Positions 1 through 56,740 of a DNA stretch of 56,740 nucleotides are shown in pieces (position 1 is the stretch's first letter; each line of letters opens with the position of its first letter). The notes under the pieces were generated by a model. It did no database searches, was not told where the DNA came from, and saw only the letters and a program-made list of their open reading frames with translations. Both the position numbers and the translations under genes were made by a program. The stretch covers positions 1 through 56,740 of the forward strand of contig DYPH01000016.1 of NCBI GenBank assembly GCA_020720045.1, written 5' to 3'. The DNA comes from Sorangium cellulosum (GTDB lineage Bacteria; Myxococcota_A; Polyangia; Polyangiales; Polyangiaceae).

Positions 1-74
1 GCAGCAATTTCGCCGGCAGCGTCGACGCCGGAGACGGCGGGCCCCATCGGCGAGGGGACGGGGAATCCAGGCCA

Positions 75-983
75 ATGCCCCGCTTCACCGACACGGGGAA
101 CGGTCGCCTTCCTACAGAGGCGCCGGCGGCGAGTCGCCTCGTTCCGACCTGGCGCTTCCACGGCCTTCCGGCGACCCACGAAGGGGCGGCGCTTGGGGCC
201 CTCGTCGGAGGCGTGCGTGTGATGGACGCGGAAGTGCATGAACTTACGCCGATTGTGCTCGGGACGACGCGCGTTGCGATTGTCGCGCGCGAGCGCTTCG
301 CCATCGTGAGCGCCTTCGAACGCGGGCGACGCGTTCTCCGATCCGGCGCTTCGCCAGGCGGAGACGGACGCGTAGGCGCCGGGCGGGTGGTTGGTGGTGC
401 GGCTGAGCGCCTGGCGGTCGCCGTGGCCCGTGCTGCGAGGCAGCGGGCTCCGGTCGTCCTGCACGGACCGGCGCGGGCGCGGGCCGCGGTTGCCCTCGAA
501 TTTGCAAAAGATCCTGCGAAGTCGGGCCTCTTCTCGGTCGCGGCGGGGGCCGACGTCGAAGCGCAAATCGAACGTGCCTTTGCCGAGGCGTCGGCCAGCG
601 ACGGGGTCGTATTTGTCGACGACGTCGACCAGCTCACGCCGATCGCGCAAGCTTCTTTTCTTAGGCTTCTTCGGCGGTTTGAAGGGACGCGAGTCGTTGT
701 CGGAACCGCGCAGGCGCTTGCCGGGCTCGTCGTCGAGGGGCGGTTTCGCCGGGATCTTCGCGATCGGCTCGCTGTCGTCGTACTCGAACTGCCGTCGCGG
801 GCCGCTGAGCCGCCGCAACCGTTCGCGCAGGCGAAGGCGGCTGTCGTGGACGGTTTTGAACGGAACTACGCCACGTCGGTCCTTGCGTGGTCGGAGGGGC
901 ATGTGGCACGTGCCGCCAAGAAATCGGGATTGAACCGGGCGAGTCTGTATCGCCTGCTCGAGCGCCTCGACCGCGCTCGGTAG
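75..983 (+). CDS. Degenerate sigma-54-activator-like regulator with Fis-type HTH
   Basis: The protein has 302 residues. Residues about 258-300 form a Fis-type helix-turn-helix (HVARAAKKSGLNRASLYRLL). The middle looks like a shrunken AAA+ domain of bacterial enhancer-binding proteins: a P-loop position without its GxxGxGK (VVLHGPARARAA, about 127-138), a Walker-B-like strand (GVVFVDDVDQL, 177-187) and a FREDLYYRL-like segment (FRRDLRDRL, 224-232). No GAFTGA loop is visible. Inference: it binds DNA but probably neither hydrolyses ATP nor remodels sigma-54 polymerase. Residues 87-97 (VLRSGASPGGD) are encoded by a copy of the dispersed palindromic repeat. The frame stays open to the window edge, so the true start may lie upstream. 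ATG 75 is preceded by a G-rich stretch (GAGGGGACGGGG). Confidence 0.6.
   Translation: MPRFTDTGNGRLPTEAPAASRLVPTWRFHGLPATHEGAALGALVGGVRVMDAEVHELTPIVLGTTRVAIVARERFAIVSAFERGRRVLRSGASPGGDGRVGAGRVVGGAAERLAVAVARAARQRAPVVLHGPARARAAVALEFAKDPAKSGLFSVAAGADVEAQIERAFAEASASDGVVFVDDVDQLTPIAQASFLRLLRRFEGTRVVVGTAQALAGLVVEGRFRRDLRDRLAVVVLELPSRAAEPPQPFAQAKAAVVDGFERNYATSVLAWSEGHVARAAKKSGLNRASLYRLLERLDRAR
333..365 (+). repeat. Dispersed palindromic repeat, intragenic copy
   Basis: This copy matches the approximately 33-bp family found elsewhere in the window: outer arms TCTCCG/CGGAGA and inner arm CCGGCG, with one mismatch in the second inner arm. It is read in frame as VLRSGASPGGD inside the regulator at 75-983. 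Confidence 0.8.
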
Positions 984-1101
984 TTCCTATTCCGCTTCAC
1001 CATTCGCGGCACGCATGCGAACGTTCGACGGCGTCGACTTGCCTCGATCTTCGTGGAAATTACCGAAGTGCGCGCCCCCGCTGCTTCTTGGAGTCCCCCC
1101 C

Positions 1102-3312
1102 ATGCGTCTCTCGCGCTCTGCCCCGTTCTACCTCGCGAGCGCTTCCGCGCTTCCGCTCTTCTTTTTCGTTGCCTGTTCGACGGCGACGCCGGGGCCCACG
1201 GCCACCGACGCCGGGGTCGATGCGACGATGCCCGACGCCGCGCCAGTGCTCGACAGCGGTGCTGTCACGGATGCCGCTGACGCCGGCCCGACCGGCTGTG
1301 GGGCAGGTTTTGCGAGCAAATGCGACGTCGGAGAGGCGTGCACCAAAGATGTAGACTGCAAACTTGCAAACTGCATCGGTGGCGTCTGCAAGAGTGCTTC
1401 ATGCACGAACGGAAAGCGGGACGGCGACGAAGTCGGCATCGACTGCGGCGGCGCGTGCAGCTCCAAGTGTGACGGGGACGTCTGCGCCGCCGATGCCGAC
1501 TGCAAGAGCAAGACGTGTAGCGCTGGTGTATGCGCGCCGCGCGGCACGAAATCCTGCGGCGTTGGCGTCGCGGCGACGTGTGCAAACGGGGAGCTGTGCG
1601 AGCAGGACAAGGACTGCACCTCGGTCTATTGCTCGGGCAACCTCTGCGCCGCCCCCGACGCGGTATCCCACCAGGACGGCCGCATCAACGCCGGCGAGAC
1701 TGGGATCGACTGCGGCGGGAGCATCAAAGCGACGAACCTCTGCCCGGGCGGCCAAGGCTGCGTCGATGGCAGTGATTGTCAGGGACTTTGTGCCGCAAAT
1801 ACCTGCGCGGCGCCGACCCACACCGACGGCAAGAAGAACCTCGGCGAGAGTGACGTCGACTGCGGCGGCGCCGTGCTCGACGCAGCGGGGAAGGCGGCTC
1901 CGATTTGCGGGACGGGGAAGACGTGCGTTCGGGGCGCCGACTGCGAGAGCCAATTCTGTGGCGCCGCGGGGACTTGCGAGCCGCGGAAGGCGGGGCGCAA
2001 GGACGGCGACGAGACCGACGTCGACTGTGGTGGCACCAAAGACCCCGACACCAACGTCGTTCCGCCGCGCTGTGACGACGCAAAGGGATGCCTCGTCGAC
2101 GGCGATTGCAAGGGATCGTCCTGCTCCCAGGCGGGACGCGTATGTGTTGCTGGCCGCTCGTGCCGCACCGGCTACGCAGGCGTAGAAACGTGTGGAAAAC
2201 GGGAAGATGGCGACGTCGGCGTCGCACACGACAGCTGCTGCACCTCGCTCCCGCTGCCGACGATCGCGACTACGCGCCTCGACAAGTACGAGATCACGGC
2301 CGGTCGCATGCGCCAGTTCGTCACCGCGCTCGCCGGCACCGTCGACGCTCAGGGGGCCCCCTACGGCGCGAACGTGAAGAAGTGGGCAACCGATCAGATC
2401 GCGGCGAACACGCCGGTCGGCCAAAACCTCTCCGCCCAGATCACCCCGAATCTACTCGCGTTGTTGCCGACGACCGCCGACCCGAACACGCCGCTCAACC
2501 TCTTCGTCCAGCTTGGCGGCACGACGATGGACGCCCGGTGGCCGAGTTCCTACCAAGGCTGCGCGATGGCGCGCGGCGCCGCTGGTCACGCGACCTACTG
2601 GGCCGATCCCGCTCAGCTCGCCTTCTACGGGTACCCCGCCCGCGTCGTCGCCAAGGACTCCCTCGACGCAAAGTCCCTGAATTGTACGCCTTATTGGATG
2701 TTTGCCGCCTTCTGCGCCTGGGACGGCGGCAAGGTCGCCTCGATGAACGAAGTGTGGGACGCCTACAGCACCGATGCCTACCCCTGGGGACCGAGCGGCC
2801 TCAATGGCGCTGGCGCTCCGGTCTCCGGTGACCAGACGAGCCTCAATGTGCCGTTTGATTACGAACGCTCTGTTGGCTTTTACACGGTCCGCTATCGCCA
2901 CTATCAGTTCCCCGGCGTGCCGACGGTCGACGACATTTCCCCGCAAATCGCCGCCCCCGGTCGCTTCCTCGCAGACGCTTCGCGTCTGAAAGGGAACGGG
3001 CAGTCGTGGATGGATCTCGGCGCGAACCTGATCGAATACACGTCGACGGTTTACCAGCAGAATCGCGCAAATTTCTGTGACTACAGCCTCGGCGACGATG
3101 ACAACCCGGCGAACGCCCCCTGTCGGAATTTTACACCGCCGGGCGGAAACCAGCCGGTGAACGGCACCCTCCGCGACGCCGGAACCATTCCCGGAATGTG
3201 GCTATTCAGCGCGAGCTGGGAAGGGCACGGGTTCACGCGCGGTGGGTGGAATCTTTCCGCCCATACTCAATACGGAAAGATCGGCGCACGCTGCTCGCGT
3301 CCGAAGCTGTAA
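1102..3312 (+). CDS. Cys-rich repeat lipoprotein with FGE/SUMF1-like C-terminal domain
   Basis: The 736-residue protein starts at ATG 1102, which opens a lipoprotein signal peptide ending FFFVAC; an in-frame ATG at 1015 would place 29 unlikely residues before it. Residues about 66-380 are Cys-rich repeats built on DGxExDxDCGG followed by C-x-DC spacing. Residues about 392-736 match formylglycine-generating-enzyme/PvdO-type (FGE-sulfatase) proteins: LDKYEITAGRM at its start, a YWMFAAFCAWDGGK segment and a GARCSR end. I cannot identify the catalytic Cys pair of true FGE, so enzymatic activity is uncertain. It is probably anchored at the cell surface or in the periplasm. Two paralogues lie at 52450 and 54817. 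No partner gene is adjacent. Confidence 0.85.
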   Translation: MRLSRSAPFYLASASALPLFFFVACSTATPGPTATDAGVDATMPDAAPVLDSGAVTDAADAGPTGCGAGFASKCDVGEACTKDVDCKLANCIGGVCKSASCTNGKRDGDEVGIDCGGACSSKCDGDVCAADADCKSKTCSAGVCAPRGTKSCGVGVAATCANGELCEQDKDCTSVYCSGNLCAAPDAVSHQDGRINAGETGIDCGGSIKATNLCPGGQGCVDGSDCQGLCAANTCAAPTHTDGKKNLGESDVDCGGAVLDAAGKAAPICGTGKTCVRGADCESQFCGAAGTCEPRKAGRKDGDETDVDCGGTKDPDTNVVPPRCDDAKGCLVDGDCKGSSCSQAGRVCVAGRSCRTGYAGVETCGKREDGDVGVAHDSCCTSLPLPTIATTRLDKYEITAGRMRQFVTALAGTVDAQGAPYGANVKKWATDQIAANTPVGQNLSAQITPNLLALLPTTADPNTPLNLFVQLGGTTMDARWPSSYQGCAMARGAAGHATYWADPAQLAFYGYPARVVAKDSLDAKSLNCTPYWMFAAFCAWDGGKVASMNEVWDAYSTDAYPWGPSGLNGAGAPVSGDQTSLNVPFDYERSVGFYTVRYRHYQFPGVPTVDDISPQIAAPGRFLADASRLKGNGQSWMDLGANLIEYTSTVYQQNRANFCDYSLGDDDNPANAPCRNFTPPGGNQPVNGTLRDAGTIPGMWLFSASWEGHGFTRGGWNLSAHTQYGKIGARCSRPKL

Positions 3313-3471
3313 GTCGCTCGCTAGAAACGAGCATGCGCCACGAACAAACGGCGTTCCCCCTCGAAGACCTCGACGTGCTGAGGGCCTGCCTTCTGCTCCT
3401 TGGCTCTCGCGACCGTGATCTCGGTTTGCTCGAGAAGCTTCATTGAGTCACCGCTTCGCGAACCAACGAAA

Positions 3472-3501
3472 GAGCCCGAAGACCGTTGGATCTTCGGGCT
3501 C
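3472..3501. terminator. Bidirectional hairpin terminator between convergent genes
   Basis: A perfect 11-bp inverted repeat, GAGCCCGAAGA and TCTTCGGGCTC, is separated by 8 nt. On the minus strand it is followed by a T-rich stretch (TTTCGTTGGTT) 20 nt past the LysR stop. It also lies downstream of the plus-strand gene ending at 3312. The 160 bp before it shows no gene. Confidence 0.7.
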
Positions 3502-3521
3502 TGGTTTCCGCAGCACGCCAG

Positions 3522-4481
3522 CTAGCGGGCCGCTTGCATCGGTGTGAGGCAGCGAATTCCGGAGACGGGCGCGCTCGGGATCGGTTCCAGCGCCTCACCG
3601 GCGTGAATGGGGCCGCTGGGCCGCCGCTTCTGAGCGTCAAGGACGGCGTCGAGCACCGCGCGCACGCGGGGATCGTCGTTCCGCCCGGGCCGGTAGAGCG
3701 CGAACATCACCAACGGCTCGTGGGGCAGCTCCGGCAGGACGATCTCGAGGCGCCCGGCAGCAAGAGAATCCTCGGCGAGATCCCTGGGAATTCGGGCGAT
3801 ACCGCAGCCCCCTTCCGCGAGTTCAACGAGGGGGAGCGGATCGGTGCTTCGGAGCGTGCTCTTGCAACGGACACGGACCGGTCCTCCCGCGCCGGCAAGG
3901 CGCAGCTCCCCTTCGCCTTCGGAGCGGGCGTCGAGAAAGGGGTGGTCGGCGAGCTGAGCAGGCTCCGTCGGACGGCCGTGGCGGTCCAAATAGGCTGGCG
4001 AAGCGACGAGAACGAGCGACTCTTCGCCGATCTTTCGCGCGACGAGCGAGTGTGCGTCGATCGGTCCCGTTCGAAAAGCGAGGTCGATCTCTTCGGCGAT
4101 CAGTCGCGCAGGCATTGCGTGGAGATCGAGGGCGACCTGGAGCTGGGGATGGGCGACGAGGAGCGACGGGAGTAACGGAACGAGCCGATGCATGGCGAAG
4201 CTCGTCGGCGCAACAACATGAATTCGCCCGCGAACCGGCCCCTCGGACGTCGCCACGGCGGCGATCGCATCGCCGACGCTTTCCAAGAGCTGCTTCGCAT
4301 GAGGTAGGAACGCGCGCCCCTCCGCCGTCAGCACGAAATTTCGCGCGTCGCGATCGATCAGCCGGCAGCCGACCGTCTCCTCGAGGCGTGAGAGCTGGCG
4401 GGTCGCCGTGGAGCGGCCGACGTGAAGCGCGCGCGCTGCCGCGGCAAGCGCCCATTGGGCGCAACGCCCGCGTCGGCGCAA
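3522..4481 (-). CDS. LysR-family transcriptional regulator
   Basis: The 319-residue protein carries a LysR winged HTH near its N-terminus (ALAAAARALHVGRSTATRQL, then SRLEETVGCRLIDRD) and a substrate-binding effector domain from about residue 80 (GRIHVVAPTSFAMHRLVP; SLVARKIGEESLVLVASPAYL). The only start found is TTG 4481. Further upstream in frame comes a stop with no ATG or GTG. Compared with typical LysR proteins the first helix before the AAARAL segment is short and unusual (RRRGRCAQW), so the N-terminus may be damaged or the start misread. The effector and targets are unknown. It is preceded on the same strand by the frameshifted gene ending at 4665. Confidence 0.8.
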   Translation of the reverse strand: MRRRGRCAQWALAAAARALHVGRSTATRQLSRLEETVGCRLIDRDARNFVLTAEGRAFLPHAKQLLESVGDAIAAVATSEGPVRGRIHVVAPTSFAMHRLVPLLPSLLVAHPQLQVALDLHAMPARLIAEEIDLAFRTGPIDAHSLVARKIGEESLVLVASPAYLDRHGRPTEPAQLADHPFLDARSEGEGELRLAGAGGPVRVRCKSTLRSTDPLPLVELAEGGCGIARIPRDLAEDSLAAGRLEIVLPELPHEPLVMFALYRPGRNDDPRVRAVLDAVLDAQKRRPSGPIHAGEALEPIPSAPVSGIRCLTPMQAAR

Positions 4482-4664
4482 TGCGCCAACTGTTTTGGGA
4501 CGTTCGAGCTCGCCACCGGCCCCACCCGGTTAACAACCCTCGTGCTCGTGCGACCCCCGTCGCCGAGCCTCGTCCCCGTACCGCACCGAACGTCGCACCT
4601 TTCGCTGCGGTGCGCTGTTCGAAAAAACGCAATCCAGCTGCGCAGGTTAGAGCATCTCCGGCCG

Positions 4665-5464
4665 TCAGCGTTGACCCCAGGGGCGGAACGGCGTCGACTC
4701 CGGCGGGAGCCAGCTGGCGTTCCCTGCGCTGACGGTCGCTTTCGGCGTCATGCACGGCGGCGGCGGCGGAGGGACGGTCGGGTGCGCGGTGCGCGGTGCG
4801 AGGGCGCGTTCCTGGGCATAGAGTTCGGGAAATGCGTCGGCGCGGCCTACCGACGCGAGCGTATTTAGTCGAATTAAAAAGGGGAGTTCGTCGATGCGAA
4901 TCGGTCCGAGTGGCGGTGCCGCATCCAGCTCTTTTTCGAGGCGAGCGAGGGCGGTCGCTACCGGCGCCGACGGCGGCGCGTGGGGGTCGACGGTCGGCGG
5001 AGTGCTCGTCTGCAGGATCAGTTCGGCGCGCTCGCGGGCGCCGTTGAGGAGGACGGTCAGGAAGACCAACTGCAGAAATCGAGTGGTTTCCGTGCGAAGC
5101 CCGAGCCGCTCCCAGGGGAACAAAACCCCCGGTAGCCGCGCCCCACCGCCTCGAAGCCGTCGAGGAGCTGGACGAGGGCGAGCTCCTGGGGCGCGAGAAC
5201 CAGGGCCCGGGTCGGCGGCTGATCGGCAAGGAAATTCCGGATGATGCGCTCGGTGGCGTTGCACACCGGCGGCGTGATTCCCCGGGCATCGAGGCGCCGT
5301 CGCGCCGCAGGGACGCCGGTCGCGTACATCGTGCCGGTCGGCGCCTCCCCAGCGGCGCCGCGGAGGTGAATTGGCGCCTCGGGGAACAGCGAGAGTTCCG
5401 CCAGAAGGGGCGCGCCGACCGAGTAGCTGATGAGGGCGTCGTCGATGCGAAAGGTGGTGAGCAT
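4665..5464 (-). CDS. Unknown protein, interrupted by a frameshift
   Basis: Two minus-strand frames join into one protein of about 265 residues. The first begins MLTTFRIDDALISYSVGAPL at ATG 5464 and runs through LVQLLDGFEAVGRGYRG. The second continues VLFPWERLGLRTETTRFLQL and ends near PELYAQERALAPRTAHP with a proline-rich tail. Adding one G to the G5 run (C5 on the plus strand, 5126-5130) restores a single frame. No signal peptide or family was recognised. The second half is helical, and the tail PPPPPP is low complexity. It lies downstream of the TPR/barrel gene but in a separate frame and with an 86-bp gap. It may be a pseudogene or an assembly error. Confidence 0.5.
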
Positions 5465-5550
5465 CCGGCAAGCGTTTCACGCCCGACGAGGGGTGCCGAG
5501 GAGGAACATTGGCCTCCTACTGTGCGGCATTTGAAACGGGACCGCCGAAA

Positions 5551-8202
5551 TCAAAGGCGGGTTTCGAGGCGAACGCCCCCTTCATACATCCGGAATCCGG
5601 AGATGCTCGTGCTCGCCGAATTCGTCAGCTGCCCGTAAACTTCCCCGCGCAAATGCCGATGAAAACGAACGCCACCGCTGAGGAAAAAGCGGTAAATAGG
5701 TTGCGTGCTTTCCTGATTAATCTTCTGGAGACCGACGGCTGCAAGGGCATTGTAAACAAACGCCTTATTCGGATCGTCTTCCACGAGCTGCCCGAAGGCT
5801 TCGCCGACGATGAGCCGCGCCGGGCTGAAGTACGCGCGGGGGGAGGTCGCCGCGAAGCCGAGGAGCTGCCCGTTGACGCCGAGCTTTGCCGTCGGGCTCT
5901 TCGTGAGATCGCTGTAAATGCTTAAAAATGTGAGGCCACGCGCGTTGCCATCGGTGACGATCGCCGTCGCCGCCTCGGCGTAGAAGGAGAGCGGTCCGAG
6001 GAGCGGTCCGTTCGCCGTCGCCGCCACCGTGTGGAGCTGGAGCTTCGCGGCGATCATGCCGGCGGTGTAGGAAAAGGCGTCGCTCGTGTACCCGAGAGAG
6101 GCCTGGTATTTCGTCCCGATGCGACGCGTCGCCTTCGCTTGAAGCCAGGGGCGCAGCGTCCCGGACGTTCCGTCGGCGCTCATCCACTGGCCGCCGACGC
6201 GCCCGACAAGGGTGTAGCTTCCCCCTTCTCGAACGGTCAGTTGGGTTCCAAAACCGACGACCTCCCCGTGCATATTTACGTTTGTTATGACCGCTTTTCG
6301 TACGTTTGCATCGATAGCCAGTCTCCATTGACGATCGAGGTCAAACTCGCTCCGTGCCGCGTACGTCGTCGAGCGATTGGTCCCATTGTCCGTCGACGTG
6401 GAGAGGGCGACGCCAAAGCGCGGCGCATGGGCCTCCCGCAGCCGATCGAGGAAGCCTACGGCGTCCGGCGACGGGAATTTGCTTCCGGCGAGCGCCCCCT
6501 CGACGGTGCGAAACGCATCCCGCTCGAAGCCGAGGGCGTGGCTGGCGTCGGCGAAGCCGAGCTGGGCGTCAAAGGAGTCGGCACGCAGGGCGCGTGCTTG
6601 CCGGTAGAGTACGCGGGCCGCCTCGTAGTCGCCTTGCTGCATCCGAAGGCGCGCAAGGCCAAGAAGTGGCTCGACTTTCTCGGGAAACTGCTCGCACAAG
6701 CCGCGGAGGTTCCGCTCGGCATCGTCGTCGTGGCGCCGTTGGATTTCCGCGCCGGCCGACGCGATCGCCGCTTCGAAGAGCTCCGCTTTCGAGGTCGCGA
6801 GCGCCGAAGCGGTCTTTGCATAGGTGAGCACCGCGTCGTCATCGATCGGGAGCTGGGCGAGGGAGGTCCACAAGCGCAACGCCTTGGGATTCTTCACTGT
6901 TCCTGCGAGCAGTGCGGTGCGCGCCTCCTGGGGCCGTCGCTGGGCGAGGAGCGCGGAGCCGAGGAGGAGGGGCGCGTCGACGCTCGCCGGCATCGTCACG
7001 AGCGCCGCCCGCGAGAGGCGCTCGGAGGCGGCGAATTCGTGGCGGTCCATCGCCTGGTTGGCCGAGCGAATCTGGAGGCCGTGGATGAGCGTCGGGAGCG
7101 CCTCGCGGTCGGCGGGCGTCTTGGCGGCAGCGGTTGCTTTCTGAAGAAAGTCAGCCGCTTCCACGAGACTTCCATCGTCAAGGGCCGTCCAGAAGGCGCC
7201 CGCGAAGGTGCCGAAGTCGGCGGGGCCCTCGGCAATCGCCGCCGCATAAGCCTCTTTCGCAAGTGCGCGCGCTTGGGTCGAAAGGGCGGCGCTGCCGCGG
7301 GCACGAAGTAGGCAAAGTCTCGAATTTTTGATATTTTCTTGGGCCGACTCCGGCGGGCCGGGGACGAGCTTCAGCGCTTGGGCGGTAAGCGTCACGACCT
7401 CGGCGCCACGTTTCTTTTCGAGGAGGTTCCAGCTCGCCGCACATCCGTGGTCGAGGGTTGCGGTGGCGAGCTCGGGGCGCTGCCCGGCCACGGCCGCGAG
7501 CCGGTAAAATGCCGTCGCAGCGTCGCCATCCTCCCGCTGCATCGAGGCAATTCTTAGTAAAAACGGGCTTGGCGGCGTGCTCGTGAACGTGGCGAACCAG
7601 CGCGCACGTTCGGGGGCTGGCCAGGCGGCGACGGTGGCGAGGGCGGCGTCAGCGTCTTCCCCCGAATACTCGGCGGCCGCCAGGAGTCGATCGACGAGCG
7701 GCCCACGGGGGACCTCGACGGGCGCCTGCGTCAGTGCGGCGCGAAGGGCACGTCTTTCCAAGGTTTTTACCTCGGCGCGTCCCGGATCGAGCGTCCTTGC
7801 CGTCGCCAACGGGGCGAGCGCATCGAGGGGGAGCCCGCGCGCGAGGGCGAGATCGGCCTGGGCCAGGTATCCATCGACGAAGGTCGGGTCGAGGCGGGTC
7901 GCTTGGTCGGCACCCGGAAAATCGCCGCTCCAGAGCGCCAGGAGCCCGGTCGTGAGAGTCAATTCACAGCGTTCGTGGAGCGTCGCCGGCCGCGCCCGTT
8001 TCAGCGCCTTCTGGGCGCCCGCGGTGTCCTTCGCCTGGCCGAGCCGGCGTGCTTCCGCGAGTGCATCGGCAAACGGGTCGGCCGGTGCGGCCCCTGTAGC
8101 TGCCGCCTGCGCGACCGGTGCAGGGCTGCGCGCTGGCGCACTCCCCGGGGTGACCGCCGATCCATGCGCAAAGAGAAGGGTCGAGAAAAGTGCGGGGATC
8201 AT
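5551..8202 (-). CDS. TPR-repeat protein with C-terminal outer-membrane beta-barrel
   Basis: The 883-residue protein starts at ATG 8202, overlapping the upstream stop by ATGA. It begins with a signal-peptide-like segment (MIPALFSTLLFAHGSA). Residues about 40-580 are helical TPR-like repeats (ARGLPLDALAPLATARTLDP; LLGSALLAQRRPQEARTALL). From about residue 590 it switches to alternating beta strands rich in aromatic residues and ends GGVRLETRL, as expected for an outer-membrane barrel of about 290 residues. This architecture matches the exopolysaccharide exporters PgaA, BcsC and PelB, in which periplasmic TPRs feed a 16-strand pore. The coupled GH5-like gene supports that role by analogy. No glycan synthase is in the window, so the substrate is unknown. 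Confidence 0.7.
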   Translation of the reverse strand: MIPALFSTLLFAHGSAVTPGSAPARSPAPVAQAAATGAAPADPFADALAEARRLGQAKDTAGAQKALKRARPATLHERCELTLTTGLLALWSGDFPGADQATRLDPTFVDGYLAQADLALARGLPLDALAPLATARTLDPGRAEVKTLERRALRAALTQAPVEVPRGPLVDRLLAAAEYSGEDADAALATVAAWPAPERARWFATFTSTPPSPFLLRIASMQREDGDAATAFYRLAAVAGQRPELATATLDHGCAASWNLLEKKRGAEVVTLTAQALKLVPGPPESAQENIKNSRLCLLRARGSAALSTQARALAKEAYAAAIAEGPADFGTFAGAFWTALDDGSLVEAADFLQKATAAAKTPADREALPTLIHGLQIRSANQAMDRHEFAASERLSRAALVTMPASVDAPLLLGSALLAQRRPQEARTALLAGTVKNPKALRLWTSLAQLPIDDDAVLTYAKTASALATSKAELFEAAIASAGAEIQRRHDDDAERNLRGLCEQFPEKVEPLLGLARLRMQQGDYEAARVLYRQARALRADSFDAQLGFADASHALGFERDAFRTVEGALAGSKFPSPDAVGFLDRLREAHAPRFGVALSTSTDNGTNRSTTYAARSEFDLDRQWRLAIDANVRKAVITNVNMHGEVVGFGTQLTVREGGSYTLVGRVGGQWMSADGTSGTLRPWLQAKATRRIGTKYQASLGYTSDAFSYTAGMIAAKLQLHTVAATANGPLLGPLSFYAEAATAIVTDGNARGLTFLSIYSDLTKSPTAKLGVNGQLLGFAATSPRAYFSPARLIVGEAFGQLVEDDPNKAFVYNALAAVGLQKINQESTQPIYRFFLSGGVRFHRHLRGEVYGQLTNSASTSISGFRMYEGGVRLETRL

Positions 8203-10769
8203 GGCTTGAAAAACTCCTGACGAACCGCGATCCAGGCCGGCTTTGCGCGGTTGTTCTTGCGAAATAGACCGAACGAATCCCCGCGGCACTTCTCGCTACC
8301 GAGGGGCGAATCATCCGGTGAAGCGTCGACGTCTCCGAGCGTCCAGACGAACCCGTAAAACGGTTGTCGTCCGAGGCCCCGCGCGAACGCGTGGAAGTAG
8401 CCGGCCTGGAGGCGCTCTTCGGAGGGCTTGCCACGAAACCCGAATTCTGAAAGAACTACAGGCTTTTTCCCACAGCGTTTCCGCACTTCACTGAGGCGCC
8501 GTGCGACGTCGACCGGCGTCCCGAAGTCGCTGTAGGATACAAATGTGAGATCCCCCTCAAGGAGGCACGCGTGGTCGGGATCGCTCCACGAAATCGTTCG
8601 CGGGTGGTCGGGGTCGTAGCGTGTTGCGCGCTGCGCCACGAAGCGGAGAAATGCGAGAACGTCGTCCTCCGGTTGTACCTTGAATTCTGCGTCGGGACCG
8701 TTCATCAAATCCCACCCAAACAGTGCAGGATGTTCGCGGAAGGTGCCGAGGATCGCCTCGAGGTGACGGTCGACCTCGGGCCAGTAGGCGAGGTCGACGT
8801 TTCGGCGTCCGCCGAACAGCGTGAACAGGACGCGGAGGTGGTTGCGGAGGGCGAGATCGAGAATTCGCGCGAGGCGATCGAGGGCGGTTTCCGTCGGAAT
8901 GCCACCGCCGGCGCCATCGAAATGTACTGGAATTCTTACGAATTTTACACCGGCGCCGCCAAGGCGTTCGAAGTCGGCGGCCACTTTCGCGAGCGGGTCG
9001 GGCGGCTCGGTGTCTGGTTTGGTGAGCGCCGCATTGCGGACGAAATCGCCGCCGGCGAGGCCGCTTCGGACGTCGTTGATGCCGCGCACGTCGACGTCGC
9101 CGTTTTCGTCGACGAATCGGTCGCCCTCGGTGCGCACAGGCGCGAACGGGAGCGCCGGGAGCGGCGGCGGGGCCGGGCACGCAGCTGGGCCGATCCGCTG
9201 GAGATCGCTGATCTTCCAGTAGCCGTCTTCCAGGCGAAGGAGGGCGTCGAAGGTCCCTTCGTCGGAGCCCCGCGCGAGCGGTGCCCCTGTCTTCCGGTCG
9301 CGGACGACGAACGCGGTCCGGAGGCACCGATCCCGCACGTGGGCGACGCGCCCGTCGTAGGTATATTGATGAAGTTCAAGGGCATGCTCGAGGGCGACTT
9401 CATCGGTCTCGTAGGGGGAGACGTGGGCGCCGGCGACGCTGTCCTCCGCCCCACGAAGCGCCGGAGGGGCGAACTCCCGTTCGAGGGCAAGCGGGTGATC
9501 GGCTCGTTTTGCTTCAAACAATCGCCGCCAGGCCGCCTCATAACCCCGTTGGAGCGTCGTGCGGTTCCAGCGATCCATCGTTCGACCGACGTCCCCTGCG
9601 TCGGGGAGCCAGACGCTGCGCGGCCCCCACAAGATCTTCTCTTCGGTTTCGAGGAAAATCGGGACGAACGCTTTCGGACCCGGCTTCGCTGCGGCGACGA
9701 ACGCGCGGCCCACGAGGTAGGCGGTGACGACGATCATCACGAGGGCGCCGAGCCACTGGAACCCGCGGCGCGTGAGGAAGACGCGAAAGAGGGTTGGGAC
9801 CTGTTCGACGACGACGGCGAGGCGTCGCTTACCGGCGCGACGTACGCCTTTTTTCGAAAATTCAAGCTCTTCTGGCGTTGCTCGTCGAAGGCCTAGCGTT
9901 GATGTGTCCCCCCGGGGACGGAGCACGGGCACCGCAAACGGGGCGTGCCCGCGAGCGCGGACGCTCCGCGGACCGGCGTGAAGGCTCGCTGGCGCTCGTG
10001 ACGCAGGCGCCTGTGATTGCGGGCCCGCCGCGCGCTGGGAAACGGGGGCGGCGCTTCGCCGCGCGCCGTCACCGCGGTCGCTCCGCGTCGATTCGGGGCC
10101 GTTCCGTTGGGAAGAAGGCCCGTGAGACGCCCGTTGCGACCAGGCCGCTTCGCGGCGCGAGACCGGGGCGGCGCTCTCGCGGGCCGTCCGTCCCGGGGCG
10201 GCGCTCTCGCGGGCCGTCCGTCCCGGGGCGGGAGAATTGGTCTGTTGCGGCGATGCCGGCGACGACGCTCCCCGTATCGATTCGGGCCCGCCGCCCAGAA
10301 AGCCGGAGGTCAGCGACGGCGGCAGCGAATAGCTTTCCACTACGCGGGTCGACGTAGGGTAAGAACTGTAAATACGACCGCTTAGGCTTCGTGGCGCCCG
10401 GCTCGCGGGGATGCCGAAGGACGGCGGTCCGGTCTCTTCCGTGGGCGGACCGCTTGACGGCGTCGACGACGGCCTCGAAGCCTCGGCGTCGCCCTCCAGT
10501 CCGTTCGGGCTGAGGGGCGGCGGCTCGCCGCTATCCGGCGTCCAGGGCGCAAAACGGATCGCCCGCGGCGCTTCGTCTTCTTCGAAGCCCTCCGCGTCAA
10601 AGCTTGGAATTTGTGGCGGAAGCGGCGGAAGCGGAAGCGCGACCTTTGCCGCGCGCCGCAGCTTTCGGGCGACGCGGTCGGCGTCGCGCTTCGAGCTCCG
10701 AAGCGGCGGCCGTTGGGCGACCTGGTCCCCGATCGAAGGGGCGGGCACTTTCGCGCGCCGGCCGGTCAT
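8199..10769 (-). CDS. Membrane-anchored GH5-like protein lacking the usual acid/base Glu
   Basis: The 856-residue protein starts at ATG 10769, overlapping the upstream stop as ATGA. It has a disordered Pro/Ser/Arg-rich cytoplasmic N-terminus of about 330 residues, a transmembrane helix near 336-357 (WLGALVMIVVTAYLVGRAF) and then an exported region. Residues about 540-856 resemble a clan-A glycoside hydrolase of GH5 type: VDVRGIND, KFVRIPVHF, GWDLMNGPD and VVLSEFGFRG. The nucleophile candidate is Glu775 in VLSEFG. The acid/base position, normally NE(P), reads N-G-P with Gly691, so classical hydrolysis is doubtful. It may be a glycan-binding pseudo-enzyme or use another acid. Position between a beta-rich membrane protein and a TPR-barrel suggests handling of an exported polysaccharide. 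Confidence 0.7.
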   Translation of the reverse strand: MTGRRAKVPAPSIGDQVAQRPPLRSSKRDADRVARKLRRAAKVALPLPPLPPQIPSFDAEGFEEDEAPRAIRFAPWTPDSGEPPPLSPNGLEGDAEASRPSSTPSSGPPTEETGPPSFGIPASRAPRSLSGRIYSSYPTSTRVVESYSLPPSLTSGFLGGGPESIRGASSPASPQQTNSPAPGRTARESAAPGRTARESAAPVSRREAAWSQRASHGPSSQRNGPESTRSDRGDGARRSAAPVSQRAAGPQSQAPASRAPASLHAGPRSVRARGHAPFAVPVLRPRGDTSTLGLRRATPEELEFSKKGVRRAGKRRLAVVVEQVPTLFRVFLTRRGFQWLGALVMIVVTAYLVGRAFVAAAKPGPKAFVPIFLETEEKILWGPRSVWLPDAGDVGRTMDRWNRTTLQRGYEAAWRRLFEAKRADHPLALEREFAPPALRGAEDSVAGAHVSPYETDEVALEHALELHQYTYDGRVAHVRDRCLRTAFVVRDRKTGAPLARGSDEGTFDALLRLEDGYWKISDLQRIGPAACPAPPPLPALPFAPVRTEGDRFVDENGDVDVRGINDVRSGLAGGDFVRNAALTKPDTEPPDPLAKVAADFERLGGAGVKFVRIPVHFDGAGGGIPTETALDRLARILDLALRNHLRVLFTLFGGRRNVDLAYWPEVDRHLEAILGTFREHPALFGWDLMNGPDAEFKVQPEDDVLAFLRFVAQRATRYDPDHPRTISWSDPDHACLLEGDLTFVSYSDFGTPVDVARRLSEVRKRCGKKPVVLSEFGFRGKPSEERLQAGYFHAFARGLGRQPFYGFVWTLGDVDASPDDSPLGSEKCRGDSFGLFRKNNRAKPAWIAVRQEFFKP
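10165..10224 (-). repeat. Two tandem 30-bp repeats in the GH5-like gene
   Basis: Two identical 30-bp units (10165-10194 and 10195-10224) encode the decapeptide GRTARESAAP twice. They lie in the disordered N-terminal part of the GH5-like protein and look like a recent slippage duplication. Confidence 0.85.
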
Positions 10770-12155
10770 GGCCCGACCACCGCCGAGCCGCAGCGCCCGT
10801 CGTCGCAGGTCCAGGAATCTCGCGGGGCCGGCGCGTCGGTGGAGCGCTTCGCCGGCGGATGTGCGCCCTGTTCTCGTGCGCCGCGCTCTGGCGGCCGCGT
10901 ACCTCCGACGCGAAAGCGGACGCGGAGCGGCAGGCGCGCCGTCATCGCCGCGGGGAGCGTCCATCGTGCGTCGCCATGGTCGACGACGGCAAAGAGCGTC
11001 GCCTCCCCGCCGTCGGCGTCGGTGACCTCCGCGAACGCGTCGGTCCCATCGGGGACGAACTGGCCCATCGCCCCCAAAAAGGGCCCTGCGCGCAGGCGGG
11101 GCGGGGAGACGTCTCGGGTGTCCTCGTCGGGGCGGGAGACGCGCGCGGCGTGCCCCTCCTCGGAAAACGTAAATCGCGAGGGGAGTTCCACACCGGTGTC
11201 GTCGGCGGAACGAGAAATGCGTGGCGCCCCTGCTTCAAAGGCGACGAGCGTCGCCGCGTGCAGGCCGTGGGCGAAGGTGCATGCCGTCTCGGCGAGCCGC
11301 TTCCCGTCGCCATAGAGCGCGAAGTGGACCGTTTCGGCGATGGTCGGCGCCCGCACGTGCCACGTCACGCGTCCGTTCACCACCGGGACGCGCGCTTCGC
11401 GGACCCCCCCCTCCGTCGTCGCGCGCAACGTCAGTGCGTAGCCGTCGACGAGTGTATTTTGGGCAACATCAACCACGTGGCCGCTTCGGACCGTGACGAG
11501 CCGACGGCCGTCTGCGGTGACCTCGTAGTCGACGGACAGCGTCGTCGGTACCGGTCGCCCCGGCATCACAAAGAGCGAACGCTCGCTGCTGCTCGCTCCA
11601 CCGGAGACGGCGGCGACCGGCGCGACCCCCGCGCGAACACCGTGCGGCAGCCATCGCCAGGCGATCCCGCCGTCGGTCTCCGTCCGTAGCGTCGAGCGCG
11701 TTCCGTCCGGCAGGGTGATTCGAAAGTCGATCGGTGTGCCGTCGACGACGCGGTTGCCGTTGAAGTCCCGAAGGACCGAGTAAGCCATGGCGACGTCGCT
11801 TCCGGCGACGACGTTCACTGCGCGCTCCGGGTCGGCGACGCGGACCGAGGTCTGGCCGACGGTCAGTTCGATGGGGCCAGCAGGCGACTCTGGAGGAATT
11901 GTGAGCTCTTCCAGGGCATGCCCGTCGCTCGCCTCGCGCACGGCGACGCCGGCCGTCCCCGCCACAAACGCCGGCAAAGCGGGCGCGACGGCGAGCGGCT
12001 CCCCGGGGCCCCCCGCAAAGAGGGCTACGTGGCCGAACGCGTAGCCGACGAGCTGAATTTCTGCGTTCGCGCGCGGCAGGGCACGCGTGCGGCCCCGAAG
12101 CACGAGCGCCACCGCGAGGACCAGGCCCGCCGCGACGCAGCAACCGCCGATTCAC
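10766..12155 (-). CDS. Membrane-anchored beta-rich protein of unknown function, probably frameshifted near its start
   Basis: The open frame from GTG 12112 gives 448 residues, but upstream in this frame a transmembrane segment (CCVAAGLVLAVALVLRGRTR) runs back to a stop with no start codon. In another frame, GTG 12155 (MNRRLL) overlaps the regulator stop as GTGA, like the other junctions of this operon. Removing one base near 12135-12150 joins them into MNRR plus the membrane anchor. I therefore propose start 12155 with a frameshift. The rest looks like beta-sandwich modules (DGTPIDFRITLPDGTRSTLR; GTDAFAEVTDADGGEATLF) and ends with a short Cys-containing tail (WTCDDGRCGSAVV). No family was recognised. 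It is likely periplasmic and works with the next two genes. Confidence 0.55.
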
Positions 12156-13510
12156 CGGCGCGTCCCGCGGCGATCAAGCCGATATTCTTTGATTTTTCTG
12201 TATACAGTCGTCCGGCCAATGCCGAGCTCGCGGACGACCTGCCCGATGTCTCCGCCCGCCCGAACAAGCGCCTGCTGGAGTGCCTCCCGTTCGAGGTCGG
12301 CGAGGCGGTTTCGCCCCTCGACGGCGGGGGCGGCTGGCGTCGTTCGCTCGATGACGGCGGAGGGGGGCGGCGTCCGGTCTTCCGCCTCGCGCCCGTCGCG
12401 CCCGTGCTGGATGCGCGCGGGGAGGTGGGTGGTGAGGATCGTCGACGCCGCGCCGGCGGTCGCCTGCGCCAAGAGGGCGGCGCTTCGGAGGACGTTCTGC
12501 AGTTCGCGGAGGTTCCCCGGCCAGCGGTAGCGCTCGAGAAGGGCCCGCGCCGGCACCGAAAGGGTCACGCTCGGGGGGAGGAAATGGCGAAAGAGATCGT
12601 CGAGTTCCTCGGGATGCTCGCGGACGGGCGGGACTTCGAGTTCGTAGCCGGAAATGCGAAAGTAGAGATCTTCGCGGAACCGCCCCTCTTCGACAGCGAG
12701 CGAGAGATCTTCATGGGTTGCGGCGACGAGGCGCACCCGGCCTTCGATGTTGCCCTTGCGTTCCTCCAACGTGCGGAGGAGCGCCCCCTGGCTTCCGAGG
12801 GGGAGCGCACCGATTTCGTCGAGGAACAGCGTGCCGCCGGCGGCCCGTTGGAACGCGCCGGCCGCTCCGAAAAGCTCTTCGTCCACGGAACTTTCCGGAA
12901 TCGTTGAGCAGTTCAGTGAAACAAACGCCGTCTCCTTCGAGGTGTGGAGGGCCCGCGCAACGTTGTCCTTGCCGGTCCCCGTCTCGCCCATGATCAGCAC
13001 AGGCACGTCGCTCGCGGCGAGGCGTCCGAGCTGTCCGAGGAGCGGCGTCAGCGATTTTCGAAGCGCCAACGGGAGTTCGCTCGGCGCTGCTGGAGCCGAT
13101 TGCGGCTCGCGCCGGACGGCGGTCCGCGCGACGAAATCGGCGAGCGCCGACGGGGTGATTGTTCGCAAGTACTCGGTCGCTCCGCCACGCAGGGCGGCGA
13201 CCGCGCCGTCTATCGTAGGCCGTGCGGCAAGGACGACCACCGGGCGCCCGGCGGCGACCCTACGTGCTCGGAATACGGTCTCTGTCGGGTCGCCGAGCGT
13301 CGCGACGCAGACCACATCGGCGTCGACGGCGTCGACCAGGGTCCCACCCGCGTCCTCGATCGTCGCGGCGACGTCGTTTGCCCACAGCTGCGCTTCTGCA
13401 TGCTGTTCCGGCGTTGCATCCTCGGCGACCACAGTCCCCGACCAGACGGGGGCCGGCCGTCGCGGCCGCACGCCGGTCGGCGCATCCGTAAAATAAAGTG
13501 CTTCAGACAC
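12152..13510 (-). CDS. Sigma-54-activator-like regulator lacking the GAFTGA loop
   Basis: The 452-residue protein starts at GTG 13510, placed after a GGGGGA ribosome-binding site 6-7 nt upstream; a GTG seven codons earlier is less likely. The N-terminal 140 residues are receiver-like (VVLAARPTIDGAVAALRGGA) without a clear phosphoacceptor. The AAA+ domain has an intact Walker A (GETGTGKD, about 172-179) and Walker B (GGTLFLDEIG, about 223-232), an R-finger region (FREDLYFRISGYEL) and a C-terminal Fis HTH (VVRELGIGRTTVYRKIKEYR). Between ELFG and the Walker B the family normally has GAFTGA; here only AAGAFQRAAGG remains. That loop contacts sigma-54, so this may regulate without sigma-54. It heads a four-gene operon and probably controls it. 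Confidence 0.85.
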   Translation of the reverse strand: MSEALYFTDAPTGVRPRRPAPVWSGTVVAEDATPEQHAEAQLWANDVAATIEDAGGTLVDAVDADVVCVATLGDPTETVFRARRVAAGRPVVVLAARPTIDGAVAALRGGATEYLRTITPSALADFVARTAVRREPQSAPAAPSELPLALRKSLTPLLGQLGRLAASDVPVLIMGETGTGKDNVARALHTSKETAFVSLNCSTIPESSVDEELFGAAGAFQRAAGGTLFLDEIGALPLGSQGALLRTLEERKGNIEGRVRLVAATHEDLSLAVEEGRFREDLYFRISGYELEVPPVREHPEELDDLFRHFLPPSVTLSVPARALLERYRWPGNLRELQNVLRSAALLAQATAGAASTILTTHLPARIQHGRDGREAEDRTPPPSAVIERTTPAAPAVEGRNRLADLEREALQQALVRAGGDIGQVVRELGIGRTTVYRKIKEYRLDRRGTRR

Positions 13511-13701
13511 AATTTCCCCCGTTTCGAGCACTCGCGTCGCGAAGCGTGGGTCACGCTTCGTCCTGCGTTGTCACGCTGGCGGCCGCGCCCCCCGGCGCTG
13601 CCCCGTCCCAACATTTCTCCAAAATGGCACGAAATCCCTTGAAAAACAGGCTCGTGTTCCGAATCCGAACGTTGCTGCTTCTGGGACCCGCCAGGACCAA
13701 G

Positions 13702-13771
13702 TTGTTCCTCGCCCGCTAGCGCGGATCGAGGAACAAGTTCGTCCTCGCCCGCTAGCGCGGATCGAGGAACA
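13702..13771. repeat. Two tandem 35-bp hairpin elements
   Basis: Two adjacent 35-bp units (13702-13736 and 13737-13771) differ at only a few positions. Copy 1 folds on arms TTGTTCCTCG and CGAGGAACAA with an inner CCGC/GCGG stem around the self-complementary core CGCTAGCG; copy 2 has a mismatched left arm. They sit in the 287-bp gap between the regulator start (13510) and the stop of the Kelch lipoprotein (13798). They could terminate the latter or regulate the former. The rest of the gap shows no gene. Confidence 0.8.
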
Positions 13772-13797
13772 ATAGAGTCAATCGTACTCTATAAACG

Positions 13798-16614
13798 TCA
13801 CTCGGCGACGTAGCCGGCGACGGTCACGCGGAGGTCCCCTTTTTCGCGATCGGGGAAGGTCGCCGGGGCCGCCGCGTGAGTTCCGCTCCGGCAGGCCGGG
13901 AGATAGTTCACGTAGAAGTCGCCGCGCTCCGGCGGGAGGATGTCGACGACGTCCTCAAGGGCAAGCAAGGGGATCTCCACGGGGAGGGTGCGACCGGGCC
14001 GCACGCCGTCCGGGATCAGCCGGTCGGCGACCCAGCGAAGGTCGCCAGCGGGGGTATAGCTCGCGAGCAGGAGCACGGGAATTGTCGATGCGCGTGAGCT
14101 GTGATCAAAGAGCATTCCCTGAAGCGAATTTTCGTTTCGTATGCCATTTTCGAGGGTGAGCGGACGGAGCAAGTCCTTCGTGCCGACGACCGACTTTACA
14201 AAGAGTTCGAAGCGTTTTGGCGGTTCTCGGAGCCGCGTTGGAACCGTCCATGTCGGATCATAGCGCGCATCTTTTGCGAGAAGTGCCTCGCCATCGGGAT
14301 CGGAAAAATCGATGCGAAAGGGGGTCTCTTCGCCGGGAAGCAGCTTGTGGAGCGTCGCAAATTGGGCGTTGTAGCTGGCGACGACGGCGCCGCGCTCGTC
14401 GCGGAGCGTTCCTCGAATCGTGAGGTCGGCGGGGTCGGCGTCGACGTTTACCAGCTCGCCGACGATCGCGTAGTCGAGGCCGTGGCGAACGACGCGCGCC
14501 GTCCGTACGCAGACTTGCGGGCGATCGAGTTCGTCTTCCGCCTTCGTGCGGAGCATGTCGATGCGTCGGCGCCCGTGCGAGTACCAGCTCACATCGGCCG
14601 TTCGGAGGAGCGGGAGCTCCGGGGAGGTCGGATCGGCCTCCGGAATTCGCAGGTAGGCGGCCGCCCCGTCCCGGCGCAGGAGAACCGTCTCGTGGAAGGG
14701 GTAGGGGCCGAGCGCCGTCATCCAGACGCCGTTGATGGCGTGCTCGTCGCCGTCGGGCACGGTCCGGAGCTTGTCGGTGTAGTCGCCGCCGATCATGTAG
14801 AGGCGGTCGTTGAGGACGTTGCAGCCGAAGAAGTGGCGCGGCGAGAAGCGGTCGGCGGGGACCGGGTCGACGGCATGGGGCAGCTCGAGGGTCCACGTTG
14901 CGCCGTCTGGCGAACTCCAGACTTCGTTGGTGCTGTCGGTCGGCCAGCCGGCATAGGGCCCCTCGGCGAAGGTGTTCCAACCGCCGATCATCCAGTATTT
15001 GTGAGTGTTTTGCAGGTAGACGACGCAGGGGCCATCGCGGTGGGTCCATGCGGTCGTCGTGCCGTCGGCGTTCCGCGACGGGGCAATCATCGCCGTACGT
15101 CGCGTCCAGAGGTGGGACTCGCCCGCGTCGGAGCGGGCAACGCCATCGCGGGCGTCAAAGACGTGAACTTGCGAAAGTTCCGTCGGCGACCAGGCTTCGA
15201 CGGTCGCTGCCAGAAGGGTGCCGCTCGGGCTCACCAAGGCGACCGTGTGGGGGCCTGCCGTGACGGCCGGGGTCTTTGCGAAGACCAGGGCGTTGGAGTC
15301 GACGCGAAAGGGGATCGGGGCGCCGTCAAGGGTCACACCGGCGACCCTTGAGAGGCCGACGCCGGCGATCGTGAGGAAGGAATCGCCATCCTTATCAATA
15401 ATTTGGGGCGTCACAGCGCCGACGAGCGGCGGGACGGGGCCCGGGTCGGGGACGGGCACCGGTACCGGCCCCGGCTCGGGCACGGGCACCGGAACCGGGT
15501 CGGCGGTCCCCGTCGCCGTCGGGATCGGCGTCGGTGCGGGGCCGGGCGCCGGGCCCGGCGGGACGGTGGCGGTAACGGTCGGCACCGGGGCGGGGGACGT
15601 CGCGCCGCCAAAATAGCTGCAGGTGCCGTTGACCGCGAGCTCGTCGTAGCGGTCGACGCACACGTTCCCGCCGCCAGCGGGGTTCGGCGCACAGAGGTCG
15701 GTCGTGCACTGAAAGTCGGAGACGCAGGCATATCCGACCGGCGCTTGCCGCTGGCACACACCTACGCTCGGATCGGTGCTCGAGCAGAAGAGGCCCGACT
15801 GGCCGATTCCGTGGTAAGAACAAGTGTTTGAGCGTTGCTTCGTCTCCGTCGGGAACTCGCATTTGAGCTGGGAGCCGCGGATGATTCCGCACGTACCGAC
15901 GCCGTCCTTGCGGCCGATGCACGCGTCGTTGCTCGTGCACTCGATGTTCGCGCGGCAGCTGGCGCCCCGCGGAAGCGTGCCGACCACCACGTAGTCGCAG
16001 GCGTCGCGGACCGCCCGATGCTCGGCGGCGGTACGCACCGGCATCGGCATGTGGGTGAGCTTGTCGAGACAAGCGGCGGCGCGGGTCGCGTCGAAGGCGA
16101 GGTGCCCACCAGTCTTCACACCCGGAACGAGCAAGTCTTCGTAGACGTTTGAAAATCCGCCGCTGTACGTGGAGATGCATTGCTCGGTCTGCCAGCCACT
16201 CGGGGCTCCGCACGCGCTCGCCAGCGTCGCGCAGAACGCGGCCGCCTGGGCGCGCTGGAAGGCCTCGATTTCAGCTGCGCTCCCGGTGGCGGAACTCGCG
16301 TCGGCGACGTCGGAACTCGCGTCGGCGACGCTGGAACTCCCGTCGGCGACGTTGGAACTCCCGTCGGCGACGTTGGAACTCCCGTCGGCGACGTTGGAAC
16401 TCCCGTCGGCGACGCTGGAACTCCCGTCGGCGACGTTGGAACCCCCGTCGCTGCTGCCGGAGAGGCCGCTGTCGCTATCGGCGCCTGCGTCTTTGGAGCC
16501 CGGCGAAGGGCCACACCCGTCAAACCACCCGCCGTCGTCGGCGGGCGCGTTGATCGTCACACTGCACGCCATCGTCGATGATGCGAGCAGCAACCAATGA
16601 ATCTTCTTGAGCAT
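13798..16614 (-). CDS. Kelch/IPT-domain lipoprotein with an unrelated C-terminal part
   Basis: The 938-residue protein has a lipoprotein signal (LLLASSTMAC) and a GGAGG ribosome-binding site before ATG 16614. In order: a Ser/Asp-rich 7-residue repeat region (SNVADGS units, about 55-110), a Cys-rich region (about 130-320), a Pro-Val/Pro-Gly linker (PVPVPEPGPVPVPVPDPGP), an IPT/TIG fold (about 400-470) and Kelch-like blades (KYWMIGGWN, RLYMIGGDYTD). The part through about residue 620 is clearly paralogous to the protein at 38994-41288. After GVWMTALGPYPFHET the similarity stops, and about 310 different residues follow with no further Kelch blades. It may therefore be a domain chimera. It is likely surface-exposed; the ligand is unknown. 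Confidence 0.8.
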   Translation of the reverse strand: MLKKIHWLLLASSTMACSVTINAPADDGGWFDGCGPSPGSKDAGADSDSGLSGSSDGGSNVADGSSSVADGSSNVADGSSNVADGSSNVADGSSSVADASSDVADASSATGSAAEIEAFQRAQAAAFCATLASACGAPSGWQTEQCISTYSGGFSNVYEDLLVPGVKTGGHLAFDATRAAACLDKLTHMPMPVRTAAEHRAVRDACDYVVVGTLPRGASCRANIECTSNDACIGRKDGVGTCGIIRGSQLKCEFPTETKQRSNTCSYHGIGQSGLFCSSTDPSVGVCQRQAPVGYACVSDFQCTTDLCAPNPAGGGNVCVDRYDELAVNGTCSYFGGATSPAPVPTVTATVPPGPAPGPAPTPIPTATGTADPVPVPVPEPGPVPVPVPDPGPVPPLVGAVTPQIIDKDGDSFLTIAGVGLSRVAGVTLDGAPIPFRVDSNALVFAKTPAVTAGPHTVALVSPSGTLLAATVEAWSPTELSQVHVFDARDGVARSDAGESHLWTRRTAMIAPSRNADGTTTAWTHRDGPCVVYLQNTHKYWMIGGWNTFAEGPYAGWPTDSTNEVWSSPDGATWTLELPHAVDPVPADRFSPRHFFGCNVLNDRLYMIGGDYTDKLRTVPDGDEHAINGVWMTALGPYPFHETVLLRRDGAAAYLRIPEADPTSPELPLLRTADVSWYSHGRRRIDMLRTKAEDELDRPQVCVRTARVVRHGLDYAIVGELVNVDADPADLTIRGTLRDERGAVVASYNAQFATLHKLLPGEETPFRIDFSDPDGEALLAKDARYDPTWTVPTRLREPPKRFELFVKSVVGTKDLLRPLTLENGIRNENSLQGMLFDHSSRASTIPVLLLASYTPAGDLRWVADRLIPDGVRPGRTLPVEIPLLALEDVVDILPPERGDFYVNYLPACRSGTHAAAPATFPDREKGDLRVTVAGYVAE
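16291..16450 (-). repeat. 21-bp tandem repeat encoding a 7-residue motif
   Basis: Seven 21-bp units begin at 16291, 16312, 16333, 16354, 16375, 16396 and 16417, followed by a partial unit at 16438. On the minus strand they encode S-S/N-V-A-D-G/A-S heptads in the low-complexity stalk just after the lipoprotein anchor. Units are nearly identical, so copy number probably varies between strains. Confidence 0.95.
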
Positions 16615-16713
16615 GGAGTCCCTCCTCCTCGTGACACGTGTCCGTTCGCGGCTGCCGTCCCCACGGCAGTTCGCGACGTGCTCTCAATGCAGAGTCGATG
16701 CGATTAGCGACGC

Positions 16714-17544
16714 TTACTTGGCGCCGCAGCTTCGAGCGGCTCGTCGAGATTTCTCTGCGCCGTCTCGAACGATGAGCATCATGAATAGGCCGAAGGCGTT
16801 TCTAAGCGGACGAACGATATGGTGATCGTTCCCGATGCTGAGTACGACTTCCTCAAAAGCTTCCGGAAGCCCTTCTGCACGTAGCCGCGACATCTTCATT
16901 CGAACCATCGACGCGGTCGCACTCGCGACGATGCCGACGTTCAGATGGCGATCCATGCAGTCGGAAACGATGATCGATCCGGTGTCCGCCTCCACGACCG
17001 CCACGGCCACGTAGCCGTCGACATCGCGAAGGAAGGTGAGGACGAGGCCAAGGCGTGGACTGCAGGAAATTCGAGTGGATAGCGGGATTTCCGCCGAACG
17101 GCTTGAGGCGATTCCGCTGCGGAGCGAAGCCGGCGCATCTTCGGTGTCTGAGGTGGTGTGCGATCGGAGTGCTGCCGGCGCTTCCTGGCCGCGCCGCGAT
17201 GCCGGCGGGATCTCTACGCCGCGGGTGCTCCGCGGGCCCGGCGAATCGGCGACGGCGACCCGCGGGCGCACCATGCGCTTCGTTGGTCGCACCAGCCAAT
17301 CGACTTCCGGCGATTCCAAGGTGCGATTTGGAGGAAAAGATACATTGAACGGTCGTGGAGCTTCACTCGCTACGCCGGGGTGAATGGGCATGTCTTGCGT
17401 CGAAACAGGAATCGTATCGCGATCATCTTCGAAGGACGCAAGCTGCTTAGCGCGCGAGGAGTCGGGGACGCGGATTTCGCTGCCAGGCGACTCCATCGTC
17501 TTCTGCGACTGTCTGCGAGGTGCGGTAGATCGGCGGGCACTCAT
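16714..17544 (-). CDS. Roadblock/LC7-like protein with long disordered N-terminus
   Basis: The 276-residue protein begins with about 150 disordered residues rich in Ser, Pro and Arg. Residues about 160-262 look like a Roadblock/LC7 (MglB-like) fold: GYVAVAVVEADTGSIIVSD as the first hairpin, then a helix VGIVASATASMVRMKMSRLR, and FEEVVLSIGNDHHIVRPL near the end. Such proteins dimerise and act as GAPs or scaffolds for Ras-like GTPases such as MglA. No GTPase gene is adjacent. It is upstream of the Kelch lipoprotein on the same strand, about 100 bp away, so co-transcription is possible. ATG 17544 is preceded by AGAGG. Confidence 0.65.
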   Translation of the reverse strand: MSARRSTAPRRQSQKTMESPGSEIRVPDSSRAKQLASFEDDRDTIPVSTQDMPIHPGVASEAPRPFNVSFPPNRTLESPEVDWLVRPTKRMVRPRVAVADSPGPRSTRGVEIPPASRRGQEAPAALRSHTTSDTEDAPASLRSGIASSRSAEIPLSTRISCSPRLGLVLTFLRDVDGYVAVAVVEADTGSIIVSDCMDRHLNVGIVASATASMVRMKMSRLRAEGLPEAFEEVVLSIGNDHHIVRPLRNAFGLFMMLIVRDGAEKSRRAARSCGAK

Positions 17545-18283
17545 GACGAGTCCTCTCGGCTTTCTGAGAAAGCGAAATGAATGGTTGTGCGATCGTGAAC
17601 AAAGGCTCTGAGTGCCGATGTTCGCGGAGATCTATGTTGTGAAATGTGCGCGCGGTTGCATGATTTCATGCACGCATATGCACCCCCGGGCTGCGCCGCC
17701 CCTTACCATTGAACCTCCCTTAGGTCGGACGCTGCATGCGGCAACGATGTGAAGGTCACATCGCCCAGAACTCGGAATGAGCTCTCTGCACGTCTCCGTC
17801 GCGCGGAGACCGTGTAGCCGCCTCTTGGGCAGTCGTTTCGACACGGCGCAGACGGCGTCGAGCGGCTGCCCGCTCGTCACCGAGGCCCGAGGGCCCCCCG
17901 GAGGTGCAGCCGTGTTGCCACGGGCACCGCCTCGCGCCGCCCCACCGATGGTGGAGCGACCTGTGTGTCCCGCAGCCCATCCCCCCGGATGTACTGCGGT
18001 CCCTGTGGTGCCGGAGCGTTGCTTCGGTCCCCAGCACCCCTCAGCAGGTTCAATGCCAGCCCAGTGAGGGGCATCGTCGGCGCCACATGCCTTTGAAATA
18101 ACGGCATAAGTTGGAAACGCCCGACGATGTCGTTCGAACCGCCGAACATCGGGCGCCGGAAGCGGACCGAACGGCTGTCGGGACGTCCCGACGACGTCCC
18201 GAATTGGCGATACCGTCCCGGACTCGGCGCCGTTTTGGAAAGGAGTTCGGGCGGTTTGGCGTCCAAGTACGACATCGAACCAC
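17545..18283. other. Unassigned palindrome-rich region without a supportable gene
   Basis: Several open frames overlap here but none shows a domain, signal peptide or convincing ribosome-binding site. The region holds multiple inverted repeats: TGCATGA/TCATGCA (17657-17672); a nested pair with outer arms CATCGTCGG (18072-18080) and CCGACGATG (18121-18129) around ATGCC/GGCAT (18087-18107); and the 14-bp palindrome TCGGGACGTCCCGA (18178-18191). The composition and lack of a coding pattern suggest a structured RNA, a degraded element or a regulatory region. Confidence 0.5.
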
Positions 18284-18316
18284 AAAAAAAAGGGGCGCCC
18301 CGTGGGGGGGCGCCCG
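18284..18316 (-). terminator. Rho-independent terminator of the histidine kinase gene
   Basis: On the minus strand, a 9-bp GC stem from the self-complementary GGGGCGCCCC pairing with a second GGGGCGCCC is followed directly by eight T residues. It lies 36 bp past the stop of the hybrid kinase gene. Confidence 0.85.
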
Positions 18317-18322
18317 TACCTG

Positions 18323-18352
18323 GTTCTCCGATTCGGCGCTTCGCCGCTGGGC
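18323..18352 (+). repeat. Degenerate copy of the dispersed palindromic repeat
   Basis: It starts GTTCTCCGATTCGGCGCTTC like other copies of the family but then diverges. It lies between the kinase stop codon and its terminator. Confidence 0.5.
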
Positions 18353-20454
18353 TATGCCAGGAGGACCTCGATCGTCTTGAGGAGCTCGGCGACGGGGAAC
18401 GGCTTCTGGAGGAACGACGCGTCGGCAGGGATCCCCTCGCGCCGGAGCACCTCGTCGTCGACGTAGCCGCTCATGTAGACGACGCGGGCGCCGGGGCGCC
18501 GGGCTTGCACGTGTTCGACGACGCCGCGGCCGCCGATGCCCGGCATCATCACGTCGGTCACGACAAGCGCGAAATCGTTGGCGTCGATGTGGCCGAGCGC
18601 CTCCTCGCCGGACGCCGCTGCGACGACCGTGTAGCCGGCATCCCGGAGTTGGCGCGTGAAGGCGCGGCGAACGGCATGTTCGTCCTCGACGAGGAGGATG
18701 GTCGGTCGCACACCGGTCATCGTTCGCGGCGAGACGGCGGGGCGTGCCGCTGGCGTCGCCCTTCGGGGCGGCTCGGCGTCCCCCGGCGCAAGCGGGAGGA
18801 GGAGCGTGAAGGTCGTCCCCGCGCCGAGGGTGCTCGCGACGCGAAGCGCACCGCCATGTTGGCGCGCGATTCCCTCGCAGGTCGGGAGGCCGAGGCCGGT
18901 CCCTTTTCCGACCGGTTTCGTCGTGAAAAACGGCTCAAACGCGCGACGCTGGAGCTCGGGAGACATTCCGACGCCGGTGTCGCGCACCGAGAACGCAACG
19001 TAGGGCCCCGGCGGGAGGTCGAGGGCGTCGGCATCGACAGTACGAAGGAGTTCGTCCTCGACCTCGAAGGTAAGCTCGCCGCCGTTCGGCATCGCGTCGG
19101 CGCCGTTGATCGCCAAATTCATAAGAACTTGTTCGATTTGTGCGGCGTCGACGAGAACCTCTCCCGGCGATCGCCCCGGGCGGTGGTGAAGCGCAACGTT
19201 GGCCGGGAGCACGCGCAGGAGGAGTCGTTCCATGTCGGCCACGATCGCCTTGGGCGAGCGCCGAGCGGCCGTCAGCACCTGCTTTCGCGCAAAGGCGAGC
19301 AGCTGCCGGGTCAGGGAGCCCGCGCGCTCGGTGGCGCGCCGAATTTCCATCAGATCTTCATAAATGGGGTGGTCTGGCGCGACCCTCTCGGCGGCAAGCT
19401 CGCCGTAGGAGCGAATGGCCATCGCCAAGTTATTAAAATCGTGAGCGATTCCGCCGGCCAAACGCCCGATCCCCTCCATGCGCTGGGCGTGACGGAGCTG
19501 GACCTCAAGCTCGACGCGCTCGGTGACATCCCGCCCGATGACCAGGTGGTGTTTCTCTCCGGCTTCTGCGTAGGTGGAGATCGTCGACTCGCACCAGCGA
19601 TAGCGGTCCTTCGCGACGCGAAAGCGGTGGATGATTGTCGCTGGTGCATCGCCATTCTTCCGATAATGCTCGACAAAACGGCGCGCATCCTCCGGCGGAA
19701 GGAACGAGGCCGCCGGCTTCCCGACGAAGTCTTCGATGCTTCGTCCGGTCACACGGGCGAAGCCGGGGCTCACATAGACGTAGTCGCCGCGACGATTGAC
19801 GATGCTCACAAAGTCGCTGGTCGAGTCGTCGATTCGGCGAAGATTTCTTTCAAGTTTTTCGCGATCTTCGCACGCCGTGGCGAGCAATGCTTCGGCGCTC
19901 TCTTTGGCGTTTCGGAGCTCGGCGACCGAGGCGGTCGTTTCGTGGAGGAGCTCCTCGCGGGCGCGATCGGCCTCCGCGCGGCGATCGAGGGCGTCGCGGA
20001 GGAGGGCGAGGGCGGCAACGAAGCCGATGGCGTCGAGCGGGCTTGCCCCACTCAAAAGCTCACCGAGGGGGCGACCGACGGCATGGTGGGCGAGAAGGAG
20101 TGCCAGGACCTCGACGGCGACCGTCCCCGCCAGGAGCCGTCGGTTTCCGAAGACGACGGGGAGCAGTGGGGCCAGCGCGAGTGGGAGCCACGGAAGCGTT
20201 GATTTCGTAGCAAAAAATGGCGCTAACGCCCCGCCGAGCAGCATCCACGCGGGGGCGACCGCCCGCGACGGCGAGCGACGGGCGGAGGCGACGCCAAACA
20301 GAACCGCGATGCCGAAGAGCGGCGCGATGGCTGCCGCCTCGCGGTGGGCGGCGAACGCCCGATAGGAATGGACGACGACCGCGGCGAGCGGCACGAGGGC
20401 AAGCGCATAGGTGCGCAACCCCGGCGAGCGGAGCGTAAGCGATTCAGGCAACAC
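18352..20454 (-). CDS. Hybrid histidine kinase (membrane, PAS, HisKA, HATPase, receiver)
   Basis: The 700-residue protein starts at GTG 20454 with GGGGGA five bases upstream. Residues about 10-155 contain several hydrophobic helices (YALALVPLAAVVVHSY; AIAPLFGIAVLFGVASA). A PAS domain follows (STSDFVSIVNRRGDYVYVSP), then HisKA with His338 in GGIAHDFNN, an HATPase domain (LMNLAINGADAMPNGG; DTGVGMSPE; GKGTGLGLPTCEG) and a C-terminal receiver with Asp634 (VVTDVMMPG). The receiver has an NtrC-like VVYMSGYVDDE segment. It is an orphan sensor with no response regulator next to it. The Ser/Thr kinase gene is upstream on the same strand, 150 bp away. The signal is unknown. Confidence 0.92.
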   Translation of the reverse strand: MLPESLTLRSPGLRTYALALVPLAAVVVHSYRAFAAHREAAAIAPLFGIAVLFGVASARRSPSRAVAPAWMLLGGALAPFFATKSTLPWLPLALAPLLPVVFGNRRLLAGTVAVEVLALLLAHHAVGRPLGELLSGASPLDAIGFVAALALLRDALDRRAEADRAREELLHETTASVAELRNAKESAEALLATACEDREKLERNLRRIDDSTSDFVSIVNRRGDYVYVSPGFARVTGRSIEDFVGKPAASFLPPEDARRFVEHYRKNGDAPATIIHRFRVAKDRYRWCESTISTYAEAGEKHHLVIGRDVTERVELEVQLRHAQRMEGIGRLAGGIAHDFNNLAMAIRSYGELAAERVAPDHPIYEDLMEIRRATERAGSLTRQLLAFARKQVLTAARRSPKAIVADMERLLLRVLPANVALHHRPGRSPGEVLVDAAQIEQVLMNLAINGADAMPNGGELTFEVEDELLRTVDADALDLPPGPYVAFSVRDTGVGMSPELQRRAFEPFFTTKPVGKGTGLGLPTCEGIARQHGGALRVASTLGAGTTFTLLLPLAPGDAEPPRRATPAARPAVSPRTMTGVRPTILLVEDEHAVRRAFTRQLRDAGYTVVAAASGEEALGHIDANDFALVVTDVMMPGIGGRGVVEHVQARRPGARVVYMSGYVDDEVLRREGIPADASFLQKPFPVAELLKTIEVLLA

Positions 20455-20604
20455 GATTCCCCCAAACGAGGGTCTCCCCGCGCACCCCCATGGCTGCGCA
20501 ACCCCCGCAGGAACACTACCAGGCGGTCGACGGGAATGGGAAGCACGAGTTGCAACGCGAGGCACAACGCCCCACGTCTGTGTCGCCGATCCGAGGCAAC
20601 GGAC

Positions 20605-22566
20605 TCAGCGCAGACGGGTAACGAGTTCGGCGAGTTGCGTCGGAAGTTCGCCATCAAAGCTCTCCGGCGATGGCGCGGACGCGAGCGGCGCGTGCGTCCA
20701 GCGAATTTCGCCAAAGCGCGTTCGGAGAGCGGTCGCGAGCGCCTCCAACGGCGGCGCGCGGTCGGCAGGCCATTCCGCCGACCAGAGCCCGCCGTCGAAC
20801 ACGCGGCACCGACCACCGGCCCGCGCTTCGAGCCACTTGCGCTCGTCGTGGGAGCGGAGTCGCGTCGCGGGGAGTTTCGCAAGGAAAACAAGCCACTTCG
20901 CCTGTTGTGTCCTCTGATCCGGCGTGTCGCCGGGCCGAGCCATGCCCGCCGCCCGATCCGGCGTGTCGCCGGGCGTGCGCGTCGGAAGGCTGGGGAGCGT
21001 CGAAGGCACGCGTCGCGTCGCGCTCTGGCCTTTGCGGGGGCTCCGCAGCGTGGCAGCCTCCACATCGTCAAGTGCGGCCGGTGGATGCGTCGGGTCGCGG
21101 CGCAGGTCGCGCGCGGGCCCGTGGCCACGATTTTCTCCGCCCGGCGACGCGCCGGATCGGAGAACACGATTTTCTCCGCCCGGCGACGCGCCGGATCGGA
21201 GAACACGATTGTCTCCGCCCGGCGACGCGCCGGATCGGAGAACACGATTTTCTCCGCCCGGCGACGCGCCGGATCGGAGAACGCGATTGTCTCCGCCCGG
21301 CGACGCGCCGGATCGGAGAACACGATTGTCTCCGCCCGGCGACGCGCCGGATCGGAGAACGCGTGCGTGACCGCCCCGCGGAAGCTTGAGCGTACCGCGA
21401 TCCTGGGGCGTCGTCGGCACGTCCGCAGGGGGTGGGAACGTTGTCGGGAGGGCAACGTCTTCGTCGTGGGCGTCTTGATCGGTCGTGGTGGCCCGCGACT
21501 GCACCCCCGAGCGGTGTTCACCGGGGCGTGGCGAGCCTAAGAGTGGCGGCAGCCGCGTCGTGAGGTTCGTCGCCCCCACGCTCACCGGGGGCGGGGTCGG
21601 CGACGTGGTCGGGAGGAGCGCCGGCCAAACGACCGGTGGCGACGGTGAAATGTCTAGATTTGCGAGGGTTGCGTCGTTTGCCGCATGGACGCGAAAGAGC
21701 GCTTCTCGCGCTTCAACGGCATCCCGGAAGCGGCCCGACGGGGCGCGATCGAGAACCGTCGTGAGGAAGCGCTCAAGGTCGGCAGGGACCTCGGGAAAAT
21801 CGGCAGGGACCACCACAGGAAAGAACGACGCCGCCGCCCGCAAGTGGGGCGGAAGCGACGGGTACTCACCGGCAGAAAGGGGGACGTTCGCGTGCTCGTC
21901 GAAGGCAGCGCGCCCCGTCAGTAGTTCGCGGAGGACGAGGCCGAAGGCGTACAAATCGGTACGAAAATCGGTCGGTGCGCCGATGCACCACTGCTCGGGG
22001 GCCATGTACGCGGGCGTCCCCACGAGCATTCCCTCGCGTGTGATGCGGCTATTGCTCGGCGTCCGCTGCTCGACGGTCGCGATCCCAAAGTCGAAGAGCT
22101 TCGGGATCGGACGGTCGCTACTCGCTGCAATCATGATGTTTCCGGGCTTGAGGTCCCGGTGAACGATCCCGGCACTATGGACCGCGGCGAGCCCGTCGAG
22201 GATGCGGAGCCCGAGGCGAACCGCCCGTCGCCAGGGCAGGGGGCCCGAGCGTCGGAGGACTTCGTCGAGGGGGAGCCCGTCGACGTACTCAAGGACGAGG
22301 CACGGGAAGCCGCGCCCCGTCGTTCCGATGTCGAGGATGGCGGTGACGTTCGGGTGGCGAATGCTCGCCGTCGCCTTCGCTTCCCGAAAAAAACGGGATA
22401 GGCGCGTCGCCGACCCGCCGTCGGCGAGGACCTTGATGGCGACGTCGTTCCCCAAGACCTGATGCTGCGCTCGATAGACCTCCCCCATGCCGCCCGCACC
22501 GACCCGTCGGTCGACAACATAGCGGTCAAGGACGACTTCGCCGGGGCTGAGAAGAGAAGAGCGCAT
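20605..22566 (-). CDS. PknB-type Ser/Thr protein kinase with repeat-derived linker
   Basis: The 653-residue protein starts at ATG 22566 (MRSSLLSPGEVVLDRYVV). The kinase domain spans about 15-275 and has all key residues: glycine loop GAGGMGEV, Lys45 in VAIKVL, HRD with Asp138 in IVHRDLKPGN, DFG with Asp159, and the GTPAYMAPEQ activation segment. A Pro-rich linker follows. Residues about 402-479 are six 13-residue units (RVLRSGASPGGDN) encoded by tandem copies of the dispersed palindromic repeat; two later copies in the opposite orientation give PGDTPD. The last 120 residues (AKWLVFLAKLPATRLR) form a separate globular tail of unknown function. No transmembrane helix is seen, so it is probably cytoplasmic. 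Confidence 0.93.
   Translation of the reverse strand: MRSSLLSPGEVVLDRYVVDRRVGAGGMGEVYRAQHQVLGNDVAIKVLADGGSATRLSRFFREAKATASIRHPNVTAILDIGTTGRGFPCLVLEYVDGLPLDEVLRRSGPLPWRRAVRLGLRILDGLAAVHSAGIVHRDLKPGNIMIAASSDRPIPKLFDFGIATVEQRTPSNSRITREGMLVGTPAYMAPEQWCIGAPTDFRTDLYAFGLVLRELLTGRAAFDEHANVPLSAGEYPSLPPHLRAAASFFPVVVPADFPEVPADLERFLTTVLDRAPSGRFRDAVEAREALFRVHAANDATLANLDISPSPPVVWPALLPTTSPTPPPVSVGATNLTTRLPPLLGSPRPGEHRSGVQSRATTTDQDAHDEDVALPTTFPPPADVPTTPQDRGTLKLPRGGHARVLRSGASPGGDNRVLRSGASPGGDNRVLRSGASPGGENRVLRSGASPGGDNRVLRSGASPGGENRVLRSGASPGGENRGHGPARDLRRDPTHPPAALDDVEAATLRSPRKGQSATRRVPSTLPSLPTRTPGDTPDRAAGMARPGDTPDQRTQQAKWLVFLAKLPATRLRSHDERKWLEARAGGRCRVFDGGLWSAEWPADRAPPLEALATALRTRFGEIRWTHAPLASAPSPESFDGELPTQLAELVTRLR
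20913..20975 (+). repeat. Two partial palindromic repeats in opposite orientation within the kinase gene
   Basis: GATCCGGCGTGTCGCCGGGC occurs at about 20916-20935, and a second copy lies at about 20954-20975. They are inverted relative to the six-copy array 150 bp away. On the coding strand they are read as PGDTPDQ and PGDTPDR. Confidence 0.75.
21130..21363 (-). repeat. Six contiguous 39-bp copies of the dispersed palindromic repeat
   Basis: Units start at 21130, 21169, 21208, 21247, 21286 and 21325, with only scattered differences (ATTTTCTCC or ATTGTCTCC; CACG or GCG). Each carries outer arms TCTCCG/CGGAGA and inner arms CCGGCG/CGCCGG. The 39-bp period is a multiple of three, so the array adds 13-residue units in frame to the Ser/Thr kinase linker. 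Confidence 0.97.
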
Positions 22567-22685
22567 CAGATTGGCGGGGAAAAGTTCACAAGTTGTGAGC
22601 ACTTGCCCGGTATGCTTGTCGCCCGTGCGGTGGACGTGTGTCAAGTGATACCGGTTGGTCGGCTTTCATTCCTGGATGATGAATG

Positions 22686-22700
22686 TGAAAACCGTTATCG
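22686..22700. promoter_or_regulatory. Candidate Fur-like box
   Basis: TGAAAACCGTTATCG has the 7-1-7 form of the Fur consensus TGATAATnATTATCA, with 10 of 14 positions matching by eye. It ends 33 bp before the first ATG of the imelysin/TonB-receptor operon, in the 167-bp divergent region shared with the Ser/Thr kinase gene. The match alone is weak; the context of an iron operon raises it. Confidence 0.35.
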
Positions 22701-22733
22701 ACAGCCTCCGCGAAATTGCCTAACGGCGGTGCC

Positions 22734-23927
22734 ATGAAACGCCTCGTTCTTGCTTCCCTCTTCATCGTCCCGGTTCTGTGTGCGGTCGCGTGTGGCGACG
22801 ACGACGTCGCGCCGCCGACTGTCACCGCCGACGGCGGTCAAGACGCCACCACCCAACCCGACGCGAGCGTCGACGCGCAGGCGGGCCCCTGCGCCGTCGC
22901 TGCCGATGCGACCTATGACGACACCGACTTCGCCGCGAACGCCGCCCCGGCGACGGCCCTCCTCGCTCGTTTCGAGGCGCTCCTCGATCCGATGAAGAAG
23001 GCCGAGCTCGACCTCGCGATCAAGCCGACCGCGCCGGAACTACAGGGCCTTTTCACGGTCGCCGCGCCGTCTCTTCAGGCGAACACGAGCCCCGCCTTTG
23101 TGGGCTACGTCACCACCCGCCTTGATGCCTTTGCCGCCGCCGCCGGCACGACCTGGGTTCCGGCGAACCCGCCGACCGGGAAAGGCGGCAAATATGGCGC
23201 CTACATCTTCGACGAAAAAGGGGGAGATCTCCGCCAGTTGGCCGAGAAGGGCATGTTCGGAGCGACCCACTACCGTACCGCCGCCCAGCTCGTTGCCAAC
23301 GACGCAGGCACCGCCGCGGTGGTCGACCAGGTCATCACCCTCTTTGGGGCGAATCCCTCCTGGCCCCGGAACGACAAAACCGGCGACGGCGGCGTCGCAG
23401 CCCCCGACCGTTACTCGGCGATTTACGCAAAGCGCCGCGACAAGGGGGACGCGCCGACCGGGCTCTACGTCACGATGCGCCGCGACGCGATCGTGGCCCG
23501 TGCCCTCGCGGGCAAATCGGAGTGCGTAACCAACCGAAAAGACTCCCTGGAGCGCTTCATGGCCTCCTGGGAGAAGAGCCTCGCGGCGACGTCGATTTAC
23601 TACCTGGCCGACGCCTCGAAGAAGTTTCAGACGGCCGCCTCCAGCGGCAGCGCCACCGACTTCGCCAACGCCCTCCACGGCTACAACGAAGCGGTCGCCT
23701 TCCTCCGTGGCTTCCGTGGGAACGACGCGCGCCACATCATCCCCGATGCGACCATCGACGAAATCCTCGGCGGGATCCTCGCGCCGCCGGAGGGGACGAC
23801 GACCAGCTATCTCCTCATCACCGATACCGCGAGTCATGTCGCGAAGTTGGAGGCGGCGATTCCGAAGATCGCCGCTGCCTACGGCTTCACCGCCGAGCAG
23901 GTCACCGCCTTCAAGGTGAACTTCTGA
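22734..23927 (+). CDS. DUF4856-like lipoprotein of an imelysin operon
   Basis: The 397-residue protein starts at ATG 22734 with a lipoprotein signal (LFIVPVLCAVAC) followed by Asp residues. The body resembles DUF4856 proteins: an opening YDDTDFAAN segment, GKYGAYIFDEKGGDLRQLAE followed by KGMFGATHY, and a helical C-terminus (SLERFMASWEKSLAATSIYY; HGYNEAVAFLRGF). In this family such proteins accompany imelysins, which fits here: the imelysin gene starts one base after this stop. Function is unknown, but a surface or periplasmic role in iron uptake is inferred from the operon. It is transcribed divergently from the Ser/Thr kinase gene. Confidence 0.7.
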   Translation: MKRLVLASLFIVPVLCAVACGDDDVAPPTVTADGGQDATTQPDASVDAQAGPCAVAADATYDDTDFAANAAPATALLARFEALLDPMKKAELDLAIKPTAPELQGLFTVAAPSLQANTSPAFVGYVTTRLDAFAAAAGTTWVPANPPTGKGGKYGAYIFDEKGGDLRQLAEKGMFGATHYRTAAQLVANDAGTAAVVDQVITLFGANPSWPRNDKTGDGGVAAPDRYSAIYAKRRDKGDAPTGLYVTMRRDAIVARALAGKSECVTNRKDSLERFMASWEKSLAATSIYYLADASKKFQTAASSGSATDFANALHGYNEAVAFLRGFRGNDARHIIPDATIDEILGGILAPPEGTTTSYLLITDTASHVAKLEAAIPKIAAAYGFTAEQVTAFKVNF

Positions 23928-23928
23928 G

Positions 23929-25152
23929 ATGAAGCCCGCCCGCCCCCTCCGTGCCGCCGTCGCTGCCGGCCTTTTCGCCGCGGCCACCTTCGCCGCCTGC
24001 ACCGATCCTCGCGATCGAGCCCCCACGAACGGCTCGGGGAGCTCGGGGGCGGTCCCCGCATCGCCGGTCGCACGCCAGGTGCTCTCCGCGCTTGCGACCT
24101 GCGCGACGGCACGCACCGCGAGCTTCGTCCCCGAAGCGGAGACCCTCGCGCGCGCCGTCGACGCGTGGGCGGCGCTTCCGAGCGACGCAGCGCTCCGCGC
24201 AAAAGCGAAAGAAGCGTGGCTTTCCGCGATCTTCCGCTGGCAAACCCTGGAGCCCTGGCAGTTCGGACCGGGCGCGATGAGCAGCCTCCCCGGCGGCCGT
24301 GAACTGCGCGATCCGATCTATTCCTGGCCGACGGGCGGCCGCTGCCTCATCGAACAGACGATCGTGAGCAAGGGGTACGCCGCCGCGGATTTCTCCAGCG
24401 GATTGGTGAGTACCCGAACCCTACTCGCCCTCGAATACCTGCTCTTCGAAGAGGGGGCGACGAACGGCTGCGCGCCGGAGGCGACGATCAACACGAGCGG
24501 CGCCTGGGCTGCCCTCGCCGCCGACGAACGGACCGCGCGGAAGGCCGCCTACGCAGCGGTCGTCGCCAAGGACGTCGTCGGCCGGGGGCGGGCCCTCGCC
24601 GACGCCTGGGCGCCAACGAGCGGAAACTTCGCAAACGAGTTTGCGAAAGCCGGGCAGGGGAGCAAGGCCTACGCGACCGAACAAATGGCCTTGAACGCGG
24701 CAGCCGACGCGCTTTTTTATGTCTATTTCGACGTCAAAGACATGAAGGTGGCGCGACCGGCTGGCATCGAAAAGTGCACGGCAGCGACGTGCCTCGAGAC
24801 CGTCGAGAGCCTCTTCGCGAAGGTCGCTCGACGCCACATCGTCGCCAACCTGGAGGGGGCCCGCGACCTGCTGGTCGGTTGCAACGGCGGCGCCGATCCC
24901 TCCTTCGACGACCTGCTCGCAAGCCGGGGCCAGCAGGCGGTAACCGCCGATCTTGTTTCCGATTTGGACGCAGCGATCGCCGCAGCCAAGGCGCTCCCGA
25001 GCGACGACCTCGCCGTGGCGATCCTCTCCGAGCCGGCGAAAGTGCGCGTTCTCTACGACGCTCTCAAACGCCTCGGCGACCGCCTGCGCACCGAGTTCAT
25101 CACAATCTTGGACCTCGAGCTGCCGAAGCGCATCGAGGGGGACAACGACTGA
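23929..25152 (+). CDS. Imelysin-family (M75-like) lipoprotein
   Basis: The 407-residue protein starts at ATG 23929, immediately after the previous stop. It has a lipoprotein signal (AAATFAAC). The helical imelysin fold is indicated by AWLSAIFRWQTLEPWQFGP near residue 105 and by TLLALEYLLFEEG near residue 165. At this second site the metal-binding GxHxxE of classical imelysins (GFHAIEYLLW) has lost Gly and His and keeps Glu, so metal binding may differ. The C-terminus carries paired helices ending RLRTEFITILDLELPKRI. Imelysin proteins are iron-regulated surface or periplasmic proteins linked to iron uptake. Confidence 0.85.
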   Translation: MKPARPLRAAVAAGLFAAATFAACTDPRDRAPTNGSGSSGAVPASPVARQVLSALATCATARTASFVPEAETLARAVDAWAALPSDAALRAKAKEAWLSAIFRWQTLEPWQFGPGAMSSLPGGRELRDPIYSWPTGGRCLIEQTIVSKGYAAADFSSGLVSTRTLLALEYLLFEEGATNGCAPEATINTSGAWAALAADERTARKAAYAAVVAKDVVGRGRALADAWAPTSGNFANEFAKAGQGSKAYATEQMALNAAADALFYVYFDVKDMKVARPAGIEKCTAATCLETVESLFAKVARRHIVANLEGARDLLVGCNGGADPSFDDLLASRGQQAVTADLVSDLDAAIAAAKALPSDDLAVAILSEPAKVRVLYDALKRLGDRLRTEFITILDLELPKRIEGDND

Positions 25153-25161
25153 GTTCTCGGT

Positions 25162-26529
25162 ATGAAAGCCCTTCTCAGCCGGACTCTAGCTTCCTTGAAT
25201 GCGCGCGAAAGCGGAGCATCGATCGCGCTTTTTCGCGGAATGATCGCGCTCCTCGTCGCGGTCAGCGTCGCCCGGTTTGAGATTTACGGTTGGGCCGAAT
25301 CCTTCTTCCTCCGGCCCCGCTTCTTCTTCTCCTACCCGGGGTTCGCCTGGGTGAAGCCGCCGGGGCCCATCGCCCTGCACGCGCTTTTTTTGGGCGTCTT
25401 CCTCCTCACGATCCCGTTCGCTCTTGGGTGGAAAACCCGTTTGTCGGCGATGGGGATGTTGCTTGGGTTCTTGGCAATTCATCTCTTTGATGTCACCAAC
25501 TACCTGAATCACTACGTACTTCTTCTCCTGCTACTTGTGCACGCGGTCGTCCTTCCACTTGGCGTCCCCTACGGCCTCGATGGGCGCACGAAGGACGGTC
25601 GCTGGACGACCACGAGCCCCCGTTGGCCGCTTCGGGCGCTCCGCTTTCAGGTGGGGATCGTTTATTTTTTTGCCGGCATCGCCAAAGCGAACTCCGACTG
25701 GCTCTTCCACGGGCAGCCGCTCGCGATCTGGCTGGCGGCTCGTGAGGGGCTCCCGCTAGTCGGGCCTCTCTTCGCGCTCCCGGGCGCCGCCCTTGTCATG
25801 AGCTGGTGCGGCTTTCTCTTTGATACATCCATTCCGTTTCTGCTGAGCCATCCCCGACTCCGCCGCCCCGCGTACGTCGCTGTTCTCTTCTTCCACGCGC
25901 TTACGTCTTACCTGTTTCCGATCGGCCTCTTTCCGTGGATCATGGTCTGCGCCGCGACGGTCTTTTTCGCGCCCGACTGGCCGTTGCGCCTGCTGGGACG
26001 CCCGCCTGTTGCCGCCGGCGACGCCGTCGAAGGGCCAAGCGGCCGCAGGGGGGATCGTCTGGGGCGGGCCGCGCTGCTCGCGTTTTCCGTTCACGCGGTG
26101 CTGCAAATTCTTATTCCGTTACGGACGTTTGCGACGCCGGGCCCCGTCGCCTGGCACGAACAGGGGATGCGCTTCTCTTGGCGCGTGATGCTTCGGGAGA
26201 AGAACGCCGCCGTCACCTACCTCGTGGAAGACCAGCGTACCGGACGCGTCCGTGAGGTGCCGCCCCGCGAGTACCTAGATGATCGCCAAGAGCGCGAATT
26301 CGCTACACAACCGGACCTCCTCCTCCAGCTTGGGCGACGCATTGCTGCCGACGAAGCCTCTGCCGGCCGCTCGGTCCGCGTCCGCGTCGACGTTGTCGCT
26401 TCCTGGAACGGGCGTCGGATGCACCGCCTTGTTGATGACCGGATCCCCCTTGAACGCGTCGGTCACGACGTCCCTCTCTCCGCCTGGATCTTGCCGGCTC
26501 CCACCGAGCCGCCCCCCTCTTTCAAGTAG
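25162..26529 (+). CDS. HTTM-domain integral membrane protein
   Basis: The 455-residue protein starts at ATG 25162. It has about eight hydrophobic segments in the first 300 residues (GMIALLVAVSVARFEIYGW; ALFLGVFLLTIPFALGW; HYVLLLLLLVHAVVLPLGV; FQVGIVYFFAGIAKANSDW). The YFFAGIAKANSDWL motif and overall order match HTTM proteins, bacterial relatives of the vitamin-K-dependent gamma-carboxylase N-terminal domain. The last 130 residues are soluble (HEQGMRFSWRVMLREKNAAV). It lies between imelysin and TonB-receptor genes with 9-bp and 8-bp gaps. HTTM genes recur in such operons, but their role in iron uptake is not established. Confidence 0.85.
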   Translation: MKALLSRTLASLNARESGASIALFRGMIALLVAVSVARFEIYGWAESFFLRPRFFFSYPGFAWVKPPGPIALHALFLGVFLLTIPFALGWKTRLSAMGMLLGFLAIHLFDVTNYLNHYVLLLLLLVHAVVLPLGVPYGLDGRTKDGRWTTTSPRWPLRALRFQVGIVYFFAGIAKANSDWLFHGQPLAIWLAAREGLPLVGPLFALPGAALVMSWCGFLFDTSIPFLLSHPRLRRPAYVAVLFFHALTSYLFPIGLFPWIMVCAATVFFAPDWPLRLLGRPPVAAGDAVEGPSGRRGDRLGRAALLAFSVHAVLQILIPLRTFATPGPVAWHEQGMRFSWRVMLREKNAAVTYLVEDQRTGRVREVPPREYLDDRQEREFATQPDLLLQLGRRIAADEASAGRSVRVRVDVVASWNGRRMHRLVDDRIPLERVGHDVPLSAWILPAPTEPPPSFK

Positions 26530-26537
26530 AAAATTCG

Positions 26538-28766
26538 ATGCTTCGCCGCCTTTCTCGCCTTTCTTCGTCGGTTGCCCCCGTGGTTGCCACGCTCCTCGTT
26601 TCGCCCGCTGCTTTCGCCCAGGAGGCGCCTGCGTCGACGGCATCCGCGTCGGCAGCGGAGCCCGAAGAGGTTCGCGTCGTCGGCGCAAAGGAGGCGCAGA
26701 CGGGTGGCTCTGTGCACACCGTCACAGATAAGCAATTGAAGCGCTTCGGCTACGACGATCCCCACCAAGTGTTTCTCGGCGTCCCCGGCGTTTATGTGCG
26801 CGGGGAAGATGGCATGGGGCTTCGGCCGAACATCGGCATGCGCGGAGCAAACTCGGATCGCTCGAAGAAGATTACGCTCATGGAAGATGGCGTACTCTTT
26901 GGACCAGCCCCCTACTCGGCGCCGGCAGCCTACTTCTTTCCGCTCATCGGCCGCATGCGTTCGGTGCGCGTCCTCAAAGGGCCTTCTTCGGTCATTTATG
27001 GCCCGCAAACCGTCGGCGGTGCCATTGATCTTCTGACGCGGGATGTCCCCCAAGGGAGGAGCGGTTTCGCCGAGCTCGCCTTTGGTCAATACGCGTTTCG
27101 CAAAGTCTCCGCAGGCGTCGGCTCCGGCGATGAGCGGGGCGGGTTCTGGTTCGATGGCGAGCACCTGGCGAACGACGGCTTCAAGTCGATCGATGGTGAT
27201 CCCCAAGCAAACACAGGCTTTTCGCGCACCGAGGTGATGACGAAGGCGGAGCGCGTCGTCGACCCGGACGCGGCCATCCGCCAGACCTTCGCCGTGAAGC
27301 TCGGCTACTCGACGGAGCGGAGCAACGAGACCTACGTAGGCCTCACCGACGCCGATTTTCGGGCGAACGCCTACCGGCGTTATGCGGCATCGGCAATGGA
27401 TCGTATGAGCTGGTACCGGACGCAGGTCCAGGTGTCCCACAAAGTCGAGTTCTCCAAGAATTTCGACCTCACCACGACCGCCTACCGCCACGACCTCGAC
27501 CGCTCCTGGCGGAAGCTCAATCGCACCGATCAGGTCGGCGTCGCCGACGTCCTCAACGATCCGACATCTTCCCGAAATCGCCAGCTTTATGGCGTTCTCA
27601 CCGGCGCCGTCGACTCCCAGGGGACCTCAGACACGCTCTACGTCGGCCCCAACGACCGGACGTTCGTGTCGCAAGGAATTCAGACGCACGTTCGCTGGAA
27701 GGTGAAACAGGGGAGTGCCCAGCATCAGTTCCTTTATGGCCTCCGTTTTCATCACGACTCTATCGATCGAAAGCACACCGAAGACGCCTTCGTGATGCGC
27801 GGCGGGAAGCTCGTCTCCACCGCGTCGCCGACGCTGACCACCGCCGACAACCGGGACGCCACCGATGCGGCGAGCGGCTTCGTGCAGGATACACTGACTG
27901 TCGGGCGCTTGGTGCTAACGCCTGGAATTCGCGTCGAAGCGATCCACGGTCGTCGAGAAGATCGCCTCACCGGCGTGACCTCCAGCGGGCGATCGGTGAC
28001 GGCGATCCCAGGGATCGGCGGCTACCTCGCGGTTGTTCGCGAGAAAAAACAGGAATTCGGCGCAGTGCTTGGCGCTCATCGCGGCTTCAGTCCCGCGCCG
28101 CCGTCGACGACGGGCGTAACGGCGCCGGAGACGAGCTGGAACTTTGAGGGGGGCGCGCGCTACACGCGCCGTGCGTTCCACGCGGAAATCTTAGGGTTTT
28201 ATAACGCCTACCAGAACCTCACGAGCCTCTGCGGCTTCTCAAGCGGCTGCACCGGCGGGACCGTCGATCGCCAGTTCGACGCCGGAAAGGCCCGCGTCTT
28301 TGGCGTGGAAGCCTTCGCCGACGGGGCCTGGAAGCTCGGCCGTGACTTGTCGGTGCCGGCGCGCGTCTCGTACACCTACACGCGGACCGAGTTCCTTGAG
28401 GACTTCTCGTCCGGAGATCCCCAGTTCGGTCGCGTCTTGGCCGGGTTTGAGATGCCGTACATTCCGCGTCATCAGATTTCCGGGAACGTCGGTCTGGAGC
28501 ACCGGCGGTTTGCGCTGAATGTTGCCGGCACGTACGTCGACAAGACCCGTGAAATTGCTGGAGATGGCCCGCTCGAGCCGTCGCTCACGACGGACGCCTA
28601 CTTCCTTCTGGATGCGAGCGCAAAGCTCGTACTCAGTGAGCATTGGGAGCTCTCCCTCAATGCTCGTAACCTCCTCAATGAAACCTACATCGCGTCACGC
28701 CGCCCCTTTGGCGCGCGCCCCGGTGCACCGCGGTGGATGCAGGCAGGCGTTCGCGCCACTTTCTGA
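26538..28766 (+). CDS. TonB-dependent outer-membrane receptor (FecA-like)
   Basis: The 742-residue protein has a cleavable signal peptide ending SPAAFAQ. The plug domain occupies about 45-160: VFLGVPGVYVRGEDGMGLRP, NIGMRGANSDRSKKITLMED, and the LKGPSSVIYGPQTVGGAID segment typical of the family. The barrel follows and ends MQAGVRATF with a terminal Phe, the standard outer-membrane insertion signal. The NIGMRG and GAIDLLTR motifs point to FecA-like siderophore or metal-chelate receptors. It is the last gene of the four-gene operon beginning at 22734. No TonB, ExbB or ExbD gene is in the window. The ligand is unknown. Confidence 0.93.
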   Translation: MLRRLSRLSSSVAPVVATLLVSPAAFAQEAPASTASASAAEPEEVRVVGAKEAQTGGSVHTVTDKQLKRFGYDDPHQVFLGVPGVYVRGEDGMGLRPNIGMRGANSDRSKKITLMEDGVLFGPAPYSAPAAYFFPLIGRMRSVRVLKGPSSVIYGPQTVGGAIDLLTRDVPQGRSGFAELAFGQYAFRKVSAGVGSGDERGGFWFDGEHLANDGFKSIDGDPQANTGFSRTEVMTKAERVVDPDAAIRQTFAVKLGYSTERSNETYVGLTDADFRANAYRRYAASAMDRMSWYRTQVQVSHKVEFSKNFDLTTTAYRHDLDRSWRKLNRTDQVGVADVLNDPTSSRNRQLYGVLTGAVDSQGTSDTLYVGPNDRTFVSQGIQTHVRWKVKQGSAQHQFLYGLRFHHDSIDRKHTEDAFVMRGGKLVSTASPTLTTADNRDATDAASGFVQDTLTVGRLVLTPGIRVEAIHGRREDRLTGVTSSGRSVTAIPGIGGYLAVVREKKQEFGAVLGAHRGFSPAPPSTTGVTAPETSWNFEGGARYTRRAFHAEILGFYNAYQNLTSLCGFSSGCTGGTVDRQFDAGKARVFGVEAFADGAWKLGRDLSVPARVSYTYTRTEFLEDFSSGDPQFGRVLAGFEMPYIPRHQISGNVGLEHRRFALNVAGTYVDKTREIAGDGPLEPSLTTDAYFLLDASAKLVLSEHWELSLNARNLLNETYIASRRPFGARPGAPRWMQAGVRATF

Positions 28767-28812
28767 GGAAGCGGGGACCGACGCGCCGCCGTCCGGTGTA
28801 AGGTCGGCGGCG

Positions 28813-31557
28813 ATGACGGACGGTAAGAACGCAAAAAGTACGCGGGATGTTGCCCCCAAAGAGCCCTCGTTGCCGCGCGCCCGCGGCTCGAAGCGGAAGC
28901 TTGAAGGGGATCTCGACGCCATCGATGACGCGATCGCGCCCTGGGCCGTCGGTGCCCGTCCGGAGCCGACGGCGGCCCGGGAAATGGTCCGTGTTTCCGC
29001 GAATTTCGTCGCGCAACCGACCGACCCAGCCACCCTTCCCGAAGTCCCCGACACCGTCGACAGCCTCCTCGACCTCGCGAGCCCCATCGCCCGGCGAGCC
29101 CTCGCGCTCGGCGTCCAGGCGCGCGACTCGCGCCTCCACGTGTTCGTTTCCGTCGATCCCGAGATCGCCATCGACGAGGACGTCCTCCATTTCGTCGAGC
29201 GCCGCCTCGCGGAAGGCACGCGGCCGAGCCCGCCGGACATTGTCTATGTCCACGATTTTCTTCGTCCGGAAGCGCCGGTTCCGCTCGCGATCCCGATCGG
29301 CACCGCCCGCCCGGTCGCGGCGATCGTCGAGCGTCTCGTCCAGCGGCTCCGGTTGGAGATGCCGTCGGTCCGTGAGGCGCCCGAGGTGCTCCGTGCCGAG
29401 GAGCAGATCGGCACGCGCCTTGAGCAGAAGAATCGCGAGGTCGTGACCGGCCTCGAGAGTCGCGCGAAGAACCTCGGATTCGGCGTAAAGTCCCTCCAGG
29501 GCGGCATTCAAACCTACCCGATTTTGCATGGAAAACCGCTCTCCGTGGAGCAGTTTGAGGCCCTCGACGCCGCCACCAAACAGGCGCTCGGCGCCGCCGA
29601 AGAGCGGTTGACCGCGGAGGTCGCGAAGGCGGTCGATCGCGTCCGCACGGCGACGGCAAAATACGAGGCCCGCCGAGACGAAGCACTCGCCAAGGCAGCG
29701 CGATCGCTGGTGGAAAAGGCGGTCGATGGTGCGGTGGCCGAGATCGCCGGCCTCTTTTCCGACGGGACGCCCGCAAGCACCGATGCCGCGCGGCGTTCTC
29801 CGCCCCTTGCGCTGCTCGCCTGGTTTGGGGCGGCCCGCGAGGCGCTCGTCGCCGACTGGGCCGATCTCGTGCTCCCCGAGAAGAACGACGACGACGAAGA
29901 GCTCGATCCCGAGCACGCCACGCGCCTCGGGCGCTTCCGGGTGAACGTCTTCGTCGCCCGCGATCCCGACGATTTTGCGCCGCCGGTTGTCTACGAGACG
30001 AATCCGAGCTGGCCGAATTTGTTTGGGTACTTGGAGCGTCGGGCGAAATTTGGTGCACTCCTCACCGATTTCACCCGGGTCCGTGCGGGCGCTCTTCACC
30101 GGGCCTCCGGCGGTGTCCTCGTGCTCCGCGCGGCCGACCTCTTGACCGATCCGATCCTCTGGGAACGGACGAAGCGAGCCCTCCGCGAGCGGAAAATGGC
30201 GCCGGAGGATCCGCTCGGCCCCCTCGGCCTGTACACGACGACGCTGCGGCCGGTTCCGGTCCCCCTCGACGTCAAGGTCGTCCTCGTCGGAACGCCAGAA
30301 ATGTATGCCGATTTGCTCGACGCCGACGCCGACTTCGCCTCCCTCTTCCGGGTGAAAGTCGAGGTCGATCCGGCGGTGCCGCGGACGCCGGAGTCGATCC
30401 GACTCCTCGACGGCTACCTGATGGGGCGCCTCTCCCGCGACGAAGAACTTCACGAACTTGCTGGAAAAACTCCCGTTTTCGACGCTGGCGCCCGCGCGAA
30501 GCTCCTCGACCTCGCCGCGCGCCTCGCCGGCGAACGGGACCGCCTTTCGCTGATGCTCGCCCCCCTCCAGGAGACCGGCGCCTTCGCACGGACCGAGGTC
30601 CTCGCACGCGGCACTTCGGAAACCATTACCGCCGACGACGTCCGTCGGGCCTGGCGGGAGCGCCGCGACCGGACCGGCCTCGCTGAGCGCCATTTCCGGA
30701 CGCTCCTCCTCGATGGCACCGTCGTCGTCGACACCGATGGCCTCCGCGTCGGCTGTGTGAACGGGCTCTCGGTGCTCTCGACGGGCGACGTCGATTTTGG
30801 GCAGCCGGTCCGGATCACGGCGGTCATCGCGCTTGGCCGCGAGGGGCTCATCGACGTCGAGCGGGAAGCCCAGCTCGGCGGCGCGATCCATACGAAAGGT
30901 ATCGCGATTTTGCGTGGTTACCTTGGTCGCCTCTTCGGCCAAGAGCGCCCGCTTTCGCTCCGTGCCCAAATCGCCTTCGAGCAGAGCTACGGCGAGATCG
31001 ATGGCGATAGCGCCGCCTGCGCGGAACTCTTCGCGCTGCTCTCGGCGCTCGCCGACGTCGGCATCGACCAGGGGATCGCCATCACCGGCAGCCTGAACCA
31101 GCTCGGCGCCGTCCAGGCCGTCGGCGGCGTTTGTGCAAAGATTGAGGGCTTTTACGACCTTTGCCAGGCGCGCGGACTGACCAGCCACCAGGGGGTCATG
31201 CTCCCGCGATCCAACGTCTCCCACCTCGTCCTCCGCGAGGACGTCGCCGAGGCGGTCGCCGCCGGGAAATTCCACCTCTACGCGATCGACAACGTCGCCC
31301 AGGGGGTCGCCGTGCTGACCGGACTCCCCGCCGGCGAACGCGACGGGAACGGGCGTTTTCCTGCGTCGAGCGTCTTCGGGCGCGTGGAGCGTCGCATCAT
31401 CGAGATCGCCGAGCGCCTTCGCGAGGCCGAGGCCCCTGCGCGGCTTCCGGCCCCCCCCGACTCAACGGCCGAACTGCCGCCTCAAGACATGGACCGGCGC
31501 GGCGACGGCAGCGAACCACGAGGGTGGGCGCCTCCGACGGTCGGGCGCGGGCGATGA
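28813..31557 (+). CDS. Lon-like (S16) protease with degenerate AAA+ module
   Basis: The 914-residue protein starts at ATG 28813; the frame is open further upstream but overlaps the receptor gene. It matches the AAA_32/LonB-like protease family. The proteolytic domain (about 640-860) has Ser733 in DGDSAACAEL and Lys776 in CAKIEGFYDL, a 43-residue spacing identical to E. coli Lon Ser679/Lys722. The ATPase half is altered. The usual P-loop strand reads LHVFVSVDPEIAIDEDV (about 109-124) without GxxGxGKT, and the Walker B strand GGVLVLRAADLL has Arg439 where Asp is expected. It probably hydrolyses peptides without ATP turnover, or depends on a partner. The next gene overlaps its stop as ATGA. Confidence 0.85.
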   Translation: MTDGKNAKSTRDVAPKEPSLPRARGSKRKLEGDLDAIDDAIAPWAVGARPEPTAAREMVRVSANFVAQPTDPATLPEVPDTVDSLLDLASPIARRALALGVQARDSRLHVFVSVDPEIAIDEDVLHFVERRLAEGTRPSPPDIVYVHDFLRPEAPVPLAIPIGTARPVAAIVERLVQRLRLEMPSVREAPEVLRAEEQIGTRLEQKNREVVTGLESRAKNLGFGVKSLQGGIQTYPILHGKPLSVEQFEALDAATKQALGAAEERLTAEVAKAVDRVRTATAKYEARRDEALAKAARSLVEKAVDGAVAEIAGLFSDGTPASTDAARRSPPLALLAWFGAAREALVADWADLVLPEKNDDDEELDPEHATRLGRFRVNVFVARDPDDFAPPVVYETNPSWPNLFGYLERRAKFGALLTDFTRVRAGALHRASGGVLVLRAADLLTDPILWERTKRALRERKMAPEDPLGPLGLYTTTLRPVPVPLDVKVVLVGTPEMYADLLDADADFASLFRVKVEVDPAVPRTPESIRLLDGYLMGRLSRDEELHELAGKTPVFDAGARAKLLDLAARLAGERDRLSLMLAPLQETGAFARTEVLARGTSETITADDVRRAWRERRDRTGLAERHFRTLLLDGTVVVDTDGLRVGCVNGLSVLSTGDVDFGQPVRITAVIALGREGLIDVEREAQLGGAIHTKGIAILRGYLGRLFGQERPLSLRAQIAFEQSYGEIDGDSAACAELFALLSALADVGIDQGIAITGSLNQLGAVQAVGGVCAKIEGFYDLCQARGLTSHQGVMLPRSNVSHLVLREDVAEAVAAGKFHLYAIDNVAQGVAVLTGLPAGERDGNGRFPASSVFGRVERRIIEIAERLREAEAPARLPAPPDSTAELPPQDMDRRGDGSEPRGWAPPTVGRGR

Positions 31558-32423
31558 AACGACCGAATTCGTTTTTGCTTTCAGCGCTTTGTGCCGTGCT
31601 CCTGACCGGATGCCTCGCGCGGCCGACCGTGGAGCGCGTCGTCGATGGGCGCCTGGTGCGCGGCGAACCGACCGACCCCACGCAGACGGCAGCGCTCCTC
31701 CAGCACCCGCCGCCGGCGCCGCCGCCCGTCGATCCTGGGGCGGGCCTCCCAGAACCGCAAGCCGATCAGGCGCGACTGGCCCTTGCCGCGCGCACCGATG
31801 CCGACGGTCGCGACAAAGTCGCGGCGGCGCGAGCTGCTTCCGATCCCGCCGTCCTCCCCGCGCTTTGGGGGGCGGCGCTCGCGCTCGTGCCGACGGCAAA
31901 AGGGGAAGCATTTCAGGCGGTTGAGGCTCGGCTCGCCGCCGGAGATACCCTCGGTGCCGCCCGCCTCTCGGGGGCCATCGCCGACGCGCTCCTCGCCCAA
32001 CGGAACCTGAGCGTCGGGCCGCTCCCGGAGCCGGTGGCGACGCTCGCCCTTGACGACGCGTTTACGTTTGCCCGCGACCGGGTTTCGAGCCGGCGAAGGA
32101 AGGTGGCGCTCGCACCGGAAGCGGTCGCCGTGCGCGGCTACCTGCTCGGCGACGAGGCCTTCGCGCGGGCCCTCCTTGAAGAGCGCGCGGCGGCCGGCTC
32201 GACGGCGGCTGCGGGGCTCCTCGCGGCGCTTCGTGGCGCCGGGACTCCAGAAACCATGAAGGAATTCCGTGCGATCCCCGGGGCGCTCGCCTTCCGCGCC
32301 ATCGTTGCTCGCCGCCGCCGCGCTGCGGAACCGCCGCGCGACGAAGCGGTCGCCGACGCCCAACGCCTCGGTGGGCTGGCGGCGGCGATCGCCGTCGCGC
32401 GCGTACGCCCATCGGCGTCCTAA
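31554..32423 (+). CDS. Lipoprotein of unknown function, coupled to the Lon-like protease
   Basis: The 289-residue protein starts at ATG 31554, overlapping the protease stop by ATGA, which indicates translational coupling. It has a lipoprotein signal (LSALCAVLLTGC) and a Pro-rich stretch, then Ala/Leu/Arg-rich helices (AAARAASDPAVLPALWGAAL; GDTLGAARLSGAIADALLA). The helices recall short solenoid repeats, but no family was recognised. The lipid anchor places it outside the cytoplasm while the protease lacks an export signal, so a direct complex is not obvious. Confidence 0.75.
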   Translation: MKRPNSFLLSALCAVLLTGCLARPTVERVVDGRLVRGEPTDPTQTAALLQHPPPAPPPVDPGAGLPEPQADQARLALAARTDADGRDKVAAARAASDPAVLPALWGAALALVPTAKGEAFQAVEARLAAGDTLGAARLSGAIADALLAQRNLSVGPLPEPVATLALDDAFTFARDRVSSRRRKVALAPEAVAVRGYLLGDEAFARALLEERAAAGSTAAAGLLAALRGAGTPETMKEFRAIPGALAFRAIVARRRRAAEPPRDEAVADAQRLGGLAAAIAVARVRPSAS

Positions 32424-32465
32424 ATTCGCCAGGGCGGCGGCGCGGTTCGCGTATCGTGGCGACCC

Positions 32466-34004
32466 ATGCGCGCCGACGAATACCTCGCCCTTGATGCCCT
32501 CGGACTCGCCGAACGCCTCCGCAAGAAGGAGGTTTCATCGGCGGAAGTGCTCGCCGCTGCCGAAGCGCGCTGCGACGCGGTCAATCCGAAGATCAATGCA
32601 GTCATTCACCGTTTCGCGGCGACTGCCATCGGCGAGCTGCCTGCCGAGCCATCGGCCACGCCGTTTTGGGGAGTGCCGTTTTTGGTGAAGGACCTCGACG
32701 GAACCCTCGCAAATGCGCCATTTTGTGGAGGCTCTCGGGCCCTTCGCGACTACCAGGCTCCGACCGATTCTGACCTGTTTCGCCGTTACAAGGAGATCGG
32801 ACTCGCGATCTTTGGGAAGACGAACACGCCGGAATTCGGGATTGTCGCATTTACAGAACCGGAACTGTTTGGCGCGACGAAAAACCCTTGGAATCTCGAC
32901 CATACGCCCGGCGGTTCGAGTGGTGGCTCGGCGGCGGCGGTCGCGGCGGGGATCGTGCCGGTGGCCCACGCGGGGGATGGCGGCGGATCGATTCGTATTC
33001 CGGCGTCGGCCTGCGGGCTCTTTGGGCTGAAGCCGACGCGGGGGCGCATGCCGCTCGGGCCCGTCGGCGAGGGGTGGAACGGCCTCGTCGTGCCCCACGT
33101 CGTTTCTCGAACGGTCCGCGACAGCGCCGCCTTTCTCGACGCGACCTGGGCCGACCCAAAGCGGGGCGACGTCGGTGCGCCCTACGGTCCGCCTCCGGCC
33201 CCGTACCCCGGAAATTTCCTCGCGGAGGTGACGAAGATCCCTCGCAGGCTCCGAATCGGATTCACGTCGCAGTCGATCTTCGGCAAGGATACCCATGCAG
33301 ACTGCACCCATGCCCTGGGCGAGGCGATGCGTGCCTGCGAGGCGCTCGGCCACGACGTCTTCGAGACGACGCTCCCGCTCCCCGCCCACGGCCTCCACGG
33401 CCGTGACGCCCTCCGCCGGGCCTACCTGGTCATCGTCGCGGCTGGCGTTTCCGCGGCGGTCCGCGAGACGACGCGCCTCACCGGGCGGAAGGTCGACGCG
33501 GCGAATTTCGAGCCGGCGACCTGGTTCCTCCATCAGCTCGGCGAGGCTCTCTCGGCGGTCGATCTCGAGGAGGCGCGCGGCACGATGTTCGCGGCGACGC
33601 GGGCAGTTTCCGCCGCGTTTTCAACGCTTTCTGCGCCGACCGACGGCACCTTTGATCTGCTCGCAACGCCGACGCTCGCCCACCCACCGGCCCGTATCGG
33701 CGAACTCGCGCTGAAACCGGCGGAGCGCGCCGGGCTCGCGCTTCTGCGCCGCGCCCCGGTCCGTGCCCTCCTCGAGCGGGCCCTCGATGACCTCTCCAAG
33801 GCCTCCTTTGAGAAGACGCCGAACACGATGCTCTTCAACATGACCGGGCAGCCGGCCATGAGCCTTCCGCTCCACGTCGATCGCCACAATTTACCGATTG
33901 GCGTTCAGTTCATTGCCCCTTTCGGCGACGAAGCAACGCTCCTCTCGCTCGCCGGACAACTTGAAGCGGCCGCCCCGTGGGTCGGACGGTATCCGAAGCT
34001 TTGA
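32466..34004 (+). CDS. Amidase-signature family hydrolase
   Basis: The 512-residue protein has the full amidase signature. The Ser-cisSer-Lys triad is visible: Lys75 in PFLVKDLDG, the cis-Ser near 151 in [14 protein letters not shown] and the nucleophile Ser175 in [12 protein letters not shown]. The [14 protein letters not shown] and [15 protein letters not shown] segments are diagnostic, and the length is typical. No signal peptide is present, so it is cytoplasmic. Such enzymes hydrolyse carboxamides (acetamide, indoleacetamide, aryl amides); nothing here fixes the substrate. It lacks GatC/GatB neighbours, so it is unlikely to be GatA. Its stop overlaps the following TTG start. Confidence 0.93.
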
Positions 34005-34489
34005 GCCGTCGTTGGTTTCCCATTTTTCTTGCGGGCTTGGCCGGTTGCAAAACGCTCGGAGCGGGGGCGACGGAGAGCTATTCGCTCCTGTACAGCTGCC
34101 CGCCGGAGCACGTCCAAACCATCGAGCGGAGCGATTTGGACGCAGCCGCATCCGTGCTCGCCGTTTCCTCACCGCCTACGGCGGTTCCGGGCGGACGAGC
34201 AGCTGCTGTGATCGCCCAGTGGCACATCGCCACCGAAACGACCCCAAAGGAGCCGCCGAAAGAGGTTGCGGAAGACCCGGCACGACGGAAGGTCTGGGAG
34301 GCCCACCGCGCCGAAGTGCTCGCGGAACTCGACCAAAAAACAGCGTTTGAAGTTCGTGGTTGTGGGCACAGTGAATTGCTTTTATGTGCCCATACGAAAA
34401 ATCCAAAGAATGGCGCTACCTATACGAATGAGGTTGCCTGCGTCGGGAATCCCTTCCGGCAGGACGCCCGCCCGATGCCCGGCAGGTAA
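34001..34489 (+). CDS. Small lipoprotein of unknown function
   Basis: The 162-residue protein starts at TTG 34001, overlapping the amidase stop as TTGA; the frame upstream lies in the amidase gene. This start gives a short lipoprotein signal, [15 protein letters not shown]. The mature part has four further Cys (YSCPPEHVQ; VRGCGHSELLLCAH; EVACVGNP). No family was recognised. Translational coupling to the amidase is inferred from the overlap. Confidence 0.65.
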   Translation: MSRRWFPIFLAGLAGCKTLGAGATESYSLLYSCPPEHVQTIERSDLDAAASVLAVSSPPTAVPGGRAAAVIAQWHIATETTPKEPPKEVAEDPARRKVWEAHRAEVLAELDQKTAFEVRGCGHSELLLCAHTKNPKNGATYTNEVACVGNPFRQDARPMPGR

Positions 34490-34717
34490 CAACGCCGACC
34501 CGCTGCCGAGGACGGCGCGCCCTGCTCCTGGTGGCGGCGCACGCCCACACTTCGCTGCTGGACGTGCGCTTCCGCAGTGCCACCCATTTCGGCCGAGTTT
34601 CAGTGGGTGCGGAGGGGCCTACCGCTCGCAGGGACTGTACGGATCTGCTTGCGCGGGGTCGCCGCTTTCGTTACTGAACGCGCGTTCCGTAACCGCGACC
34701 GTCCCCTGGAGAGAGCC

Positions 34718-35338
34718 ATGAGCCTTACGTTCTATTTCGCGCCGATGTCGACCGCCTCCGTGACCGCCCTCGTCCTCGAAGAACTCGAAGTCCCCTGCGA
34801 GCGCGTGAAGATCGACCTTCGCGCTGGCGGCACGAAGACCCCTGAATTCCTCAAGATCAATCCGAATGCCAAGGTCCCCGTGATCGACCACGATGGCGGC
34901 ATCGTCTGGGAATCGACCGCGATCACGATGTACCTCGGCGAAACCTTCGGCGTCGAGAAGGGGCTCTACCCGGCCCCCGGCCCGAAGCGTGGCGAGGCGA
35001 TGCGCTGGATCGCCTGGGGCGGCGTGACGCTCGTCGACGCGATCTACCAGTGGAGCCGCAACACGAGCGCGTGGACGCCAGCCGATCAGCACAATGCGAA
35101 GGCGGGCGAGGTCGGTCGTCGGGAAATCGACAACTGTCTCCGCATCTTGAACGACGCTCTCGATGGCCACGACTACCTGCTCGGCACCTACACGCTGGCC
35201 GATACCCACCTGCTTTCTCTCATCGACTGGCTCGGGCACATGCAGGTTGACGTCGCTGCGTTCCCCCACATCGTCGCCTGGGTAACCCGGTGCAAGGCCC
35301 GCCCCGCCTACGCGCGCTCGATGGCTTCCGAGGGATGA
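34718..35338 (+). CDS. Glutathione S-transferase family protein
   Basis: The 206-residue protein starts at ATG 34718 after GGAGAGAG. The N-terminal thioredoxin fold (about 1-80) shows FYFAPMSTASVTALVLEEL, the cis-Pro loop NPNAKVPVIDHDGG and the glutathione-binding ESTAITMYLGE. The C-terminal helical domain follows (DYLLGTYTLADTHLLSLIDW). The candidate catalytic residue is a Ser in the MSTAS segment. It is likely cytosolic and used for detoxification or dehalogenation. It converges with the DUF4188 gene, 12 bp from its end. About 230 bp upstream carry no gene. Confidence 0.9.
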   Translation: MSLTFYFAPMSTASVTALVLEELEVPCERVKIDLRAGGTKTPEFLKINPNAKVPVIDHDGGIVWESTAITMYLGETFGVEKGLYPAPGPKRGEAMRWIAWGGVTLVDAIYQWSRNTSAWTPADQHNAKAGEVGRREIDNCLRILNDALDGHDYLLGTYTLADTHLLSLIDWLGHMQVDVAAFPHIVAWVTRCKARPAYARSMASEG

Positions 35339-35350
35339 ACTGATTTGTTA

Positions 35351-35851
35351 TTACGATTCGGCTGCTTGCCTCGCGGCGATTTGGTTCGCAGCGAGGCGCC
35401 CGGCGGCCGATTCACGGGGGCCGGTGGCGGGGCGTTCCCCCCACGCCTTCGCGAGACCAAACGTCGGCATGTTGACGTAGACGCTTTCGTGGGAGCCGGC
35501 GGCGACCCGGTAGGTTTCGTGCCAAATGCCGACGTCGCCGTTCGTCCCAATGTGCCGATTGAAGGCGCGCCACGCGGGGAGATGCTCCGCGTTTCGCATT
35601 TTTGCGTAGGCGAGCAGATCCTCCATCGATTTCCAGTAGCTGACCATGATCGTCGTCCGGCCGAACCACGACTCCGAGCCGAGGTAGCCGAGCTCGGCAT
35701 GGGTCGCGAGTTCGCGGAGCATCTTCCCCATCGCGTTGGCCGTCCGGAGCCATTGCCAGAATTTCCACCAACGATTGATGCGCATGCCGATCAGGAAGAC
35801 GACGACGTCTCCGTCGGCGGCACTCGTAACTCTCGGCTGTCTTGCGGTCAT
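35351..35851 (-). CDS. DUF4188 (heme-monooxygenase-like) protein
   Basis: The 166-residue protein matches DUF4188: VVFLIGMRINRWWKFWQWL, the HLPAWRAFNRHIG segment, GDVGIWHETYRV and NMPTFGLAKA. The family has a ferredoxin-like fold related to small heme-dependent monooxygenases and aldoxime dehydratases; its substrate is unknown. The ATG at 35851 lies 26 bp from a motif shared with the promoter of the adjacent tetR-like gene, so TetR control is likely. Confidence 0.85.
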   Translation of the reverse strand: MTARQPRVTSAADGDVVVFLIGMRINRWWKFWQWLRTANAMGKMLRELATHAELGYLGSESWFGRTTIMVSYWKSMEDLLAYAKMRNAEHLPAWRAFNRHIGTNGDVGIWHETYRVAAGSHESVYVNMPTFGLAKAWGERPATGPRESAAGRLAANQIAARQAAES

Positions 35852-35877
35852 GGCGGTCCTCGGCGTCGACGGAAGTG

Positions 35878-35893
35878 AACAGTGTTAACGGCG
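35878..35893. promoter_or_regulatory. Candidate TetR operator upstream of the DUF4188 gene
   Basis: AACAGTGTTAACGGCG shares TGAAC-A/G-GTGTTAAC with the site before the tetR-like gene at 36578. The left half AACAGT is the reverse complement of the ACTGTT half in the other site. It lies about 26 bp upstream of the DUF4188 ATG and 15 bp from the end of the tetR-like gene. Confidence 0.6.
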
Positions 35894-35908
35894 TGGGCAA
35901 AAAAAAGG

Positions 35909-36574
35909 CTAGGGGCGGAGCCCTTCGAGGAGGCGGTCGACGGAGCGCTCGTAAAAGGCGGCAAAGGCGTGACCGTCACCAACGGGGCTGAGGTGACCGG
36001 AAAGGCGCAGTGCAACGAGTCCATGGACGTGGGCCCAAATGAGAACCGCAGTCTCTTCGGGATCGTTTTTCGCGAGAACTTCCGCGTCGATGCACTCTCG
36101 CACCCGATCGACGAGCAGTCGGAACGTCGTGTCCTGGGGGAGTCCGCTGAGGCCGGCCGGCGTCGGTCCCGAGCGGGGCTTCGGCGGTCGCGCATCTTCG
36201 GGGACGCCCATAAAAATGAACCGGTAATCAAGAGGGTTTTCGAGCGCAAACCGCAGATACTCGGACCCGGTCGCCCGAAGGCGGGCGTGGGGCGTCGGCG
36301 CGCTCAGCGCACGCACCAAGTAGCTGCCGAAGACGGCGAACCCCTGGGTGCAGGCGGCGGCCAGGAGCGCCTCTTTGCCATCGAAATGGCGATAGACGGC
36401 CGGCGCCGAAATGCCGACCCGGCGGGCGATTTCACGCAGCGAAAAATGGGCTGGCCCCGCTTCCAGAAACAGGTCTCGCGCCGCCGCAACAAGGAGCGCC
36501 TTCGTCGAGCCATCCCCGGCGTCTCGGCCGCCCACGGCTGTAGGCGAGGATACGCGGGGCGAAGGGGCCGACAT
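35909..36574 (-). CDS. TetR-family transcriptional regulator
   Basis: The 221-residue protein has an N-terminal TetR HTH (SLREIARRVGISAPAVYRHF, followed by DGKEALLAAA) and a helical effector domain (ATGSEYLRFALENPLDYRFIFM) like WHG/TetR_C types. ATG 36574 was chosen because it lies just before the HTH with a short disordered leader and abuts the operator; the open frame extends much further upstream without coding signs. It is followed by the DUF4188 gene on the same strand. Both genes carry the AAC-A/G-GTGTTAAC motif, so it probably represses itself and DUF4188. The inducer is unknown. Confidence 0.9.
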   Translation of the reverse strand: MSAPSPRVSSPTAVGGRDAGDGSTKALLVAAARDLFLEAGPAHFSLREIARRVGISAPAVYRHFDGKEALLAAACTQGFAVFGSYLVRALSAPTPHARLRATGSEYLRFALENPLDYRFIFMGVPEDARPPKPRSGPTPAGLSGLPQDTTFRLLVDRVRECIDAEVLAKNDPEETAVLIWAHVHGLVALRLSGHLSPVGDGHAFAAFYERSVDRLLEGLRP

Positions 36575-36577
36575 ATG

Positions 36578-36593
36578 AACGGTGTTAACTGTT
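36578..36593. promoter_or_regulatory. Candidate TetR operator at its own start codon
   Basis: AACGGTGTTAACTGTT is a near palindrome (halves AACGGT and ACTGTT, 5 of 6 complementary) lying 3 bp upstream of the tetR-like ATG. It also sits in the divergent region before the lipoprotein gene at 36672. Confidence 0.65.
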
Positions 36594-36671
36594 GTGCCGA
36601 CCGTCGTCAAGTACGTCGGCCCGACGATCTCCCGCTTGTCGGTGCATCGAACGGTGGCTAGGGGGCCCAGG

Positions 36672-37571
36672 ATGAATGCTTGGCGGTGGAGCGCGGAACG
36701 GGTCGCGTTTGTTGTGTTTGTGCTCGGTGCAGCAGGGTGCCGTAGCCCGCGAGCCTCGGGGGTGCAGGCCCGTGCGAGCGCGCCCGACGTTCGCGCGCCA
36801 ACCGAGGTTCCCGTCCCCGCGCCTGACGCCCCGCGGCGCGAAGAGCCGCCGCCTCCTGTGTCGACGCGCGAACCTCGTACCCGCGTGACACCTGCGGTGG
36901 CCGTCGACGGCGTTCTCGAGCTCCCCGGCGACATCGGCCGTGGGCTCGATGAGCCTCCGCCCGATGCCGAGAGGGATGCGCTGTTTGCGAAGCTCTTTCC
37001 CGTTTACCAAAAAGATCTTGCTGGCAGGAGCTGCGACAAGTCCTCCACGATGGCGGAGGCGCGCGATCTTGGCGAGTTTGCTCCGGAGATCACCGGGCGC
37101 GCAGAAGGCTCATTCACTGCAAAGAACGCTGCGGAGATTCTCTATTGGATCAATCTCAACGAATGCAATTCGTCCCACGCGGAGGATTTTGGGTCAAGCC
37201 TCTTTGTGATTACGAGCAAGGCTGGTGACGTCGTCCTTCGTGTTCCTGATGACGGTCGGCAAGACGTTGCAAAGATTGTGGATCTCGATGGCGACGGGCG
37301 TGAAGAGTTGCTGCTCGATGGCTCTTTCTTCGGGATGGGCATCAGCACCTCCTCGCTCCGCCTGGTGGAGTTTCGACCGGGGAGTTCGTCGCAAAAGACC
37401 GTCAAGGGCTCGCTGCGTGTGATCCGAGACTTTGGAGTTACCTACGAGAACGACTGCAGCGGATCGGGACCGACCGGAGTCCGTGAAACGAGAGTTTTTG
37501 CGCGCGTCCGCGCGGGGAAAGAGCCGCAGTTCTTCACCAAGGATTCGCACACGGTGTGCCCGCCTCCGTAA
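36672..37571 (+). CDS. Lipoprotein of unknown function
   Basis: The 299-residue protein starts at ATG 36672 with a lipoprotein signal (FVVFVLGAAGC). A Pro/Arg-rich stretch (about 25-85) precedes a globular domain with a calcium-loop-like IVDLDGDGREELLLDG near 215 and Cys at EYENDC-like and HTVCPPP positions near the end. The DxDGDG element resembles FG-GAP or EF-hand loops. No family was recognised. It diverges from the tetR-like gene and is followed by two hairpins. Confidence 0.75.
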   Translation: MNAWRWSAERVAFVVFVLGAAGCRSPRASGVQARASAPDVRAPTEVPVPAPDAPRREEPPPPVSTREPRTRVTPAVAVDGVLELPGDIGRGLDEPPPDAERDALFAKLFPVYQKDLAGRSCDKSSTMAEARDLGEFAPEITGRAEGSFTAKNAAEILYWINLNECNSSHAEDFGSSLFVITSKAGDVVLRVPDDGRQDVAKIVDLDGDGREELLLDGSFFGMGISTSSLRLVEFRPGSSSQKTVKGSLRVIRDFGVTYENDCSGSGPTGVRETRVFARVRAGKEPQFFTKDSHTVCPPP

Positions 37572-37594
37572 TCGCGCTTCCACAAAAATGAAAA

Positions 37595-37615
37595 AGGTCA
37601 GGAACTTCCTGACCT
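37595..37615 (-). terminator. Near-perfect palindrome with T-run on the minus strand
   Basis: Arms AGGTCAGGAA and TTCCTGACCT are separated by one base. On the minus strand the hairpin is followed by TTTTTCATTTTTG. No minus-strand gene reads into it from nearby, so it may act for the plus-strand gene or as a protein site. Confidence 0.5.
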
Positions 37616-37656
37616 CGCTTGCGGGGGGTGGCGTCCTCCCAGCCTTCATGGTGGTT

Positions 37657-37677
37657 GGGGGCGCGAGCCCCCTTTTT
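37657..37677 (+). terminator. Rho-independent terminator after the lipoprotein gene
   Basis: A GGGGGC stem, GCGA tetraloop and GCCCCC stem are followed by TTTTT, about 86 bp past the stop at 37571. Confidence 0.75.
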
Positions 37678-37924
37678 CGGTTCGAGGCGGTGCTTCATCG
37701 CGCCCCCCTTGCAGTGCACGATCGCCGTAAGCGCCTCGTGGGCGCGGGCTTCGTGAGGCCGTCGCTTTTTCGTTTTCATACGTTTCTTGGGTGGGATGCC
37801 GGCGCCGATCGCGCCAGCGCGGCCACTGTGACCACGTTCCGGCGGTGGTGCACGCGGAATGTGCGGAAAATCGCCGCGCGGCGATCTTTGACCCCGTCGC
37901 TCGACGCCGATATAAGCGCTCGGA

Positions 37925-38497
37925 ATGCCTCGCACATCCCCCGATTTTCGCTTTCCGGTTGCCGACGCGGTGCGTGATTCGCTCCCCCTCGAGGTGCGTC
38001 TCGATGCGCCGCTCGCCGTCTTCGGTCCGACGGAGCGCTTTCGGCGGCTCGCGCGTTCACAAGGGTGGAAAACGCCTCGCGATTTGGTCGTCGCGGGGCC
38101 CGCGCGCGTGTTGGCGGCGGTCCGGGAACGACGCGGAAGGTCCGGGGACCTCGGCGCGATTCGCGGGCGCCTCCAAGCCTGGCTCGGGCGCCGTTGGGAA
38201 GACGTCCGCGTCGAACTCGGCCTCGAAGCGCCGCCGGCACCACGTTCCCCCGTTTCGCCGCTGCTCCTTGCGCCTTTGGACGACCTCGACCTTGCGGCAG
38301 GAGTCCTTCGGGTTGCCGCGCGGCTCGGCTGGAAGACGGTCGGCGACCTCGTTGCCGTCCCACCGGAGCGTTTCGAAGCGTTCCGCGGCGTCGGTCCGGT
38401 CAGCGCCGTGCAGGTGGAGGCGAAGCTCGCCGCCCACCTCGGCATGCCCTGGGAAGCGGCCTGGCGAAGCAGCCGGACGCCGACGACCCCGGCCTAA
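37925..38497 (+). CDS. Protein with RNA-polymerase alpha-CTD-like helix-hairpin-helix repeats
   Basis: The 190-residue protein has a C-terminal segment (about 115-180) like the alpha-CTD fold: LDDLDLAAGVLRVAARLGWK, TVGDLVAVPPERFEAF and RGVGPVSAVQVEAKLAAHLG. The N-terminal half repeats the pattern more weakly (FRRLARSQGWKTPRDLVVAG). Both are helix-hairpin-helix modules used for DNA or protein contacts. It lacks the alpha N-terminal domain and is not in a ribosomal cluster, so it is not rpoA. A DNA-binding or regulatory role is possible but unproven. Confidence 0.65.
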   Translation: MPRTSPDFRFPVADAVRDSLPLEVRLDAPLAVFGPTERFRRLARSQGWKTPRDLVVAGPARVLAAVRERRGRSGDLGAIRGRLQAWLGRRWEDVRVELGLEAPPAPRSPVSPLLLAPLDDLDLAAGVLRVAARLGWKTVGDLVAVPPERFEAFRGVGPVSAVQVEAKLAAHLGMPWEAAWRSSRTPTTPA

Positions 38498-38503
38498 CGT
38501 CTC

Positions 38504-38955
38504 TTACTTCCCCCAGAGTTCGATGTGGGCGCGCCCGCCGCCGGGGAGGTTGCCGTACTTGAAGTCGACGTGGCGAATCACGCGGTCGCCGCCGGGGAGG
38601 TCGATGACGCGAGACCGCGTGTTGCGGTCGAAGACGAGGCGCGTCGGCACCCGGAACACGTCGCCATCGCCAAACGTGATTTCGACATCGAAGATCTCGG
38701 CGGCGCTCTCTTCAACGACGATGGCGACGCGCTTGAAGCGACCGTCCGCGCGGCCGACGCCGATGCGGTCGCGGTCGACTTTGCCGTCGACGACACGTTC
38801 GCCGAGCTTCTCGAAGCCGGCGATTTCCGCACGGGCTTCGAGGGCTTGTTCGCGACGCTCCTCGCGGGCCTCATGGGCTCCGCGGGCGTGTCCGCGACCG
38901 CCGCAGGCGGCCAAAAGAAGAGGGGGAAAAGCGCGTAGGTCTTGGAAGCGTGCAT
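38504..38955 (-). CDS. Small beta-rich lipoprotein, frameshifted in a G5 run
   Basis: ATG 38955 opens a signal peptide MHASKTYALFP in one frame. The rest continues in another frame as PLLLAACGGRGHARGAHE, then GERVVDGKVDRDRIGVGRAD and a beta domain ending GGRAHIELWGK. Adding one base to the run at 38922-38926 (G5 on plus, C5 on minus) joins them into a 150-residue lipoprotein with a good LLLAAC lipobox. The domain (RFKRVAIVVEESAAEIFDVE; RVIDLPGGDRVIRHVDF) recalls DUF2541-like secreted proteins. It follows the Kelch lipoprotein on the same strand, 38 bp away. Confidence 0.65.
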
Positions 38956-38993
38956 CCCCGAGAAATACCGCCCGCCGATCGGAGTGGCCAGCG

Positions 38994-41288
38994 CTATTCG
39001 GCGTTCCAGCGCCCCATCGCCCACTGGTGGAGGCGCTCGATTTCGTCGGCGGAGGCGACACGGTCAAGGACGACGACCGCGCCGAGCTGGCCAAAGAGGG
39101 GATCGTAGCCGCCGGCGCCGACGCCGACGGTTCGCCACCCGGAGTCGTTCGGGTAGGGCCACTTCGCCTTGCCGAGCGATTTCCCGGCGGCGAAGGCCTC
39201 CACGGTCCCGGTCGTGGGGTCTTGGGTGATCGCGTAAACGCCAATTTTTCCAGCGTTTTCTGAGAATCCGCCTCCAAACGGCGACAGGACCCACTCGCCC
39301 GTCGGCTTTCGCACGGTGACGGCGAGGGCCCCGTCCGTGAGCCCGAACGCCACATCTTGGGCGCCGTCTTCGCTGTCCCCAAGGACGGTCGCGCGCGGAT
39401 TCTTTTCGGAATGGGGGAGCACCTGATGGTCGACGTCTGACGGAACGAATGGCGACCGCCCGACCCACGCAATCGTGCGCCCCGCCGGCTGGAGGGCACG
39501 CGCCGGGAGGTCGAGGGACGTGCTGAGGCCGTCGAAGGTGAGGGCGGCGCCGCCGCCAAGATTGCTGAAGTCGAGGGCGGTCGCGCCGCTCGACGGGAGC
39601 TCGGCCGGGAGCCCGTCGGCTTTGAGGGGCGCCTTCCCGCCGGTTGCGCGGAGGGTGAGCGTCCCAGTCCCTCTTTCTTTCCAGGTACTTACGCGCGGCC
39701 CGTGGACGACGTCCATCCGCCAGGTCTGCGTGTCGAAGTAGTTCCCGAGCGTGTAATTGCCGCCGGCCATCACAAAGCCGTTCGGCCCGACGGCGATTCC
39801 ATCGGCATGCGACTCGTTCCACGGGAGCGCCCCCTCGGCCTCCGAGGTCCACCTCTCGCCGTCGGTCGTAAACCACGATTCTCGCAGATTAAACGAGCCA
39901 TCGTTTGTGTAGCCGGCGATCAGCCACATCTTCCCGTCGAAGACTTTCACCGTTGCGTAGCGGCGCCCGATCCAGGGGGGCGTCGCGTGCTTTTTCCAGG
40001 TAATTCCGCTGCCATTGTCGACGCCGTCGGTGCTCCAGACCTCCTGGAAGAACTTCTCATAGCCGTCAACCGTGTAGCGACCACCGCCGACGAGCCAGAG
40101 GCGCCCGTTGAACTCGACGAGTTCGCTGATGATTCCGCGCGGCGTCGGCCGTTTCGTCTGGCTTTCGTTGAAGTCGTTGTCTTGGACGCGGGTCCAGGAG
40201 ATCCCGTCGGCCGATGACCACAAATCGTTGTAAAAGCGAATGTCTGCGGGGTTTTCTTCGACCAAGCCGTTCTGGCCGCCAAAGACCCATAGCTTGTTCT
40301 TGAAGGTGCCGGCGACGTGGAGGATGCGCGGCTGGTTGATCGGGGCGACCATCCAGGGGAGCGGCGACGGGCTTTTTGTCCAGTTAATTCCGTCGCTTGT
40401 CGACCACGCGTCGTCGTGGTAGCGCGTGCCTTGCGCCCAGACGTCCGGATCGCCCGGGGTGTCGTTCGGCACGTACGCGCCGTTGGTGTAGTCACCGCCG
40501 ATCATCCAGAGGCGGTCGTTGAGGAGCGTACAGCCGAAATAATGGCGCGGCGAAAACCGCGTCGGAGCGGTGTCGGGGAGCGGCTGGTGGGCCATTTCCA
40601 GGTCCCACCGCGCGCCGTCCGCGGAACTCCAGATTTCATTCGTGCTGATGCTCGGCCACCCGGGGAACAGGGCGTCGAGGTCGGAGCCATTCCAGCCGCC
40701 GATCATCCAGTATTTGTTTGTGTTTTTCAGGTAGGCGACGCAGCTGCCATCGCGACGTATCCAGGGGACCGCCTTGCCCGACGCGTCGCGCCCGGCCGGA
40801 ATCGCGTCGATGAGCCGGGTCCAGAGATGGAACTCGTTCTTCGCGCCCGGCGTGACGTTGTCGCGGGCGTCGAAGGTGTGGCTATTTGCGAGCTGTGTTG
40901 GTGCCCAAGCTTTGATTTTTCCGAGAGAAATCGTTTCCGTCGCCGTCACGACCTCCAAGGAATGGAGACCAACGCCGACGACGCCGACCTTCGTCCGCAC
41001 CGCCGTTCCGCTCACCACGAACGGGAGTGGGTTGCCGTCGAGGAGCACCTTCGTCGCCGCGGCGACGCCGGGCCCGCGAATCACGACGGTGGAGTCGCCG
41101 GTCGGGTCGACGACGGTCGGGAAGGCGGTCGGGACCGTCGGCTCGGTGTTCGCATCGGCGTCAGCGTCGGAGCTGCCGTCGATGGGGGCGGTGGCGTCGG
41201 CCGGCGTCGCGCCGGGTTTGGAGCCGCACGCCACTGCAAGGAGCGGAAAGAGACCGAGCGCCGCGACAAGGGGAAGAAGGGTACGCAT
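38994..41288 (-). CDS. Kelch-repeat lipoprotein with IPT and LamG-like domains
   Basis: The 764-residue protein starts at ATG 41288 with a lipoprotein signal (LGLFPLLAVAC). An IPT/TIG-like domain (DSTVVIRGPGVAAATKVLLD) precedes at least six Kelch-type blades marked KYWMIGGWNG, RLWMIGGDYTN, KLWVFGGQNG, RLWLVGGGRYT, KMWLIAGYTND and GFVMAGGNYT, each paired with a WSS/T-DG strand. The last 200 residues resemble a LamG/concanavalin fold (FGQLGAVVVLDRVASADEI, then ERLHQWAMGRW). It is paralogous to the N-terminal two-thirds of 13798-16614. It is probably surface-attached and sugar- or protein-binding. Confidence 0.88.
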   Translation of the reverse strand: MRTLLPLVAALGLFPLLAVACGSKPGATPADATAPIDGSSDADADANTEPTVPTAFPTVVDPTGDSTVVIRGPGVAAATKVLLDGNPLPFVVSGTAVRTKVGVVGVGLHSLEVVTATETISLGKIKAWAPTQLANSHTFDARDNVTPGAKNEFHLWTRLIDAIPAGRDASGKAVPWIRRDGSCVAYLKNTNKYWMIGGWNGSDLDALFPGWPSISTNEIWSSADGARWDLEMAHQPLPDTAPTRFSPRHYFGCTLLNDRLWMIGGDYTNGAYVPNDTPGDPDVWAQGTRYHDDAWSTSDGINWTKSPSPLPWMVAPINQPRILHVAGTFKNKLWVFGGQNGLVEENPADIRFYNDLWSSADGISWTRVQDNDFNESQTKRPTPRGIISELVEFNGRLWLVGGGRYTVDGYEKFFQEVWSTDGVDNGSGITWKKHATPPWIGRRYATVKVFDGKMWLIAGYTNDGSFNLRESWFTTDGERWTSEAEGALPWNESHADGIAVGPNGFVMAGGNYTLGNYFDTQTWRMDVVHGPRVSTWKERGTGTLTLRATGGKAPLKADGLPAELPSSGATALDFSNLGGGAALTFDGLSTSLDLPARALQPAGRTIAWVGRSPFVPSDVDHQVLPHSEKNPRATVLGDSEDGAQDVAFGLTDGALAVTVRKPTGEWVLSPFGGGFSENAGKIGVYAITQDPTTGTVEAFAAGKSLGKAKWPYPNDSGWRTVGVGAGGYDPLFGQLGAVVVLDRVASADEIERLHQWAMGRWNAE

Positions 41289-41618
41289 AGGGGAAGGGGC
41301 CTCGGTCCCGGGACGTTGGCGAACCCCCCTTTTGTGGCATGACCGGTCGAAAAGGATCACCGGAGTGCGCACATTACCGAAGTTTCGGAAATGGCACCGC
41401 CTTCGCCGGTGGCCTCACGGCGCGTCCGTCCGCGGAGCGGGAGACGGCGCGGAGTTCTCCGCAAACGCCATTCCTGAAATTTCTTAACGAGTTCCTCGCC
41501 GTCCGGCGACGCGCCGGATCGGAGCGCCGGATCGGAGAACCCCGTGGCCCTTGCCACCGCCGATCGTTCGCCGCCATTCCCGCGCCGGAAGGGCCCCCTC
41601 TTGAAGTAGGACCGCCCC
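41289..41618. other. Divergent gap with one repeat copy
   Basis: This 330-bp gap separates the Kelch lipoprotein and acyltransferase genes, transcribed away from each other. Apart from a copy of the dispersed palindromic repeat (41501-41540) no gene or clear promoter was seen. Confidence 0.6.
41501..41540 (-). repeat. Dispersed palindromic repeat with duplicated half
   Basis: GTCCGGCGACGCGCCGGATC is followed by GGAG and then a second GCGCCGGATCGGAGAAC, so one arm is duplicated. It lies 78 bp upstream of the acyltransferase start. Confidence 0.85.
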
Positions 41619-43727
41619 GTGAACGCGCCGGCTCCGCCTCGCCCGAATTCTGCCCCCCATTTCCCGGCGCTTGACGGGCTCCGCGGGGCGGCGGTCCTCG
41701 GCGTCGTCGCCTTCCACCTCGACGGCTGGCTCACCGGCGGTTACCTCGGCGTCGACCTCTTCTTCGTCCTCTCCGGCTATCTGATCACCGGCCTCCTCGT
41801 CGCCGAACAGTCGCGGAAGGGGCGCATCGATCTTGGCGAGTTCTGGGCGCGGCGCGCGCGGCGCTTGCTCCCAGCGATGCTCGCCCTCTTTCCGGCGATC
41901 GGCCTCTATGCGCGCTATTTCGTAAGCACCCTTGGCGGTGCCGGCGGGGCGAGCGGGCTCGTCGCCATCGCGAGCGATCGCGCACGGATCCGCGGCGATG
42001 CCTTCGCGACCCTCGGCTACTACACCAACTGGCGCGCCATCTTCACGCGCACCAGCTACTGGGACCTGTTCGCCGCGCCATCCCCCCTCGAGCACACCTG
42101 GTCGCTCGCCATTGAGGAGCAGTTCTACGTCGTCTGGCCGTTGGTGTTCCTCGCGATCGTGCGCGTTGTAAAGTTTCAATATCGCTGGTTTGTTTGCCTC
42201 GTTGGCGCGCTCGCTTCTTCGCTCGCGATGGCGCGCCTTTACGACGCCGAACAGACCGCCCGCGTCTATTTCGGGACCGATACCCGCATCGGCGCGATCC
42301 TCCTCGGCACCGCGCTCGCCTTCCTGAAGTCGCAGGTTGCGAAGGAAGGGGCGAGCGGCTTCTTGAAGCTCCGACGGACGCTCTTTCCGATCGTCGCGCT
42401 CGGCGTTACCGCGCTGCTTTGGGCGAAACTCCCGGGGCAAGATCGTCGTTTGTACCGGGGCGGCTTTCTCCTCGCAGAACTTAGCGCCGTCGCCCTCATC
42501 GATGCCGCGACGCTCCCCGGCACGACAGCGATCACTGCGCTCTTTTCGCTGCCGCCGCTCCGCTGGTTTGGGCGATTGAGCTACGGGATCTACCTCTGGC
42601 ATTGGCCGATCTTCTGCGTGCTCACCGCCGCGCGGACCCACCTCAGCTTCTACCCGCTGAGCGCGCTCCGCGTTGCCGTGACGCTCCTCTTCGCGACCGC
42701 GTCGTTTCACCTGTTGGAAGAGCCGATCCGTCGGGAAAAATGGGCGTTTCTGCGTGGCTCGTCCAGCATCGCCGCCATCGTCGCGAGCTACGCCGTCGCC
42801 CTTGTCGTCGTCTTGGTGCCGACACAGCCGACCCAGGAGCCGCTTCGGCTCGTCTCCTACGCGGCGCGCCGGGCTGCCGAGCTCGCGCCGACCGGGAAGT
42901 CGGTCGCCATCGACGTGCTCCCGCGCGCCGACCGCCTGCCGCCAAAAACGGCGCGAATTCTTACGCTTGGCGACTCGGTCTCCCAGCGCCTCGGCTACGC
43001 GATGCGCCTCGCCCAGGACGATTTCGCGGGGCTGCCGGTCTTCGTCGCCGACCGCGGCGTCGGCAACTGTTCCATCATGGAAAATCGGAACCTCACCGTC
43101 GGCGCCGACGGGCACGTGCCGCCCCTCGGCCACCCGGATCCGAGCCACGGCTGTGCCGCCAACTGGGTGCGGGATGCCACGCTCTTAAAGCCCGATATCA
43201 CAGTGTTTATCATCGGTGGCGCCTTCTTCACCGAGATGACGTTCCACGCGCCGGGCGCGCCGTCTCCCGACGCGGCTGGCGAGAAGGTCACCACTTGCGA
43301 CCCGCGCTGGCAGGAGGCCTACCGGCTCCGCCTCGACCAGCTCGCCGACGAAATGGGCGCCTCCGCCGGCGAACTCGTCGTCGCGCGCGCGCCGTATCCC
43401 GCTGGAAAATGGCGCTGGGGGGACATTCCCCAGCGCGTCGACTGCTTCAACGGCATCCTCGACCGCTTCGCCGCCGCCCGCCACCTGCGCACCATCGACC
43501 TCGCCGGCCACCTCTGCCCGGTGCAAGCGGCTGGATACGCAGGTGTCGCGGCACTGGTCGGCGAAGAGCCGTGCCGGCTCCGGGAAGGGGAGGACGACAT
43601 CCGCCCCGATGGCCTCCACCCGGACGGCCCCGGCGCCCGCCCGCTCGCCCGCTGGATGCTGAAGCAGGTCGTCGACGCGGAGCGCCAGTCTCCGCCCGGC
43701 GAGCCGGATCGGAGAACGCGCCCCTAA
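41619..43727 (+). CDS. OafA/YrhL-type acyltransferase with SGNH domain
   Basis: The 702-residue protein starts at GTG 41619. The first 380 residues are an acyltransferase-3 membrane domain: LDGLRGAAVLGVVAFHLDGW, GGYLGVDLFFVLSGYLITG, FWARRARRLLPAML, HTWSLAIEEQFYVVWPL and SYGIYLWHWPIF. The C-terminal part is an SGNH-hydrolase-like domain with block I TLGDSVSQRLGY near 445 and a late DGLHPDGPG motif carrying the Asp/His pair. Such proteins O-acetylate surface glycans. The last residues (QSPPGEPDRRTRP) are encoded by a copy of the dispersed repeat that supplies the C-terminus. Confidence 0.92.
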   Translation: MNAPAPPRPNSAPHFPALDGLRGAAVLGVVAFHLDGWLTGGYLGVDLFFVLSGYLITGLLVAEQSRKGRIDLGEFWARRARRLLPAMLALFPAIGLYARYFVSTLGGAGGASGLVAIASDRARIRGDAFATLGYYTNWRAIFTRTSYWDLFAAPSPLEHTWSLAIEEQFYVVWPLVFLAIVRVVKFQYRWFVCLVGALASSLAMARLYDAEQTARVYFGTDTRIGAILLGTALAFLKSQVAKEGASGFLKLRRTLFPIVALGVTALLWAKLPGQDRRLYRGGFLLAELSAVALIDAATLPGTTAITALFSLPPLRWFGRLSYGIYLWHWPIFCVLTAARTHLSFYPLSALRVAVTLLFATASFHLLEEPIRREKWAFLRGSSSIAAIVASYAVALVVVLVPTQPTQEPLRLVSYAARRAAELAPTGKSVAIDVLPRADRLPPKTARILTLGDSVSQRLGYAMRLAQDDFAGLPVFVADRGVGNCSIMENRNLTVGADGHVPPLGHPDPSHGCAANWVRDATLLKPDITVFIIGGAFFTEMTFHAPGAPSPDAAGEKVTTCDPRWQEAYRLRLDQLADEMGASAGELVVARAPYPAGKWRWGDIPQRVDCFNGILDRFAAARHLRTIDLAGHLCPVQAAGYAGVAALVGEEPCRLREGEDDIRPDGLHPDGPGARPLARWMLKQVVDAERQSPPGEPDRRTRP
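43688..43717 (-). repeat. Dispersed palindromic repeat forming the acyltransferase C-terminus
   Basis: This 30-bp copy is the exact reverse complement of the copy at 52155-52184. It encodes S-P-P-G-E-P-D-R-R-T just before the acyltransferase stop. Confidence 0.95.
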
Positions 43728-43756
43728 AGCGGCACAAACCGGGGTATGCCCCACCG

Positions 43757-43901
43757 GCGGAAATCGCTTCCCGCCGGCTGCGGAAGCTTCCCGCGCGTTG
43801 AAAGTGCCTTCCCGCGGGCCGCGGAAGCTTCACGCGCGTTGAAAGTGCCTTCCCGCGCGGTGAAAGTGCCTTCACGCGCGGTGCGGAAGCTTCACGCGGC
43901 G
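43757..43901. repeat. Phased array of seven 19-23-bp units, two alternating types
   Basis: Units of about 20-21 bp alternate between GCGGAAGCTTC(C/A)CGCGCGTT and GAAAGTGCCTTC(C/A)CGCGCGGT, in the order A-like, A, B, A, B, B, A. The spacing equals about two helical turns. Further related words (GCCTTCGCGGCGC and inverted CTTCCCGCGCGCC-like) continue to about 44040. No open frame explains the pattern. Confidence 0.85.
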
Positions 43902-44130
43902 GAAATAGGGGCAATTCGGGCCGCAGAATGGCCTTCGCGGCGCGCGGGAGACGTATTTCTTCAAAAAGGAAGCCTTCGCGGCGCCGCGGGAAGGCATTTT
44001 CCCGGCAAACGAAGCCAAAACGGCGCGCGGGAAGCGGAAAACGGCCGTTTTGCCGCGAATTCCACAATCGCGCCGACCCTCGCCAAATGGCGGATGGTCG
44101 CCTTTCGCCGTTCGCGTACCTTCGCCGCCG
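43902..44130. other. Gap upstream of the catalase-like gene
   Basis: This continues the repetitive stretch with two GCCTTCGCGGCGC words and a GGCAT/GCC-type hairpin near 43990-44020. It lies directly before the catalase-like ATG and may contain its promoter. No gene was seen. Confidence 0.5.
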
Positions 44131-44741
44131 ATGCACCCCGCCACTCGCCGCTGGTCCCTCCGTTTCTCCGCCCTCGCGATTCTTTCGGTCGCCGCCTGTT
44201 CGGCCCCCGTCGAAGAGTCGACGGAGAACGCCGCCGACGACCTCTCCCTGTCGAACCTCGTGAAGCTCGCCCGCGGCACCATCGACCGCACCGTCGTCGA
44301 CCCGGCGAACCCTTGGGCCCAGAAGAAGCTCGCCATCGGCGAAGAGAACCGCCTCCCCAACGAAGCGGCTGAGTTTGCGACCTTCGCCAAGCTCGTCAAC
44401 CGTATCCAGGCGAATTCCCAGGCAGAACTGAAGGCGAAGGCCCCCTTCCGCGCCTTCCACGCCAAGCCCCACGCCTGCGTCCGCGGCACGGCGACCCTCG
44501 ACAATCGCGCCCTCCCGGCCTCGGCGCGCGTCGGCCTCTTCGCGACGAACGCCTCCTACCCGACCTGGGCCCGCTTCTCCGGGGGCGTCAGCACGCCGCA
44601 GCCGGACAAGAAGCTGGATATTCACGGGCTTGCGCTCAAGTTCGTCGGCGTCCCCGGCGCGCGCATCCTCACGCAACCCGGCGACGACACCGCCACCACC
44701 CAAGACTTCCTCTTCACCGATCAGAGCGTCGCCGCGGTCAG
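44131..44741 (+). pseudogene. 5' part of a catalase-family lipoprotein gene, truncated
   Basis: ATG 44131 opens a lipoprotein signal (SALAILSVAAC). The sequence then matches the N-terminal part of small catalase-family heme proteins: RAFHAKPHACVRGTATLDN (with the distal-His region), PTWARFSGGVSTPQ, LDIHGLALKFVGVPGARIL and TQDFLFTDQSVAAVSS. About 204 residues in, similarity stops near 44741; the frame runs on to a stop at 45058-45060 through sequence that belongs to an HD-domain gene in another frame. The proximal heme-ligand half is missing, so it is unlikely to be active. Confidence 0.75.
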
Positions 44742-45307
44742 CTCGATCCGGCGCTCGTCGCCCACGTGCGCGGCGACGGCGCGGTGCGGCTCGTGGCGGC
44801 CCTGCCCGTCGAGCCTCTCTGGGAGACGCTCGTGCCGCGCCTTGCCGACCTCGCTGGCGCGTGGCCGGTGGTTGGCGACCGGCAACGTACTGGCGAGGTA
44901 TTTGCCGACTTCGCCGACGCCAAGTGTCCGATCTTCCTTGGGCACTCGCGGGCCGTCGCCGCCCTCGTCGCGCGGGCACGCCCCGAGGACGCCCCGCTTC
45001 AGCGGGCCGCGCTCCTCCACGATCTCGGCCGCGTCGCGATCCCGAATCGCATCTGGATGACGCCGGGGCCGCTGGATCGCATCGGCCGGAGCCGTCGACC
45101 TCCACGCCGCCATCGGCGCACGGCTCCTCGCCCACGAGGGGATCTCCGATCGGTCGGTCGCCCGGCGGATCGGGGCCCATCACGGCGGCGGCGGCGCAGA
45201 TGCCGGGAGCGACCTCCTCCAGGTAGCCGATATTGCAGTCGCTCTTGGGGAAGCGCGCCCCCGGCGCCGCCTTGCGCGCGATGGAACTCGGCCTGCTCGC
45301 ACCGTAA
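44742..45307 (+). pseudogene. 3' part of an HD-domain phosphohydrolase gene, frameshifted
   Basis: From LDPALVAHVRGDGAVRLVAA onward the sequence matches the C-terminal half of HD-GYP-like phosphohydrolases: FADFADAKCPIFLGHSRAVA and LLHDLGRVAIPNRIWMTPGP. After PLDRI a one-base deletion in CCGG near 45085 restores AVDLHAAIGARLLAHEGISD and RIGAHHGGGG. Removing one C from 45258-45262 gives the natural end RAMELGLLAP and a stop at 45305-45307. The N-terminal half is absent; the piece begins exactly where the catalase fragment ends and in a different frame. Confidence 0.7.
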
Positions 45308-45334
45308 AGGCGCCGTGAACGCGCGAGAGCGGAA

Positions 45335-45967
45335 TTACCGCTGTTTTTTCCAGAGTTCGAGGCGCCCGAAGCGCCAGCGCTCCTCCAAGAGCTCCGCGTA
45401 GCCGGCCGGTCGGCGACCGCCGAACCCGTGATAGATCGCGACGTGGGTTCCCAGTGCCGCTTGTTCCAAGAGCGCCTCGGTCGCAGCGACGTCTTCGAGG
45501 TAACGCTCGACGGAAAGGAGGACCGTTTCGTCGATATGATCGTGGCGGCCGCGCACGTTCTCCTCAAAGGGATTGAAGAGATAAATTCCGTCAAACTCGC
45601 GGAGATCGACGCTCGAGAGATCCCCTTCGCGAAACTCGACCGACCGCAACTTGAGCGTTTGAGCCGCCTCCCGAGCGATCTGCACAAGCCGGGGGCGCTG
45701 CTCAATTCCTACATAGTTTCCGCCGACTCCGGCCGCCCCGACCAAGCAAAACTTCCCGACGCCGGCGCCAATGTCGAGAATTCTTCGCCCGTCGGCGCCG
45801 CCCAAGAGTTCCGCGGCACGCATCGCGACTTCGATCGGGGTCCAGAACTTGGAAGAAATGGCAGCGACCTCTGACGGATAGAGTGCATCAAACTCGGCAT
45901 CCGCGAGCGTCCCCGCCTGGAGCCGGTAGGTGAGCTCCCCTCGAACCGGAACGGGGGGCCGGTTCAA
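45335..45967 (-). CDS. Class I SAM-dependent methyltransferase
   Basis: The 210-residue protein is read from TTG 45967, which overlaps the Mur ligase stop as TTGA; no ATG lies near the domain. The SAM-binding motif is RRILDIGAGVGKFCLVGAAG, followed by motif II YVGIEQRPRLVQIAREAA, a VEFREGDLS acidic loop and FDGIYLFNPFEEN as the post-motif-IV strand. The NPFEEN sequence is unusual for NPPY-type N-methyltransferases. The C-terminus ends GRLELWKKQR. The substrate is unknown; coupling to a Mur-ligase-like gene hints at a cell-envelope or peptide substrate. Confidence 0.85.
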   Translation of the reverse strand: MNRPPVPVRGELTYRLQAGTLADAEFDALYPSEVAAISSKFWTPIEVAMRAAELLGGADGRRILDIGAGVGKFCLVGAAGVGGNYVGIEQRPRLVQIAREAAQTLKLRSVEFREGDLSSVDLREFDGIYLFNPFEENVRGRHDHIDETVLLSVERYLEDVAATEALLEQAALGTHVAIYHGFGGRRPAGYAELLEERWRFGRLELWKKQR

Positions 45968-47280
45968 CGGCCTGGGCCCGGTACCGACAAACGCAATTCC
46001 TCCAAGGCACGCAACGCGAGTTCGCGGTCGCTCTGGGCGCCGACCGCGCCGCCGATCGTCTGCGTCGTCTCGTGCCCTTTGCCAGCGAGGATTACGATGC
46101 CGCCGCCGCCCCGGGAACAGAGCCGAATCGCTTGAAAAATCGCCTCGCCGCGGTCGAGGCACATGGTCGTTGTGCGAGCGCCTGAGCCGGTCCCGATCCC
46201 CGCAGCGATGGCGTCGATGATCGCTCGCGGGTCTTCGTCACGGGGGTTGTCGTTTGTGAGCACGATCCGGTCGGCGCCGCGCGCGGCCGCTCCGAGCGCC
46301 GGTCGCTTCGCGGCATCCCGATTGCCGCCGGCGCCAAAAACGACGGTCACCGGCCCCTGGCGGAGGACATGCGCGGTTGCGATCGTCCGCGCGAGGGCGT
46401 CCGGTGTGTGCGCGTAGTCGACGACGACGGTCACCGGCGCTTCGCCTTCGCGGACGGACGCGTGGACAACCTCGAAGCGCCCCGGTGGCGGCTCCGCGGC
46501 AGCAATCGCAGCGGCGGCGACGCCCCCATCGACACCAAGAGCGATCGCGCCGGCCAGCGCGGCGAGCGCATTTTCCGCATAGATTTCGCCGATTGCGCGG
46601 AGCCGGATCTCGCGCGGGAGGCCGGCCGCCCGCACAAACGGGGTCTCGGCGAGCGTGACCGTCGTCCCGGCCAGGGAGACGGTGACGTCGGTCGCCCGGA
46701 GATCGACGTCGCCAAGCACCGACGGAGCGTCTCCGGCGGCTCCGCGGCTCGCCACGCCGTAGCTCCGGAGGGTCACCCCGGTCGGGAGGATCTCGCCGAG
46801 CAACGCCGACGCAGGATCAAAGGCATTGAGCACCGCCGTTCCCCCGGGCGGGAGCGCGACGAACAATTGGGCTTTGCTCGCGAGGTAGTTCTCGAAGGTC
46901 TGATGGGCGTCGAGATGATCGTGGGAGAGATTGGTGAAAACACCGACAAGCATCGGCCACGCTTGCGCGAAGCCGAGCCGCAGCGACTCACTCGTGCATT
47001 CGAGGGCGGCAAACCGCCCGCCGCGTGCGTGGGCCTTCGCGAGTACCTCCAAAAATGCGAAATAATCGAGGGGGATGCCCGCCGGCTCTTCATCGATATA
47101 CGCGCCAACCGTCGTCACCCGCGCCACCGGCCCCGCGCCCGCCTGTCGCGCGCCCGCTTGCAGGGCGGCGGCGAGCCAGCGTGTGGTGCTTGTCTTGCCG
47201 TTGGTTCCGGTCACCCCGGCGGAAGCGATCGAGAAGGCCCAGGCAGGCGGCGGCGGGAAGGGGGAATGACCACCCATGGA
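45964..47280 (-). CDS. MurE-like Mur ligase lacking the N-terminal domain
   Basis: The 438-residue protein starts at ATG 47280 or at the in-frame ATG 47313. The ATP site GVTGTNGKTSTTRWLAAAL begins about 22 residues in, so the MurE N-terminal UDP-binding domain (about 100 residues) is absent. The central domain has TVGAYID, ALECTSESL and TNLSHDHLDAH; the C-terminal domain has VVVDYAHTPDAL and TNDNPRDEDP, the DNPR motif of meso-diaminopimelate-adding enzymes, then AGKGHETTQ. It is therefore a Mur-ligase-type amide ligase of uncertain substrate rather than standard MurE. The methyltransferase start overlaps its stop. Confidence 0.85.
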   Translation of the reverse strand, partial: SMGGHSPFPPPPAWAFSIASAGVTGTNGKTSTTRWLAAALQAGARQAGAGPVARVTTVGAYIDEEPAGIPLDYFAFLEVLAKAHARGGRFAALECTSESLRLGFAQAWPMLVGVFTNLSHDHLDAHQTFENYLASKAQLFVALPPGGTAVLNAFDPASALLGEILPTGVTLRSYGVASRGAAGDAPSVLGDVDLRATDVTVSLAGTTVTLAETPFVRAAGLPREIRLRAIGEIYAENALAALAGAIALGVDGGVAAAAIAAAEPPPGRFEVVHASVREGEAPVTVVVDYAHTPDALARTIATAHVLRQGPVTVVFGAGGNRDAAKRPALGAAARGADRIVLTNDNPRDEDPRAIIDAIAAGIGTGSGARTTTMCLDRGEAIFQAIRLCSRGGGGIVILAGKGHETTQTIGGAVGAQSDRELALRALEELRLSVPGPGR

Positions 47281-47281
47281 A

Positions 47282-48047
47282 TCACGGATTGGTGAGCGAC
47301 CAGGAGAGACCATAGAGGCAGCTTGCCGTGCCGCAGCTCTCGGCGATGCACGAAGAGGGTGCTCGTGCGCTGCCCGGTGCTCACCGCCGAGGCGACCCGC
47401 AGGCAATCGGCCTTGGAGAACTTCGCCTTCTTCCCGCCGCACGCAGCGATCGCGGCGTCGCATTTCGGGGCGAGGGTGGCGTCGACGCAGGCGTTTGCCG
47501 TCGCGCCGTAGGCGCATTTTGCTGTGAGATCGAAGTCACACACGGCCCGAGTACCGCTCGTCGCGAGGACGCAGGCGATCGCTTTCTGGGCGACGCGCGG
47601 CTGGAGCGTCGTCGCGAAGTGCTCGCATTCACTCTTGGTGTCGGCGAAGCTCTCGCAGTGGGGGCCCGGCGGCGCCTTGAGCGTTGTGCAGTCGCCGACG
47701 ACGCCGGTCACGACCGGGCAGCTGATTGCGCTGCTCGGCACAGCAACGACCGGCGGCGGGAGCACGAAGGGGTGTTCGGCGATGGGCGCCCCGCCGAAGC
47801 CGGTGCCGATACCGCCGACGCGGCCGTAGTCAGGGCCTGCGCTCGGGGGCGCCTCCGCGGTCGGCGCGGGCTGCGGCTGCGCGGCTGGAATCGACACTTG
47901 CGCCTCGGCCGGTTCTTTGCGAGCACTCTCGACGCCGCCCGCGGGGCCTCCGCAGCCGTTCGCTGCCGCAAGCGCGGCTGTTATAAGCAGAAATTGGGCG
48001 CGGTCGATGACGGGGTGCGCTGCGCGGGGGGCGTTTTCCGGTTCCAC
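47282..48047 (-). CDS. Cys-rich lipoprotein, probably frameshifted near its end
   Basis: ATG 48047 opens a lipoprotein signal (LLITAALAAANGC) followed by a Pro/Ala-rich linker and a Cys-rich domain (ISCPVVTGVVGDCTTL; PHCESFADTKSECEHFATTL; AVCDFDLTAKC). As read, the frame runs to 47211 through a tail unlike the rest and overlaps the Mur ligase. Removing one C from the CCC in CACCCTCTT near 47360 gives the end CIAESCGTASCLYGLSW with a stop at 47282-47284, two bases before the Mur ligase ATG, and keeps the Cys pattern. I therefore give the shorter end. Function is unknown. Confidence 0.65.
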
Positions 48048-48151
48048 GGCGGGGAATCCTACACCGTCTCCCCGCCGCCCATCGAGGAACGAGAGTCACC
48101 GCGATTTTCTCCCCCATACGCCGCGTGCCCCGGCATAGGCTGCGCGCCGCC

Positions 48152-49108
48152 ATGCAATCGAAATCTCCCGCCGTCGTGGAGCCCGTAGAACCGTCGCCGG
48201 CACGCCGGATCGGCCTATTTTCCCTGTTTTCGAGCCCGACCGTCGATGCGGTCGCCCTGGAGGAGCGGGCGGCAAATCTGGCGAAGCGAAGCCTCAAGAA
48301 GGAGGCGAAAGTCGCCGGATTGAAGCTCGCCATTTCCATGATGGATTTGACGACCTTGGAGGGGAAGGACACCGTCGGGAAAGTCGAGCAACTTTGCCGA
48401 AAGGCCCGTCGCCCGATGGAGGGGGATGGCACGCTCCCTTCTTGTGCGGCGATCTGCGTCTATCCGAACTTCGTCACGACGGCGAAGAAGGCCCTTGAAG
48501 GCTCGACGGTGAAGGTCGCGAGCGTGGCCACGGCATTCCCGTCGGGGCTCTCGCCGCTGCCGATCAAGCTGGAAGACGTCCGCCGCGCCGTCGAATTTGG
48601 CGCCGACGAAATCGACATGGTCATCGACCGCGGCGCCATGCTCAGCGGTGATTACGCGAAGGTTTTCGACGAGATCGCTCGGACGAAAGAGGCCTGCGGC
48701 CCCGCCCACCTCAAGGTGATTCTTGAGACCGGCGAGCTCGGCACCTACGACGTCGTCCGCCGCGCGAGCGACATCGCGATTGCCGCCGGCGGCGACTTCA
48801 TCAAGACCTCGACGGGGAAGGTCCAGCCGGCCGCCACGCTCCCAGTCACCCTCGCGATGCTCGAGGCGATCCGCGACCACTGGTACGCAACCGGCGTCCG
48901 CATCGGCATGAAGCCGGCAGGTGGCGTCCGTACTGCGAAGCAATCGTTGCAGTATTTGGTGATGGTCAAGGAGACGCTGGGGGATGCCTGGCTCACGCCC
49001 GATCTCTTCCGCTTCGGCGCGAGCGCCCTCCTCAACGACGTCTTGATGCAGCTCGAAAAAGAGCGGACCGGCTTCTACCAGGCGTCCGCCGACTTCTCGA
49101 AGGAATGA
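48152..49108 (+). CDS. deoC: Deoxyribose-phosphate aldolase
   Basis: The 318-residue protein matches DeoC. The Schiff-base Lys is Lys218 in FIKTSTGK; other landmarks are ISMMDLTTLEGKDT, CVYPNFV, ASVATAFPSG, EIDMVIDRGA and LKVILETGELG. It carries about 60 extra N-terminal residues compared with E. coli DeoC, typical of the longer eukaryote-like branch. It converts deoxyribose-5-phosphate to glyceraldehyde-3-phosphate and acetaldehyde. The next gene, an aldehyde dehydrogenase, overlaps its stop as ATGA and can oxidise the acetaldehyde, so this is a coherent deoxynucleoside catabolic operon. Confidence 0.95.
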   Translation: MQSKSPAVVEPVEPSPARRIGLFSLFSSPTVDAVALEERAANLAKRSLKKEAKVAGLKLAISMMDLTTLEGKDTVGKVEQLCRKARRPMEGDGTLPSCAAICVYPNFVTTAKKALEGSTVKVASVATAFPSGLSPLPIKLEDVRRAVEFGADEIDMVIDRGAMLSGDYAKVFDEIARTKEACGPAHLKVILETGELGTYDVVRRASDIAIAAGGDFIKTSTGKVQPAATLPVTLAMLEAIRDHWYATGVRIGMKPAGGVRTAKQSLQYLVMVKETLGDAWLTPDLFRFGASALLNDVLMQLEKERTGFYQASADFSKE

Positions 49109-50607
49109 GCCCCATGAGTGACATCACCCGCCGCGAACAAACGAACGAACTCGCTCTTCAATTCGGGAACGCCTGGAATTACGCCCCCTCGCGCGAAGGG
49201 ACCGAGCAGGTATCGCTGAAGCCCCGTTACGAGCTCTTCATCGACGGAGCGTGGACGGCGCCGAAGAGCAATCGCTACTTCGCGACCATCAATCCGGCGA
49301 CGGAAGAGACGCTCGCCGAAGTCGCCGAAGCCAACGAGGAAGACGTCGCCCGCGCGGTGACCGGCGCTCGCGCCGCCTACGACAACGTCTGGCGCAAACT
49401 GTCCGGAAAGGAACGCGCGAAATACATCTACCGTATCGCGCGTGCCCTCCAGGAGAAGGCCCGTGAGTTCGCCATCGTCGAGACGCTCGACGGTGGAAAG
49501 CCGATCAAGGAATCGCGCGACATCGACGTCCCGCTCGCGGCCGCTCACTTCTTCTACCACGCCGGCTGGGCCGACAAACTCCACTACGCCTTCCAGGGGC
49601 GCGAGGCGCGGCCGCTCGGCGTCGCCGGCCAGATTATTCCGTGGAATTTCCCGCTCTTGATGGCCGCGTGGAAGATCGCACCGGCGCTCGCCTGCGGGAA
49701 TACCGTCGTGCTCAAGCCGGCCGAGACGACGCCGCTCACCGCATTGATGCTCGCCCAGATCTTCCAAGAGATCGAGCTTCCGCCGGGCGTCGTGAACATC
49801 GTCACGGGTGCCGGGGCCACTGGCGCCGCACTCGCCGCCCATCCCGGCATTGATAAGGTCGCGTTTACCGGTTCGACGGCCGTCGGCAAGCGGATTCAGC
49901 AGGCGCTCGCCGGCTCGAAGAAGCGATTGACTCTTGAACTCGGCGGCAAAGCGGCCAACGTCGTCTTCGCCGATGCGCCGATTGATCAGGCGGTTGAAGG
50001 GATTGTTAACGGCATCTTCTTCAACCAGGGGCACGTCTGCTGCGCCGGCTCGCGCCTCCTCGTCGAGGAGAGCGTTCACGACATCGTCGTTCGAAAATTG
50101 CAGGACCGGATGCGAACGCTCCGCGTCGGCGATCCCCTCGACAAGAACACCGACGTCGGCGCCATCAATTCGAAGATGCAGCTCGGGAAGATCCACGAGA
50201 TGGTCGCCGCCGGCGAGGAAGAAGGGGCGACGCGCTGGAGCGCCACCTACGACCTGCCGTCCAAGGGCTTCTTCTTCCCGCCCACGATTTTCACCGGCGC
50301 CGCGCAATCGTGCCGCATCGCCCGTGAGGAAATCTTCGGCCCTGTGTTGACCGTCCTCACCTTCCGCACGCCCGACGAGGCGATCGAAAAGGCGAACAAC
50401 ACCATGTACGGCCTCTCCGCCGGCGTCTGGACCGACAAGGGCTCCAAGAGCTTCTACATGGCCCAGCGCCTCGAAGCGGGCGTCGTCTGGGCGAATACTT
50501 TCAACAAGTTCGATGCGACGAGCCCCTTCGGCGGCTTCAAAGAGTCGGGCCTCGGCCGCGAAGGGGGCCGCCAGGGCCTCGCCGCCTATTCGGAGGTGGT
50601 CGGATGA
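49105..50607 (+). CDS. Aldehyde dehydrogenase
   Basis: The 500-residue protein is a complete NAD(P)-dependent aldehyde dehydrogenase. From ATG 49105 the catalytic Cys is about residue 312 (GHVCCAGSR) and the general base Glu about 278 (LELGGK); IIPWNFPLLMAAWK and VAFTGSTAVGK mark the cofactor site. A second ATG at 49114 is possible, but 49105 overlaps the deoC stop as ATGA, like the other junctions. It probably oxidises acetaldehyde or related aldehydes from the DeoC reaction. The next gene overlaps by ATGA and encodes a truncated relative. Confidence 0.95.
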   Translation: MSPMSDITRREQTNELALQFGNAWNYAPSREGTEQVSLKPRYELFIDGAWTAPKSNRYFATINPATEETLAEVAEANEEDVARAVTGARAAYDNVWRKLSGKERAKYIYRIARALQEKAREFAIVETLDGGKPIKESRDIDVPLAAAHFFYHAGWADKLHYAFQGREARPLGVAGQIIPWNFPLLMAAWKIAPALACGNTVVLKPAETTPLTALMLAQIFQEIELPPGVVNIVTGAGATGAALAAHPGIDKVAFTGSTAVGKRIQQALAGSKKRLTLELGGKAANVVFADAPIDQAVEGIVNGIFFNQGHVCCAGSRLLVEESVHDIVVRKLQDRMRTLRVGDPLDKNTDVGAINSKMQLGKIHEMVAAGEEEGATRWSATYDLPSKGFFFPPTIFTGAAQSCRIAREEIFGPVLTVLTFRTPDEAIEKANNTMYGLSAGVWTDKGSKSFYMAQRLEAGVVWANTFNKFDATSPFGGFKESGLGREGGRQGLAAYSEVVG

Positions 50608-51581
50608 AAAAGACCCAGGAAAAACAGGTAAATCCGGCAGGTTTCGTCCGCGGCGGCGCGGAGATCGTGAAGGCCGAACGGGCCGAGGAGAACGTCGTGA
50701 CGCACCGCTTGAGCATCCCGAAAGCCTGGAAGATGTACGTCGGTGGCGCCTTCGTGCGCTCCGAGTCGGGCCGCTATTTCCAGGTGGTTGGCGCGACGGA
50801 ATCGGCCGACGCAACGACGACGAACATCCCGCTCGCCTCCCGGAAAGACTTCCGCGACGCGATGGGCGTGGCCCAGGCAGCCCAGCCGAAGTGGGCGGCT
50901 CGAACCGCTTACAATCGCGGGCAAATTCTCTACCGGCTCGCCGAGATCCTCGAAGCCCGCAGCGAAGAATTTGTCCGCAGCCTCGTCCGAGGCGGCGCCA
51001 CCGAAGCGGAAGCGGCCCTCGAGGTCGCGGCAGCGATCGATCGTTCTGTGTACTATGCAGGATTTGCCGACAAGCTCGGCGCCCTCCTTGCGAGTTCGAA
51101 CCCGGTCGCCGGCCCCCACTTCGCCTTCACCGTGCCGGAGCCGATCGGCGTCTTTGCCGTGCTCGCGCCGCAGAAATTGCCGCTCCTCGGCCTTGTGACC
51201 ACGATCCTTCCCCTCGTCTGCGCCGGGAACACCGTCGTCGCCATCGGCAGCGATCTCGACCCGCGCACCGTCATCACCTTCTGCGAGGCGCTCGCGACGA
51301 GCGATTTCCCGGGCGGCGTGATCAACGTGCTCACCGGGCGCGCGAAAGAGCTCGCCCCTTGGTTCGTCAAGCACCGCGAAGTCCGCGCGATTGAAGCCTA
51401 TTCGGACGACGCAGCGCTCCTCACCGAGCTGGAACGCGGCTCCGCCGACGCCGTCCGCCGCACGAAGACCCACCACGCTGTTGCGCGCGAATGGTTCTTC
51501 GACGACCGCCGTGGCCAGGGCCTCGGCTTCCTGGAGCGCGCCGTCGAACACAAGTCGATTTGGCATCCGGTCGGCCTCTGA
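50604..51581 (+). CDS. Truncated aldehyde-dehydrogenase-like protein without catalytic residues
   Basis: The 325-residue protein resembles the N-terminal two-thirds of aldehyde dehydrogenases: KAWKMYVGGAFVRSESGRYF, YAGFADKLGALLAS and EPIGVFAVLAPQKLPLLGLV. It lacks the LELGG Glu and the GQxC Cys and ends with KSIWHPVGL. It starts at ATG 50604, overlapping the active dehydrogenase stop as ATGA. A second, catalytically dead ALDH module also occurs in ALDH16-type enzymes; here the pair appears as two adjacent genes behind deoC. It is probably a structural partner of the first dehydrogenase rather than a broken gene. Confidence 0.8.
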   Translation: MKKTQEKQVNPAGFVRGGAEIVKAERAEENVVTHRLSIPKAWKMYVGGAFVRSESGRYFQVVGATESADATTTNIPLASRKDFRDAMGVAQAAQPKWAARTAYNRGQILYRLAEILEARSEEFVRSLVRGGATEAEAALEVAAAIDRSVYYAGFADKLGALLASSNPVAGPHFAFTVPEPIGVFAVLAPQKLPLLGLVTTILPLVCAGNTVVAIGSDLDPRTVITFCEALATSDFPGGVINVLTGRAKELAPWFVKHREVRAIEAYSDDAALLTELERGSADAVRRTKTHHAVAREWFFDDRRGQGLGFLERAVEHKSIWHPVGL

Positions 51582-51621
51582 ATTTTTCTTCCCTTCGAAG
51601 CCCCCCACGTCAGGAATCCCC

Positions 51622-52089
51622 CTGAAACGCTTCTCGGTTCTCGTTGCGCTGGCCCTAGTTACCGCTGCCGTCAACGGCTGCGGCAAGTCGAAGGTCGAAC
51701 AGTGCAACGCCCTCGTCGACGCCGCCAACAAAGGCCAAGACGCCGTCGCAAAAATCGACTTTGAAAAAGAGGCAACGGTCAAGGCGGCTATCGACGGCCT
51801 CGAAGCGAGCAACAAGGCGGTCAGCGAAGTGAAGCTCAGCGACGAAAAGCTGATTGAACTTCAAAAGGCCTACGTGAAGGCGCACACCGACGCCGCCGCA
51901 AAGTTTAAAGAATTCGGCGAAATCGGGAAGAAGGGGGCCGCGCTTGAAAAGGACAAAGAGCCCGATCCCGCGAAGCTTGCCGCCTTCGCGAAGGACCTCG
52001 AGAAGATGAACAAAGACAGCGACGTCATGGCGAAGGCCTCCGAAAAGGTCGTCGATGATTTGAACCTGTACTGCAGCGGTTCGAAGTAG
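51622..52089 (+). CDS. Small helical lipoprotein
   Basis: The 155-residue protein has a lipoprotein signal (VLVALALVTAAVNGC) and a Lys/Glu/Ala-rich coiled-coil-like body (KAAIDGLEASNKAVSEVKLS; KAYVKAHTDAAAKFKEF). The only start near the signal is CTG 51622, with AGGA 7 nt upstream; no ATG, GTG or TTG lies between the previous stop and the signal in this frame. A rare CTG start is therefore proposed. It lies 40 bp after the ALDH-like gene and is followed by a hairpin. Such proteins occur in many delta-proteobacterial envelopes; function is unknown. Confidence 0.75.
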   Translation: MKRFSVLVALALVTAAVNGCGKSKVEQCNALVDAANKGQDAVAKIDFEKEATVKAAIDGLEASNKAVSEVKLSDEKLIELQKAYVKAHTDAAAKFKEFGEIGKKGAALEKDKEPDPAKLAAFAKDLEKMNKDSDVMAKASEKVVDDLNLYCSGSK

Positions 52090-52110
52090 GTATTTCTCGC
52101 CGACGACGGG

Positions 52111-52134
52111 CGGGGCGGGGGAGACCTCGCCCCG
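52111..52134 (+). terminator. Hairpin after the small lipoprotein gene
   Basis: Arms CGGGGCG (52111-52117) and CGCCCCG (52128-52134) enclose a 10-base loop, 22 bp past the stop at 52089. No strong T-run follows. Confidence 0.5.
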
Positions 52135-52154
52135 TCTTCGCGTTTGTGAGAGGC

Positions 52155-52184
52155 GTTCTCCGATCCGGCTCGCCGGGCGGAGAC
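52155..52184 (+). repeat. Intergenic copy of the dispersed palindromic repeat
   Basis: This 30-bp copy is the exact reverse complement of the copy at 43688-43717, showing that the element is conserved outside a coding context. The 360-bp gap 52090-52449 holds nothing else recognised. Confidence 0.95.
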
Positions 52185-52449
52185 AAACGCATGTTCGCGC
52201 CCCGACGGCCCGCACGGTGGTCGCTTGCCGTCTCATCGACCGAGAGGATGGATTTTGCTGCCCCATTCGGTGCGGGCATCAAATCGGTCTCTTCGGCAAT
52301 TCGGCGATCGCTTCGCTGGCGGGCCCGTGGCAACGTCTTCGGTCAACGTTTCTCTGGATGTGCGGTTCGACCACTTGGGTCCACGAACGGAGCAACGTAG
52401 GATCACCCCCACGGTCCGCCTCAGCCGCCCCCTTCGGCAGGAGTCTCCG

Positions 52450-54495
52450 ATGACGAAACGCTGTTCCAAGCCCCGAATTCGCCGCGATTTTCTTGCCGGT
52501 CGAGGCACACTGCTCGCGCTGTCCGCCTTCGGCCTTGCTTCGTTCGCGCTGGCCGCCCCCGGCTGTAGCGACGAAAATTTAGGAACGGCGGTCGACGCGT
52601 CCGTCCCGGTGCAGCCTGTAGACAGCGGCCCTGCCGACACGGGAGCCGATGTCGCCCTCGCGCCGTCGGCCACCGATCGTATCAAGAACGGCGACGAAAC
52701 CGACGTCGACTGCGGCGGAACGGCCGCGCCGAAGTGTGTCGTCGGGCAAGCCTGTGCCGATTTTGCCGATTGCGCGACCGACTCCTGCATTGACGAGGTT
52801 TGCCGGAGTGCGTCGACTTCCGACTCGCGGAAAAACGGCACGGAGACCGACGTCGACTGTGGTGGCAACGCCGCCCCGAAGTGCAGCATGGGGCGGGCTT
52901 GTGCGGCCGATGCCGACTGCCGCTCTCGCAATTGCGACCGCGGGGTCTGCTCTCCGGGCGCTGCAAACGGGAAGCGCGACGGCGACGAAACCGATGTCGA
53001 CTGCGGCGGCGTCGGAGCCGACGCGTGTGCGGTCGGCAAAGGGTGCGCCGTCGACGGCGATTGCGTGAGTGCCTCCTGCAATATCGTCGCGTGCGTCGAG
53101 GCGACCCACGACGACGGGCGGAAAAATGGCGACGAAACCGGCGTCGACTGCGGCGGACCGACGGCCCCGGCCTGCGGCGTCGGCCAGTCCTGCGCGGTGG
53201 CAACCGACTGCGCGAGCGTAAATTGCACCGCAAAAACCTGTGTTTCTGCATCGGCCAACAATGGCGTCAAGGACGGCGACGAGACCGACGTCGACTGCGG
53301 CGGCACGAGCGGGAGGACCTGCGGCGACACACGAATCTGCGTGAAAGATGCAGATTGCACCAGTCTCGTCTGCAAGCCGACGGGCCCCCAGCAGACGCTC
53401 CGCTGCGCGGCACCGACGAACTCGGACGGTCGAAAGAACGGCACAGAAACCGATATTGATTGCGGCGGGCAATCGGGCAAGAAATGCCCGACCACGAAGG
53501 CCTGCGTCGTCAACAGCGATTGCGTCAGCGATGGGTGCGGCTACGACGGAACCTGCAAAGAGGCATCCTCGTGCACGCGGCACTTCGGCGGAGATACCTG
53601 CGGTTCGGGCGAGCCCGGCGATCCGAACGCGCGCCACGAGAGCTGTTGCGCCGAGGTGAGTATCGCCCGGCCGGCGACCGCGGGAGGCGCCTACAAACTC
53701 GATAAGTATCAGGTGACTGCGGGCCGAATGCGCGCCGCCCTGGAACGTACAAACGGCAATCTACGAGCCTGGGTGCAGGCAAACCGGCCAGCCTGGTTTT
53801 CCGCCGATAACGACGCCTACCTGCCGACGAACTGGAACGAAGCGTATGTGCTTCTCGGCTCTTCGCAAGTCCTTGGCACAAGCGATGGGCGCGGCTGTTT
53901 CCGAAACTTTGGAGGCGGGTCGACCTTCTGGAAGCCGAAGGCTGGCGAGGACCTCAATGGAGATATCGTCTCAATCCACAGCCAGGATGAGCTCGACCCG
54001 AAGGTACTCAATTGCGTCTACCCGGCGATGCTCGCGGCGGTGTGCGCCATGGATGGCAAGCGCCTGCCGACCTCCGCGGAGCTTTTCTACGCCTGGAGTG
54101 GAGGGGACACCGCCCGGAAGTGGCCCTGGGGGAACGTCGGCAACCCGCCGACGACCCGCAATGACTGGGGGAACATCTACGCCACCCACCAGTATAACTA
54201 TAAGATCCCCAATCGGAATTCGCCGACGAACGAAGACACCGCTTTCATCCCGTCGCCCGGTCGGCGCCCGTCAGGAAACGGACCTTTTGGCCATTCTGAC
54301 CTCGTCGGTACCCTCTTTGATTACGTGATGTCTGGGAGCTACATCTCGCAAAGTGGTAGCTTTGAAATGCACGTTCCGACGGGCCAGGCAGGCGGCGGGT
54401 TCGTGACCAAAGAAGGGGCGACCCACCCGGGCGCTCTCAAGCTCACCACCACGCGCCGCTACCATGCCTTTGGCGGGCGCTGCGCCCGCAACTAA
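52450..54495 (+). CDS. Cys-rich repeat lipoprotein with FGE/SUMF1-like domain (paralogue 2)
   Basis: The 681-residue protein starts at ATG 52450, with AGGAG 7 nt upstream, and has a lipoprotein signal (GLASFALAAPGC). Residues about 75-400 hold seven DGxETDVDCGG-type repeats, each followed by C-x-x-G-x-x-C-x-x-x-x-DC. Residues about 416-681 are the FGE-like domain: YKLDKYQVTAGRMRAAL, YPAMLAAVCAMDGKRLPTSA, WPWGNVGNPPTTRNDWGN and the end YHAFGGRCARN. The domain is closer to the protein at 54817 than to that at 1102. It is likely an outer-membrane lipoprotein; whether the FGE-like fold has activity is unclear. Confidence 0.92.
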   Translation: MTKRCSKPRIRRDFLAGRGTLLALSAFGLASFALAAPGCSDENLGTAVDASVPVQPVDSGPADTGADVALAPSATDRIKNGDETDVDCGGTAAPKCVVGQACADFADCATDSCIDEVCRSASTSDSRKNGTETDVDCGGNAAPKCSMGRACAADADCRSRNCDRGVCSPGAANGKRDGDETDVDCGGVGADACAVGKGCAVDGDCVSASCNIVACVEATHDDGRKNGDETGVDCGGPTAPACGVGQSCAVATDCASVNCTAKTCVSASANNGVKDGDETDVDCGGTSGRTCGDTRICVKDADCTSLVCKPTGPQQTLRCAAPTNSDGRKNGTETDIDCGGQSGKKCPTTKACVVNSDCVSDGCGYDGTCKEASSCTRHFGGDTCGSGEPGDPNARHESCCAEVSIARPATAGGAYKLDKYQVTAGRMRAALERTNGNLRAWVQANRPAWFSADNDAYLPTNWNEAYVLLGSSQVLGTSDGRGCFRNFGGGSTFWKPKAGEDLNGDIVSIHSQDELDPKVLNCVYPAMLAAVCAMDGKRLPTSAELFYAWSGGDTARKWPWGNVGNPPTTRNDWGNIYATHQYNYKIPNRNSPTNEDTAFIPSPGRRPSGNGPFGHSDLVGTLFDYVMSGSYISQSGSFEMHVPTGQAGGGFVTKEGATHPGALKLTTTRRYHAFGGRCARN

Positions 54496-54816
54496 CCACC
54501 GGCGCGAGCGGGCGCGAAACGCGCAATCTTGCGTTCGCGAAAATGCGTGAATGAGACGTGCTCCGGGCGCCACGCCGTGCGACCTTCGGCTGCTCTTTGC
54601 TTCGCGCCGTCCCCCGGCGTCTCGGTAAGACAAACCAGCCAGCCTCACGCCGTGCGCCTGCCCCCCGCAGGCTCACCTGTCCCTAAAGTCACGGGCGATT
54701 GTTCGTCGGTGAGTGCGGGGACGTCCTCGTGTTTTCTTCGCACGGGCTGAACGTGTTTCTGGCCTTACTCGCGCCGCGCGTCCCACCCCCGACCACGCGG
54801 TTGCGCGAGGTCCCCC
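54496..54816. other. Gap between the two tandem Cys-rich lipoprotein genes
   Basis: This 321-bp stretch has no supportable gene. It is less repetitive than other gaps and may hold the promoter of the next lipoprotein gene; I could not identify one with confidence. Confidence 0.5.
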
Positions 54817-56740
54817 ATGCGGACGTCCGCAGTTCTACGCCCCGCAACCGTTGGAATGGTTGGGATTTTGCTTGCCTGCTCCGGCGGTTGCTCGCCGGCA
54901 CCCTCGGCCGGTTCCGGCGATGCGCCGGTACCTTTGCCGAGCCCCTCCACGCCGTCCGGCGGGCGTGCGCTGCCGACTCCGGGCGGGATTCCTGAAAAGA
55001 AAAAGAGCGTCGGGGAGCCGTGTTCCGCCGGTTCCGACTGCTCGTCGGGCTCTTGCATCACGGGTGTTTGTCGAAGCGCCTCTTCGTCGGATGGGCGAAA
55101 GAACGGCGACGAAACCGATGTGGATTGCGGGGGTTCGGTAGCCACCGCGTGCGCCCTTGGACGCGCCTGTTCGCTTGATGACGACTGCCGCACGCGCAAC
55201 TGCCGCGATGGCGTCTGCCAAGGGGGGGACCCAGCCAACGGCAAGCGCGACGGGGACGAGAGCGACGTCGATTGTGGCGGGGTTGCCGCTCGGGGGGTGC
55301 GCGGTCGGTGGCGCTTGCGTGCTCGACGGCGATTGCGCGAGCGCCGCGTGCGTGAGCGGGCTGTGCGCCGCTGAACGCGCCGACGATGGGCGTCGCAATG
55401 GCGATGAGACCGACGTCGACTGCGGCGGGCTTAGCGCGCCGGCTTGCGTTCCCGGCCGAAATTGCTTGATTTCCAGCGACTGCGGGGGCGGCGCTTGCTT
55501 GGCAGGAACGTGCGCCGCCGCGTCCGCCTCGGATGGCCTCCGCAATGGCGATGAAACCGACGTCGACTGCGGCGGAGCTTCTGGCCGCGATTGCGACGAC
55601 GGCCGGACGTGCGACAAGGATGCAGACTGCACCAGTGACGCCTGTGAAGGGGCGGTGTGCGTCGTCCCCTCCGCCGATGACGGTCGAAAGAACGGCGACG
55701 AGACTGATGTCGACTGTGGCGGACAGTCTGGGAAATTGTGTTTAATTTCCTACCGTTGCATCGTTGATGCCGATTGCCGGAGCGCCGCTTGTGGCGCCGA
55801 CGGCCGATGCAAGGATCGGGTCACCTGTACGGAATATCTCGGCGGCGAGACCTGGGGCGCGGGCGACATCGGCGACCCGAACGCGACCCACGAGAGCTGT
55901 TGCACAGAGGTCCCCGTTGTCCGTGCCGGGCCAGGCGGGAACTACCGGCTCGACAAATATCAAATCACCGCCGGGCGCATGCGGACGGCCCTCAAACGCA
56001 CCAACGGCGATCTCCGCGGCTGGGTGCAGGCCCACCGCCCCGCCTGGTTTGGACCAGAAAACGACGTGTATTTGCCGAGTAACTGGGAGGAGGCCCACTG
56101 GCTTCTCGGTGCATCCCAGCTCCTTGGTGCGGCAGATGGGACCGGCTGTTTTCGCGCCTACGGCGGCGGTTCGACTTTTTGGAAACCGCAAGAAGCCGAG
56201 GCCGTGAATGGGGATATTCTCTCGATTCATAGCCGCGACGAACTCGATCCAAAAGTGCTGAACTGTGCGTATCCAGCGATGCTCGCCGCCGTCTGCGCGA
56301 TGGACGGAAAGCGCCTTCCGACGGCCCCAGAATTGTTGTTTGCCTGGAGCGGTGGCGATGCGACCCGCCCGTGGCCCTGGGGCGCCGTCGGTTCGCCGCC
56401 GACTTCGCGCAACGACTGGGGCAATCCTTACGCGGTGCATCAGTACAACTACAAGAATCCGAATCGGAATTCGCCGACGAATGAAGACACCGCCTTCCTG
56501 CCTCCGCCCGGCCGCAAGCCTGCCGGCTATGGCCCCTTCGGCCACGCCGATCTCGTAGGTGCGCTCTTCGACGTCGCCGTAAATGGCGTGATTATCTATG
56601 CAAGCGGAAGCTACGAAATGCACCTGCCTCAATCGCAACTTCAGGCCGGCACCTTCCGAACCGCCGAGGTTGCGACCTACCCGGCGAGCATCAAGCTCGT
56701 GCCTTCGCGCCGCTACCATGCGTTTGGGAGCCGCTGCGCG
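54817..56740 (+). CDS. Cys-rich repeat lipoprotein with FGE/SUMF1-like domain (paralogue 3), frameshifted, 3' end cut by the window
   Basis: ATG 54817 opens a lipoprotein signal (GMVGILLACSGGC) and a Pro-rich linker. Two Cys-rich repeats are then read until 55290. Removing one G from the G6 run at 55292-55297 restores GGVAARGCAVGGACVLDGDC, which aligns with GGVGADACAVGKGCAVDGDC of paralogue 2. The restored frame runs with four more repeats and the FGE-like domain (RLDKYQITAGRMRTALKRTN; MLAAVCAMDGKRLPTAPELL) to HAFGSRCA at the window edge, one or two residues before the expected end. As read, the first frame stops at 55372-55374 after 185 residues. Confidence 0.85.

Follow-up and report, generated by a model that had tools for sequence, protein, structure and literature searches.

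A Sorangium cellulosum gene cluster as the probable export half of an apparently undescribed exopolysaccharide system

Organization of the Gene Cluster

We analyzed a 56,740-nucleotide stretch of Sorangium cellulosum DNA (assembly GCA_020720045.1, contig DYPH01000016.1, positions 1–56,740, forward strand), hereafter the window. Its minus strand carries four ORFs, encoding a regulator, a beta-sandwich protein, a GH5-like protein and a TPR protein (Table 1); their positions agree with the four-gene cluster proposed in an initial sequence-only reading of the locus. Relative to a congeneric contig (L004), the dN/dS values were 0.11 for the GH5-like gene, 0.13 for the beta gene, 0.07 for the TPR gene and 0.11 for the regulator, and the GH5-like proteins of the two species were 95% identical. 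Since dN/dS reached only 0.07–0.13, we consider the four ORFs to be real genes, and the two-species comparison points to strong coding constraint, with purifying selection in all four. Pfam recognized the regulator (Sigma54_activat, Fis HTH) and the TPR repeats, assigned the beta protein a weak Ig-like match and returned no match for the GH5-like protein of the window.

Table 1. Features of the cluster and of the sequence upstream of it in the window.
Feature	Position	Strand	Basis or context
TPR repeat protein with a predicted C-terminal 16-strand outer-membrane beta barrel	5551–8202	-	Pfam, AlphaFold2, Foldseek, VIA-align
GH5-like protein	8199–10769	-	Profiles, weak model, residue alignment
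Beta-sandwich (Ig/invasin-D3-like) periplasmic protein	10766–12112	-	Alignments, HMM matches, weak Pfam Invasin_D3 (1e-4)
GTGA overlap, out of frame with the beta ORF	12127–12155 (GTGA 12155–12152)	-	23 nt lost relative to L004
bEBP-type regulator	12152–13531 (13531/13510)	-	Pfam: Sigma54_activat 2e-35, HTH_8 8e-12, AAA_lid_14 1e-11
Pair of 36-nt direct repeats, both with the potential to fold into a GTTCCTCG...CGAGGAAC hairpin	13693–13770	.	Spacer separating the regulator from the upstream ORF
C-terminal periplasmic domain of a multi-membrane (putative polymerase) protein, membrane part missing	13798–14760	-	blastp, profile
5' part of an unrelated Kelch-repeat lipoprotein that continues in frame into the multi-membrane C-terminal domain	14761–16614	-	Congener comparison

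The sequence-only reading had described three 4-bp overlaps between these genes. Two of them, the ATGA overlaps at 10769–10766 (beta/GH5-like) and 8202–8199 (GH5-like/TPR), are in frame, whereas the GTGA that joins the regulator to the beta gene is present but out of frame, because the window has lost 23 nt relative to the congener, exactly one unit between two 9-bp GCGTCGCGG repeats. The beta ORF continues the regulator's frame after its stop, and its first usable start is the GTG at 12112. The proposed membrane anchor of the beta protein holds for the congener, where the GTGA is in frame and encodes it at the N-terminus, but the corresponding anchor sequence of the window (12112–12151) has no in-frame ATG, GTG or TTG start.

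Structure and Predicted Function of the Encoded Proteins

An AlphaFold2 model of the TPR protein, built from three sequences and of moderate confidence (mean pLDDT 67.7, pTM 0.40), bears out the suggested TPR-plus-barrel layout: exactly 16 C-terminal strands are predicted at residues 595–882 (about 5557–6420), preceded by an N-terminal TPR superhelix that appears both in Pfam (TPR_19 at 6e-8 and others) and as helical repeats in the model. VIA-align matched this model to BcsC (Z 25.7), PelB (24.3) and PgaA (24.1), with OmpG as the next family (17.5) and no other porin-export family listed near the top three. Foldseek also ranked BcsC first and recovered the PgaA barrel. Judged by its predicted fold, the protein thus belongs structurally with the BcsC/PelB/PgaA porins, with which it shares a periplasmic TPR superhelix followed by a secretin-like 16-strand outer-membrane barrel at Z 24–26. 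It differs from them in sequence (identity ~10%), and its relatives give weak or no Pfam barrel matches (BCSC_C 8e-4 and PgaA_barrel 0.014, both below the cut-offs).

The GH5-like protein comprises a disordered cytoplasmic N-terminus (residues 1 to ~335), confirming what had been read from the sequence, followed by one TM segment at about 335–362, a small alpha/beta domain with a conserved LEDGYWKI motif and a GH5-type TIM barrel. These domain boundaries rest on sequence because the structural model was weak (mean pLDDT 52.6). Profile matches to endoglucanase, mannanase and beta-glucuronidase indicate a GH5/clan GH-A type, Foldseek with the model retrieved GH5_18 enzymes and mannanases, and the homologue at the Bacteroidota locus L005 matches Pfam Cellulase at 2.4e-14, so that both sequence and fold resemble the GH5 TIM barrel. 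In common with GH5/clan GH-A glycosidases, the window protein retains the nucleophile (Glu775, codon 8445–8447), one Arg and one Trp. Unlike these enzymes, both Myxococcal copies lack one of the two catalytic glutamates, the acid/base Glu of the NEP motif having been replaced by Gly (NGP; window codon 8697–8699), and the conserved beta-6 His is also gone; all 12 other relatives have NE at this site and both glutamates. Because the acid/base is lost, the Myxococcal protein probably binds or guides a glycan chain instead of cutting it.

The regulator combines a degenerate receiver-like N-terminus with the AAA+ domain and Fis-type HTH of a bEBP. The GAFTGA loop, through which sigma-54 activators contact sigma-54, is intact in neither species: it is shortened to GAFQRA in the window (GAAGAFQRAAGGTLFLDEIG) and reads GAFHRAAGG in the congener, with AGG directly following the shortened loop in both. 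Since the loop is truncated, activation of sigma-54 by the Myxococcal regulator is doubtful. The sequence-only reading was right about the bEBP type of this protein, as judged by Pfam, but its role as a dedicated component was not supported: the regulator is lineage-specific and lies outside the module conserved in relatives.

Related Loci in Other Phyla

Scanning contigs of 84,980 species with the GH5-like protein recovered the congener, one Flavobacteriaceae contig and one Saprospiraceae contig. On the latter two, a beta homologue adjoins the GH5-like gene, a TPR-barrel homologue lies close by, and a GT4 gene and a flippase gene are found between them, together with a GT2 gene on the Flavobacteriaceae contig. 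The beta gene is preceded by a gene for a multi-membrane (multi-TM) protein, of which the Saprospiraceae contig holds only the C-terminal end, at the contig edge; its gene set is otherwise that of the Bacteroidota loci (L006). Pairwise identities between the window and Bacteroidota proteins are 15–25%, and homology covers the GH5-like, beta and TPR proteins and the C-terminal domain of the multi-TM protein. The latter is ~1030 aa long in relatives, and we found no relative of it in Pfam, NCBIfam or the PDB.

A profile of the multi-membrane core matched 10 of 296 Bacteroidota genomes. At all ten loci (L005, L045–L053), the multi-TM, beta, GH5 and GT4 genes lie within about 12 kb of each other and a flippase gene is present, which in L048 and L049 precedes the multi-TM gene. 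The TPR-barrel gene was found at nine, the tenth contig being cut, and a GT2 gene at every one, fused to a receiver domain in the one examined by Pfam. The best NCBIfam match of the Bacteroidota GT4 was EpsE (4e-11), and the flippase had no NCBIfam match.

A plasmid tblastn search with P0001 gave no match, and the same search with the flavobacterial homologue led to Deinococcus megaplasmids. These carry flippase, GT2, GT4, multi-TM, beta and GH5 genes, mostly annotated as hypothetical proteins; clear beta and GH5 matches were confined to KNUC1210, and the barrel gene was not recognized at the Deinococcus loci. A beta homologue is thus present at every Bacteroidota locus and in KNUC1210. Conserved synteny within Myxococcota was considered and rejected, as 38 genomes of the order gave only weak generic glycosidase matches and a search of 189 genomes from the phylum did not find the multi-TM core. 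The expected co-occurrence of the beta, GH5 and TPR genes was found in Bacteroidota, and the synteny is shared with other phyla instead of Myxococcota.

Sequence Upstream of the Cluster

The ORF at 13798–16614 is a composite. Its first ~618 residues derive from the Kelch lipoprotein, truncated in the window, and residues 627–910 match the multi-membrane profile at 1.9e-52, with a blastp match of 3e-34 to the multi-TM protein of L005. In the congener, the Kelch gene is intact (a 1118-aa frame, L021/L022) and carries no fusion, the two sequences diverge at about window position 14760, and the whole stretch upstream is also absent. Searches of the own genome and of the congener covered the multi-TM core and the flippase and found neither; the positive controls for the core matched, whereas the flippase search lacked such a control. 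The two assemblies are broken into 357 and 730 contigs.

Of the conserved seven-gene module, the window has the beta, GH5-like and TPR-barrel genes side by side, plus the C-terminal multi-TM domain, but no multi-TM core or flippase gene was found. The synthesis module is missing here by either deletion or misassembly at about 14760, and we lean slightly towards misassembly because the congener also lacks the upstream stretch and both assemblies are fragmented. The claim that the system works without a synthase is true of this contig but not of the system: relatives carry GT2, GT4, flippase and multi-membrane genes, and directly upstream of the four genes first considered, the window itself retains the multi-membrane C-terminal domain.

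Discussion

We propose, with a probability of roughly three in four, that the window carries the export half, with periplasmic and outer-membrane parts, of a conserved system for exopolysaccharide synthesis and export that seems not to have been described and that works as follows. The GT2, in most cases joined to a phosphorylation receiver domain, and the GT4, both present in relatives, would assemble the glycan, or a lipid-linked donor of it, and the MOP-superfamily flippase would carry this across the inner membrane. The ~1030-aa multi-membrane protein, a putative polymerase by its membrane spans and position, would then polymerize or ligate the glycan, its C-terminal domain facing the periplasm. 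There, the beta-sandwich protein and the membrane-anchored GH5-like protein would handle the chain, and the TPR domain may dock to both and pass the chain on to the outer-membrane barrel of 16 strands, whose predicted fold suggests transport by analogy with BcsC, PelB and PgaA. In the Myxococcal lineage, the GH5-like protein would bind or guide the chain after the acid/base loss, and the bEBP-like regulator with its shortened GAFTGA loop appears to have been inserted upstream. The sequence-only reading had made its export model depend on a C-terminal barrel and on co-occurrence of the genes in relatives; the model has come through both, with the TPR protein modelled as a 16-strand barrel resembling those of BcsC, PelB and PgaA.

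A different history for the Myxococcal genes is possible, though we hold it to be considerably less probable: the lineage may have deleted the synthesis genes and kept the beta and TPR-barrel proteins and a catalytically dead GH5-like protein as a truly synthase-less, repurposed remnant, which would export or retain a polymer made elsewhere or act as a surface adhesin or porin. The absence of the multi-TM core and flippase from both congeneric genomes (with matching positive controls for the core), the in-frame junction between the Kelch 5' part and the multi-TM C-terminus and the loss of the acid/base in both species are all in line with such a history. However, the congener's Kelch gene is intact and unfused, the retained multi-TM C-terminal domain suggests either that the event took place very recently or that the contig is misassembled, and the two assemblies, of 357 and 730 contigs, are fragmented.

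It is unlikely that the export system proposed above is simply a divergent Pel system (PelA/PelB/PelF/PelG-like). The two share an outline of GT4, MOP-type flippase, periplasmic glycosidase and TPR-barrel, and the PelB structure is among the top three matches of the TPR-protein model. Yet the relatives' cluster is centered on the large multi-membrane protein and the receiver-GT2 fusion, neither of which is known from the Pel system, and it further differs in its beta-sandwich protein, a STAS protein and the GH5-like type of its glycosidase. The Pel system (pelABCDEFG) also includes PelC, PelD, a c-di-GMP receptor, and PelE. Neither the GT4 nor the flippase had a Pel-named NCBIfam match, in a library that may or may not include Pel models. 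The Bcs (cellulose) and Pga (PNAG) systems likewise pair a hydrolase with a TPR-barrel, but no BcsA/PgaC-type processive GT2 synthase was recognized in the relatives' cluster, whose GT2 carries the annotation dolichyl-phosphate glucosyltransferase in L015. Still less probable is a role in processing capsule, O-antigen or host glycans with the barrel as an uptake porin: the GH5/GH2-like catalytic fold also occurs in degradative enzymes, but the TPR-barrel matches export secretins well above general porins, and in relatives it has glycosyltransferase and flippase genes as neighbors.

We found no published description of the gene set in the open-access literature, in keeping with the earlier suggestion of an undescribed system. 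EPS273 of Pseudomonas stutzeri was considered as a described homologue and rejected, since its Wzx flippase, O-antigen ligase and Wzz-domain protein indicate a Wzx/Wzy-type pathway. An operon survey makes no mention of Bacteroidetes, Deinococcus or Myxococcus (PMC7112194).

We are evenly balanced on the broader proposal that the cluster represents an additional class of TPR-porin exopolysaccharide machines, distributed over Bacteroidota, Deinococcota and one Myxococcota genus, with a new family of multi-membrane glycan polymerases, a receiver-switched glycosyltransferase and a matrix polymer as its product. Were this so, an entire exopolysaccharide pathway would have gone unnoticed in flavobacteria and on Deinococcus megaplasmids, mostly as hypothetical proteins, and its cultivable members would make direct tests possible of the polymer, of the new family of polymerases and of the glycosyltransferase under receiver control. 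The surroundings of L005 encode an H-NOX protein, a PAS histidine kinase, an Hpt protein and a response regulator, and the Deinococcus loci carry the acetylation genes AlgX, AlgF and MBOAT; without constituting proof, these neighbors would fit a biofilm matrix polymer.

Accessory genes at related loci

Pfam identified the receiver-GT2 fusion in the L045 protein from Bacteroidota, with the genes of L046–L053 included as its homologues; this protein may be a glycan synthesis enzyme under phosphorylation control. In Deinococcus sp. KNUC1210, the gene for the GH5-like protein is immediately followed by the MBOAT, AlgF and AlgX-like genes, which suggests that the polymer is O-acetylated. The second copy of the multi-membrane protein (the putative polymerase) in D. 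aquaticus was matched only in part by the core profile. ORFs similar in look to the signalling set of the Flavobacteriaceae locus L005 flank L006, L047 and L050.

Features at the related loci and in the window
Feature	Coordinates	Remarks
Receiver domain–GT2 glycosyltransferase fusion	L045:14865-16067	Homologues in L046–L053
MBOAT acyltransferase, AlgF, AlgX-like genes	L015:19661-24624	Deinococcus sp. KNUC1210; immediately past GH5-like gene
Multi-membrane protein, second diverged copy	L016:19003-22212	D. aquaticus megaplasmid
H-NOX (haem-NO-binding) protein, PAS histidine kinase, Hpt protein	L005:17462-20393	Adjoin polysaccharide locus
Two 36-nt repeats with hairpin arms	Window 13693-13770	Between upstream ORF and regulator

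Other features of the window

The window encodes two Kelch lipoproteins of one family (38994-41372 and 13798-16614), the second aligning to residues 355-621 of the first at 44% identity. Beyond the TPR gene, a single gene (4665-5480) appears broken across two minus-strand frames near 5100, possibly by an assembly indel.
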